Below are positions 1 to 38,789 of a DNA stretch of 38,789 nucleotides, piece by piece; within the stretch, counting starts at the first letter, position 1, and every line of letters begins with the position of its first letter. A program made the translations under genes and the position numbers. The notes under the pieces were generated by a model, which saw only the letters and a list, made by a program, of their open reading frames with translations, was not told the DNA's origin and ran no database searches. The DNA is from a virus. The stretch lies in IMG/VR virus record IMGVR_UViG_3300020583_000023, positions 1 through 38,789 of that record; one strand, written 5' to 3'.

Positions 1-481
1 GCTTCCGGACCTCTTCGCGGACGCGAGTGCGGAGCTCGGACAGGCGAGCACTGCGAACAGACCAGGCCTCGTCGCGAGCGGCGCGGAGGATCCGGAGGAC
101 GTTCTCCTCGGCGAGGCCGCCCTTCAGCGAGTCGCGCAGCTTGGTTGCGGTGTTGCCTAGGCCGGCACGGTCGAACAGGGCGGGCAGGTGGACGACGAGC
201 CATTGCACGCACATGTCGCGGCGCTCCTGGTCGCGGCCGTCGCCAGCCGTCCCGAGCGAGCGGAGCACGTACGGGCGCAGCAGCTGCCGGCGCTCGTCGT
301 CGAGGCGATCGTTCAGCGCCATACCGAAGCGGCGGATCACCGGTGACGCGCAGACCGGCGATGCGCTGTGTGGTTCGCCGGCGAGCCATGCGATCGCCTC
401 GTTGAAGCACATCTGCTTGGACTCGGGCCTGTGGCCTCCGTGGTACAGGAAGATCGGCTTGGGCTTGCGGGTTTTGGTCAT
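1..481 (-). CDS. Conserved hypothetical protein, 3' end cut by window edge
   Basis: An open frame starts at ATG 481 and runs off the left edge with no stop, giving 160 visible residues. It begins MTKTRKPKPIFLYHGG and carries the block LRPYVLRSLGTAGDGRD near residues 77-93, followed by a Met-Cys-x-x-Trp-Leu motif and a charged helical tail. I recall this block from proteins of unknown function in actinobacteria and their plasmids and phages, but I know no function for it. The start overlaps the stop of the upstream small Cys-rich gene (ATGA at 478-481), so translation is probably coupled. It is the last visible gene of the early leftward operon. I am sure it is a gene; its role is unknown. Confidence 0.8.
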   Translation of the reverse strand, partial: MTKTRKPKPIFLYHGGHRPESKQMCFNEAIAWLAGEPHSASPVCASPVIRRFGMALNDRLDDERRQLLRPYVLRSLGTAGDGRDQERRDMCVQWLVVHLPALFDRAGLGNTATKLRDSLKGGLAEENVLRILRAARDEAWSVRSARLSELRTRVREEVRK

Positions 482-720
482 CTGACGATGCTCCTGTCTG
501 GGAGTGGGCTTGCGAATAGGCGAAGCTGCGAAGAACGTGATGCGCGCGTGAGCGGGTCGGGCGTCAGCGAGTGCTTGGCCGCACGGGATGAGCGTGAGCG
601 GCAGCTCGAGCACCGGCATGGCTTGCATGTGCAGTCGGCGGCGTTGCACGCGCGAGCGCAGTGCGAGGCCGGGCAGAAGTGGTCGAGGCGCGGCGGGTCC
701 AGCAGGCGAGATTGCGTCAT
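478..720 (-). CDS. Small cysteine-rich protein, probably metal binding
   Basis: This 80-residue protein has eight cysteines between residues 16 and 40 (C16, C21, C25, C30, C32, C35, C37, C40), plus histidines nearby. That density suggests a zinc-binding or similar metal-binding knuckle. The C-terminal half is Arg/Ser-rich and without clear features. Both ends are joined to neighbours by ATGA overlaps (717-720 upstream, 478-481 downstream), which is the main reason for accepting such a short frame. I do not recognise a family. A chance reading frame remains possible because it is GC-rich and Arg/Ser-rich. Confidence 0.5.
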   Translation of the reverse strand: MTQSRLLDPPRLDHFCPASHCARACNAADCTCKPCRCSSCRSRSSRAAKHSLTPDPLTRASRSSQLRLFASPLPDRSIVR

Positions 721-1037
721 GGCCGCCCCTTCGCCCGGACCGTGCGTCGATGTGCCAGGAAGCGATCATGATCCGGGTGACCGGGAAGGCGTGCTGCTCG
801 GCTCACGTTGCCGTGCATGACGCTCGCTGTGATCGTGGCCTCGACTCGATCACGAACTGACGCGTCGATCGTTCGCAGCGCGTGCCGAAGGCCCTCGAGC
901 GCGGATCCCTGGCTCGCATAGCCCCACTGACTCCACTTCATCCGACAGATCGCTCGGAGCGACCAGCCACGCGCATGTAGCGCGGCGGCCTGGAGCAGGT
1001 CGGCAAGCGGGATCTTGTAGTCAACTCCCCTAGGCAT
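717..1037 (-). CDS. Conserved hypothetical protein with HTH-like N-terminus
   Basis: This 106-residue basic protein begins MPRGVDYKIPLADLLQAAAL. Residues 10-55 read like a helix-turn-helix (ARGWSLRAICRMKWSQWGY, then EGLRHALRTID), and the C-terminal part (VMHGNVSRAARLPGHPDH) is strongly basic. I recall similar short proteins in actinobacterial phages, always without assigned function. DNA binding is an inference from the HTH-like pattern and charge. It follows the RlpA-like gene after 3 bases and overlaps the Cys-rich gene by ATGA. The ATG at 1037 is the natural start. Confidence 0.7.
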   Translation of the reverse strand: MPRGVDYKIPLADLLQAAALHARGWSLRAICRMKWSQWGYASQGSALEGLRHALRTIDASVRDRVEATITASVMHGNVSRAARLPGHPDHDRFLAHRRTVRAKGRP

Positions 1038-1040
1038 CGG

Positions 1041-1598
1041 TCATCGCACCGGCCTGTAGCCGACCGTCTGCACGCCGGAGAACCCGAGCGCGCCAGCAGT
1101 GCTCTCGCCAAGATCCCAGCTGCGACCCGCGATGAACGGGCCCGCGTCGTCGACGGTCGCGATCACGCTGCGCCCGTCGAAATAGAACTCGACGTGGCGC
1201 CCGCAGATCCACGGGCCGATGTACGCGACATCAGGGGACGCGACGCCATAGCGGGCGTGGAACCCGCAGGCGGTCGAGCCCTGGTCGTAGTACCAGCTGG
1301 CTGTCGCGTATTGGATCGGGTTCGCGGCGTTATACCGGCGCACGCGCCACGCCCTCACGGTCGCGGCCAGGTACCGTCGCAGTTTCGGCCGGTTGTACGC
1401 GAACCGCTGGCAGCGAATCATGTGCCGGTACGCGGCCGTCTGGCTCGCGGTCACGTTCCGTGCGCCGCGGAAGTCACGGTCGATCGCGTGCTCGGTCTCC
1501 GCGACCGTGAACACGCGACTGCAACCCGACGGCGATCCCGACGCGCTCACCGTACCGAGTGCTGCGACGGCCGAGGCTGCTCCCAGCAGGAACCGCAT
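1041..1598 (-). CDS. Secreted RlpA-like double-psi beta-barrel protein
   Basis: This is a 185-residue protein. The N-terminus MRFLLGAASAVAALGTVSAS is a plausible signal peptide, so it should be exported. Residues about 95-185 form an RlpA-like double-psi beta-barrel: ATASWYYD, then two cysteines, then TVDDAGPF, then RSWDLGESTAGALGF, which matches the RlpA pattern of D-x-G-P-F followed by R-x-x-D-L. RlpA-type domains bind or cleave peptidoglycan glycan strands; catalysis here is not proven. The ATG at 1598 shares one base with the mIHF stop (TGATG), which sets the start and removes an upstream 27-residue extension in the same frame. A wall-directed protein inside a replication operon is unexpected. 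Confidence 0.75.
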   Translation of the reverse strand: MRFLLGAASAVAALGTVSASGSPSGCSRVFTVAETEHAIDRDFRGARNVTASQTAAYRHMIRCQRFAYNRPKLRRYLAATVRAWRVRRYNAANPIQYATASWYYDQGSTACGFHARYGVASPDVAYIGPWICGRHVEFYFDGRSVIATVDDAGPFIAGRSWDLGESTAGALGFSGVQTVGYRPVR

Positions 1599-1915
1599 CA
1601 GGCGCTCACCATCGCCGCAAGCTCGGCCCGCTGACGGCCAGACAGGCCGCCGACCGTCTTGCTCGGGGAGATCTTGCAACGCCCGAGAGTCTTGTTCGCC
1701 TTCACGCGCCCATACTTCGGGGCTGCCAACAGAACGTCGAACACCTTCGCGGTCTCGAGATACGCCGGCGGATCCAGCAACAGGTCGTGCACTCGAACGC
1801 GCCTGGCTCGCAAATCCCGCTTCAACTGTGCGCGAGCCGCGCGAACCTCGTTCGCACGCTCGAGCGCCTCACGACGCTGCATAACCGAACGGTCAGGGGC
1901 CACGGTCACCATCAC
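1598..1915 (-). CDS. mihF: Actinobacterial integration host factor (mIHF/sIHF) homologue
   Basis: This 105-residue protein matches the actinobacterial mIHF plan. It has a basic N-terminal helix (REALERANEVRAARAQLKRDL), a short middle helix, then a C-terminal DNA-binding part VFDVLLAAPKYGRVKANKTL followed by a GGLSGRQRAEL motif. These align by eye with the LLESLPGVGKVRA and VRGLG segments of Streptomyces sIHF. Such proteins bend and compact DNA and help site-specific recombination and replication. The usual G-V-G turn is replaced by K-Y-G. The GTG start at 1915 overlaps the stop of the helicase-loader gene (GTGA 1912-1915). Its position after the loader suggests a role in replication or genome architecture. 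Confidence 0.85.
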   Translation of the reverse strand: MMVTVAPDRSVMQRREALERANEVRAARAQLKRDLRARRVRVHDLLLDPPAYLETAKVFDVLLAAPKYGRVKANKTLGRCKISPSKTVGGLSGRQRAELAAMVSA

Positions 1916-2784
1916 TTCACCTCCGGAAGTTGTTCCTGCCGCCTATCGCGGCCCCGTAACTGCACTGGCAACACCATTCGCCGGACCAGCAGCCGATGGC
2001 TCGAGCGCTCGTCCAAAATCTCGTCCCACGCCTTCGGCGGATAGTTCGTCGTCAGCAAGATCGGCAGCTCCGCCAAGTACCGGGCGTCGATCAGGTCCGC
2101 GAGCTGCTCAAGCCGCCAGTCCGTAATCCGCTCCGCCCCCAGGTCATCGAGCGCGAGCACGTCGATCGAAAGGGCGCGCTCCCACGTATCGGTGCGCTGC
2201 ACCTCATCGTCGAACCGCTGGAGCTCCCGTAGCAGCGTGCTGACCGACCGGAACATCACGCCCACCTCGCGCTCGCGAATCAGTCGCACGCACAGCGCGG
2301 CGAGTAGATGTGTCTTGCCGACGCCCGGGTCGCCCCAGACGGCGAGCGCCGGGATCCCCGGCGAGCCCTCCTCGCCCTTCTGCTGCTCGGCCTCGAAATC
2401 GCGGAGCCACGATCGCAACAGCATCAGCGCATTCCGATTCTCGGTGTCCTCCTCGAACATCAGGCCAATGAACCGCTCGGGCACCCCAGATCGCGCGAGG
2501 CGTTCCGCGGCGCGAACCCTCTTATCCTGCGGCGGGATCCCGGTCTCGAACCCGCAGGCGTCGCACTCGACGATCCACACCGGACCGGACCGATCGAGCA
2601 GTCGCCACCGGCCGACGCACCCGTCCTCCTTGCATTTGCAGATCGCAGGACCGGGTTCATCCGGAGCGTTCGCCGGCGCCTCGCGATCGATTCCCCACTG
2701 GCGCAGCTTCCTGGCCGAATCGAACGGCTTCGGCCGCTTGACCGACGACTCCGGGAGCTCAGTGCGCTCGTCGAGCGTGCTCAC
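1912..2784 (-). CDS. DnaC/IstB-like helicase loader (AAA+ ATPase)
   Basis: This 290-residue protein has a cysteine cluster at residues 49-77 (C49, C51, C56, C74, C77), probably a zinc ribbon, and then an AAA+ core. Walker A is GDPGVGKT at 151-158, Walker B is VLALDDLG at about 209-216, and TTNYPP is a sensor-1-like motif. This is the layout of phage and bacterial DnaC/DnaI helicase loaders, which place the replicative helicase on single-stranded DNA at the origin. The gene follows the replication initiator with a GTGA overlap (2781-2784) and overlaps mIHF downstream in the same way. No helicase gene is visible, so the host DnaB is probably recruited. Confidence 0.9.
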   Translation of the reverse strand: MSTLDERTELPESSVKRPKPFDSARKLRQWGIDREAPANAPDEPGPAICKCKEDGCVGRWRLLDRSGPVWIVECDACGFETGIPPQDKRVRAAERLARSGVPERFIGLMFEEDTENRNALMLLRSWLRDFEAEQQKGEEGSPGIPALAVWGDPGVGKTHLLAALCVRLIREREVGVMFRSVSTLLRELQRFDDEVQRTDTWERALSIDVLALDDLGAERITDWRLEQLADLIDARYLAELPILLTTNYPPKAWDEILDERSSHRLLVRRMVLPVQLRGRDRRQEQLPEVK

Positions 2785-3650
2785 GCCGAATCCTCCCGGT
2801 ACAGCTTGAAACGATCGCGCCGCTCGAGCGCCGGATCGCGCATCGAAACAACGTTGCTCGAGCCCTGATCGGCGGCCGGCTCGTCAGCGATCCAGTCGCC
2901 AAGACGCTGCGCGATGTCCTTGCACTGTGCCCGTCGCCCGTTGCCGGCGAGCAGCCAGTGCTCGAGCCGCCGAGCGACGCGCTCATGGTCAGCTCGAACG
3001 TTGCGGAGCATCGCCATGCCCACGCCACGAGGCATCGGCTCGATCCCTCCGCGAGCGTCCCAGGCGCCGTGACAGATCGTTAGCACCAGGTTGAGCCTCG
3101 GCAGCAGCTCGTCAGGGAAATCCGGGGGTGGCTGCGACTGATCGACTCGGCGAGTGGCGCGCTTGCGCGCTACCTGCTGAGCTTGCGAAGCAGGTCTTTC
3201 CTTCTCCTTAACTTCCCCGGCGTTACTTTCCGTTACGCCACCGTTATCCGTTACGTTACTTTCGCCGTTACGTGCACCGTTATGCCTGTTACGGAAACGG
3301 CGCTGTCGATCAGCGTTCGTCGGATCCGGACGCGGCCCCGGATTCAACGCATCCCAGTCATGACAGACCTCGAACCCGACACGCTCATCCATCTCGACCA
3401 TCCCTAGCTGACGCAACCGCCCGAGCGTCGTCCTCGCCAGCGATACCGAACAACGGCCTTGATACGCCACGTCCCGCTCTGTCGCGGCCTGCCCGGCGAC
3501 AACGAGGTAGCCGCGCGGGTTCGCCTTCGCTGCGAGCGCCCAGACGCCGCACACGAGGCAGCGGAACTCGCGGTCGTTCAGCCGGCCGATCTTCGGGTTC
3601 GACCCGAGCTCGACGTCGACCATGAACCTGTCGAACACGCGCGGGCTCAC
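2781..3650 (-). CDS. Phage replication initiator / replisome organiser
   Basis: This 289-residue protein has an N-terminal winged-helix-like domain (residues about 20-100: RLNDREFRCLVCGVWALAAK, then LARTTLGRLRQLGMVEM) typical of phage replisome organisers. A variable linker rich in Asn/Thr/Glu follows, then a C-terminal helical domain. Proteins of this kind bind the phage origin and recruit the helicase loader, which is the next gene. The chosen start is GTG 3650, overlapping the stop of a seven-codon reading frame (GTGA). The linker DNA near 3220-3290 contains repeated GTTAC-like words (for example cgttactttccgttacgcca), a possible origin-like iteron cluster inside the gene; this is a weak inference. 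Confidence 0.8.
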   Translation of the reverse strand: MSPRVFDRFMVDVELGSNPKIGRLNDREFRCLVCGVWALAAKANPRGYLVVAGQAATERDVAYQGRCSVSLARTTLGRLRQLGMVEMDERVGFEVCHDWDALNPGPRPDPTNADRQRRFRNRHNGARNGESNVTDNGGVTESNAGEVKEKERPASQAQQVARKRATRRVDQSQPPPDFPDELLPRLNLVLTICHGAWDARGGIEPMPRGVGMAMLRNVRADHERVARRLEHWLLAGNGRRAQCKDIAQRLGDWIADEPAADQGSSNVVSMRDPALERRDRFKLYREDSA

Positions 3651-3670
3651 GCAGTGGTCTCACGACTCAT
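3647..3670 (-). other. Seven-codon coupling micro-ORF
   Basis: ATG 3670 opens a frame of seven codons (MSRETTA) ending in TGA at 3649-3647. Its ATG overlaps the stop of the resolvase-like gene (ATGA 3667-3670), and its stop overlaps the GTG of the replication initiator (GTGA 3647-3650). It therefore bridges the only 16-base break in an otherwise continuous chain of overlaps. I infer a coupling device rather than a functional peptide. Chance is possible for so short a frame. Confidence 0.35.
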
Positions 3671-4023
3671 GCTCGCTCCCGCAATGCCAGCAGCGGCAGC
3701 AGCTCGTCGAGCGGCAACGTCGCCAGCCAAGGCTGACCGTTGCAACGATGAAAGATCACCGGGATCTCGCCGGGCTGCGAATGCTCGGCGCACTCGGCGA
3801 ACGCCTCACGTAACCGCAGACGCTCGGTGTACTTGCAGCTGATCCGCGTGCCCGCGGGACCGTCCAAAATGTCGCGGCCGAACTGCGGGAACACCGTGTT
3901 ACGGCGCGCGAGTTTCCATCCGAACGCGCGCAACACGTCCACGATCTCGCGCTCCCCGCGGCCCCCGCGGGCGCGCGCTCGTCGGCCGGCGCGAGCAGCA
4001 TCCAACGACAGCTGCGCGCTCAT
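3667..4023 (-). CDS. Holliday-junction-resolvase-like PD-(D/E)XK nuclease
   Basis: This 118-residue protein resembles archaeal Hjc and phage junction resolvases. It has GRGEREIVDVLRAFGWKLAR at about 21-40 (candidate acidic residues E24/E26), FGRDILDGP at 48-56 (D51), and RISCKYTER with K64. The usual E-x-K is S-x-K here, so the catalytic set is not fully canonical. Such enzymes cut four-way junctions left by recombination or replication before packaging. The ATG at 4023 overlaps the stop of the HNH gene (ATGA 4020-4023), so I prefer it to an ATG three codons upstream. The neighbours are nucleases and replication genes, which fits. Confidence 0.7.
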   Translation of the reverse strand: MSAQLSLDAARAGRRARARGGRGEREIVDVLRAFGWKLARRNTVFPQFGRDILDGPAGTRISCKYTERLRLREAFAECAEHSQPGEIPVIFHRCNGQPWLATLPLDELLPLLALRERA

Positions 4024-4445
4024 GGCTGCCACCGCAGTCCTGCATCGACCTCGAGCGCGTACGCGCGAGCGAAATAATCAGCCGCGCCATGCTCGCCCAA
4101 CAGATCGACCGTGAACGCGATCGCCTCATCAGGAATCAACGGCAGCGGAATTCTTGTGTCATTGACGCCAGGATGATGGTGCCCGTCGTGACAGTGACAG
4201 GAACCGCCCCAGGCGAGCGGTGCGCCGATCTGCACGGCGTTGCGCTGATCCCACGGATCGCCGCCAGCTCGGCGAACGAGGCGCTCTCGAAGTACGTGGT
4301 GCAGTACCAGGCGTCCCCACAGGCCGCACACGGCGCAGAACCCGTAACGCTCGGCCTTCCACTCCGCTTCGCCGGGCTCGAGCGCTCGCGCGCGCGGACG
4401 GGCTCGCAGCGGGGCTCGCCTGGCGAGAGCAGCGCCGCGTTTCAC
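4020..4445 (-). CDS. HNH endonuclease
   Basis: This is a 141-residue protein. A basic N-terminus is followed by the HNH core: CAVCG at 37-41, LVLHHVL at 46-52 (H49, H50), an Asn at 69 (QRNAVQIG), and a histidine/cysteine cluster CHCHDGHHHP at 83-92. This is a zinc-supported HNH nuclease of the kind common in phage replication and recombination regions. The upstream gene encodes homing-endonuclease-associated repeats, so the two may act together. The start is GTG 4445 in a GTGA overlap. Its target and biological role are not visible. Confidence 0.85.
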   Translation of the reverse strand: MKRGAALARRAPLRARPRARALEPGEAEWKAERYGFCAVCGLWGRLVLHHVLRERLVRRAGGDPWDQRNAVQIGAPLAWGGSCHCHDGHHHPGVNDTRIPLPLIPDEAIAFTVDLLGEHGAADYFARAYALEVDAGLRWQP

Positions 4446-5146
4446 GCCGGCACCAGCTCACGCTCGACGATGAAGGATGCGGCCTCCAAAGCCGCGACCC
4501 ACGAACCAACACGCAACCGGATCAGGCTCTCTGACGGCAGCCGGTTGTCGGCGGACGCCATGTACGCGTCGTATGTGGCTTTGCTTGGTGGCTCGCCAAG
4601 CGCGCGCCACACCCGGGCGACCGCGGCAACGCAATCACTTGTGCTTGTCCTCGAGTAGGACCGTCGCGGCTCCCACACCGGCAGGCCCGCAAGCTCGCGC
4701 GCACGGTTCCACGAGTTGAACCGCAGAACGAACAAGTGCGCGGACGGCAACCCCAGCGCCATCGCCCGGCGCCGCCATTCCTTCACCGTCCAGATGCCAA
4801 GATCATCACCGGCGCGAAGCGCGTCAAGCAACGCCTCGTCAGTCCACTGAGGAACACCGTCACCGTGCAAGCGCGCGCGCTCCAACGTGTGAGGCTGCTC
4901 AGCCGCACACTCCGCGCACAGGCGCCGCCGTGTCTTGTAGCCGCCGGACCCATCCGTCGGAGCACCACACGCGGCACAGGGGCTCGAGTAGCGAGCGCGA
5001 CGATTCTTCTGCTTCGACAGATCCGGGTCGCTCAGATACGCGCCGACCGTCGACCTGGCAAAACCCATCTGCTCAGCGATCTCAACCACCGTAAGCCCCC
5101 CCCCTCGAAGCCTGCGCGCCAAAGCAACCTTCTCCGCGCGGGTCAC
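4442..5146 (-). CDS. DNA-binding protein with HTH, zinc ribbon and homing-endonuclease-associated repeats
   Basis: This 234-residue protein has three parts. Residues 17-40 form a resolvase-like HTH (TVVEIAEQMGFARSTVGAYL). Residues 57-80 form a four-cysteine ribbon (CAAC ... CAEC). Residues about 101-155 and 170-222 are two copies of the repeat that ends in LPS...R-[FV]-x-SW-x-x-A, found in homing-endonuclease-associated repeat proteins (HNH_repeat-like). No nuclease motif is visible. It probably binds DNA and may have formed a unit with the HNH nuclease encoded directly downstream (GTGA overlap 4442-4445). The start is GTG 5146, overlapping the stop of the winged-helix gene. Confidence 0.75.
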   Translation of the reverse strand: MTRAEKVALARRLRGGGLTVVEIAEQMGFARSTVGAYLSDPDLSKQKNRRARYSSPCAACGAPTDGSGGYKTRRRLCAECAAEQPHTLERARLHGDGVPQWTDEALLDALRAGDDLGIWTVKEWRRRAMALGLPSAHLFVLRFNSWNRARELAGLPVWEPRRSYSRTSTSDCVAAVARVWRALGEPPSKATYDAYMASADNRLPSESLIRLRVGSWVAALEAASFIVERELVPA

Positions 5147-5848
5147 GCTGTCACCGCTCCAGCCAACGGCACATAAGTGCCATCAGGGCACAGCTGCACG
5201 AGCCCGTCGACCAGCAGAACCCCGCACGCGTCCGCGACCTGCTCCCGATCCCAAGCGCCCGAATCCGCGATCCGCTGCTCAGACCACTCGCCCGGCTCGG
5301 ACCGAATCGTCTGCAGCACATCATCACGGCAGCGACCCAACTCCGCGCCATGAGCACCGCGAGTGCCGTTCCGCTCGGCGATCTGACGATCCAAGGTCTC
5401 GGTCAGGCTCCAGCGAGCGTGCCGGTTGCGATGGCTAGCCTGGATCACGTTCGCCTCACGGAGCTTCGTCAGCACCGTCGTCAGTGCGCCCGATCCAAAC
5501 TCGACGCGTGCGGCCAAATCCCGAAACGAGACAGGCTCCAACTCGCGAATCAGCCCGATGACGAGCGTGCCGCGCTCCGCAATTTCTGAGCGACTCGCCG
5601 CAACCCGACCCGGGCGCGATCGCAAAACCGGGGCCAGCGCACGTGACGGCGCGTGACCGTTCCTGCGTGGCCGCGCAGCGGGCTTCGACGCTGGCGAGAG
5701 TTCCACGGGGGGGGGGCACCTCGTCGCCGTCCAACTCCGCTGCAAGCCGCTCGATCTCGTCCAACGTGTCCGACCGCTCACGCAGGCGAGCCTCCAGCAA
5801 CGCGATCGTCTCGCGTTCCCGGCCGACAGCCTCGAGCACGTGATTCAC
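5143..5848 (-). CDS. Coiled-coil/winged-helix protein interrupted by a one-base frameshift at a C10 tract
   Basis: The N-terminal part starts at GTG 5848 (GTGA overlap with the upstream ribbon gene) and encodes a coiled coil (VLEAVGRERETIALLEARL ... ERLAAELDGDEVPPP). At a run of ten G on the + strand (5707-5716) this frame becomes low-quality sequence. The frame one base away continues as VELSPASKPAARPRRNG and then two winged-helix-like domains (LVIGLIRELEPVSFRDLAAR ... and RDDVLQTIRSEPGEWSEQRI ...) to the stop at 5143. With nine G the whole would be one protein of about 234 residues. I read it as one gene with a homopolymer slip. This could be an assembly error, programmed slippage or a real inactivating mutation. 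Function: probable DNA-binding regulator. Confidence 0.7.
5707..5716. repeat. G10 homopolymer
   Basis: Ten consecutive G on the + strand (C10 in the mRNA sense) lie at the junction between two frames of the coiled-coil/winged-helix gene. Nine would restore one continuous frame. Homopolymers of this length are typical sites of polymerase slippage and of sequencing or assembly error. Confidence 0.95.
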
Positions 5849-5949
5849 GCGGCACCCCGGCACGCGGGACACGGCCGGCCTGGCCATTCGCCGACCGCGC
5901 CGCACACGCAACGCTTGTGCACGATCGGGGAGAAATCGCCGAACGTCAC
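5845..5949 (-). CDS. Tiny zinc-ribbon-like protein (34 aa)
   Basis: This 34-residue frame starts at GTG 5949 with the sequence VTFGDFSPIVHKRCVCG and ends with RPCPACRGAA. The four cysteines in CVC and CPAC form a minimal zinc ribbon. Both junctions are GTGA overlaps (5946-5949 upstream, 5845-5848 downstream), which strongly supports translation despite the size. Its role is unknown; a small DNA- or protein-binding adaptor is plausible. Confidence 0.65.
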   Translation of the reverse strand: MTFGDFSPIVHKRCVCGAVGEWPGRPCPACRGAA

Positions 5950-6356
5950 GCCGCCCTCCTCAGCCCCGACCCGTCCGTCCGGCCCGCTTCCTTCAGCGCC
6001 GACAGAATCGACTGCTTTGCGTTCACCACAGCCTTCAGCGACGAGATCCGCTTCTCCATCCTGCGCCGCGACGCCAACAGCGCCGAGTACCGGCCCAACA
6101 GGTTCGCGTCCATCGCCCGATGCGCCAGCCGGGTCCGCAACGCCTCCGGCGGGAACTTCTCGCCGTCCTCCGTGTGGCGGGTCCACAGGCCCTCCTCGTG
6201 GGCAGCCATGAATTCTTCGACCTCCATCTCGACGGGGGTCAACTTGCGCTCAAGCTCGGCGAGCGCGCCGGACAGCTGATTCAGCTCCTCGGTGGCCTGG
6301 TCAAGCTCGGCCATGATCGTCACCGGATCGGTAGGGTCGCGATGAACGGTCGTCAC
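5946..6356 (-). CDS. Coiled-coil protein of the recombination cluster
   Basis: This 136-residue protein starts at GTG 6356, which overlaps the nuclease stop (GTGA 6353-6356). A longer in-frame start at 6458 would overlap the nuclease gene by 106 bases and adds low-quality sequence. Residues about 18-50 (LDQATEELNQLSGALAELER) and 95-125 (RRRMEKRISSLKAVVNAKQ) are predicted helical, with coiled-coil character, and are separated by a WTRHTEDGEKFPPEALRTRL segment. It sits between a recombination nuclease and DNA-binding proteins. I recall such short helical proteins near phage single-strand annealing genes, without known function. Confidence 0.7.
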   Translation of the reverse strand: MTTVHRDPTDPVTIMAELDQATEELNQLSGALAELERKLTPVEMEVEEFMAAHEEGLWTRHTEDGEKFPPEALRTRLAHRAMDANLLGRYSALLASRRRMEKRISSLKAVVNAKQSILSALKEAGRTDGSGLRRAA

Positions 6357-7165
6357 GCCGCGGCCCTCCGCTCCCGCGCCGTGCGCGCGCTCCGCAACCT
6401 CGACATCGACCGGTGGGTCGCCAGCACGTTCAGCCAGTCGCCAGCCTGCGCCTCGCACTCCACCTGCTCAAAGCTGCCGTCCTCGCCGACCGCGACGATG
6501 ATCGCCCCATCCGGCTCCGGGCTACCGCACTCCACGTCAGCCAACCGGTACGCGGCCGCCTGCAAGTGCGCCTCATCGAACACCCGGCCCTTCGGGTTCG
6601 TTTTCAAGTCGACGATCAGATCGCGGCCGTCGATCTCCGCACGCATGTCCAGCCGGCCCGCATACGTGTGCGTGACCGAGCCGACAAACCGTTCCACCGC
6701 GCTCGGCTTCGGACGCGCCTTCAGCAGCCACGCGCACAAGCCCTGCACATAGCCGCGAACCTCGCCCGGGAAGTCTCCGAGGTCGGGGACGGTCTGCTCG
6801 CGCCCCCACAGCTCCAGGACCGCGTGAACCGCCGTGCCGCGATCGGCGCCGGCGTCGCGCCTGGCTTCCATCCCGAGCCCGTTGATCCGTACGACGCTGA
6901 TCGCTTGCGACGGATCGACGTTCACCAGCTCGCCCTGTGCTGCGAGTCTGGCCGCGCCCTCGGCGCCGCATGCTTCCGCCCACGCGAGCAGCGCCGGCTT
7001 GTCGAGCACTTTAAGCGCCGAAGTGACGCTGATCGCCGAAACGCGCTCACCACCGGTGTGAAGCCAATAGCGATGCGACGCGTCCCGATACTCGACGGTG
7101 ACGCTGCCGTACGCCTGAAACTCGGAGCCGTCACGCTCCGTGTACGGCCGCTCGAACACGGTCAT
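6353..7165 (-). CDS. RecB/Cas4-like PD-(D/E)XK exonuclease
   Basis: This 270-residue protein has the RecB-nuclease signature: a histidine at 114 (RGTAVHAVLELW), YAGRLDMRAEIDG with D173, IVDLKT with D186 and K188, and the Q-x-x-x-Y helix HLQAAAYRLAD (Q202, Y206). It belongs to the PD-(D/E)XK group that includes the phage exonucleases paired with annealing proteins. It probably resects double-stranded ends to make single strands. It directly follows the Rad52-like gene (ATGA overlap 7162-7165), which is the usual pairing of a phage recombination module. Length is typical for the group. Confidence 0.85.
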   Translation of the reverse strand: MTVFERPYTERDGSEFQAYGSVTVEYRDASHRYWLHTGGERVSAISVTSALKVLDKPALLAWAEACGAEGAARLAAQGELVNVDPSQAISVVRINGLGMEARRDAGADRGTAVHAVLELWGREQTVPDLGDFPGEVRGYVQGLCAWLLKARPKPSAVERFVGSVTHTYAGRLDMRAEIDGRDLIVDLKTNPKGRVFDEAHLQAAAYRLADVECGSPEPDGAIIVAVGEDGSFEQVECEAQAGDWLNVLATHRSMSRLRSARTARERRAAA

Positions 7166-7983
7166 GACGTGCGCTCCATCCCAACCAGTGCTTCCGCGAG
7201 CGCCGGCGCAACAGCCGCCGGCACGCCGGCGAACGAGATCGCGACACCCTCCGGGGCGGAAAGGCCAACCGATCCGAGCGCCAAACGCACCTGACCGACC
7301 TTCAGACCCTTGGCCGCAGCCTTCAGCTCTTCGATATCGGACTCGGTTACCAGCGCCGGCGCGTCAGGCTCGGGGGGCGCGTCGATCTCGGCGTCCCCCT
7401 GGGCGCCCTCGACGTCACCGTGATCGAGGGACTCTCCGAACGCGCTGGTGCCGTGCGACTCCAGCCACGTCTTGTAGTTCGACTGCGCCATTCGCTCGCC
7501 CTCAGCGGTCAGCCTCACCTTGTCGCGGCCGCCGAGCTCGAGCCCACTGCCGATCTTCAACGTGAGCTTCGGGGTCGCGTACAGCGACACGCCGATCCCG
7601 AACTTCACCGCGGCACGCTTCAACGCATCCGACACGAGTCCCTTGCCGGCGCCTTCGCCAACGTCCGAGCGGGTGATGTCGTCGATCGTGAGGTCACACC
7701 ACATCTGGCCGCCGCCGACCGGGCGGTACGCGTCATGCCAGAGGTGCGGGACGATCAGGTTGAGCCGCTCGACGACCAGGCGCGCATCGATGTAGGCGAC
7801 GATCAGGCCTCCGGTCGGGTTCTCTTTCGGCCAGGTGGCCTGCACCTTGAACTTCACGGCCGCCGGCGTGAACGGGCGGCGCAGATGCTTCGCGGCGTCG
7901 CGGAAGCTGTCGACCGGGAAGCTGACAGTGGGTTCGGCGGCCTCGGAGCCGTTGGGCGTCGTCCTGGCGGTCGTCGTCGCCAT
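7162..7983 (-). CDS. Rad52/Rad22-family single-strand annealing protein
   Basis: This 273-residue protein has residues about 30-165 matching the Rad52/22 fold used by phage annealing proteins. Segments include LRRPFTPAAVKFKVQATW, AYIDARLVVERLNLIVP, and the characteristic VSDALKRAAVKFGIGVSLY followed by strands. The C-terminal third is acidic and variable, with a helical end that may bind a partner. Such proteins anneal complementary single strands at processed ends. Together with the adjacent nuclease it forms a two-component homologous recombination system. ATG 7983 shares a base with the upstream stop (TGATG). Confidence 0.85.
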   Translation of the reverse strand: MATTTARTTPNGSEAAEPTVSFPVDSFRDAAKHLRRPFTPAAVKFKVQATWPKENPTGGLIVAYIDARLVVERLNLIVPHLWHDAYRPVGGGQMWCDLTIDDITRSDVGEGAGKGLVSDALKRAAVKFGIGVSLYATPKLTLKIGSGLELGGRDKVRLTAEGERMAQSNYKTWLESHGTSAFGESLDHGDVEGAQGDAEIDAPPEPDAPALVTESDIEELKAAAKGLKVGQVRLALGSVGLSAPEGVAISFAGVPAAVAPALAEALVGMERTS

Positions 7984-8492
7984 CAGAAGCCTGCTTCCGC
8001 AGGATCAGGGCCGTCCGAGCCAGCCAGGAAATCGACGTCAACCGGGAGCGGCTCTAGAAGGCTTTCGGGACAGCGCCAACTCACCCGCTCTACTTCCTCC
8101 GTGACCGTGACCATCGGCACCGGTGGCGCGTCCGGATCGGGAACCTCGCGGGTCACCGTCTCTGTGATCACGACGCGCTCGCATACGTTCGACCGATCCG
8201 TGTATAAGGTGACCTCGTGCGGGCCGAACCGGCGAGTCAGATAGAAGTACGTGTCGTCGGTACCGAGTCGCCCTTTCTCCCACGGGCCGCCAAGCTCGCG
8301 TTCGCGTTCCACCAGCAGGCTGCGCGACAGCTGATAGTCGATCAGGCGAACCGCGTCTCGTCGGTCAATCAGGCGTTCCGGGCGTGGGGCGCGCTCCAGA
8401 AAGTCCGCGAGCTCGCGCAGCCCGTCGATGAACGCGACCTGTTCCGCGGTCAAATGGTCGGTGGGATCGTTGGATAGGCTGTGCACGCTCAT
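7983..8492 (-). CDS. Conserved hypothetical protein
   Basis: This is a 169-residue acidic protein. It has an N-terminal helical region (LTAEQVAFIDGLRELADFLE), then a beta-rich middle with TYFYLTRRFGPHEVTLYTDR and NVCERVV. Near the C-terminus is VTVTEEVERVSWRCPESLL. I recall this domain as an unassigned protein often encoded beside annealing proteins in actinobacterial phages. Two cysteines (in NVCERV and WRCPES) are the only candidate special residues. The AGGAG in front of ATG 8492 is about 13 bases away, longer than usual. Confidence 0.75.
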   Translation of the reverse strand: MSVHSLSNDPTDHLTAEQVAFIDGLRELADFLERAPRPERLIDRRDAVRLIDYQLSRSLLVERERELGGPWEKGRLGTDDTYFYLTRRFGPHEVTLYTDRSNVCERVVITETVTREVPDPDAPPVPMVTVTEEVERVSWRCPESLLEPLPVDVDFLAGSDGPDPAEAGF

Positions 8493-8515
8493 GGGAGGGC
8501 TTTATCTCCTGTGGG

Positions 8516-8632
8516 TCACGCCCCCGGCGGCAGCAACCGCGCGGGGGCATCATTGGTAAGGGTGGCCCGCGAGCAGCCGGGGGCGCGGCTGTCGCGGGCG
8601 CTCACGTCGGGACAGGCCTCGACGCAAGTCAT
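8516..8632 (-). CDS. Possible 38-residue protein
   Basis: A 38-codon frame starts at ATG 8632, in an ATGA overlap with the stop of the small membrane protein gene, and reads MTCVEACPDVSARDSRAPG and onward to TGA at 8518-8516. It fills the only sizeable gap in the overlap chain of the early operon. Apart from three cysteines there are no features. The coupling signal supports it, but the length and composition do not exclude chance. A GC-rich hairpin lies at its 3' end. Confidence 0.35.
   Translation of the reverse strand: MTCVEACPDVSARDSRAPGCSRATLTNDAPARLLPPGA
8520..8548 (-). terminator. GC-rich hairpin, possible attenuator
   Basis: GCCCCC at 8520-8525 pairs with GGGGGC at 8543-8548, and an inner GCGG/CCGC stem closes a small loop. 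No U-tract follows in the leftward direction. It lies between the first small early genes and the recombination genes, so it could reduce read-through or protect RNA ends. Function is inferred from structure only. Confidence 0.4.
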
Positions 8633-8778
8633 GGGCGCCGTCCGAAACGGTCGATGCACTTGAAGTACTCGGCTCTCGCGCGCGAACGCTCAGCAGCATC
8701 CTGAGCGTCCCGCCATGCGCACCGGCAGATGAAGCCGATCAGGATCAGCCAGCAACCAATCGCGAAAACCGCGCTCAT
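8629..8778 (-). CDS. Small single-pass membrane protein (49 aa)
   Basis: This 49-residue protein has one hydrophobic helix near the N-terminus (VFAIGCWLILIGFICRCAW, residues 3-21) followed by a charged tail (RDAQDAAERSRARAEYF). It would sit in the inner membrane with a cytoplasmic basic tail, or in the reverse orientation. ATG 8778 overlaps the stop of the zinc-ribbon gene (ATGA 8775-8778), which fixes the start against a longer frame from 8877. Family and role are unknown. Confidence 0.6.
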   Translation of the reverse strand: MSAVFAIGCWLILIGFICRCAWRDAQDAAERSRARAEYFKCIDRFGRRP

Positions 8779-8963
8779 CGGACCGTTCCCGCGCGAATGT
8801 CCGCCACGATCAGCTCGCAGGCAGCGCACAACCGCTCCCACGTGCCCGTGTGCGGGCTCGAACCGCAACGCGTGCACGTTTTGACATCCACCGGCGTCGA
8901 GTCATACCGGCGAGCAGCGGCAGCCAGGCGAGCCGCCAACGGTGACGACGAGTCGAACGTCAT
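8775..8963 (-). CDS. Small zinc-ribbon protein (62 aa)
   Basis: This 62-residue protein starts at ATG 8963, in an ATGA overlap with the upstream gene. The N-terminal helix (PLAARLAAAARRYDS) is followed by a four-cysteine ribbon: CTRCGSSP, then a spacer of about a dozen residues, then CAACE. It probably binds zinc and may contact nucleic acid or protein. It belongs to the series of tiny genes between the regulator and the recombination genes. I do not recognise a named family. Confidence 0.65.
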   Translation of the reverse strand: MTFDSSSPLAARLAAAARRYDSTPVDVKTCTRCGSSPHTGTWERLCAACELIVADIRAGTVR

Positions 8964-9196
8964 GTGGTCAGCCCCAGCCGGCGGAGAACGCGCTCGCGTT
9001 GCGCGCGGTGGAACTCGTCGATCTGCTCGACCGTGAGCCCGCACGCCAACTCGCACGGGCTCATTGATTTCAGAGCGGCCATCTGACGCGCGGAGTTCGT
9101 AGTCCCTGGCTTGGCGTTGTTGATCGAACGCTTCTGCCAGGGGCGCGGCTTGCCGAGTACGAACTGGGTCGCCGGCGGACGAGCGTGGCGAGTCAT
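8960..9196 (-). CDS. Hypothetical protein (78 aa)
   Basis: This 78-residue basic protein begins MTRHARPPATQFVLGKPRP. A Met-rich, Ser-rich middle (QMAALKSMSPCELACGL) leads to a helical C-terminus (TVEQIDEFHRAQRERVLRRL). ATG 9196 overlaps the stop of the HTH regulator (ATGA 9193-9196); an upstream ATG at 9220 would overlap that gene by 28 bases and is less likely. It is the second gene of the early operon, so it may be made early. No function can be assigned. Confidence 0.65.
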   Translation of the reverse strand: MTRHARPPATQFVLGKPRPWQKRSINNAKPGTTNSARQMAALKSMSPCELACGLTVEQIDEFHRAQRERVLRRLGLTT

Positions 9197-9426
9197 GCCG
9201 CGCGCTCCGTGTATAGCCACGCCATGTCACGACCAAGCTCGCGAGTCAGCGCAATCAGGTTCTCCTCGCTCGGCCGATGCCAGCCGCGCTCCCACTTGCT
9301 GACCATCATCGGGTCGACGTCGACCCGGTCGGCGAGCTGGCGTTGCGTCAGCCCCGCTGCGAGCCTCGCACGCTTGATGTTCGCGCCGAGAGTAGTTGCC
9401 GGTCTGCTAGTTGCTTGACTAGACAT
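9193..9426 (-). CDS. Cro/C1-type HTH regulator, first gene of the early operon
   Basis: This 77-residue protein is almost entirely one Cro/C1 (XRE) DNA-binding domain. The HTH covers residues 26-48 (LTQRQLADRVDVDPMMVSKW), followed by ERGWHRPSEENL and a short DMAWLYTERAA end. No dimerisation or cleavage domain is present, so it resembles a Cro-type protein. It is paralogous to the rightward HTH gene: both share SKWERG-x-HRP and a final L/M-A-W motif. Its ATG lies just downstream of a leftward promoter, giving a leaderless or nearly leaderless transcript. Its first codons lie in an operator-like inverted repeat arm (9414-9425). Confidence 0.85.
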   Translation of the reverse strand: MSSQATSRPATTLGANIKRARLAAGLTQRQLADRVDVDPMMVSKWERGWHRPSEENLIALTRELGRDMAWLYTERAA

Positions 9427-9465
9427 CTGGCAACCACCATACTAGGAGTGTGCTGTCTAGTCAAG
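9414..9465. promoter_or_regulatory. Divergent overlapping promoters with 12-bp inverted-repeat operator
   Basis: CTTGACTAGACA at 9414-9425 is perfectly repeated in inverted form as TGTCTAGTCAAG at 9454-9465. The rightward promoter reads TTGACT (9415-9420), 17 bases, CATACT (9438-9443). The leftward promoter reads TTGACT (9464-9459), 17 bases, TATGGT (9441-9436). The two -10 elements overlap and each -35 lies inside one repeat arm, so the two directions should be mutually exclusive. CTAG, usually rare, occurs five times between 9407 and 9475 (starts 9407, 9419, 9442, 9457, 9472), suggesting several operator sites. The promoter calls are by eye. Confidence 0.75.
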
Positions 9466-10007
9466 TGGCTTCTAGGAACTTGTCCACGACAAACTCAATC
9501 GCCCGCCGTAGGTTTGAACTCATGGTCGCCGAGCACACGGCGCTTGTGGGGCGACGGATCGCTGAGGCCCGCGAAGAAGCGGGCCTCACTCAAGCCGAGC
9601 TAGCAGCAAAAATCCCAGGCAAGGCGGGCAGCGACCAGGTGTCCAAGTGGGAGCGCGGCATCCACCGCCCCGGCGACGACACGCTCGCTCAGATCGGCAA
9701 AGCGACCGGCAAGCCTCTAGCCTGGTTCCACACTTCCCCGGCCGACAAATCCAATGGAACGCCGGCGCTCATGGAAACGCTCGAACCCGATGACGATCAG
9801 TCTCAGCTCGATCGGATTGAAGCGATGCTCGCCGAGCTGCTCCGACGCGTCCCGCCGACCACCGAGGAGCTGCTCGACGCGGCGAAGACTGGGGCTAGCA
9901 CAGCAGAGCGGCTATCGGGACGGCCAGCAGGCAGTACCGAGCGGCAAGCGTCTCAAGCTCGGCGCGCAAAGGGTCGGCCTCCGGAAGCTCCGGCAGCCGG
10001 CGAGTGA
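9450..10007 (+). CDS. XRE-family HTH regulator (rightward arm of the switch)
   Basis: This protein has 185 residues from GTG 9450, or 161 from ATG 9522. The HTH region (LTQAELAAKIPG ... SDQVSKWERGIHRPGDDTL) lies at about 46-84 from the first start. A helical segment follows (QLDRIEAMLAELLRRV), then a Pro/Ala/Arg-rich tail. The protein is longer than its leftward paralogue and has a possible oligomerisation helix, so it is the better candidate for a repressor. The rightward promoter would place the transcript start at about 9450, making the GTG leaderless; ATG 9522 has only a weak TAGG upstream. The last 113 bases overlap a possible leftward gene. Confidence 0.8.
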   Translation: MLSSQVASRNLSTTNSIARRRFELMVAEHTALVGRRIAEAREEAGLTQAELAAKIPGKAGSDQVSKWERGIHRPGDDTLAQIGKATGKPLAWFHTSPADKSNGTPALMETLEPDDDQSQLDRIEAMLAELLRRVPPTTEELLDAAKTGASTAERLSGRPAGSTERQASQARRAKGRPPEAPAAGE

Positions 10008-10104
10008 AATAGTTGGCAGACATGTCCACCCAGTCCTGTAGCACGGCCTCTCCAGTCGTCGGCTGCGCGTCACGCTCGCCAACAACCCGCAATTTCCGCT
10101 TCAT
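9895..10104 (-). CDS. Possible small protein antisense to the regulator tail
   Basis: This 69-residue frame starts at ATG 10104 (MKRKLRVVGERDAQPTTGEA), with a well-mixed composition and a helical C-terminus rich in Glu/Leu/Ala ending in VPIAALLC. It overlaps the 3' end of the rightward HTH gene tail-to-tail by 113 bases. The overlapped part of the HTH protein is Arg/Pro-rich and less convincing, so either frame could be the genuine one here. There is no good ribosome-binding site. I cannot assign a function; the call rests on composition alone. Confidence 0.35.
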   Translation of the reverse strand: MKRKLRVVGERDAQPTTGEAVLQDWVDMSANYFTRRLPELPEADPLRAELETLAARYCLLAVPIAALLC

Positions 10105-10209
10105 CCCTCTCGCTGCCCTTCCCCGGTCCGCTCGTGGTCTCGCTGTTGCCGTGATCATAAGCAGACGGTTAGGCAGGTCGCAACCGCAACGTTCGTCCAG
10201 GATGTACAC

Positions 10210-10602
10210 ATGAGAGACGGATCGACGGCAACACGGGTTCTTCCGGTAGTGCTCGCGGTTCTTGCCCTCGCAGGCTGCGGCACCACCCGTACCGTCACCG
10301 TCACCACGATCATCCAAGCCGCCCCAGCGCCAGCCGCCACGACGGCCGTGGCCCAGTCTCCAGGATCGTTCTCCGGTAACGGCACCAAATCGCTCGGCAC
10401 GATCACGATCGACCGACCGTCGATCATCGAGTGGCGATCCTCCGGGCCGTCCTTCGCTTTGACCAGCGGCGTCAGCGGCACGACCGCGATCGCGGTCAGC
10501 TCCACGTCGAGCTCTGGAACGTCGGCGATCGGCCCGGGGGCGTATCCGAACGCGCAGGTGATCTCGGCCGCGAATTGGACGATCCGGATCGTGGCGCAGT
10601 AG
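10210..10602 (+). CDS. Predicted surface lipoprotein
   Basis: This is a 130-residue protein. The signal peptide TRVLPVVLAVLALAGC ends in a lipobox LAGC with the lipidated cysteine at residue 23, so the mature protein should be anchored outside the cytoplasmic membrane. A Thr/Ala/Pro-rich linker (about 24-50) precedes a small beta-rich domain (GNGTKSLGTITIDRPSIIEW ... PNAQVISAANWTIRI). I recall this domain in secreted proteins of actinobacteria. An AGGA lies 8 bases before ATG 10210. It is transcribed with the rightward regulator and stands apart from virion genes, which is where phages often keep lysogenic-conversion or superinfection-exclusion genes; that role is inference. Confidence 0.8.
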   Translation: MRDGSTATRVLPVVLAVLALAGCGTTRTVTVTTIIQAAPAPAATTAVAQSPGSFSGNGTKSLGTITIDRPSIIEWRSSGPSFALTSGVSGTTAIAVSSTSSSGTSAIGPGAYPNAQVISAANWTIRIVAQ

Positions 10603-10611
10603 AACGACGAA

Positions 10612-10642
10612 ACGCCCCGTAAGCCAAAGGCTCACAGGGCGT
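10612..10642. terminator. Bidirectional terminator between convergent units
   Basis: ACGCCC (10612-10617) pairs with GGGCGT (10637-10642), then GT/AC and AGCC/GGCT pairs close on an AAA loop, with two single mismatches. The hairpin sits between the 3' end of the rightward lipoprotein gene and the 3' end of the leftward late operon, the right place for a terminator acting in both directions. There is no clear U-tract, which is common in high-GC genomes. Confidence 0.75.
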
Positions 10643-10691
10643 CCCGCCTGGGGGAGGAGGTCATACCCGAGACGAGCTCGGGCGTCCGCTC

Positions 10692-10991
10692 CTATTGGGG
10701 CGAAGCTGCTGGAGGCTGACCGGTCGCCGCCGGTGTCCCGGAGGTCACAAAGGGGCGGGGAGCGGATACGCCCGCTGCGGCGATCTTCGCGCCTGCGAAC
10801 GCGTGCACGGCGTTGACGACCAGGAACACGGCAGCGATCACCGTCGACCCAGCCGAGATCAGGATCTGTTCCTTGGACGCGAGCGACGGCACGAACGCGA
10901 CCACCTGCCCGACGATCGTCACGAGCAGGGAGACTAGTCCGGCCTGCGTGATCTTGATGTGGCTTACGTCGCCTGTCGATGTGAGCTTCAT
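10692..10991 (-). CDS. Putative holin
   Basis: This 99-residue protein has two hydrophobic segments, residues about 17-38 (AGLVSLLVTIVGQVVAFV) and 45-68 (ILISAGSTVIAAVFLVVNAV), and a Pro/Ala/Ser-rich C-terminal tail. The size, the two helices and the place at the end of the late operon next to cell-wall hydrolases fit a class II holin, which would make the membrane pores that release or activate the lysins. AGGAGG lies 6-7 bases before ATG 10991. The holin call rests on topology and context, not on a named family. Confidence 0.65.
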   Translation of the reverse strand: MKLTSTGDVSHIKITQAGLVSLLVTIVGQVVAFVPSLASKEQILISAGSTVIAAVFLVVNAVHAFAGAKIAAAGVSAPRPFVTSGTPAATGQPPAASPQ

Positions 10992-10999
10992 GAATCCTC

Positions 11000-11734
11000 C
11001 TAGTTGAGCGGGCTGGCGACCCAGCCCTTGAGAGTGCGCGGCACCGTGCAATCGGCGCCCTGGTCGAACAGCGCGGCGAGCGTGTTGAAGCTCATGCAGA
11101 AGCAGCCGCCCGGAATGTCGCCGTGCGCCACCCCGTACTCGGTGCCCCACGAGTTCACGAACCAGATCCGCTCGTTCTGAGCGTCAAGGCCGATTGCGCA
11201 CACCTCGTGCCCGCCGCGAACCGTTGCGCCCGGAGCGATCTCGATGTACCCGTTCGCGTCCGGCGAGTCGAACGACGTGAACCAGTTCATCCCGAAAATC
11301 GCCGGCCGCGGCACGACCGCCAACAACGCGCTATGGATGTCGGCGGCGTGCTGGTACTCGAAGATCCAGCCGCGATTCTTCGCGGCCTGGCAGACCTCGG
11401 TGCCCGAGCCGCCCTGGTCGTTCGGCGGATATGGCCCGAACCCCTCCAGCACCTCCTCGTCGGAGTAGACGGCGTAGCAGTCGGGCTCCCCGAGCGTCGG
11501 CTGCCCGGCAGCCCAGTGCGGGATCGCGTTCAGCGCTCCGCACACCGCGTGCGCCGTGCAGCTCGAGGTCTCCTGCTGATTGAGCGGCAGCCCCGCGGAA
11601 CGGTGAGTGACGCTGACCAGCTGCGCGGCGGTCTCGGCCGGGTACGCGTCGGAGCGGTCGTCGATGTGGATGTGCCGTCCCAGGCGTTTCCCGGGGATCA
11701 CGACCTCCGGGATGCGAATGCGGTGGATGCTCAA
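11000..11734 (-). CDS. Papain-like (C1 family) cysteine peptidase
   Basis: This 244-residue protein carries the C1 catalytic set: oxyanion Gln53 and Cys59 in QQETSSCTAHAVCGAL, His176 in RGGHEVCAIGLD, and Asn194 in FVNSWG. The six-residue Gln-Cys spacing is the papain spacing. There is no signal peptide or propeptide, so it is active as made or released by the holin. It starts at TTG 11734 after AGGAGG with five bases of spacing. It lies directly upstream of the holin gene in the lysis cluster. It may cut cell-wall-linked or host surface proteins, or peptidoglycan peptides; the substrate cannot be told from sequence. Confidence 0.85.
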   Translation of the reverse strand: MSIHRIRIPEVVIPGKRLGRHIHIDDRSDAYPAETAAQLVSVTHRSAGLPLNQQETSSCTAHAVCGALNAIPHWAAGQPTLGEPDCYAVYSDEEVLEGFGPYPPNDQGGSGTEVCQAAKNRGWIFEYQHAADIHSALLAVVPRPAIFGMNWFTSFDSPDANGYIEIAPGATVRGGHEVCAIGLDAQNERIWFVNSWGTEYGVAHGDIPGGCFCMSFNTLAALFDQGADCTVPRTLKGWVASPLN

Positions 11735-11743
11735 GCTGTCCTC

Positions 11744-11896
11744 CTAGATTTCGCGTAGCAGTCGAGCTACGAGGGATGGGTCAATAACCGGGGTCTCTGT
11801 ACGCCAGTGCATCCACGCCCGCGCCAAGCACGCGAGCACGTCGTAGGCGACCACGAGCGCCACGTTCAGCAGGACCGCGTCAAGCAGACGCCTCAC
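11744..11896 (-). CDS. Small membrane protein (50 aa)
   Basis: This 50-residue frame starts at GTG 11896, in a GTGA overlap with the upstream gene (11893-11896). It has one hydrophobic helix, residues about 4-26 (LLDAVLLNVALVVAYDVLAC), then a short charged tail ending in PSLVARLLREI. It is part of the lysis cluster and could be a holin partner or anti-holin; this is inference from size and place. The overlap fixes the start against a longer frame from 11959. Confidence 0.6.
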   Translation of the reverse strand: MRRLLDAVLLNVALVVAYDVLACLARAWMHWRTETPVIDPSLVARLLREI

Positions 11897-12135
11897 GCGG
11901 GATGCTCCGCGCGCCACAACGCCGCTGAGCACGACTGATCCGGATGCCTGCGCGTCCACTTCTGGATCAGGTCCAGCGGCGAGATTTCGACCAGTACGTC
12001 CGTCAACAGGTCGACACCGATCGCGCCTGAGTGATCAACCTCGACGATCTCGATCAGCCGCTTCCCGTCACTCCAATACGAGCGAACGGGCGCAATCGTC
12101 CGGGGATCTCTGCCGCGCACCGCTGCGTTGAACAC
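11893..12135 (-). CDS. Hypothetical protein (80 aa)
   Basis: This 80-residue protein with balanced composition starts at GTG 12135 after AGGAGG (6-base spacing). It reads as a small beta-strand-rich domain (VRSYWSDGKRLIEIVEVDHS, then LTDVLVEISPLDLIQKW) and ends with RRHPDQSCSAALWRAEHPA. No transmembrane segment is present. It is coupled to the small membrane protein downstream by GTGA. No family is recognised. Confidence 0.7.
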   Translation of the reverse strand: MFNAAVRGRDPRTIAPVRSYWSDGKRLIEIVEVDHSGAIGVDLLTDVLVEISPLDLIQKWTRRHPDQSCSAALWRAEHPA

Positions 12136-12159
12136 GACGCCCTCCTGGCTTCGCGGACG

Positions 12160-12600
12160 TTACGTCTTGCTCTTCGGCACCTTGCGAGCAGCCGTCCGGC
12201 GGCGGATCGGCGTTGGCGCCGGCGGCCCCACGCTCTTGAAATGCGGGTGACGGTCGACATGCTCGCCGGTGACCTTCAGGTGCATCGACGCGATCGCTTT
12301 CGCCGCCCACTCGTTGTGCTGCTCCTGCCGTTTCGCGTGCTCATGCAGCGGTTTGAGCTTCGCATCGATCAGCCTGTGCAGCCGGCGGCGCCACGGCGGG
12401 TACAGCAGCACCGCGGCAATGAAGATGACCGCCCATTGCACGATGCTCGCCACCAGATTCGGGCCCACTCTGGACGAGTCGAGCGGCCAGAAATCCGCGC
12501 TGATCCGTGACCGGAACACGATCACCGCCGCGACAGCAGCCGCGAACACGAGTAGCGCCGCGAGCTTACGAACAACGCCCCTGTCCTTGTCCTCAATCAT
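12160..12600 (-). CDS. Two-pass membrane protein of the lysis cluster
   Basis: This 146-residue protein has two hydrophobic helices at about 12-30 (KLAALLVFAAAVAAVIVF) and 50-67 (SIVQWAVIFIAAVLLYP). A basic cytoplasmic-type tail follows, with repeated Arg/His/Lys (RRRLHRLIDAKLKPLHEHAK) and a Pro/Arg/Lys-rich end. AGGAG precedes ATG 12600 by six bases. Two helices and a basic tail resemble a holin, so the cluster may contain more than one holin-like protein; other roles, such as envelope modification, are possible. Confidence 0.65.
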   Translation of the reverse strand: MIEDKDRGVVRKLAALLVFAAAVAAVIVFRSRISADFWPLDSSRVGPNLVASIVQWAVIFIAAVLLYPPWRRRLHRLIDAKLKPLHEHAKRQEQHNEWAAKAIASMHLKVTGEHVDRHPHFKSVGPPAPTPIRRRTAARKVPKSKT

Positions 12601-12633
12601 CCGCAGCTCCTATCGAGCGTCGTTGCCATTCGC

Positions 12634-13677
12634 CTAAAGCCCGGCCCAGTGAGGGAGGATCAGCTTCAGGGTGCCGTCGTGCGCGAACGGGCCAGACGCC
12701 CAGCCGCTCGACAAGCTGTCGACCACCTCGTAGTTGGCCCACAGCGCGATCTGCGACTGCTTCTTGCACCACGGGTAGAACCGCATGATCCGCTGGAGTT
12801 GCATCGCCTCGTCGGCTGCGCGACTCAGGTACTCGTAGCCGGCCGGGTTCGACGGATCGGCCGGGTTATAGGCCGGGGACCGGCCGACGTGGAAGATGTA
12901 GCCGCCCTCAGTCAGGAACAGGTTGGGACGCCACGAGCCATGCAGCCGCAGCAGCTTCATCGCCGCGAGCGCGGTCCGCGTCATCCGCGCGCCGCCGTTC
13001 ACCAGGTCGTAGTAGTGGTGCATTGCGACATCCACTCGGACGCCCTTCGGCGGTGCGTATCCCCAGAGATACTTCAGGCAGTTCGGCGTCCCCCAGAACG
13101 TCGCCTCCGCCGGCCCGAGCAGGTGCGTTGAGCCGGTGCCCGACTTGAGCCCGGCCGCGTGCTCGGCGGCGTCTTTCATCAGCTGCGCGGACTCCGAGGC
13201 GCGGATCCTCGGACCGGCGGCCGACGCCAGCAGCGGGCCGCCGCGCAGGTAGGCCGCGAGCGCCTCCTTCGTGCCATCGTGGGCCGGGCGCATCGCGATC
13301 GCCTTGTCGTCGATGACCGCGGCGACCGAGAGCGATCGCGCTCTCGCGACAGCAGGCGCGAACGAAGGCTCGTTCGAGACGATGACGCTGCACTCCGGGT
13401 ACCGGTCGATCGTGTCGAACACCAGCTGACGACGCTCCGCGTAACCCCACCCGGGAGGCAGATCGCTCGACGTCACGCACACCATGCACCGCTTGCCGTG
13501 ACTGAGAGCCCACTGCACCGCCTCGTCCGACTGCTCCCACGCGCCCCATGTTGGTCCCCACGCCGGATTGCGCGCCCAGGTGATAACCGTGTCGACGTTG
13601 CCTGGCGTAGCTAGAAAGTCCTGTGTTGGGCCTGGGTTCGCGACGAGCCACTGGATGACGTTGATCGCCTTCAGCAC
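12634..13677 (-). CDS. Clan GH-A-like glycoside hydrolase (TIM barrel)
   Basis: This 347-residue protein has no signal peptide. It reads as a beta/alpha barrel with two acidic motifs in the clan-A positions: Asn-Glu in VIVSNEPSF (E103, acid/base candidate at the end of strand 4) and LFLTEGGY (E257, nucleophile candidate at strand 7). Barrel-type aromatic residues are frequent (WGTPNCLKYLWGY, MHHYYD). Family-level assignment is not possible by eye. It lies between the GH25 lysozyme and a membrane protein, so it may attack cell-wall or capsular glycans. The start is GTG 13677, just after the upstream stop. Confidence 0.7.
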   Translation of the reverse strand: MLKAINVIQWLVANPGPTQDFLATPGNVDTVITWARNPAWGPTWGAWEQSDEAVQWALSHGKRCMVCVTSSDLPPGWGYAERRQLVFDTIDRYPECSVIVSNEPSFAPAVARARSLSVAAVIDDKAIAMRPAHDGTKEALAAYLRGGPLLASAAGPRIRASESAQLMKDAAEHAAGLKSGTGSTHLLGPAEATFWGTPNCLKYLWGYAPPKGVRVDVAMHHYYDLVNGGARMTRTALAAMKLLRLHGSWRPNLFLTEGGYIFHVGRSPAYNPADPSNPAGYEYLSRAADEAMQLQRIMRFYPWCKKQSQIALWANYEVVDSLSSGWASGPFAHDGTLKLILPHWAGL

Positions 13678-13680
13678 GGC

Positions 13681-14721
13681 TCAGCCATTGAGGATCCGCT
13701 CGATCCGGTAGTGGCGCGGGCCCCATTTCAACTCCCCGGAACGCGCGCTGCCCCAGTGACCACCGGAGATCGTCACCAGTCGTCCGGCGAGCCACTGCAG
13801 GTTGCGGCGGTCGATCACGCACACGTGCCGACGCACGGGGTTCTTGCAGCCATGCGACCACCACGACTCGACGGTGAGGCGCTCGGAGATCTTGTGCGCG
13901 TACAGCTCGACTGGTTTCAGCGGGTAGATCGCGAACGGGCTGACCGTCGGCGCGGGGAACGCGAGCGCTTTCGAGAAGCCGCGCAGATCGATGCTCACGT
14001 CGCCGTATCCGAGCCCGGGGATTGACCGGTACGTGTATGGGGGGCTGTACCGCTGCCACGCGAGCACCACCGCCGCGAACGGCAGCGCGGCGAGCGACGG
14101 ACCGTAGTCGGCCTCCCACGCTTCCAGGCCGCCGGAGGCGCCGCCTGGCCAGGTGCCGGGCGCGGTGTAGATGATCGGCCAGACACCGAACGCTGCGTGG
14201 ATCGCGCGGGCGATCGGGACGGCGCACCCGAACGCGGACGGGACTTCCATATCCTCGACCGGTCGCAGCGCGTCACGGTCGCCCCTGAACCCCACGCTGT
14301 TGAGCACGGACACGAACGACGGTCCCTCCGAGCAGCCGCGCACGAACCAGTACCCGGCCCACGGGATATGTAGCGCCCGCAGCGAGGCGACGTTGTAAGC
14401 GAAGTCGGGGTCCTCGAAGTTCGACTCGCCTGCCTTTGCGACCGCCGCACAGATCGAGCTCGAGGCCGCCGCCCAGTCCGGATGGCCCTGATAGGAGGAG
14501 ACGTCGGGGAATAGACAGCCGGCCACTGGTTTCGTGACGCCGGATGGCTTCAGGTTCTGCAGCGCATGGTTTGGATGCGGCACGGCGCCGGACGCACAGC
14601 CCATGAACGAGCGCCCAGGCGGGCACAGTTCGGTTAGCTTCGAACGATGTGCGGTTGAGCCGCAGCCGACGATCAGCAGCGCGGCGATGAGAGCGCCCGT
14701 GAGCGCAGCGATTCGTCGCAT
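13681..14721 (-). CDS. GH25 lysozyme with lipoprotein signal (endolysin candidate)
   Basis: This is a 346-residue protein. Residues 1-20 form a signal peptide with lipobox IVGC (C20). The GH25 domain starts near residue 68: FPDVSSYQG (D73) matches the D-x-S-x-x-Q motif, EDMEV (D157, E159) matches the catalytic D-x-E, and LAWQRYS and VSIDLRGF match later strands. GH25 enzymes cut the glycan backbone of peptidoglycan. The C-terminal 80 residues (ESWWSHGCKNPVRR ...) may bind the wall. A lipid anchor on an endolysin is unusual and implies export by the host and tethering to the membrane. AGGAGG precedes ATG 14721 by nine bases. Confidence 0.85.
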   Translation of the reverse strand: MRRIAALTGALIAALLIVGCGSTAHRSKLTELCPPGRSFMGCASGAVPHPNHALQNLKPSGVTKPVAGCLFPDVSSYQGHPDWAAASSSICAAVAKAGESNFEDPDFAYNVASLRALHIPWAGYWFVRGCSEGPSFVSVLNSVGFRGDRDALRPVEDMEVPSAFGCAVPIARAIHAAFGVWPIIYTAPGTWPGGASGGLEAWEADYGPSLAALPFAAVVLAWQRYSPPYTYRSIPGLGYGDVSIDLRGFSKALAFPAPTVSPFAIYPLKPVELYAHKISERLTVESWWSHGCKNPVRRHVCVIDRRNLQWLAGRLVTISGGHWGSARSGELKWGPRHYRIERILNG

Positions 14722-14774
14722 GGTGGAAACCTCCTGGATGGTTGGGAACGGGCCGCTACGCGGCCGACAGACGG

Positions 14775-15272
14775 TCAGGCGTCCGGTTTCGGCCTGTCCG
14801 CCCGACGGCGGCCGCCTACGCGGCGTTGCAAGTCATTGACCTGCCGGGTCATCTCGTCGATCTGAAGCTCGAGCTTCGCTCGCGTCTTGAGCGCCTCATC
14901 CAACCGTTTCTGCAATCGGTCGCGCTCGCCGTTCGAGTGCTCCAGTGCGCTTTCGAGAACGGCGATCCGTTCGTTCGATTCGGCGAGCTGTGATTGCAGC
15001 TCCGCGATCGCTTGCTTCGCCGCCTCGAGCTCCGCGACGTACCGGCCGAGCGCCTGATCCAACGCTTGCACAGCCTTCTGCGCCGCAGACGCCTCCATCT
15101 CCTCGCGCTGCGCCCCGGCGACCGTCCTCGCGCGCCGCCATGAGACAGCGGCGGCGATGATCGCAATCAGCGCGGCGACCCCTTCGATCAGCGTGAGGAT
15201 GTTCAGGCTCTCGGTCGTCGGCGGTGACGACAAAGCACCGACGATCAGCCCAACGACAATCCCGAGCCTCAC
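14775..15272 (-). CDS. Membrane-anchored coiled-coil protein
   Basis: This 165-residue protein has two hydrophobic stretches (LGIVVGLIVGALSS, then ILTLIEGVAALIAIIAAAVS) up to residue 44, then a long coiled coil from about 60 to 150 (VAELEAAKQAIAELQSQLAE ... RLDEALKTRAKLELQI) with regular heptads, and a basic end. It may span membrane and cytoplasm or periplasm in the way of an i-spanin-like or scaffold protein; this is inference. It overlaps the upstream gene by ATGA (15269-15272), so the two membrane proteins are probably made together. Confidence 0.7.
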   Translation of the reverse strand: MRLGIVVGLIVGALSSPPTTESLNILTLIEGVAALIAIIAAAVSWRRARTVAGAQREEMEASAAQKAVQALDQALGRYVAELEAAKQAIAELQSQLAESNERIAVLESALEHSNGERDRLQKRLDEALKTRAKLELQIDEMTRQVNDLQRRVGGRRRADRPKPDA

Positions 15273-15772
15273 GGGAGCGCTGCCCGGCAGTCAAGATTGA
15301 CGAGCCGGGTCAGCGGCGGCAGATACCTCGAAGTCCACATGTTCGCCGCGTTCTCACTCAACCGCGTCGACGCGGCCGCCGCGGCCTCCAGGTCAGGGAG
15401 CGGGATCACGCGCTCGATGTCATGCAGCAGTCGCGGCGTGATGCTCTGGTGCGCCTGCTGCACCCGCAGCTGCGCGTCCGACTGGATGAACCGGCCGAAG
15501 ATCCCCGCGAACGTCTGATCCAGATTGCAGTCGTACACCGCCCAGCTGCGAGCCTGCGACTCCGTGTTGTGATGAATCAGCAGCCCGACCGGCACCGCGA
15601 TCGCTATCGCCGCGATACTCGATGCCGCGAACCCGACCAAGAACGCCCAAAACAGAGCGTGGCGATTCACGGCCGCCGCCCCGGCTTTCGCAGCATCCGC
15701 AGCGACGTCCTGTAGTTCGCCGCGGGTGAGCTGAACCAGCTCGTCGTCTCCCGGCTCGTGTGTCTCGTTCAT
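15269..15772 (-). CDS. Single-pass membrane protein with extracellular domain
   Basis: This 167-residue protein has an acidic N-terminus (MNETHEPGDDELVQLTRGEL), one hydrophobic helix at about 40-66 (ALFWAFLVGFAASSIAAIAIAV), and a C-terminal domain of about 100 residues with two cysteines (YDCNLD and NLDCRAAL) that could form a disulphide outside the cell. It is encoded between the tail-tip genes and the lysis cluster and coupled to the coiled-coil membrane protein. No family is recognised; an envelope role during lysis is a guess from place and topology. Confidence 0.65.
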   Translation of the reverse strand: MNETHEPGDDELVQLTRGELQDVAADAAKAGAAAVNRHALFWAFLVGFAASSIAAIAIAVPVGLLIHHNTESQARSWAVYDCNLDQTFAGIFGRFIQSDAQLRVQQAHQSITPRLLHDIERVIPLPDLEAAAAASTRLSENAANMWTSRYLPPLTRLVNLDCRAALP

Positions 15773-15817
15773 GGTCCCTTCCCGATCGTGGGTTCCCGGC
15801 CCGCTAGAAGAGAGCGA

Positions 15818-16939
15818 TCAGTCGATCGTGAACCGAACAACGTCGAGCATCAGATAGTCGCCGGATGCCGGGATCTGGCCGAGGTTCACGTCGCCACTCG
15901 CGTCGGGCTGAACGAGGATTTGGTACGGGCTGATGCTGTAGGGCGCCACGAATTCGGCTTGCGCCGACGGTCGCGCGCCCGCTGGCAGCGTCGCGCACGA
16001 GTAGCCGCCGCTGCCATTCGAGGTGACACAGCCTCGCAACCACACCTCGTCGTTGCGAGCCCGATACGCGCCCGTCAGGAACGGCGACCCCTTGTCGCTA
16101 TAGCCGGAGGTGTACGGCAACGGGAGCCAGCCCGTGTCGCGAGCACCCTCGACCATCAGCCATGAGACCCCGTTCGACTGGAAAGCCACGAACGATCCGT
16201 ACACGCCCTGGTTGATGCTCGGCCGTCCGGCTGTGTCGCCCGGCCCCCAGATCTCGGCGCCACCACCGTCGATCACGACGGGCGACGACGGGGAGCCGTA
16301 CGCCAGCACTCCTACCAGGGCGCCGGCTTCGAGCGGCGGCAGCGTGACCGTGAATCCGGCTCCTGCCGTGATCATTTGGCCGGGCTGCGCTTGAATCGAC
16401 TCGAACGTGCCGAACACGATCTGCATGTCCGGTACTGATGAGATCTGCCGAGCGAAGCTCGCGATATCTCCAGTCACAATCGAGGTCGCGCCCGCGGGCA
16501 CCAGCACGTAGGCCAAGACGAGCGAGTTCGCCGGCAGCGTGGCAGCGCCGGTCAGGTTCACCAATGTCGCACCGGCGCTGGGCGTCCCCGGAACCACGGC
16601 GAGCTGCGCCAGGTTCGACGAGCCGACGTAGGCGGCGTCCTCAACCTGCGCGATCACAGTGTCAATCCGCGGGTTCGACGGGTCGGCCGTCCCGATCGCA
16701 AGGATCTCCGCCGCCTGGTTCTGCGTGTAATACGGGCCCTGCGAAGCGGCGTAGGTGCCGGGAATCCACGCCTGCCCCTCGGCGACTTGAACACTCATCG
16801 CGCCGGTCGGCGTGACCGCCAGGTCGCCCTCGTTGACGACGCCGCCGCCCGGCCACATCAGGCTGCCGACCGCCTCACGGAAGAACTGTGCGCCATATGT
16901 GCCGGCCTGCAGCACCCACGGTGGTGTCAATAGAGCCAT
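15818..16939 (-). CDS. Tail tip / tail fibre protein
   Basis: This 373-residue protein is rich in Gly, Ser, Ala and Thr. The N-terminus resembles the shared part of actinophage tail-tip proteins (PPWVLQAGTYGAQFFREAVG, then NEGDLAVTPTGAMSVQVAEG and NPRIDTVIAQVEDAAY). The rest is beta-rich with short repeats and a distinct C-terminal domain (GDYLMLDVVRFTID). Such proteins extend from the baseplate and bind the host surface. It follows other tail-tip genes. SD AGAAGG precedes ATG 16939. Receptor binding is the likely role but is not shown by a catalytic or sugar-binding motif. Confidence 0.75.
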   Translation of the reverse strand: MALLTPPWVLQAGTYGAQFFREAVGSLMWPGGGVVNEGDLAVTPTGAMSVQVAEGQAWIPGTYAASQGPYYTQNQAAEILAIGTADPSNPRIDTVIAQVEDAAYVGSSNLAQLAVVPGTPSAGATLVNLTGAATLPANSLVLAYVLVPAGATSIVTGDIASFARQISSVPDMQIVFGTFESIQAQPGQMITAGAGFTVTLPPLEAGALVGVLAYGSPSSPVVIDGGGAEIWGPGDTAGRPSINQGVYGSFVAFQSNGVSWLMVEGARDTGWLPLPYTSGYSDKGSPFLTGAYRARNDEVWLRGCVTSNGSGGYSCATLPAGARPSAQAEFVAPYSISPYQILVQPDASGDVNLGQIPASGDYLMLDVVRFTID

Positions 16940-16971
16940 CGAGCCTTCTTTCTTAGTGGCGTACCCATCGT

Positions 16972-17592
16972 CTAGGAGACCCCGACTGCAATCCAGTTGA
17001 AGTAATAGGTCGTGCTCGGGTCAAACGTGGCCTCGCCGAGGATCGCGGCACCGGTGATCACACTTGACCCGTCCACGCCGCCCGACCCCGAGGTTGAGCT
17101 GCCCGAGACCAGGAAGTTGCCGTCGATGGTCTGGGATCCGCCTCCAGACACTTCGATTGACCCGTCGCCCGATATGACAGGCGACAGCTCCAACGCCAGA
17201 TAAAAGTTCGTGTCCGCCGCTGCGTACTGGGCGTCATCAGCGAACCACGGCAGATCAGCGCTGGTCAGCGACGTGATCGTTTTCACGTACGCGAGACCGA
17301 ACCCGGTCGGTAGGCCGTGCGCGATGCCCGGGAGCTCGATGGACGTCGCGCCGTTGCCCGGGAAGTTGTAGGCGCCGAACCGGATAGCGACCGGCCCCAG
17401 CGCCGCCAGAGAGGCACCGATCGTGTCCAGCACCGTCTGCTGCTCGCGGACAATGTCCACGAGGAACTGGAGTGAGGCTGGGTTGAACCCGAGTGTCGTT
17501 CGCGCCCACGCCTCCAGCGCAGTGATCCGACGCTGAAAATCGTTGAGCTCCGCGGCGAACGCTTGGCGTCCCGGCGGTGGAGAACCAGGCAT
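16972..17592 (-). CDS. Minor tail protein with N-terminal coiled coil
   Basis: This 206-residue protein has an N-terminal helical region (FAAELNDFQRRITALEAWAR, then VDIVREQQTVLDTI) that looks like a short trimeric coiled coil. The following beta-rich part is Gly/Ser-rich (VSGSSTSGSGGVDGSS). The end, PSTTYYFNWIAVGVS, is hydrophobic and may be the knob. The place between hub and fibre genes suggests a fibre or adaptor at the tail tip. ATG 17592 overlaps the hub stop by one base (TGATG). No enzymatic motif is seen. Confidence 0.7.
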   Translation of the reverse strand: MPGSPPPGRQAFAAELNDFQRRITALEAWARTTLGFNPASLQFLVDIVREQQTVLDTIGASLAALGPVAIRFGAYNFPGNGATSIELPGIAHGLPTGFGLAYVKTITSLTSADLPWFADDAQYAAADTNFYLALELSPVISGDGSIEVSGGGSQTIDGNFLVSGSSTSGSGGVDGSSVITGAAILGEATFDPSTTYYFNWIAVGVS

Positions 17593-18758
17593 CAGGGCGG
17601 CGGTGGTGGCGGGATTATCTGAGCGGGCGGGATCGCGAGGTCGAACAGCAGCGTCGACACGCCCTTGTCAGCGACCGTGGCAGTCCAGTTCGTGATCCGC
17701 CACTCGAAACTCATCCCGTTCGGGAACCTAGGGTCGACGTTCATGCCGCCGCCGGCGAGCGGGTCGACCCTGAACAGCATGTCGTCACCCAGTGTGAACT
17801 CGTGAAACCCGATCGGCCCAGGATCACCATGACCGTTCTGGTCGGGGATCGCGATCGGAACCGTGATCGTCGGGGTCGTGACCGGGTAGCAGTAGATGCC
17901 GAGATCGCCGATCGCGATGTTCGCCAACGTGTCGTCGTCGAGAACCTGAGTGCGGGCGAACGCGCGCTCCAAGAGCGGATAGTCAGGAACATTTGCGGTC
18001 GCGACGACCGGGGCTGCGGATCCTGATGCGGTCTCGGTAACCGATGTCGCCTGCTGCGTGGAGTCCTCATCGTACGTCCAGTCGGTCGTGTCCTTGGACA
18101 GCACGGTGATCGTCTTGCCTTCGCGGCCTTGACGCGGATACCAGATGTTCATCGTCACCGACGGTGTCCGGGTGCCCGGCAGGTAGCGGACGTCAAAGCT
18201 GTAGTCGAACCCGAACGTGTAACCCATCTGCGACAGGATTTGCACGATCGCGTCAACCGTCTGCACCGCCTGCGACGAGTACGAGGGGGCGACGCTCTTC
18301 CCCGAGCCCGTCGGAGGCGTCAATGCGATCTGAATACCGCCCGCGACGTTCCCGACCGTGAGCGCGTCAGCGGTGACACGCTGAGCAATGAACATCGGGT
18401 CCGCGCCGTCCGCCCACGTGTTCGTGTAATCCTCGGCCTGCACCCGCTGCTGCGTGTACGACCCGAACTCCGACGCGCCGAGCTGCAAGACGGTCGAGCC
18501 GTGCGTGTACCGGCGCGTCCACAGGATGCCGCCCCACACCGGCTGGCCGAGAAAGTCAACGATCAGCATCGTCCGGCCGGGCGAGGTCGCGGCCTCCCAG
18601 TTGAACGCGTGGATTCTTGGGTCGCCGAGCTTCAACACGCCCTGCCACGGGCCAGGCTGATTCAGCTGCTTACCGAACGTAACCTGCTGATACGGCAGCG
18701 AGTCGAACTCTCGCATCGTCAGCAGATCGAACGCCCTGTATTTGAACGGGTTCGGCAT
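17592..18758 (-). CDS. Tail tip / baseplate hub protein
   Basis: This 388-residue protein follows the distal tail protein directly (TGATG overlap at 18758). It opens with FKYRAFDLLTMREFDSLPY and VTFGKQLNQPGPWQG, the pattern of siphovirus hub proteins (Gp37-like of actinophages) whose fold resembles gp27/Tal N-terminal domains. A C-terminal polyproline stretch ends the protein. It probably closes the tail tube and holds the fibre proteins. The central part (QTVDAIVQILSQMGYTFGF) agrees with the same family. Length fits. Confidence 0.75.
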   Translation of the reverse strand: MPNPFKYRAFDLLTMREFDSLPYQQVTFGKQLNQPGPWQGVLKLGDPRIHAFNWEAATSPGRTMLIVDFLGQPVWGGILWTRRYTHGSTVLQLGASEFGSYTQQRVQAEDYTNTWADGADPMFIAQRVTADALTVGNVAGGIQIALTPPTGSGKSVAPSYSSQAVQTVDAIVQILSQMGYTFGFDYSFDVRYLPGTRTPSVTMNIWYPRQGREGKTITVLSKDTTDWTYDEDSTQQATSVTETASGSAAPVVATANVPDYPLLERAFARTQVLDDDTLANIAIGDLGIYCYPVTTPTITVPIAIPDQNGHGDPGPIGFHEFTLGDDMLFRVDPLAGGGMNVDPRFPNGMSFEWRITNWTATVADKGVSTLLFDLAIPPAQIIPPPPPP

Positions 18759-19699
18759 CAGAGGCTCAGGTACCCGTCGGCGAGCTCGACTGTCAGGGTC
18801 GCTTCCTGGAATCCGTCGAACGTCACGAACTCGAGCACCGTCGGCCCCGGGGGACAGTTGAACCAGGTGTTGCCGAGCATTTCCGCGTTGCGGTAGCTGA
18901 TTCCCTGACTCGCGCCGGCCGGGAGCAGCACAACGGTTTGCGAGTCGGTGTCGATCGTCAACGTGTCCCCGGAATTCATGGTCACGTTGAACCCGAGCTG
19001 CGGCATGCCGGGCAGCGACATGTTCGTGATCAACGGATGCGTCGCAGGCCCCGTAATGATCAGCTTGGGGCGAACTTCGAACAGCCCGTTGTTGTAGACG
19101 GTGACTGTCGAGTCGTAGGTGCCGCCGCCGAAGTTGAGCGGGAACGAGATGTTGAACGTGGTGTGCTCTGGAACGGGAGGCAGCCCGACCTTCGTGCTTT
19201 TTGACGGGGCGGCGTACCAGCGCGGGTCTGTCGCGTGCAGGAGTGTTGTCGCGACGGTTCCGCCGGCGAGCACGCGGTTGATGTCGAGCGGGCAGTTGTG
19301 CTTCCGCGGGCGTGCCATGCAGGCGAACACGCCGGATGCCATTTGCAGCCAGAGCGGCTGTTCGGTCGCGCCGCCGGGTCCGAACACGCCGCCGAGCGCG
19401 CGAACGGCCTGATCCAGCGCGATCTGTTGCGCCGGGGTCGGTCGCATGCCCGTTGGAGCGCCCGGATAGCTGACCGACTGCACGATGGTGATGTCGCGGC
19501 CCGGGAGCACGTCGACCCCGGCGAACTCGCCCTGGTCCAGGGCGCGTTGCATGTCCGCGGTCGCGACATCCGGCATGTCCATCGTCAGCGTCTGCAACTG
19601 ATAAGGGCCGTTCGGTGCAAGGCCGCCGAACACGAGGCCGCCGAAGCTCAATTGCAGGAGACTCATCTCCGGCGGCGTCAACGACGGATCAGGAAACAC
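18758..19699 (-). CDS. Distal tail protein (Dit-like)
   Basis: This 313-residue protein lies just downstream of the tape measure, the conserved position of the distal tail protein. The N-terminus LLQLSFGGLVFGGLAPNGPY is a typical tail-component start (GL.FG ... Y.L), followed by a beta-rich core and a second beta domain (FNISFPLNFGGGTYDSTVTV ... LPAGASQGISYRNA). It should form the ring that ends the tail tube and carries the hub. A C-R-K-H-N-C loop at about 128-136 is unusual. It starts four bases after the tape-measure stop. Confidence 0.8.
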   Translation of the reverse strand: MFPDPSLTPPEMSLLQLSFGGLVFGGLAPNGPYQLQTLTMDMPDVATADMQRALDQGEFAGVDVLPGRDITIVQSVSYPGAPTGMRPTPAQQIALDQAVRALGGVFGPGGATEQPLWLQMASGVFACMARPRKHNCPLDINRVLAGGTVATTLLHATDPRWYAAPSKSTKVGLPPVPEHTTFNISFPLNFGGGTYDSTVTVYNNGLFEVRPKLIITGPATHPLITNMSLPGMPQLGFNVTMNSGDTLTIDTDSQTVVLLPAGASQGISYRNAEMLGNTWFNCPPGPTVLEFVTFDGFQEATLTVELADGYLSL

Positions 19700-19702
19700 G
19701 GT

Positions 19703-22700
19703 TTACGCGCCCACCGGGGTGGGGGTTGGCAGCGCGACGGGGAGGTTTCCGACCTTCAGCGCCCACCCAACCTCAGTCATCAGGCCGGCCGGCGTCATGT
19801 TCGCCCCGCCGCCGATCTCAAAAATGTATGTCGGCGAGTTCGTCGTCGTAGAGCTCGACGATGTTGAGGCGGTTGTGCTGGCAGCGTTCGCAGCCGCGTT
19901 CGCCTTGTCCAGAACAGCCTGCGCTTGCGCTTCCTGCACCGTGGCGGTTGCTTGCGCCTGCGCGAGCATGTAGTTCGCCTCGGCCTGCGCGAGCGCTGAC
20001 CCGGCCGCGGCCGCGTTCACCTTCTGCTGTGCCGCGTCGATCGCCTGATCGCTCGCCTGCGTCACCTCATCCAACGACGTCTGCGCCTGAGCGGCCGTCA
20101 ACGCCGCGCCGGTCAACCCGACCTCCGCCTGCTTGTCCAGGTACACCTTCGTTGCGTCCGTGATCTGGTCGGCTTGCAGCTTCGCGGTCGCGCCCAAGTC
20201 GGTCGCGGACTTGTTCAGCGCGTTCGTCCACGCCTTCGCAGCAGCCGCAGCGACAGCCGCAGCCTCCGCTTTCGCCTCGGCGGCCATCGCTTCTTTGTGC
20301 ACCTCGACCAGCTGCTTCGAAAGGCTCGCGAGCGCCGCCGAATGATCATGGTCAAGGTCACGCTCGAGCTTCCCGATCCCGGACAGGTGCACGGACTCGA
20401 GCGCTGATTTCAGCGAGGACAGCGAACCGGAATGGATCGCAGCCAGCAGCTTGTTCAGATCGGTCGTTCCGGCCTTCGCATCGGTGGTCTGCTTCTTGAG
20501 CTCGGCTGACTGCTTGCTGGTCTCTACGGTGAGCGCGGCGCGCTGGTTCGCGATCTCGATCTGCAGGCCGGCTCTCAGCTCGGCGATCACCCCGGCGTCC
20601 GCGGTCTTGGTGGCGGGGCTGACTCCCTTCGCGTGCTCCCCGGCTTGCAGGCTTGCGATCTCCTTGTCGATCGCGGCCTTCTCCTTGGCGATCAGGTCCG
20701 CGAGCTGCGCTTTCTCCATCGCGATCGTCTGCGCTGACAGAGGTGCGCCGGTTGTGCTGCCTGCGGGCAGGTTCGGGTGGTACGCCACGAAGCCGCCGCC
20801 GGCCAGTTCGGCTTTCACTTCGGCCGCGGTCATTTTCACGACGCCCTTGTTGACCTTGCCGCCCGACTCGAAGTACTGGCCGGCGATGTCGATGATCGCG
20901 TGACTGTTGCCGCCAGCGTTCGCGCGGTCGTATACCGTCACCCCACCGGCGGGTCCGGCGCCCTTGATGAGGTTTTGCGCGAGCCCGGTCGTTGTCTGCG
21001 GCCCGGGCAATGACACGCCGCCGGCGTGCAGGACTTGGGAGACGAACCCGGAGCAGTCAACGCCGATCTTTTTCAGTTCGGCTACCGGGTCCCAGCCGTT
21101 ATGACCGCCGCCCCACGTGTACTTGGTGCCGACGAGTGCGTTAGCGATGTTGAGCATCGCCGAGATCGCCCCGGTTGCTGCGCCGATCGCCCCGGTTCCA
21201 GCAGCCGTCCGTCGGTTCGTGTCGTACTTCGAGTACAGGTGCTCGCCGCCCTCGATCTGGGCTGCGTAGCCGGCGCCGGCCGGATTGCCGACCGTGCCCG
21301 TGTAGTAGCCCTCCAGTGCCGCGGTCTGGCTGGTCGAGTTCCCGAGGTTCGCGAGATAGTGAGCCTCCCCGAAGATCTGCGACTCGACTGCTGCTGTGCT
21401 CGTGCCGCGCTGCACGCCGTACTTCGCGGCGGTGCCCGGCTCGAACTGCGAGACGCCGAACGCGCCCGTGGACGACACTTCGCCCGGGTTCCCGGTGGAC
21501 TCCTGGTCGATCTGCGCCAGCAGCTCATCAACCGGAACCCCGTATTTCGCGGCCGCGGCCTGCGCGATCGCCGCCCACCGTGTCACCGACGCGGGCGCAT
21601 ACGGATCCTCCGCCGCCCTCATCAACGACGAGCCCTTGTAGCCGCCCGTGCTGGCACCCGCGATCGTTTCCGACCCGGCCTTCCCGAAATGCATGTTCAG
21701 CGCCGCGGTCAGCTTCTCCGTCGCCGCTGTGTGCCTGTCAGTCGAGACCGTGTTCTGATCGGTCGACACTCCGAGCTTCGCGATGTTCGCGCCGAGCCCC
21801 GCCGCCTGCTTCAGCGTCGGCCCGCCCGTCGTCGTCGCAGCATCACCAGGCTGATTGACCGGCCCCGCCGCAGTCGTCTCACCACCCGGCCCGAAATGGA
21901 TCGATCCCGTCTGCGCCCTGGGGTTGTAAACCTGCTGACCGGTCGCGGTGCTCGTGTAGTGCGCCTGCGCGTTCGGAGTTCCGAACGTGTTCAGGACGTA
22001 TCCGAGCCCGGCCGCGGCCGCCAACGGCCCGAGCAACGCCGTGAACGATGCGCCAGCCGCCGCATTCTCAGTCTCGATCGTGGTATCGGCCGCAGTTACC
22101 TCGCCGGCGAGCGCGGCCTCCGCGGTACCAACCTCAGTCGCTGCGGCACCGGCAGACACTCCGACGCCCTCAAACGACGTCGCGGCAGCGGTGTTCTCCC
22201 CTTCGATCGCGGTCGTCGACGTGCCGACCTCCGTCGCCTCGGTCGCAACCGACCCCGATGCCGCCTTTGTACTCGTGCCGACGTCCCCGGCCATCTTGCT
22301 CGCAGCCGCGGACTGCTGCCCGAACAGGCCGATCACCTTCGACACCGCCGTCTGCACCCCGGATGCGAAATCGGTGACGTGCCCCTTCGCGGTCACGAAC
22401 GACTCCGCGAACGCAGCCATCTTGTTGATCGTGAACACCGCGATCGCCGGCCCCAAAATCCCTGTGACAACAGCCGCCAAAGCGATCAGCGCGGCCTTGT
22501 GATCGGCAACAAACGACGTGGCTTTCGCGAACCAGCCGACCAATGTGGTGATCACCGGGATCAGCACCTCGCCGACCTTCGTCGCCAGGTCGCCGAATTC
22601 GGCCTCGAGCGTTTTCTCTTCGCCGTGCAGCGTGCTCGCCTGCTTAGCAGCCGCCGAGTGCGCCGCGCCCATCTGGTTGACGCTGTTGGTGGCCTTGTCG

Positions 22701-24241
22701 TATGCGGCGGGGCCGGCGTTGATCACCGCGACCATCTGCCGGGCCGCGCCCGCGCCGAACAGGGTCGCGGCCGCGGCGAGCTGCTGATCCTGGGTCATTC
22801 GCGCGAACTTCGGATGCAGCTGATCGATGATCGAGCCCATCCCCACGAACTTGCCCTGGGCGTCGAACGCGGTGACACCCATCTCCTTGAACTTGATCTG
22901 TGCGGTCTGCACCGCCGTCGACGCGGTAGCGAACGCTTTCGCGAGGTCGGCCTGCGCCGGCGGGAGCGCGTCGGTCGCCTTCGTGAACTCGGAGCTCGTC
23001 ATCGACCCGGACCGGTAGGCGTCCGCGAGCTTTTGCAGCGACGGCGACATTTGGTCGTACGCCGCCTTCTCGTTCGAGGTGGCGGTGACCACGCCGGTCG
23101 ACGTTTTCTGCAGCGTGTTCATCCCCGAGTTCAGCGCGGCCATCGCCGCCCTGCCGGTGATCCCCTGGTTCGTCATGTCGACCAACAGCCCGGCAAGATC
23201 GCCAACCGAACCGGACGTTTCCCCGAGCTTCGACCGGACCTTTTCCAGCTGGTTCCCGAGCGTGTCGATTGACTGGCCGGTCGCGTTCGACGCCTGATAC
23301 AGCACGTCAGTCACATGGCTCGCGTCCGACGCCTTCAACTGGAACGCCTGCAAGACACCGGCGACCGTGCTCGTGGCATCGCCGAGGTCAATCTGTTTCG
23401 CCTCCGCGAGATCAGCGGACGCGGTCATCACCGACAGCGCCTCGCCGGTGTCGAGCGCGTGCCCCTCGGTGGCTTTCAGCTGCCCGGCAACGGCGGCGTA
23501 CGCCTTTGCCATCTCCTCGCCGCCGAACTCTGTTTTGCCGGCGGTTCCGAGGAACGCGTTCCCGATCTCGGTCGCAGCTTTCGTCGAGGTGCCGGCGGCG
23601 GAGGCGATCGACGCGTCCGCGGTCTGCATCCCCTCCGCCATGTGCACGCCAACAGCGGCGACCGTCAACCCTGCGGCCGCGACACCGGCGAGCGCGACGC
23701 CGCCGAGCTTGTCGAGCGATCCGGCGAGCCCTGAGGATTTCGATTCTGCGTGTTCGGCTGCTCCGCCGGCCTTTTCGAGTCCGGCGGTCAGGCCACCGAG
23801 CGGTAGGCCGGTGTTCGAGATCAGGGTCGCGAGCCTGGAAAGGCCGCCGCCGGCGCCCTTCGCCATCTCTTCGCCGCCGCGCGCCCCGTCGCGGGCCATG
23901 TCGTCCGCGAGCTTTCCGGTCTCGTCGGTGACCCCGCGCCGCAGGTTCGCGCCACTCAACGCCCCGAGATCCCCGAGATCGTTCCCGAGACCCTTGGAGC
24001 CGTCCTTCACTCCCTCGCGCAGCGAGACGCCTGAGGCGGCGCCGATATCGCCGAGATCGTGCTCGAGCTTCCCGGCTTCTTTCGTGACGCCGCCGCGGAG
24101 GCTGGCGCCAGCGTCCGCGCCCGCGACCTCCGCGTCCTTTTTCATCCCGGCGAACGACGCGTCGGTCTCGGCCTTCAGCGCATCTTTGAACCCGGCGGCA
24201 TTCGGAACGATGAGGATTTCTGCCGTGCCGACTACAGACAT
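19703..24241 (-). CDS. Tape measure protein with lytic transglycosylase and NlpC/P60 domains
   Basis: This 1512-residue protein sets tail length. Residues 45-122 are three 26-residue repeats. About 200-560 is the conserved tape-measure domain (EIGNAFLGTAGKTEFGGEEM ...), followed by hydrophobic segments near 560-620. Residues about 890-1000 form a lytic transglycosylase (QIDQESTGNPGEVSSTGAFG with catalytic E914). About 1035-1150 form an NlpC/P60 peptidase (TKYTWGGGHNGWD, C1063 in DCSGF, H1114 in NSHAIIDI). The C-terminal 300 residues are Ala/Lys-rich coiled coil. The enzymes probably open the cell wall during DNA entry. SD GGAGGTGA precedes ATG 24241. Fibre-end details are unknown. Confidence 0.92.
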   Translation of the reverse strand: MSVVGTAEILIVPNAAGFKDALKAETDASFAGMKKDAEVAGADAGASLRGGVTKEAGKLEHDLGDIGAASGVSLREGVKDGSKGLGNDLGDLGALSGANLRRGVTDETGKLADDMARDGARGGEEMAKGAGGGLSRLATLISNTGLPLGGLTAGLEKAGGAAEHAESKSSGLAGSLDKLGGVALAGVAAAGLTVAAVGVHMAEGMQTADASIASAAGTSTKAATEIGNAFLGTAGKTEFGGEEMAKAYAAVAGQLKATEGHALDTGEALSVMTASADLAEAKQIDLGDATSTVAGVLQAFQLKASDASHVTDVLYQASNATGQSIDTLGNQLEKVRSKLGETSGSVGDLAGLLVDMTNQGITGRAAMAALNSGMNTLQKTSTGVVTATSNEKAAYDQMSPSLQKLADAYRSGSMTSSEFTKATDALPPAQADLAKAFATASTAVQTAQIKFKEMGVTAFDAQGKFVGMGSIIDQLHPKFARMTQDQQLAAAATLFGAGAARQMVAVINAGPAAYDKATNSVNQMGAAHSAAAKQASTLHGEEKTLEAEFGDLATKVGEVLIPVITTLVGWFAKATSFVADHKAALIALAAVVTGILGPAIAVFTINKMAAFAESFVTAKGHVTDFASGVQTAVSKVIGLFGQQSAAASKMAGDVGTSTKAASGSVATEATEVGTSTTAIEGENTAAATSFEGVGVSAGAAATEVGTAEAALAGEVTAADTTIETENAAAGASFTALLGPLAAAAGLGYVLNTFGTPNAQAHYTSTATGQQVYNPRAQTGSIHFGPGGETTAAGPVNQPGDAATTTGGPTLKQAAGLGANIAKLGVSTDQNTVSTDRHTAATEKLTAALNMHFGKAGSETIAGASTGGYKGSSLMRAAEDPYAPASVTRWAAIAQAAAAKYGVPVDELLAQIDQESTGNPGEVSSTGAFGVSQFEPGTAAKYGVQRGTSTAAVESQIFGEAHYLANLGNSTSQTAALEGYYTGTVGNPAGAGYAAQIEGGEHLYSKYDTNRRTAAGTGAIGAATGAISAMLNIANALVGTKYTWGGGHNGWDPVAELKKIGVDCSGFVSQVLHAGGVSLPGPQTTTGLAQNLIKGAGPAGGVTVYDRANAGGNSHAIIDIAGQYFESGGKVNKGVVKMTAAEVKAELAGGGFVAYHPNLPAGSTTGAPLSAQTIAMEKAQLADLIAKEKAAIDKEIASLQAGEHAKGVSPATKTADAGVIAELRAGLQIEIANQRAALTVETSKQSAELKKQTTDAKAGTTDLNKLLAAIHSGSLSSLKSALESVHLSGIGKLERDLDHDHSAALASLSKQLVEVHKEAMAAEAKAEAAAVAAAAAKAWTNALNKSATDLGATAKLQADQITDATKVYLDKQAEVGLTGAALTAAQAQTSLDEVTQASDQAIDAAQQKVNAAAAGSALAQAEANYMLAQAQATATVQEAQAQAVLDKANAAANAASTTASTSSSSTTTNSPTYIFEIGGGANMTPAGLMTEVGWALKVGNLPVALPTPTPVGA
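23876..24109. repeat. Three tandem 78-bp repeats in the tape measure gene
   Basis: The encoded protein has three consecutive 26-residue units (residues 45-70, 71-96, 97-122), each with a core like SLR-x-GV and ending D-x-GA. The period is exactly 78 bases. The units have diverged, which indicates an old internal duplication near the start of the tape measure. Unit number would affect protein length only slightly. Confidence 0.8.
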
Positions 24242-24254
24242 GGCATCACCTCCC

Positions 24255-24919
24255 TCATTCGCCGTACGTCACATCACCCAGCTGCGCGTCCATCTGCATT
24301 GCGTCCGCGACCGCCCCGGGGGTCATGCCCCAGTGGTCGCGTTTGAACTGCGTGGCCTCTTCCGGATCGACCGGGGTTGCCAGCACAAGATCAACCTGCT
24401 GGCGAGCGTGCATTCGCGCGCTGTCGACCGTGTCATCGATCATCGACGCGTACACGGCGTCGAGGATCCGCGGGAATGGCTGCCCGCGGAGCGTTACACC
24501 ATGGAGGGTTGCGCGGCCCTCGATGTCCGCCCGGAACGCGTGCCAGTGCGTGAGGAGCCGGTGGACCGCTTCGTAGGGCGCTCACCGTAATGCTCCACGA
24601 GCGCCTTGAACAGGTCAGCGAGCGTTGTTGCTTCGATCGCGAGATCGTCACGTCCCAGGAACTCGTCCCAGCGTTCGCGGGCGTCCGCGATCACGCAGTC
24701 GTTCAGGACGGCAACCGCGACGTTCACCCCGGCGGTCTGACCGCCGATGCGTTCCAGGTATGCAACGGTGCCGGGCGGCATCACCGGCCGGAACGGGAAC
24801 TTCTCGATCACCTCTTCGCGCGTTTCGATCTTGTACGCGCAGACCGGCACAACGACTGGATCGAGGTCCAGTTCGTCGGGGTCGTCGACTTTTCCGACCA
24901 CGGCTAATTCAGGGCACAT
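24255..24919 (-). CDS. Tail assembly chaperones G and G-T (predicted -1 frameshift)
   Basis: Frame 1 starts at ATG 24919 (AGGAGG eight bases upstream) and ends at TAA near 24494, giving about 141 residues (G). Near the end of G, the -1 frame opens after a TGA at 24584-24582 and reads YEAVHRLLTHWHAF, then LDAVYASMIDDTVDSARMHA and on to the stop at 24255. A ribosomal -1 shift somewhere between about 24581 and 24500 would fuse the two into a G-T protein. This arrangement, just upstream of the tape measure, is standard for siphoviruses: both products help wrap the tape measure during tail assembly. A classic slippery heptamer is not obvious; GCGCCCT is one candidate. Confidence 0.8.
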
Positions 24920-24960
24920 GGGGTTCTCCTCCTGGTGGATGGTGTGGATGGTTGAAGGCT

Positions 24961-24990
24961 CCGAGCGCCGCCCATCCAAACGACGCTCGG
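24961..24990 (-). promoter_or_regulatory. Hairpin in the leader of the tail chaperone gene
   Basis: CCGAGCG (24961-24967) pairs with CGCTCGG (24984-24990) around a 16-base loop, 40-70 bases upstream of the chaperone start. It lies in the 146-base space between two tail genes. It could be an attenuator or mRNA processing element; no U-tract follows. Confidence 0.35.
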
Positions 24991-25065
24991 CTGCTGGCGT
25001 CCGTGACGCTGTCCCGCTTCCGGAACGCCATGGGCCGCGGGAGACAGCAAGAACCGCGGCGGCAG

Positions 25066-25473
25066 CTACAGCAAGGCGAGGTGCAAGTTATCTGCGAGGA
25101 ATCGGTTCGCTTTGGTGCCCGGGTGAAACTTCCCGTCGAACCGGCCGCCGACACCGAACGGGACTGGGATCCCGAACGCGCCCGGAATGTCGTGCGGGCC
25201 TGTGCCCTCGTGCACGAACAGCGAGTACGAGGTTCGCGATGCTGAGCACGGCGTGGTGTCCGACACGATGCGGACCGCGACCTCGTCACCGATCTTCTCG
25301 ACGCGCTTGACGATGCTCTCGCGCAGACAGCCGGTGCGGATCGGCGCTTGCTGGCGAGCGGCGGTCTGAACGACCGTTGCACGTTCCATGAGGTGCCGAA
25401 CGACTGGGCCTTCTGGCGAGTGCAGCAGCATGTCCATTTCGGCGCCGTCTATGACGACGTGTACGTCGGGCAC
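25066..25473 (-). CDS. HK97 gp10-like head-tail / tail completion protein
   Basis: This is a 135-residue protein from GTG 25473, which follows AGGAGG with about eight bases of spacing. Residues about 30-60 (LMERATVVQTAARQQAPIRT then GCLRESI) and YSLFVHEGTGPHDIP at about 90 give the pattern of the HK97 gp10 family (helix, A-P-x-x-T-G-x-L, then H/Y-E-x-GT). Those proteins lie at the head-tail interface or complete the tail. The next leftward gene is the chaperone, which fits. The rightward cassette sits just upstream (+ strand 25492-26009). Confidence 0.75.
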   Translation of the reverse strand: MPDVHVVIDGAEMDMLLHSPEGPVVRHLMERATVVQTAARQQAPIRTGCLRESIVKRVEKIGDEVAVRIVSDTTPCSASRTSYSLFVHEGTGPHDIPGAFGIPVPFGVGGRFDGKFHPGTKANRFLADNLHLALL

Positions 25474-25491
25474 GGGTGTAGCCTCCTGTCG

Positions 25492-25767
25492 GTGCTCACG
25501 CGCGAGGATCTGGACGCGGCTCAGGCGCAGTGGGAGGAATGGACGAGCGGGCTCGGGTTCGATCTGACCGTGATGATCGTCGGCGAGCACCAGGACGCTG
25601 TGATGGATCCGGATCGGCCGGTCGGCGCGATCGTGAAGGCCGGACTGTCGTTGCACATCACGATCCAGACCGACGGCACGATCGTGTTCTCCGAACGATG
25701 CCCGTACGATGGGCACGCGCTGCGCGCGTCGGTGGCAGTGCTTGCCCGGACGATCGCCGCCCAGTAG
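25492..25767 (+). CDS. Rightward small gene inside the leftward tail operon
   Basis: This frame of about 91 residues reads LTREDLDAAQAQWEEWTSG, then FDLTVMIVGEHQDAV and an ITIQTDGTIVFSERCPYDGH region. Composition and third-position GC are those of a real gene, and the opposite strand here has no convincing frame. The start is not certain: GTG 25492 is the simplest, but in-frame GTG codons upstream would overlap the gp10-like gene. No clear SD is present. It is acidic and probably a compact alpha/beta protein. It is followed by a hairpin and a second rightward gene, so it looks like a moron gene. Function unknown. Confidence 0.65.
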   Translation: MLTREDLDAAQAQWEEWTSGLGFDLTVMIVGEHQDAVMDPDRPVGAIVKAGLSLHITIQTDGTIVFSERCPYDGHALRASVAVLARTIAAQ

Positions 25768-25781
25768 GCTTCTGCGAAAGC

Positions 25782-25812
25782 GCCCCTCGCACCGCGTGAA
25801 CGGCCGAGGGGC
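25782..25812 (+). terminator. Hairpin between the two rightward genes
   Basis: GCCCCTCG (25782-25789) and CGAGGGGC (25805-25812) form an 8-bp perfect stem with a 15-base loop, starting 14 bases after the first rightward stop. This is a good candidate for a terminator of that gene or for an intrinsic element acting on both strands. No T-run follows. Confidence 0.55.
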
Positions 25813-25835
25813 ATGGCCACCACGTTAGGAGCGTG

Positions 25836-26009
25836 ATGACGATGCCGAAGCGTAGTCTCTCCAGCCAGCTGTTCCGCGCCGCCCGTGTTGTCGATGATGT
25901 GGAGGCGGTCGCGTCCGGAAACCCGAAGCGGATGCGGCGCAGAGCCAAGAACGTGATCGTGGGTCGCGCGCTCGGACGCGCCGGGGTGTGGCGTCGCCTC
26001 TGGCACTAG
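25836..26009 (+). CDS. Small basic protein (57 aa), conserved in actinobacteria
   Basis: This 57-residue frame starts at ATG 25836 with AGGAG four bases before it; an ATG at 25842 gives ten-base spacing and may be preferred. It reads MTMPKRSLSSQLFRAARVV, then AVASGNPKRMRRRAKN and RALGRAGVWRRLWH. I recall this SGNPKR...RRAKN...GR-x-LG pattern from small basic proteins encoded in actinobacterial genomes, with no known function. Its TAG stop and the stop of the convergent virion gene share one palindromic CTAG (26006-26009), so the genes are tail-to-tail without a spacer. Confidence 0.75.
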   Translation: MTMPKRSLSSQLFRAARVVDDVEAVASGNPKRMRRRAKNVIVGRALGRAGVWRRLWH

Positions 26010-26506
26010 TCGACGGTCAGGCTGAGGAGCAGGCGAACGCCCGCCAAACCGCCCTCGGGGCCAACGGTCTGCAAGGGCCCAACCTCGAAGCCGGTCCCCG
26101 GCATGCCCTCGGCGTAGGTGAAATGCAAGCGGGCTGCGGCAGTCCACAGTGCCGCGGCGTCACCCATCGTGACCAGCCCGTCCGCGTTGATCTCGTCGCC
26201 TGTTGGGATCGTGGAGCGGAACGGGCCGTCCGCCTGCAGCACGCTCACCTTCCGGACGATTTGCACCGCGAACTGCGCGAACTGGTTCAGCGCCGACGGG
26301 TGAAAGGTGCCGCCGAAACCGGCGCCGGGCTGTCCCTGGCTCATTCCGCTCAGCGACACCGTGAGCTGCTCGCCGTCCCATACCGGGATCGGCGTGGACG
26401 CGACATACCGGCGTTCCGGGATCTCAACATCCAGCTGCTCGAGCTGCGCGATGAAGTCGGCGAGCAGCTTCGCCGCGGTTTGCGGCAGACCGGCGAGGCT
26501 TGCCAC
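26006..26506 (-). CDS. Head-tail connector / tail terminator protein
   Basis: This 166-residue protein starts at GTG 26506, sharing one base with the upstream TAG. It has an N-terminal helical part (KLLADFIAQLEQLDVEIPER), then RRYVASTPIPVWDGEQLTVS and a beta-rich core ending in GVRLLLSLTVD. I recall this pattern (I-P-V-W-D-G-E-Q-L-T-V) in actinophage neck or tail terminator proteins. By order it lies between the connector and gp10-like genes. The exact position in the virion cannot be shown. Confidence 0.65.
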   Translation of the reverse strand: MASLAGLPQTAAKLLADFIAQLEQLDVEIPERRYVASTPIPVWDGEQLTVSLSGMSQGQPGAGFGGTFHPSALNQFAQFAVQIVRKVSVLQADGPFRSTIPTGDEINADGLVTMGDAAALWTAAARLHFTYAEGMPGTGFEVGPLQTVGPEGGLAGVRLLLSLTVD

Positions 26507-26781
26507 TAGTGAACGTCGGGCGGCGGAACGTCGTCAGGCGACGGCGCGACTGACCCGAACCCCGACGCCTCAGGCTCTGGCTCGGGCGCCGGTTCCGGCT
26601 CGGGGGTCGCGTCGCGGCGGACTCGTACCAGCTCGCCGAGCGCGTAGTCGCTCAACGGGGCGATCTGATCCAGGTACGACTGTTGCGCGGCCGCGCCGAG
26701 CTCGTCGAAGAGCCCGCGGAGCGTCTCGATTTCGTCCGGTGTCGCACCGGCTCTGACGAACCTACTCGCTGGGAATTCCAC
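26506..26781 (-). CDS. Small acidic virion-operon protein
   Basis: This is a 91-residue protein from GTG 26781, which follows AGGAGG by about six bases; the start overlaps the upstream gene by 20 bases. The first 60 residues look helical (PDEIETLRGLFDELGAAAQQ, then QIAPLSDYALGELVRV). The rest is an unusual Pro/Glu/Ala tail (PEPEPAPEPEPE) and an acidic end (PSPDDVPPPDVH). It may be a head-tail adaptor or an unstructured linker protein. No family recognised. Confidence 0.65.
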   Translation of the reverse strand: MEFPASRFVRAGATPDEIETLRGLFDELGAAAQQSYLDQIAPLSDYALGELVRVRRDATPEPEPAPEPEPEASGFGSVAPSPDDVPPPDVH

Positions 26782-27241
26782 CGGGGGCCTCCTCGGTCGG
26801 CGTGGGCTCGGGCGAAGCAGGCTCCTGGAGGGCAGGCGCGAGCGCCGGGTCCGGAGGGTCGAGCGGCGCCTGTGCCAGCGCCTCATGCTGGTCGGGCGTC
26901 AGGTCCAGCGGCTCGCCTGTCACCGCATCCATCGGGTGACCTGGAGTGACTCCGGGAACCGGCTCCGGGGTGGGCTCGCTCTGCGGCTCTGTGGCGGCAG
27001 GCTCGGGCTGCGGGTCCGGTGACACTGGCTCAGGCGCCGGAGGCTCCTGAGCGGGCTGCTGCGCGCTCTCGGGCACCGTGGCCGGTTCCGGGGCGAACGG
27101 GTCACCGCTGATTGAAACGTCCACGGCTGCTCCTTGGGGTTCGGCCGGGGGCGCCGGCGGATTCAGGGCCGCGCCGAACGCTGCGTACAGGCATTGCGCG
27201 TCGGCGAGATCCATCGTGATCGTGATCTGAGGCTCGGGCAT
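26762..27241 (-). CDS. Proline/glutamate-rich protein of the head-tail module
   Basis: This is a 159-residue protein. Only the first 30 residues (PEPQITITMDLADAQCLYAA) look folded. Most of residues 30-155 are repeated Pro, Glu, Ala, Gln and Thr (EPAATEPQSEPTPEP and similar), so the protein is probably largely disordered. It lies between the connector gene and a second short protein with the same kind of tail. Such segments in phage head proteins can act as flexible spacers or as binding tails; that is inference. Confidence 0.7.
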   Translation of the reverse strand: MPEPQITITMDLADAQCLYAAFGAALNPPAPPAEPQGAAVDVSISGDPFAPEPATVPESAQQPAQEPPAPEPVSPDPQPEPAATEPQSEPTPEPVPGVTPGHPMDAVTGEPLDLTPDQHEALAQAPLDPPDPALAPALQEPASPEPTPTEEAPGGIPSE

Positions 27242-27254
27242 TACGGGATGGCTC

Positions 27255-28130
27255 CTAGGTTGGTAGAGACGGGATCGCTTGACGGCGGGGCCGGCCTGTG
27301 TCCGGGCTCCACACGCTCGCTTGCCGCTGGTTCTTGCACGGGTTCACGGCCAGGATGAAACTGTCGACCTCGTAGATGCCCAGCGAGCCCGCTTTGAGGA
27401 CGTCCATCACGTCCGTGACGGTGGCTGACACGCCCTGACGGGTGATCGACGTCACCCGGCGTGGATAGTGGGTGTCGTCGCCGAGTTGCGGCAGCACCAG
27501 GTACTCCGCCAGCTTCCTGGCCGCGAGCTGCCCGGACGCGGGTGGCACCTGACCGAACAGATAGGTGACGGAGAACGTGCCCTGCTCCGTGTCGGGGAGA
27601 TCCATGATCTGCCCGGTCGGCCAGCCGAACCGCTCCGTCGGCACCGACGCCGCGGTCGGCCGGATCCTGACCAGCGTCCGCCCGTCACGCAGCTCGTACT
27701 CGTCCGCCGGAATGACGACCCCGTCGATTAGCACCTGCACAATGCTCGTGACCGGATAGGTGCCGAGGTCGATTTCGGGAGGGTTCAGCTGCCCGTAATG
27801 CGATGCGACGCCGGGCACGCTGTCATACCACTGCGCGTACCCCCACGACGTGTTGTAGCCCAGGCCGCCGAACCACGCGAACCTCGTGTCGACGTCCGTT
27901 GGGCGCGACAGCGGCCGGATCGTTTCCGGGCCGCATTCGCCGGTGAACATGCGGCCGGACAGCTCGTACAGGATCTCTGAGGCGGCCTGAGCGCCCTCCG
28001 CGCAGATCACGTCGACCTGCTCGTCGGTCAGGTTCGAGCCGGCGACAGCTTTCTGTGCCGCCGCCTGTACCCACGGCAACTGTGCGACAGCGGCCCCGGG
28101 AACCCAGGGGCTGCAAGGACCGTTGCGCAC
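27255..28130 (-). CDS. Head-tail connector (gp6-like)
   Basis: This is a 291-residue protein from GTG 28130, two bases after the tail tube stop; a longer frame from 28415 overlaps that gene and reads poorly. The helical N-terminus (LPWVQAAAQKAVAG, then QVDVICAEGAQAASEILYEL) is followed by a beta-rich part (TSIVQVLIDGVVIPADEYEL, then LVRIRPTAASVPT). A C-terminal helix-strand unit (LAARKLAEYLVLPQL) resembles phage head-closure and adaptor proteins. It probably connects portal and tail. Context supports this strongly; fold assignment is by pattern. Confidence 0.75.
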   Translation of the reverse strand: MRNGPCSPWVPGAAVAQLPWVQAAAQKAVAGSNLTDEQVDVICAEGAQAASEILYELSGRMFTGECGPETIRPLSRPTDVDTRFAWFGGLGYNTSWGYAQWYDSVPGVASHYGQLNPPEIDLGTYPVTSIVQVLIDGVVIPADEYELRDGRTLVRIRPTAASVPTERFGWPTGQIMDLPDTEQGTFSVTYLFGQVPPASGQLAARKLAEYLVLPQLGDDTHYPRRVTSITRQGVSATVTDVMDVLKAGSLGIYEVDSFILAVNPCKNQRQASVWSPDTGRPRRQAIPSLPT

Positions 28131-28132
28131 CG

Positions 28133-29353
28133 CTACACGTTGGCTGCGACGGGTGTTGGCGCGTTCGACGCGGCCGGCAGCACCTGCGCGCCGCACCGCG
28201 CGCGCTGGAACACCTTCGACGAATCGAACTGCCAGTCGCCGAACGGTCCGGAACCCCAGTTCGGGTTCCCGTACCCCTGGCCTTCCATCACCGTTTGCGT
28301 GTTCGTGTTCGCGATGTCCCGCTGCGTCGTGTGCATCCCTGTCACGCGCGGCAGAACCCACCGGTAGTACGGCAGCGTCGAGGTCTGGAAGCCGGCGATG
28401 ATCGCCTTTGACCACAACTCGATGCTGATCCCGTTCGGGTTACCGACGATCCCGAGCGCGGGCTCCTGGTAGCCGACCTCGCCCGGGCCCGCCGTCGTAT
28501 CAGACTGCGGCACGTAACCGGACGGGGTGACCGCACCCGTGTCAACGAACACCGGCACGAGATTTCCGGCGGCGATCGTGGTGGTAACCGACTGCGACGC
28601 TGATACCGCGAGCGTGACGGTGCCGGCGGGGGCGAACGCGGTGGTGGTGAACACGATCTTCGGCGAGTTCGTGTCCCCGGCGATCTGGAACGTCGTCCCG
28701 ATCGGAATGCTCTTCGTCAGCGCGGTCATCGAGAGCGACGTCACCGTCCCGGTGCCCGATGCCGCCGATGTGGATTGGGTGCCGATGTTCGGAATCTGGC
28801 CGATCAGCTGCTCACCGCCGATCGTGCGACCGTACACGCGAACGCCGAGCGCGCCGGCGGCCATCGTGCCGACGTTGATCACGTTCAGGCTCGTCGAACC
28901 GGTCGTGACCGCGGACACGTCGTTCGCGGCTGCCGATTCGCCGTACGCGTTGTAGTACGTTGCCCGGTACCCGTACGTGCCCGCGGCGAGCGTTCCGAGC
29001 GTCGTCTGCGGAGTCACCGTCAGCCCTGTCGGAGTCCCCAACGCGCTTGAGCTGTCGGTGAAGATCACGCCACCCGCGCATGCGGCCTCCAAGGCCGGGT
29101 CGGGGGTCGCGAGCTCGAGCGACACGGTGTGGTACTTCCGCATGTCCGGGTGCTTCGCCCACGCTGCGAGATCGCCGGCGGCGTTCTTGATCACGATGTC
29201 ATCACCGGTCTCAACGACCGGGTTGACCGTGCACTTCACGAGCGTGGTCGTGGTGTACGTGTTCGCGCCCGGGTCAACGTACCCCGAGCTGTCGAGCGTG
29301 GAGATACGAGTCGCCACCGCAAATATTGAGGCGGCTCCATCAGGAAGGCTCAC
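28133..29353 (-). CDS. Major tail tube protein with Ig/Fn3-like insertion
   Basis: This 406-residue protein has residues 1-95 resembling siphovirus tail tube proteins (ATRISTLDSSGYVDPGANTY ... DDIVIKNAAGDLAAWAKHPD, then MRKYHTVSLELATPDPALEA). About 105-290 is an inserted beta domain, or two, with the Fn3-like motif GTYGYRATYYNAYGES. The tail tube fold resumes as PNGISIELWSKAIIAGFQTS, then YYRWVLPRVTGM. It should polymerise into the tail tube, with the extra domain outside. GTG 29353 follows AAGGAG. Confidence 0.75.
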   Translation of the reverse strand: MSLPDGAASIFAVATRISTLDSSGYVDPGANTYTTTTLVKCTVNPVVETGDDIVIKNAAGDLAAWAKHPDMRKYHTVSLELATPDPALEAACAGGVIFTDSSSALGTPTGLTVTPQTTLGTLAAGTYGYRATYYNAYGESAAANDVSAVTTGSTSLNVINVGTMAAGALGVRVYGRTIGGEQLIGQIPNIGTQSTSAASGTGTVTSLSMTALTKSIPIGTTFQIAGDTNSPKIVFTTTAFAPAGTVTLAVSASQSVTTTIAAGNLVPVFVDTGAVTPSGYVPQSDTTAGPGEVGYQEPALGIVGNPNGISIELWSKAIIAGFQTSTLPYYRWVLPRVTGMHTTQRDIANTNTQTVMEGQGYGNPNWGSGPFGDWQFDSSKVFQRARCGAQVLPAASNAPTPVAANV

Positions 29354-29408
29354 GGTGGCTCCTTTGGTTGGATCGGATCAGCAAGGTGCTTGGCATCGCG
29401 TCGAAAGA

Positions 29409-30716
29409 TCAGGTTGCGAGGGTCACTCGCACGCCGGCTTGGATCGCCCCGTCCCAGTACGCGCACCCGTATTTCTCTGCGCGGAACGTGACGCGGTTCG
29501 GGAACCCGGCCTCGCCACGGTACACGGCCTCAGCGAACGAGTCGGGGTACACGTGACCGTCCGGATCGACGAGGCTTACGCGGCCCTGCCCCTCAACGCG
29601 GGTGCATACGAGATCGGTCGCGAACATCACCGCAGTCGTCGCGGATGGCGTGCCGATGCTTGCCGCGGTTCCCGGATAGCCGACGCCGGGGACGATGATG
29701 TTGTCGAACACGTCGAGCAGCAGGTTCCCGACCCGGCGTGCGTTCAGCAGGTTCGGGGCGGTCTGCGGCTGGCAGTGGATCATGCCCTGCCCGCCGAACC
29801 CCTGCGTTGCCAAGTAGTCCTGCAGGATCTGTTGGCCGCGCGCGACGCTTGGCGCCCCGGAGCCCGGTGTCAGGTCCACCGCGCTCGAGGAAGTCAGATA
29901 GTTGTTCGGGTACCCCTTCGCCTGTGCGAGCGCGCCGGTCCAGAACTCGCGCTCAACAGCCTGATATTGCGCGTTCTCGAGCAGCCGCAGCGCGCGGCCT
30001 TTGAAGTCGCGGGCTTCGAACCCGAACGTTGAGCAGAAGTCGGCGGCAACGATGATCCACGGCTGCACTTGCACTGTCGGCAGATTCGTGTACGGGCCTA
30101 CACCGCCGGTCGTGTTCGACACCGGCGGCGTCGCACCGGGTGACACCGAGCCTGTGTCCGTGAATGACGGGGGGTTGTCGGGGTCGAACGGGCCGACGGT
30201 CGCGATCAGCCCCAAAGAGCCTGAGATGCGCCCGTACACCTTGTACGTGTCGCCGTCCTCGACCGGATCGAACGAGCCGATCACGGATGCTGTCCCGCCG
30301 CCGGCGGACACGGTGATCGACACGGCGGTGCCTGGTGTCGTCTCCCCGTTCGCGTTGACTGCGGTCACCTCGTACTTGTAGGTGCCGTCCGCCAACGTGC
30401 CGCCCGTGCCCTGCGACAGCTGCAATCCGGACGGTGCCGGTAGTGCTGGGAGGTCGACGCTGGTGAAGTCCTGCGGGTCGCGGTTCTCGACCGCGTAATG
30501 GTTCTCTGGCGCGTACGTGAACCCGCGGATCCACATCGGCCCTTCGCGCTGCGACAACTCCTGCCGCAGCGCCGCATCCAGACCGGACGTGTCAGCGGTT
30601 GAGGATGCCGGGTCGGTCGTGTTGTCCGGCTTCACGCTCGCGCCGATCAGCGTCAGCTGCGGCGGCTGCGGCGGGATCGCCGGAACGACAACCGGAGGAC
30701 CGAAAACGTAGGTCAC
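29409..30716 (-). CDS. Capsid-like structural protein with Fn3-like domain
   Basis: This 435-residue protein lies directly after the major capsid gene. Residues about 90-205 are an Fn3/Ig-like domain (GTYKYEVTAVNANGETTPG). The region from about 215 to the end looks HK97-like by pattern: a long helix (ALRLLENAQYQAVEREFW), a P-domain-like segment (RGQQILQDYLATQGFGGQGM), and an end YWDGAIQAGVRVTL typical of capsid folds. It may be a second capsid protein, a vertex or minor capsid protein, or another head component. GTG 30716 follows a weak GAGGA. It is not a copy of the neighbouring major capsid at the sequence level by eye. Confidence 0.65.
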   Translation of the reverse strand: MTYVFGPPVVVPAIPPQPPQLTLIGASVKPDNTTDPASSTADTSGLDAALRQELSQREGPMWIRGFTYAPENHYAVENRDPQDFTSVDLPALPAPSGLQLSQGTGGTLADGTYKYEVTAVNANGETTPGTAVSITVSAGGGTASVIGSFDPVEDGDTYKVYGRISGSLGLIATVGPFDPDNPPSFTDTGSVSPGATPPVSNTTGGVGPYTNLPTVQVQPWIIVAADFCSTFGFEARDFKGRALRLLENAQYQAVEREFWTGALAQAKGYPNNYLTSSSAVDLTPGSGAPSVARGQQILQDYLATQGFGGQGMIHCQPQTAPNLLNARRVGNLLLDVFDNIIVPGVGYPGTAASIGTPSATTAVMFATDLVCTRVEGQGRVSLVDPDGHVYPDSFAEAVYRGEAGFPNRVTFRAEKYGCAYWDGAIQAGVRVTLAT

Positions 30717-30755
30717 CGACTGTCCTCACCCTGTGATGGTGCGCGCATCCGCCGG

Positions 30756-32501
30756 TTACGCGCAGACGCCGGTGGTGCTGATCGTGCCAGCCGATCCGCC
30801 GTTCGCGCACAGCGCGCTGACGAACTGGATCGCGCCGCCGCCGAATCCTCGGAACGCGAGCGTCTCGAACACTTCGACGAAGCACTCGTAATCGTTCGTG
30901 GCGTCAAGCAGGCTGTCTCGGACGATCCCGAGGTCGAGCCGGCCGCCGTCCAAATACTGGACCGCGCCCTCGTAGTACAGGTACCAGACGCATTCGGTCG
31001 GGAATGTCTCGATCGCGGCGGAGCCGGACTGCGAGGTGAAGTACTGGTTCACCGCGCTGCCCAGGCCCGGGGCGGAGGTGGACTGGCCGTCGAGGTGGAA
31101 GATCGGGGATACGCCCCAGTCCTCGAGTAGGCTCACGATCTGCTCGTCGGTGACCGACAGCGAATTCCAGTCGTTCCCCTGCTGGTGCGCGGTCTCGCGG
31201 AGCAGATCGATCCGGAGGAGATCCTTCACCCAGGTCGGGAACACCGCCCGGAGCGTCACGCCCTCGTAGGCGCGGTGCAGGTTGCGGAACGCGGCGACCG
31301 CTTGGATGATCGCCATCCCCAAGTCGCGGGTGGCGCCGAGCTTCGTTGACGGTGCGGTCGTGACGCCTTGCGTGCACGCGGTGGCGAGCAGGTTCAGCAG
31401 GTTGTTGTCCGCCGTCCGCGCATAGGCGGCGAGCGCCGCTTCGGTGTTCGCGGCGACGGTCTCCGGGTCGAATCGGGACTGCATGTTCCCGAACCCGAGC
31501 CGCGAGGTGACCGCTTCGACGTACACGGTGTCGGTCGATGGGCAGGAGACCGTGTAGATCGGCTTCGTCGCGCCGGCCGGGCTCGCGTCTGTTGCCTCCG
31601 TCCAAATGCCGATCGCGCCGTCCGCGACGCTGAAATCGAGGTCGGGACGGTAGATCAGACCACCACGAGACACCTGATTCGCGGGGAACGCGCCCTGCAA
31701 CGGGCGGGCGCTATCGGCGATCATGTTGATCGACCAGTCGACGTTCACCGGCGCGCAAATCCCGCCGGTCGCGGTCAGCGCTTCACGGCTCGTCTGACGG
31801 AACACGCGCTCGTTGTGCAACCAGTCCTGGTTGCGCAGCCTGCGCTCCTCCGGATACTGGTCCGCCCATGACGCGGAAGCGATGATCACGTCCCGGCCAC
31901 GGCTGCCGCGCGGGCCGGCGGGCTGCTGGCCGCGCCGAGCCTCCAAGGCTGCTGACATCGAGTACGCGAGCTTCTCCTTGTCGAGCTCCGTGCCGGCAGG
32001 GAATCCACGCGCCTCACCGGACGCGACGAGCGCCGTGCGTTGCGTGTCCTCGCCGGTCTCCGGGCTGCCCTTCGGCTTCGGCTGCCTGGCGGCAAGCTTG
32101 CGGACGCGACCGCCGGTCGCGGTGACCGGTTCGGCAGCCTCTTCGGCCGTCTCGGCCTCAGCTGCGGGCTCCTCAGCAGTCTCGGCTTCAGCCTCAGCCT
32201 CCTCGGCCGTCTCGGCCTCAGCCTCGGGCTCTTCGTCGCCGTTGCCGCTGATCGCGGCGATCCGCTGGCGAGCGGCCTCCTTGTCGGCCTCCGCCTGCGC
32301 TTGCGCCGCCTCACGCTCACTGCCTTCGGCCTGGACCGCTTCGCCAGCGTCGGCGAGCTCGTTTAGCAGCGCGACGTTCTCAGGGGTCGTCGGCTCCTTG
32401 TCGACAGCGTCGAACTGGGCGACGATCAGGCCGCGGAGACGCTCAAGATCCTCGGCGGACAGCTGGTTCAGGTTCTGCAGTAGCTCGCGGATCTCATCCA
32501 T
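30756..32501 (-). CDS. Major capsid protein with N-terminal scaffold-like region
   Basis: This is a 581-residue protein. Residues 1-150 are helical, highly charged and low complexity: helix MDEIRELLQNLNQLSAEDLE, then an acidic Glu/Ala region with three 10-residue repeats at about 90-120. This looks like the delta/scaffold domain cut off by the prohead protease in the HK97 group. From about 230 the HK97-fold pattern follows (INMIADSARPLQGAFPANQV ... VKDLLRIDLLRETA ... NQYFTSQSGSA), with the C-terminal FVEVFETLAFRGF motif. It should form the shell. The gene follows the protease, the usual order. Confidence 0.88.
   Translation of the reverse strand: MDEIRELLQNLNQLSAEDLERLRGLIVAQFDAVDKEPTTPENVALLNELADAGEAVQAEGSEREAAQAQAEADKEAARQRIAAISGNGDEEPEAEAETAEEAEAEAETAEEPAAEAETAEEAAEPVTATGGRVRKLAARQPKPKGSPETGEDTQRTALVASGEARGFPAGTELDKEKLAYSMSAALEARRGQQPAGPRGSRGRDVIIASASWADQYPEERRLRNQDWLHNERVFRQTSREALTATGGICAPVNVDWSINMIADSARPLQGAFPANQVSRGGLIYRPDLDFSVADGAIGIWTEATDASPAGATKPIYTVSCPSTDTVYVEAVTSRLGFGNMQSRFDPETVAANTEAALAAYARTADNNLLNLLATACTQGVTTAPSTKLGATRDLGMAIIQAVAAFRNLHRAYEGVTLRAVFPTWVKDLLRIDLLRETAHQQGNDWNSLSVTDEQIVSLLEDWGVSPIFHLDGQSTSAPGLGSAVNQYFTSQSGSAAIETFPTECVWYLYYEGAVQYLDGGRLDLGIVRDSLLDATNDYECFVEVFETLAFRGFGGGAIQFVSALCANGGSAGTISTTGVCA
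32141..32230. repeat. Three 30-bp tandem repeats in the capsid gene
   Basis: CTCGGCCTCA-type words recur at 32151, 32181 and 32211 with a period of 30 bases, encoding three acidic ten-residue units near residues 90-120 of the major capsid protein. Short perfect-period repeats of this kind can expand or contract. They lie in the part expected to be removed at maturation. Confidence 0.75.
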
Positions 32502-32648
32502 AGCGGCAAGGGCTCCTTGGGAACTCGGGAAACGTTGAGTTGCTGTGACGCCCTGAGACCCATGGTCCGGTGCGTCGGGAGCCTCGCCATGCGAGACACC
32601 GGAAGAATATCACGGTCGCGGACGGAACTCTGACCGTCAGCTCGACCG
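32502..32648 (-). promoter_or_regulatory. 147-base capsid leader with possible extended -10 promoter
   Basis: This is the largest gap between head genes. Leftward, it contains TGATATTCT (an extended -10 of the form TG-n-TATTCT) near 32605-32613, without a clear -35. It also has AAGGAG eleven bases before the capsid start. GACCGTCAG is directly repeated at 32631-32639 and 32644-32652, and CTGACCGTCAG forms a small palindrome that could end transcription from the protease gene. A dedicated capsid promoter would fit the high need for this protein. All of this is pattern-based. Confidence 0.4.
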
Positions 32649-34925
32649 TCAGTCTCTAAGGACAGCCAGGCGGTCTCGCGCACGAGTCTTTGCATCGCCG
32701 AGCAGCGGCGCGAGCGCGGCACGCAGCACCGCGTCGCCCTCCGCGACCTCGGCGACAGGCGGATGCTTCAGGCGGTCCATCACCGACGTCCCGACGGCGA
32801 CCAGGGCCTGCTCGCCGGCCGCGAGCACGGCCTGCGTGGGAACGATCGGGAACCCGGGCTGGTTCACCGCGAGCGCGGCGACGAGCTCGAGCGAGCCGCC
32901 GAGCTGCCGCCAATCACCGCTGATTGAGGAGGCGCGCAGCTTCCGGACCTGTGATTCGGTCACGTCGGGGCGCATTGCGCCGGCGACCCAAATGCCGTGC
33001 TCGTCCTCGCCGATGTTCACGTCCGCGACCGCGACAGCCGTGTTGTCGTAGTGCGCCATCGCTTGCGACGCTGAGATTCCGCGGATCGGGGCGTGTCCTG
33101 CGTCGCAGGTGATCACGCCGACGCGGATCGTGTCGCCCTCCGCGGTCACCAAGTGCTGGCCGCGGCGATAGTGCGCGTACCCGGTGCTCGAGCGGGGCGC
33201 CAAGATGCACTGGCCGCTGGTGCCGGTGTGGCAGACGCCCCACGGGGCGATGTGCCCGAACACGCGGCCCTCGTCAGTGATCGTCAGCGGGCATGCGAAC
33301 TTGCCGCCGATCACCCGCCGTCCGCGCCGGTCGAAGATCTCGACCATTCGCCCGTCGTCCGGATCGAAGTTCGGATCCTCAAACCATGCCTTCGGGGGTG
33401 CGACCGGTCCAGCACCGGACGCTGCGATCACGTCCAGCCCCTGGTCGCACGGCTCGCACGCCTCGTAGGTCATCAGGTGCACCAGCTGACCGCCAGCCGT
33501 GACCGCAGCGGGCGGCTTGTCCGGCACCGTCGGGCTGTCGGCGGTCTGCGGGATCGCGTGCGCGTCGGGCTGCTCGGTTCCGTCGCCGAGCACGATGTAC
33601 GCGCCCTCGAACGCTGGGAACGGCACGATCGTGGCGCCCATCACGACGCCCTCGGTCAGCTTCTCGGACATCTCGATCGGGAAGCCCATCTCGTCGACGT
33701 CGCCGACCTCGATCTCCGTCGCGTTCGCCGCGACATCGCCAGATACGCCGACGCGGCCCATGCCCTCGACGAGATCCGCGAAGTACTGGCCGTCATCGTT
33801 CGCGAGAAAGAACCCCTGCGCAGAGATGATCTGCGTGCCACCCTCCCCGTCAGCGCGGGTCAGCGAGTCGATCCGGCCACACAAGACTGCCGGATCGTTC
33901 TGGTCGAACCCCTCCGGATCGTGCGTCTCGGTGGCCAAGCCAATCAGAGGCAGCGGTGGTGTGCGCCACGTCAGCGCGCCGGGAGCGATTTGCCGGCCGT
34001 CACCGGTCGGCTGCCCCTCGATGATCAGCACCGGGATCGTGAACGCCGGACCCATGTTCTCGCCGCCCGGAACCTCTGGCGGCGCATTCAACGTCGACTG
34101 TGGGTCCTGCGCGGGCGGACCGGGAGGCACCGGCGCGTCCGGGACAGCGTTCACCGGCGAGCTCGCAAGCTTGTCCGCAGCCGGCGTCACGCCGCTGTTG
34201 TCGGCGATCCCGTCGCCATCAGCATCGTCGTCGGCGTCGTTGTTCGGGTCCGAATCGACGTTCATTCCCTCGCACGAGCAGTTCAGCATCGAGCAGGCGC
34301 CCGTGTTGTCACCCTGATCGGTGTTCGCATGCGCTGACGCCAGGTGCCCGCAGTCCGGGTTCGCGCAGATCACGCCGTTGTCGACGTTCCCCTGCTCGTC
34401 GACCGGGTTCGCGTCCGGTGTCGTGCCGCCCTTCGTCGCCACCGGCTGCGCCGGAACCGTCCCCGCAGCCGTAACCGGCGCCTTCGCAGCGGGCTCCGGT
34501 TCGCCGGCGTCCGCGGCCTGGTCGCCAACCAGCGCGGCAACCTGCTCGGACAGCGCAGTGAGACCGGTCATTACCTTCTCGTCCTTCGGATCGTCCGTGT
34601 CCGGATCGGCTTTCTGCGCCTCGATCGCCTTATCCACCGCCGCTTTGATCGCAGCAATGCAGTCGGTCACAGCGGCGTCAGCCTCGTCCGGGCTCGCGGC
34701 AGCGGGCGCCGGCGGAACAACGCTGGCGTACGCGTCGGCGGCGGCCGCGTTCGCGTTCTGCGCCTTGATTGACCCACAAATCTTCTCGGCCGATTCCTGG
34801 GACTCGCCTTTGTCGAGCTGATCCTGGATGCACTGATCCCACGGGTACGACGCGAACGCATCGCGCCCGTACGTGTGACTGGCGATCAACTCGGTGCGGC
34901 TAACGGCGTTCTGCAGTCGCGGCAT
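32649..34925 (-). CDS. Capsid maturation (prohead) protease with long N-terminal region
   Basis: This 758-residue protein is much longer than a bare prohead protease (about 200). Residues 1-170 are helical/Ala-rich. About 180-215 contains seven cysteines or histidines (CANPDCGHLASAH, then CSMLNCSCEG). About 217-240 is an Asp-rich, calcium-binding-like stretch (DSDPNNDADDDADGDGIAD). About 290-440 is the protease fold (VLIIEGQPTGDGRQIAPGAL; His near 335 in ETHDPEGF; Ser near 396 in RVGVSGDV). The C-terminal 300 residues include FGHIAPWGVCHTG. It probably trims capsid precursors. SD AGGAGGT overlaps the upstream HNH stop. Confidence 0.8.
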   Translation of the reverse strand: MPRLQNAVSRTELIASHTYGRDAFASYPWDQCIQDQLDKGESQESAEKICGSIKAQNANAAAADAYASVVPPAPAAASPDEADAAVTDCIAAIKAAVDKAIEAQKADPDTDDPKDEKVMTGLTALSEQVAALVGDQAADAGEPEPAAKAPVTAAGTVPAQPVATKGGTTPDANPVDEQGNVDNGVICANPDCGHLASAHANTDQGDNTGACSMLNCSCEGMNVDSDPNNDADDDADGDGIADNSGVTPAADKLASSPVNAVPDAPVPPGPPAQDPQSTLNAPPEVPGGENMGPAFTIPVLIIEGQPTGDGRQIAPGALTWRTPPLPLIGLATETHDPEGFDQNDPAVLCGRIDSLTRADGEGGTQIISAQGFFLANDDGQYFADLVEGMGRVGVSGDVAANATEIEVGDVDEMGFPIEMSEKLTEGVVMGATIVPFPAFEGAYIVLGDGTEQPDAHAIPQTADSPTVPDKPPAAVTAGGQLVHLMTYEACEPCDQGLDVIAASGAGPVAPPKAWFEDPNFDPDDGRMVEIFDRRGRRVIGGKFACPLTITDEGRVFGHIAPWGVCHTGTSGQCILAPRSSTGYAHYRRGQHLVTAEGDTIRVGVITCDAGHAPIRGISASQAMAHYDNTAVAVADVNIGEDEHGIWVAGAMRPDVTESQVRKLRASSISGDWRQLGGSLELVAALAVNQPGFPIVPTQAVLAAGEQALVAVGTSVMDRLKHPPVAEVAEGDAVLRAALAPLLGDAKTRARDRLAVLRD

Positions 34926-34934
34926 GTCGACCTC

Positions 34935-35498
34935 CTATGGGCCGTAGCGTTCGATGATCTCGCGCGCCCAGGCGAGAAGATCCTCGACGCGTTGTCCTGC
35001 TGGCTGCGATTTGACCCACAGCTCTAGGTTTTCGAGACGGTTGTCGTCCTTGATTCCGTTCTTGTGATGCACCGTCTCGCCGGGTAGCAAATACCGCCCC
35101 AAGTGGCGCTCCATGACGATGATGTGCTCGCGCCGATACAGACCACGGGGATCGCCCGGCACGCGCACGAACGCGTACCCGCGATTGACGTAGCGCCCTG
35201 GGCCCAGCTCGCGTCCCTTGATGTGGTGCTCGGGCGCACATGAGAGGCAGACCGTCGCCCGCTTGTCACACGGCTCGCCGCACATCGCGCACGGATGCTT
35301 GTCGGCTCGGTGTCGGCAGGAGCCGCAGATCGTCGCTCCCGAGGCCGTGCGATAGCGGCGACCGCACTCCCGACAGACGCACTCGACGCGCGCTCGACCC
35401 TTTTGCCGCCACCGGCAGTTCTCGCAGGCGACGCGACCGCGCTGCTTCGGCTTGATGGGAACCGGCGCTGAGCACTTCCAACATGGGCGTGTTTGCAT
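34935..35498 (-). CDS. Free-standing HNH homing endonuclease
   Basis: This is a 187-residue protein. The N-terminal half has several cysteine pairs (CWKC, CENC, CREC, CGSC, CAMC, CLSC) forming probable zinc ribbons for DNA binding. The C-terminal half is an HNH nuclease: [20 protein letters not shown], then [18 protein letters not shown], the HNH_3 pattern with two His and an Asn. It sits between portal and protease, four bases from the former, an insertion site typical of homing endonucleases. Such enzymes spread by cutting genomes that lack them. It is in the same strand as the operon and does not disrupt either neighbour. Confidence 0.9.
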
Positions 35499-35502
35499 CC
35501 GC

Positions 35503-38061
35503 TCATTCTACCGCAGAGGCACCCGAAAAATTCCAGAGCGGCACAGCGTCACAGAGGCAGCCGCTGTGATCACCGGGTAGGTAGTACTCGACGGGCGGCC
35601 AATCTCCGGTGTTCGCGAGCACGTCGTCGGTGAAGCTGTCGAACTCGACGCCGTCCAAGTCCTCGTGCGGCTCGAACGGATTCTGCGCGGTCGACGCGTG
35701 ACTCCATTCCCACCTGTCCGTCTCGCCGCCCGCACTTGTGAGCAGGCCGCCGATCGTGGCGCCGGTCCCGATCTGCCCGACCGGTTGCATCAGCGCGGTC
35801 GCGCCCTGCTCGCCGACGGTGACCGCTGAGGTGTCCGTCCCGCCGGCGATCGCCAATGCAGCGCGGATCGTGCCGGCGGGAACGAGCGTTTGCGGGTTCA
35901 GATCACCCCAGTCGCCGGCGGCAGTGTTCGGGTCCGGGTTGTACAGCAAGTGCTCTGAGAGGCCTGTGAGCGCGCCTGACAGCACCTCCCACGCCCTGTC
36001 ACGACCCTCGGCCATCGCCTGCTCCGCCTGCCGGGCCGCGTCGTCGGTCGCGTCGAGGCCACCGAGCCGTAGCGCGAGCTTGAGCGCCTGCTTTTGCGCG
36101 GTCTCCGTCCATTGCATGAATTGCGCCTGCAAGCCCGTCCATCCGTCGCCGAGCAGCTGGTCGACGTTGACGCCGGCGGCGGTGACGATCTCCGGGCCGA
36201 GAATCGCTGCGACGCGCTCGTTCGCGCGGTGCGCGATCTTCGTGCGCATCGTCTCGTCCTTCGCGACCTTGCTCCTGAGCCGGTTCCCGACGCGCTCGAG
36301 CTGGCGCAACATCGCGGCGTTCGCGGCGATCTGCAGGCGAGCGCGTAAGTCTCGGTCAATCTCCGCGAGCTTGCGAGACAAGCGCGCGGCCGGATCCGCG
36401 CCGGCGGCGATGATCGCGGGCGGTTTCGGCTCGGGACGATCCGCCGACGGCGGCCCAGGGGCGGCCGTGTCCACAGACGGCTTCGGCGATTCACCAGCGA
36501 TCGTTCCGCCGGCCGGTGGGAGCGCGCCTGCGGTCGGTGGTGCGGCGCCAACATCGACGCCGCCGCCGGGCTTGATCCCCGGCAACTGTGGCGGCCCGGT
36601 CATCGGCGGAACGATCAGCGTCGGATCCGCCCGGGACGCGTACTCCATCAGCAGGTTCAGCGGCAGCGCGCGAATGTCCATCACGCGCCGCATCTCGAGC
36701 TCCTCGATCGTTGGCTTGTCCGTCTCGGAGAACCCGTACGCGTTCCGCAAAGCCTCGCCGGACAGCGCCATCGCGTCATACGCCGTCTGCGCATCCTTCG
36801 CCCTGTCCGGGTGCGTTACGAGCTCCGTCGGGTCGTACCAGAGCAGCAGCCGTTTCACCCATTCGACCGGGACGTTTTCGACCTCGAGGAACGGGCGCAG
36901 GAACGCGCCGGTGAGGCTGTCGCAGCACAGGATCACGTGCGGCTCGACGTGATGGCGGAACGTGCTGTCATCGATCTGCCAGGCCGTCCAGTGGTTCGCG
37001 TCCATCATGCCGGTGATGATCTCCTTCGGGAGATCGAGGGTCGTCGCGATCACGCCGACCAGCTCGGCTCGCGTGTCAGCGTCCTCCTTCGCGAACTGCT
37101 GGCCGAGGGTGATGTGCGTGATCTCCTTCAGCAGCTCGCCCTTACCGCGGATCACGATCGGCACCACGGCGGAGGCGGCGCCCTCGTTGTCGAGCGGGGT
37201 CATCATCGCCTCGGTGAGCAGGCCGAGGAACGGGTCGGCTTCAGGGTCGCCGTTGTCGTTGTCCGGCATCTTGATCTCGAGGCCCTCCGGAATCCCGAGG
37301 ATCCCAGCGCCCGCCAACCTTGACCGGCCCGCGGCGCGAATCATGCGGCGGAGGATCAGCAGGCTCTCGCAGTCGTCCTGCATCGCTCGCATCGGCGAAT
37401 CGGCCCACATCCGGTACTGCGGGTGCGGCGTCCAGATCCGCGAGATCACGCACAGCTCGGGGTCAAGCTCCCGCTGGCCTAGAACGCCCTGACTGTCGGT
37501 CGGGACTTCGCGCAGGTAGTACTTGTCGTCCTTGATCAGGATCTCGGAGATCGACCGGATCGACCAGGTGTCATCGCCGGTCAGCGGATCCTCTTCGCCG
37601 AGCAGAAAGCACTCGCCGGCGACGCTCTTGTTCGTCGACAGGCGCCGCATCGTGTCCGAGATGTCCCAGCGACCGTTCCCCAGTGCCTGCATCGCTGCGG
37701 CGCACGCGGTGATCACGCTGGCCGGAACCTGCTCGTCGAGCTCGGCGAGCGGGACGGGGTTGTCGGTTTCGCCGCCCTGCGGGTAGACGGCCGGGAAGAT
37801 CTTCATGCGCGCGGCACAGTTCGCGAGGAAGTTCAGTGCGTAGCGAAGCTCGCCGATCGAGTCGCGGTACGCCCACGCGTTGAACTGCCAGCCCTGACGC
37901 AGCCGCATCTGACGCGCGGCTTCCTTGCGGTCGGAGATGTCGAGCCGGTTCGCGGCCGCGGTCAGCCCGCGCCCATGACCAACGAACTCGATGCGAGTGC
38001 CTGAGGCGGTGATCGCCTTGTGGTTCCGGCGAAACCAGCCGCCGCGCGTCACCGTGGCCAT
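35503..38061 (-). CDS. Portal protein fused to MuF-like head protein
   Basis: This 852-residue protein has residues about 1-470 as an actinophage-type portal ([20 protein letters not shown], then [20 protein letters not shown], then [20 protein letters not shown]). A Pro/Gly/Ala linker lies at about 475-550. The C-terminal part (557-852) is helical ([20 protein letters not shown]) and ends with [13 protein letters not shown], a MuF/SPP1 gp7-like terminus (H-x-G-C-x-C). Portal and MuF proteins are normally separate or neighbouring genes. The portal forms the DNA entry ring, and MuF proteins are minor head proteins carried inside. ATG 38061 is used; no strong SD is present. Confidence 0.85.
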
Positions 38062-38064
38062 CGG

Positions 38065-38391
38065 CTAGGAGTGCTCCGCGAGCAGCCCGGCAACCGCCGA
38101 GAACGCCAGCACGGCGGCGGCGTACAGCCACACGTGGGGTGCCAGCGCCTGACAGGCCACGACAGCGGCCGCCAGCCATGGGCTGACGCACCATGGGCAG
38201 CCGAGGAACTCGGCGAGCCTGGGGCGCGCGACCATGATCATCTTCTCGCCGGTCAGGTGCCGGTCGCTGGTCGGCCGGACGCCGCTGGCACGGATGCGGA
38301 GGTTGGCGGTGATGCTGTCAGCAACGACGAGCCTGGTCAGCCGGAACACGGCAAGCGCGTCGAGGGCGAGCAGCGTGGCTGAGTGGGTCAC
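38065..38391 (-). CDS. DUF1360-like membrane protein
   Basis: This 108-residue protein resembles the DUF1360 family: FRLTRLVVADS at the N-terminus, CPWCVSPWLAAAVVA (two Cys in C-x-x-C) at about 70-85, and a hydrophobic C-terminal segment (LYAAAVLAFSAVAGLLAEHS) as one of two membrane helices. Related proteins are found in actinobacterial phages beside portal genes and have no assigned function. It overlaps the upstream gene by ATGA (38388-38391) and is three bases from the portal. Confidence 0.8.
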   Translation of the reverse strand: MTHSATLLALDALAVFRLTRLVVADSITANLRIRASGVRPTSDRHLTGEKMIMVARPRLAEFLGCPWCVSPWLAAAVVACQALAPHVWLYAAAVLAFSAVAGLLAEHS

Positions 38392-38738
38392 GGTGCCGGC
38401 ACCAGAACCGACAGATCGATCGTCCCACCGGCGGCAGCATGCGGGACGACAGCTGAGCCCTCGCGCAGTGGCGCGGAGTCCAGTTGGATCACGAACAGGT
38501 ACGTCGATCCGGCCGGGGTCGTGCCTGCGTCGTCGTTGGCGACGAGCGTGAACGGGTTCAGGCCCGTGTTGTCCTTCAACTGGCCGCTGGCGTTCAGGAT
38601 GCCGACGATCGGCGTGGGGTCGATGACCTCGGTGCCGTTCTGGATCGCTTCGGACAGCGTCGCTGTCACCTTGCCCGATCCGGCGCCGCTGTCGGGCCGG
38701 TCGTCGGTGAAGGTGATCGTGATCGGGGTGAACGCCAT
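38388..38738 (-). CDS. Small beta-rich structural protein
   Basis: This is a 116-residue protein from ATG 38738 (AGGAGG about five bases upstream); an in-frame ATG at 38771 lacks such a site. It reads as one beta-sandwich-like domain: FTPITITFTDDRPDSG, then GKVTATLSEAIQNGTEVI, then FTLVANDDAGTTPAGSTYLF, ending VPHAAAGGTIDLSVLVPAP. I recall this as the N-terminal module of some phage tail or head fibre proteins. Here it stands alone beside the portal, perhaps as a decoration or fibre-attachment protein. The gene upstream of it lies outside the window. Confidence 0.65.
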   Translation of the reverse strand: MAFTPITITFTDDRPDSGAGSGKVTATLSEAIQNGTEVIDPTPIVGILNASGQLKDNTGLNPFTLVANDDAGTTPAGSTYLFVIQLDSAPLREGSAVVPHAAAGGTIDLSVLVPAP

Positions 38739-38789
38739 GCGCCCTCCTGTTGATTTATGCGGGGCCGCCATGCGGCCGAAGGAACGGCT

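Follow-up and report, generated by a model that had tools for sequence, protein, structure and literature searches.

A putative compact CI/Cro-type switch on one bidirectional promoter in a group of uncultured phages

Known divergent switches and the phage under study

Bidirectional promoters are widespread and the study of their regulation has only recently begun. The bacterial examples described by Warman and Grainger have opposed start sites 7-25 bp apart around a shared -10 sequence, and the polymerase binds them one way at a time (PMC12825309, PMC10268837). The E. coli promoters tested show no competition at basal strength; strong activation of one direction is required for it (PMC12825309). 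In the plasmid pLS20, the overlapping divergent promoters Pr and Pc act as a two-way switch, one of them driving the regulator RcoLS20 (PMC4207663). In mycobacteriophage BPs, the divergent promoters Prep and PR are placed between the repressor gp33 and the Cro-like gp34, and a half-operator overlaps the -35 box of PR (PMC4557955). The cI and cro mRNAs of phage PY54 are both leaderless by RACE (PMC4488713). A literature search, which covered few subscription papers, returned no phage switch built on a shared -10.

The DNA analyzed here (the window, meaning the whole stretch) is the virus record G000 from IMG/VR, 38,789 bases long. Its minus strand encodes the portal, major head, tape-measure and endolysin proteins. 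The same strand contains a leftward early region, in which a replication-initiation-like protein is encoded together with the recombination and replication genes listed below. The genes relevant to the locus are:

1912-2784, minus strand: DnaC-like helicase loader (phrog_50), in the leftward early region
6353-7165, minus strand: exonuclease (phrog_298), in the leftward early operon
7162-7983, minus strand: Erf-like single-strand annealing protein (phrog_1097), in the leftward early operon
9193-9426, minus strand: P1, a Cro-like HTH_3 regulator of 77 aa that heads the leftward early operon
9450-10007, plus strand: P2, a 185-aa HTH_3 regulator and candidate immunity repressor, with start GTG 9450 or TTG 9480
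10210-10602, plus strand: lipoprotein gene with a lipobox, downstream of P2

The phage is very probably temperate, because a near-identical contig (G001; 53.8 kb, 99.98% identical to the window over 38.6 kb) carries a phage integrase (1173-2249); the window itself has none. G001 further encodes the large terminase and another tyrosine recombinase (14401-15153), which is XerC-like and lies between collagen-like/tail-type genes and the portal gene. An integrase or a serine recombinase is present in other members of the group described below. Among the named phages of INPHARED, the window's phage has no DNA match and its HTH matches are weak only. Near the lysis genes, a minus-strand ORF (11000-11734) contains papain-like motifs by eye (SSCTAHA, GGHEVCAIG and NSWGTEYG); a Pfam search at E 0.01 gave no match for it.

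The 50-bp element and its two regulators

The start codons of P1 and P2 are separated by 23 bp. The element that spans this gap measures 50 bp from end to end and has the following parts:

9414-9425, plus strand: left arm CTTGACTAGACA, holding the rightward -35 box and abutting or overlapping the P1 start codon
9454-9465, plus strand: right arm TGTCTAGTCAAG, holding the leftward -35 box and encoding the SSQ of P2
9415-9443, plus strand: predicted rightward promoter (P2), with TTGACT 9415-9420, 17 nt and CATACT 9438-9443; predicted +1 at 9450
9436-9464, minus strand: predicted leftward promoter (P1 and the early operon), with TTGACT 9464-9459, 17 nt and TATGGT 9441-9436; predicted +1 at about 9429

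The arms are 12 bp long and 100% complementary, with 28 nt between them, and each -35 box sits within the first codons of the opposing gene. The two -10 boxes overlap by 4 bp (9438-9441). A promoter scan returns both promoters, which are of the sigma-70 type, where 0.2 promoter-like sites are expected in 1.4 kb. With the usual 6-nt gap between the -10 box and +1, the predicted rightward start is the G of the P2 GTG, and the predicted leftward start lies three bases ahead of the P1 ATG (9426). The opposed starts predicted in this way from the sequence are 21 bp apart and share the -10 sequence. A preliminary description of this DNA had reported the inverted repeat, the -35 box in each arm and the overlapping -10 boxes, and all the coordinates proved exact on recheck. 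It had also noted CTAG five times in about 70 bases: the tetranucleotide is indeed found at 9407, 9419, 9442, 9457 and 9472, that is, five times in 69 bp versus 26 in 38.8 kb. Of these copies, which together span 9407-9475, two are in the arms, one is at the -10 region and two are just outside the arms, the latter not being common to all relatives.

The repeat is the sole perfect inverted repeat of at least 12 bp with a spacer of at most 60 in the window. In 200 dinucleotide shuffles, however, 0.7 short-loop repeats of 12 bp are expected per window, and the inverted repeat by itself therefore proves nothing. The same shuffles give 0.005 mirrored promoter pairs with overlapping -10 boxes per window.

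Both P1 and P2 pass the Pfam cut-off for HTH_3. P1 has orthologues in eight other phages or prophage-like contigs. Its transcript leads toward the recombination/replication genes, as Erf, the exonuclease and the helicase loader are on the P1 strand, and in the relative L119 the P1 side carries Sak4. The P1 start is at one fixed place in nine of nine members (ATG in seven, GTG in two), and in the six members with identical geometry the ATG is 9 nt past its -10 box. There are good grounds to regard the P1 mRNA as near-leaderless, because the promoter, if correctly predicted, leaves no space for a ribosome-binding site. At the other end of the gene (9193-9196), the P1 stop codon overlaps the next leftward ATG (ATGA), suggesting translational coupling.

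The start of P2 is ambiguous between GTG 9450 and TTG 9480. In a tally read from the sequences and translations of the members, a canonical start stands at the predicted +1 in four of nine (the window, L030, L033 and L119); the codon in this slot is TTC in L032 and ATC in L039. Ten codons past the slot, an ATG, GTG or TTG is found in register in six of nine (TTG 9480 in the window). The codons before this downstream start show identities of 0.44/0.46/0.44 at the three codon positions, hence no codon-position signal. Leaderless translation of P2 as a fixed rule was rejected in view of the TTC and ATC codons and of the aligned downstream starts. The earlier suggestion that both transcripts may be leaderless or nearly so is well supported for P1 and less certain for P2.

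A Pfam search with P2 gave HTH families only, and no peptidase, S24 or LexA-type self-cleavage domain. The structure model of P2 consists of helices followed by a low-confidence tail, and a self-cleavage domain is absent from it. A structure search matched the HTH domain alone, with nothing at E <= 0.001, and the closest solved structures include the P22 C2 and 434 repressor domains. Since P2 lacks a self-cleavage domain in both Pfam and the model, induction must go by another route.

A lipoprotein gene with a lipobox follows P2 on the P2 strand in four of nine members: the window, L030 (2620-3177), L039 (on L232, about 835 nt from the arm) and L119 (10825-11460). These lipoproteins look unrelated in sequence beyond the signal, and the L119 copy has a DUF4352. 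Such a gene is what a lysogenic transcript would be expected to carry (compare the superinfection exclusion by Ltp, PMC3952083), and these lipoproteins could possibly serve in superinfection exclusion.

Conservation and origin of the gene pair

A search for the arrangement in related phages, suggested in the preliminary description, reveals the 50-bp element in six members and one more intact copy, with 33 bp between the arms, in L210. The protein search with P2 leads to L017/L030 at 44% identity, where the orthologous P1 is 49% identical and the 23-bp gap and the arms are the same. The best relative among genome contigs, L119, also came from the protein search and contains divergent P1 and P2 genes, the 23-bp gap and exact arms; L119 and L017 were found by protein search alone. 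Among the genomes scanned from the phylum of L119, the pattern occurs in the MAG of L119 only, and the assignment of that contig may be contamination.

An exact DNA scan for TTGACTAG-N34-CTAGTCAA gives 13 contigs, corresponding to five HTH pairs (the window's phage and four others) and eight cases of unrelated coding sequence. The remaining spacings between N28 and N40 give 32 further contigs with a single HTH pair (L210, N33, genuine), versus 5 of 13 at N34. Because a DNA pattern selects for itself, the searches with P1 and P2 alignments were run without the arms; their best viral relatives are the same five contigs as those of the DNA pattern. The five best relatives, four viral contigs and one MAG contig, all keep the 50-bp element, the start spacing and both promoters.

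Six members agree base for base in their geometry, and the seventh (L210) comes close. In the six, the rightward promoter reads TTGACT-17-CATACT, TATAGT or CATAGT, and the leftward one TTGACT-17-TATGGT, TATGTT, TATGCT or TATAGT. The seven HTH pairs with the element have diverged widely, with 39-58% identity for the closest. This conservation in other phages, and not the statistics of the window, is the ground on which the repeat is judged real. Two more distantly related pairs, L155 and L151, retain the P1 (Cro-side) promoter and the right arm, whereas their -35 box for P2 has decayed. A related divergent HTH pair in L152/L046 (7869-8010) has a different palindrome, GTACTAGGC..GCCTAGTAC; by eye, the -10 box of one of its promoters overlaps the -35 box of the other. 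The mirror design may have been rebuilt there with another sequence.

The two regulators had been proposed to result from the duplication of one gene and its operator. In BLASTP, P1 and P2 align over 66 aa at 41% identity, and the aligned part contains SKWERG-W/I-HRP and MAW/LAW. The common motif SKWERG-x-HRP is thus confirmed, and the A-W motif is present in both proteins, but the P2 copy, at residues 91-92 of 185, is not terminal as had been described. A tree of 60 HTH domains (67 columns), including nine P1s and nine P2s, has a branch (100/99) that divides all P1s from all P2s; a tree that holds P1 and P2 together is 26 lnL worse and is not rejected (AU p 0.13). Because the P1s and the P2s fall on separate sides, any duplication predates the radiation of the whole group. 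The duplication of gene and operator is consequently not borne out, and a recent duplication of the regulator within the phage was rejected on the same separation. In our reading, the residues aligned with the base-contacting positions 28-29 of the 434 repressor differ between P1 and P2, and for this reason the binding of both proteins to the same core is not assured.

Function of the locus and comparison with known systems

The locus is quite probably where a temperate siphophage decides between lysis and lysogeny, an immunity switch of the CI/Cro type reduced to one bidirectional promoter. The two divergent HTH_3 genes, the mirrored promoters and the position of P1 at the head of the recombination/replication operon all lead to this reading. 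P2 would act as prophage repressor, with P1 taking the lytic, Cro-like role. The RNA polymerase would engage one orientation at a time, whereby lytic (P1) initiation excludes lysogenic (P2) initiation, and the reverse. Such a two-way switch at the immunity locus, with overlapping and sterically exclusive promoters, had been put forward in the preliminary description; the geometry conserved in six members, and nearly in a seventh, supports it. Competition between the directions is plausible here, if unproven, since both have near-consensus -35 boxes. P1 and/or P2 would bind the arms at the core TTGACTAG. Each arm spans the -35 box of one promoter together with the first transcribed bases of the other, so that a protein bound to either of them can block both directions. 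The asymmetry must come from the arm flanks, the affinity or the protein level, differences in which would bias the direction. P1 would be translated from a near-leaderless mRNA, and so would P2 if it begins at GTG 9450; a P2 that begins at TTG 9480 would have a 30-nt leader. Overall, the locus is best read as a conserved, unusually compact CI/Cro-type switch on one bidirectional promoter, in which mutual exclusion, binding to the arms, the parts assigned to P1 and P2 and a leaderless P2 mRNA are the inferred steps. More tentatively, the lysis-lysogeny choice could be mainly the direction in which the polymerase lands, with identical arms that serve both as -35 boxes and as targets of the regulators, in a minimal switch without separate operators. 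The size of the system (50 bp and two short genes) permits a direct test of whether the polymerase orientation alone makes a bistable choice, and the element defines a recognizable immunity cassette in uncultured phages.

A palindrome that arose by chance between two ordinary divergent promoters is highly improbable. The 0.7 repeats expected per window and the eight of 13 contigs in which the exact pattern is unrelated coding sequence speak for it, and the window statistics are insufficient to exclude it; the conservation rules it out, as the same element is at the same place in seven widely diverged HTH pairs. Also improbable, to a lesser degree, is an accessory role for the pair, in which the two regulators at the head of the early operon control, for instance, the lipoprotein or a defense gene and do not form the immunity switch. 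The absence of a protease domain in P2 and the lipoprotein gene after it would suit such a pair. On the other hand, P1 directly heads the recombination/replication genes with P2 adjoining it and facing the opposite way, the context is temperate with an integrase, and PHROGs labels both proteins as transcriptional repressors/regulators.

The arms may serve the promoters only or a regulator as well. Their conservation is partly explained by promoter function, because TTGACT is also needed as a -35 box by sigma. It is rather unlikely that the arms are merely two -35 boxes with constrained N-terminal codons, the regulators binding elsewhere or at the centre and the repeat being a by-product of promoters that face apart. 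This would fit with TTGACT serving as -35 box both ways, and with a search of the window for further TTGACTAG sites, which gave none above chance. However, the AG past the hexamer is invariant, all 12 arms in the six members with identical geometry containing TTGACTAG, and the spacing is constant at 34 (33 in one member). In addition, Ser-Gln in the arms is always encoded by AGT-CAA, although in this phage AGT accounts for 3.9% of Ser and CAA for 13.6% of Gln codons, so that the combination is expected in about 0.5% of Ser-Gln pairs. The invariant AG and this codon choice argue moderately for a regulator that also binds the arms. With TGACTAGNCA in 6 of 6, the left arm forms a near-dyad about CTAG that is inseparable from coding because its CA belongs to the P1 start codon. 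Further operators, sought in the window as TTGACTAG and TGNCTAGNCA with one mismatch, were discarded as not above chance.

The lambdoid CI/Cro loci (lambda, P22 and 434; the telomere phages N15, PY54 and phiKO2) have in common with the present locus a repressor gene and a Cro-like gene, both of the HTH class, that diverge from intervening regulatory DNA, and a Cro-like gene that heads the early operon, as P1 does here. If both mRNAs were leaderless, PY54 would offer a precedent, since its cI and cro mRNAs are. On the other hand, separated PRM and PR promoters and three operators are found there, whereas one 50-bp element with overlapping -10 boxes, and start codons only 23 bp apart, are found here. 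The three tandem operators of the lambda/P22 subtype are replaced by two inverted arms only, in 50 bp total, and the S24 self-cleavage domain in the repressor C-terminus of that subtype was not found in P2.

BPs is similar in having two divergent promoters between the repressor and the Cro-like gene, for which the available text of the source does not describe a shared -10. In BPs, the integrase is beside the repressor and attP inside it, whereas here the integrase is far from P2: in G001 the recombinases are at 1173-2249 and 14401-15153 and P2 is at 43941-44495, an arrangement other than the integration-dependent immunity of the BPs type. The overlapping divergent promoters of pLS20 also form a two-way switch, but on a conjugative plasmid, with one regulator, DNA looping to a second operator and the main promoter far upstream of the first gene. 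The Warman/Grainger promoters have opposed starts around a shared -10; the starts predicted here would be 21 bp apart. Unlike them, the present element has near-consensus -35 boxes both ways that form an inverted repeat, and both of its gene products are HTH regulators. The case is natural and conserved, and the shared promoter is apparently the decision point between two antagonistic regulators.
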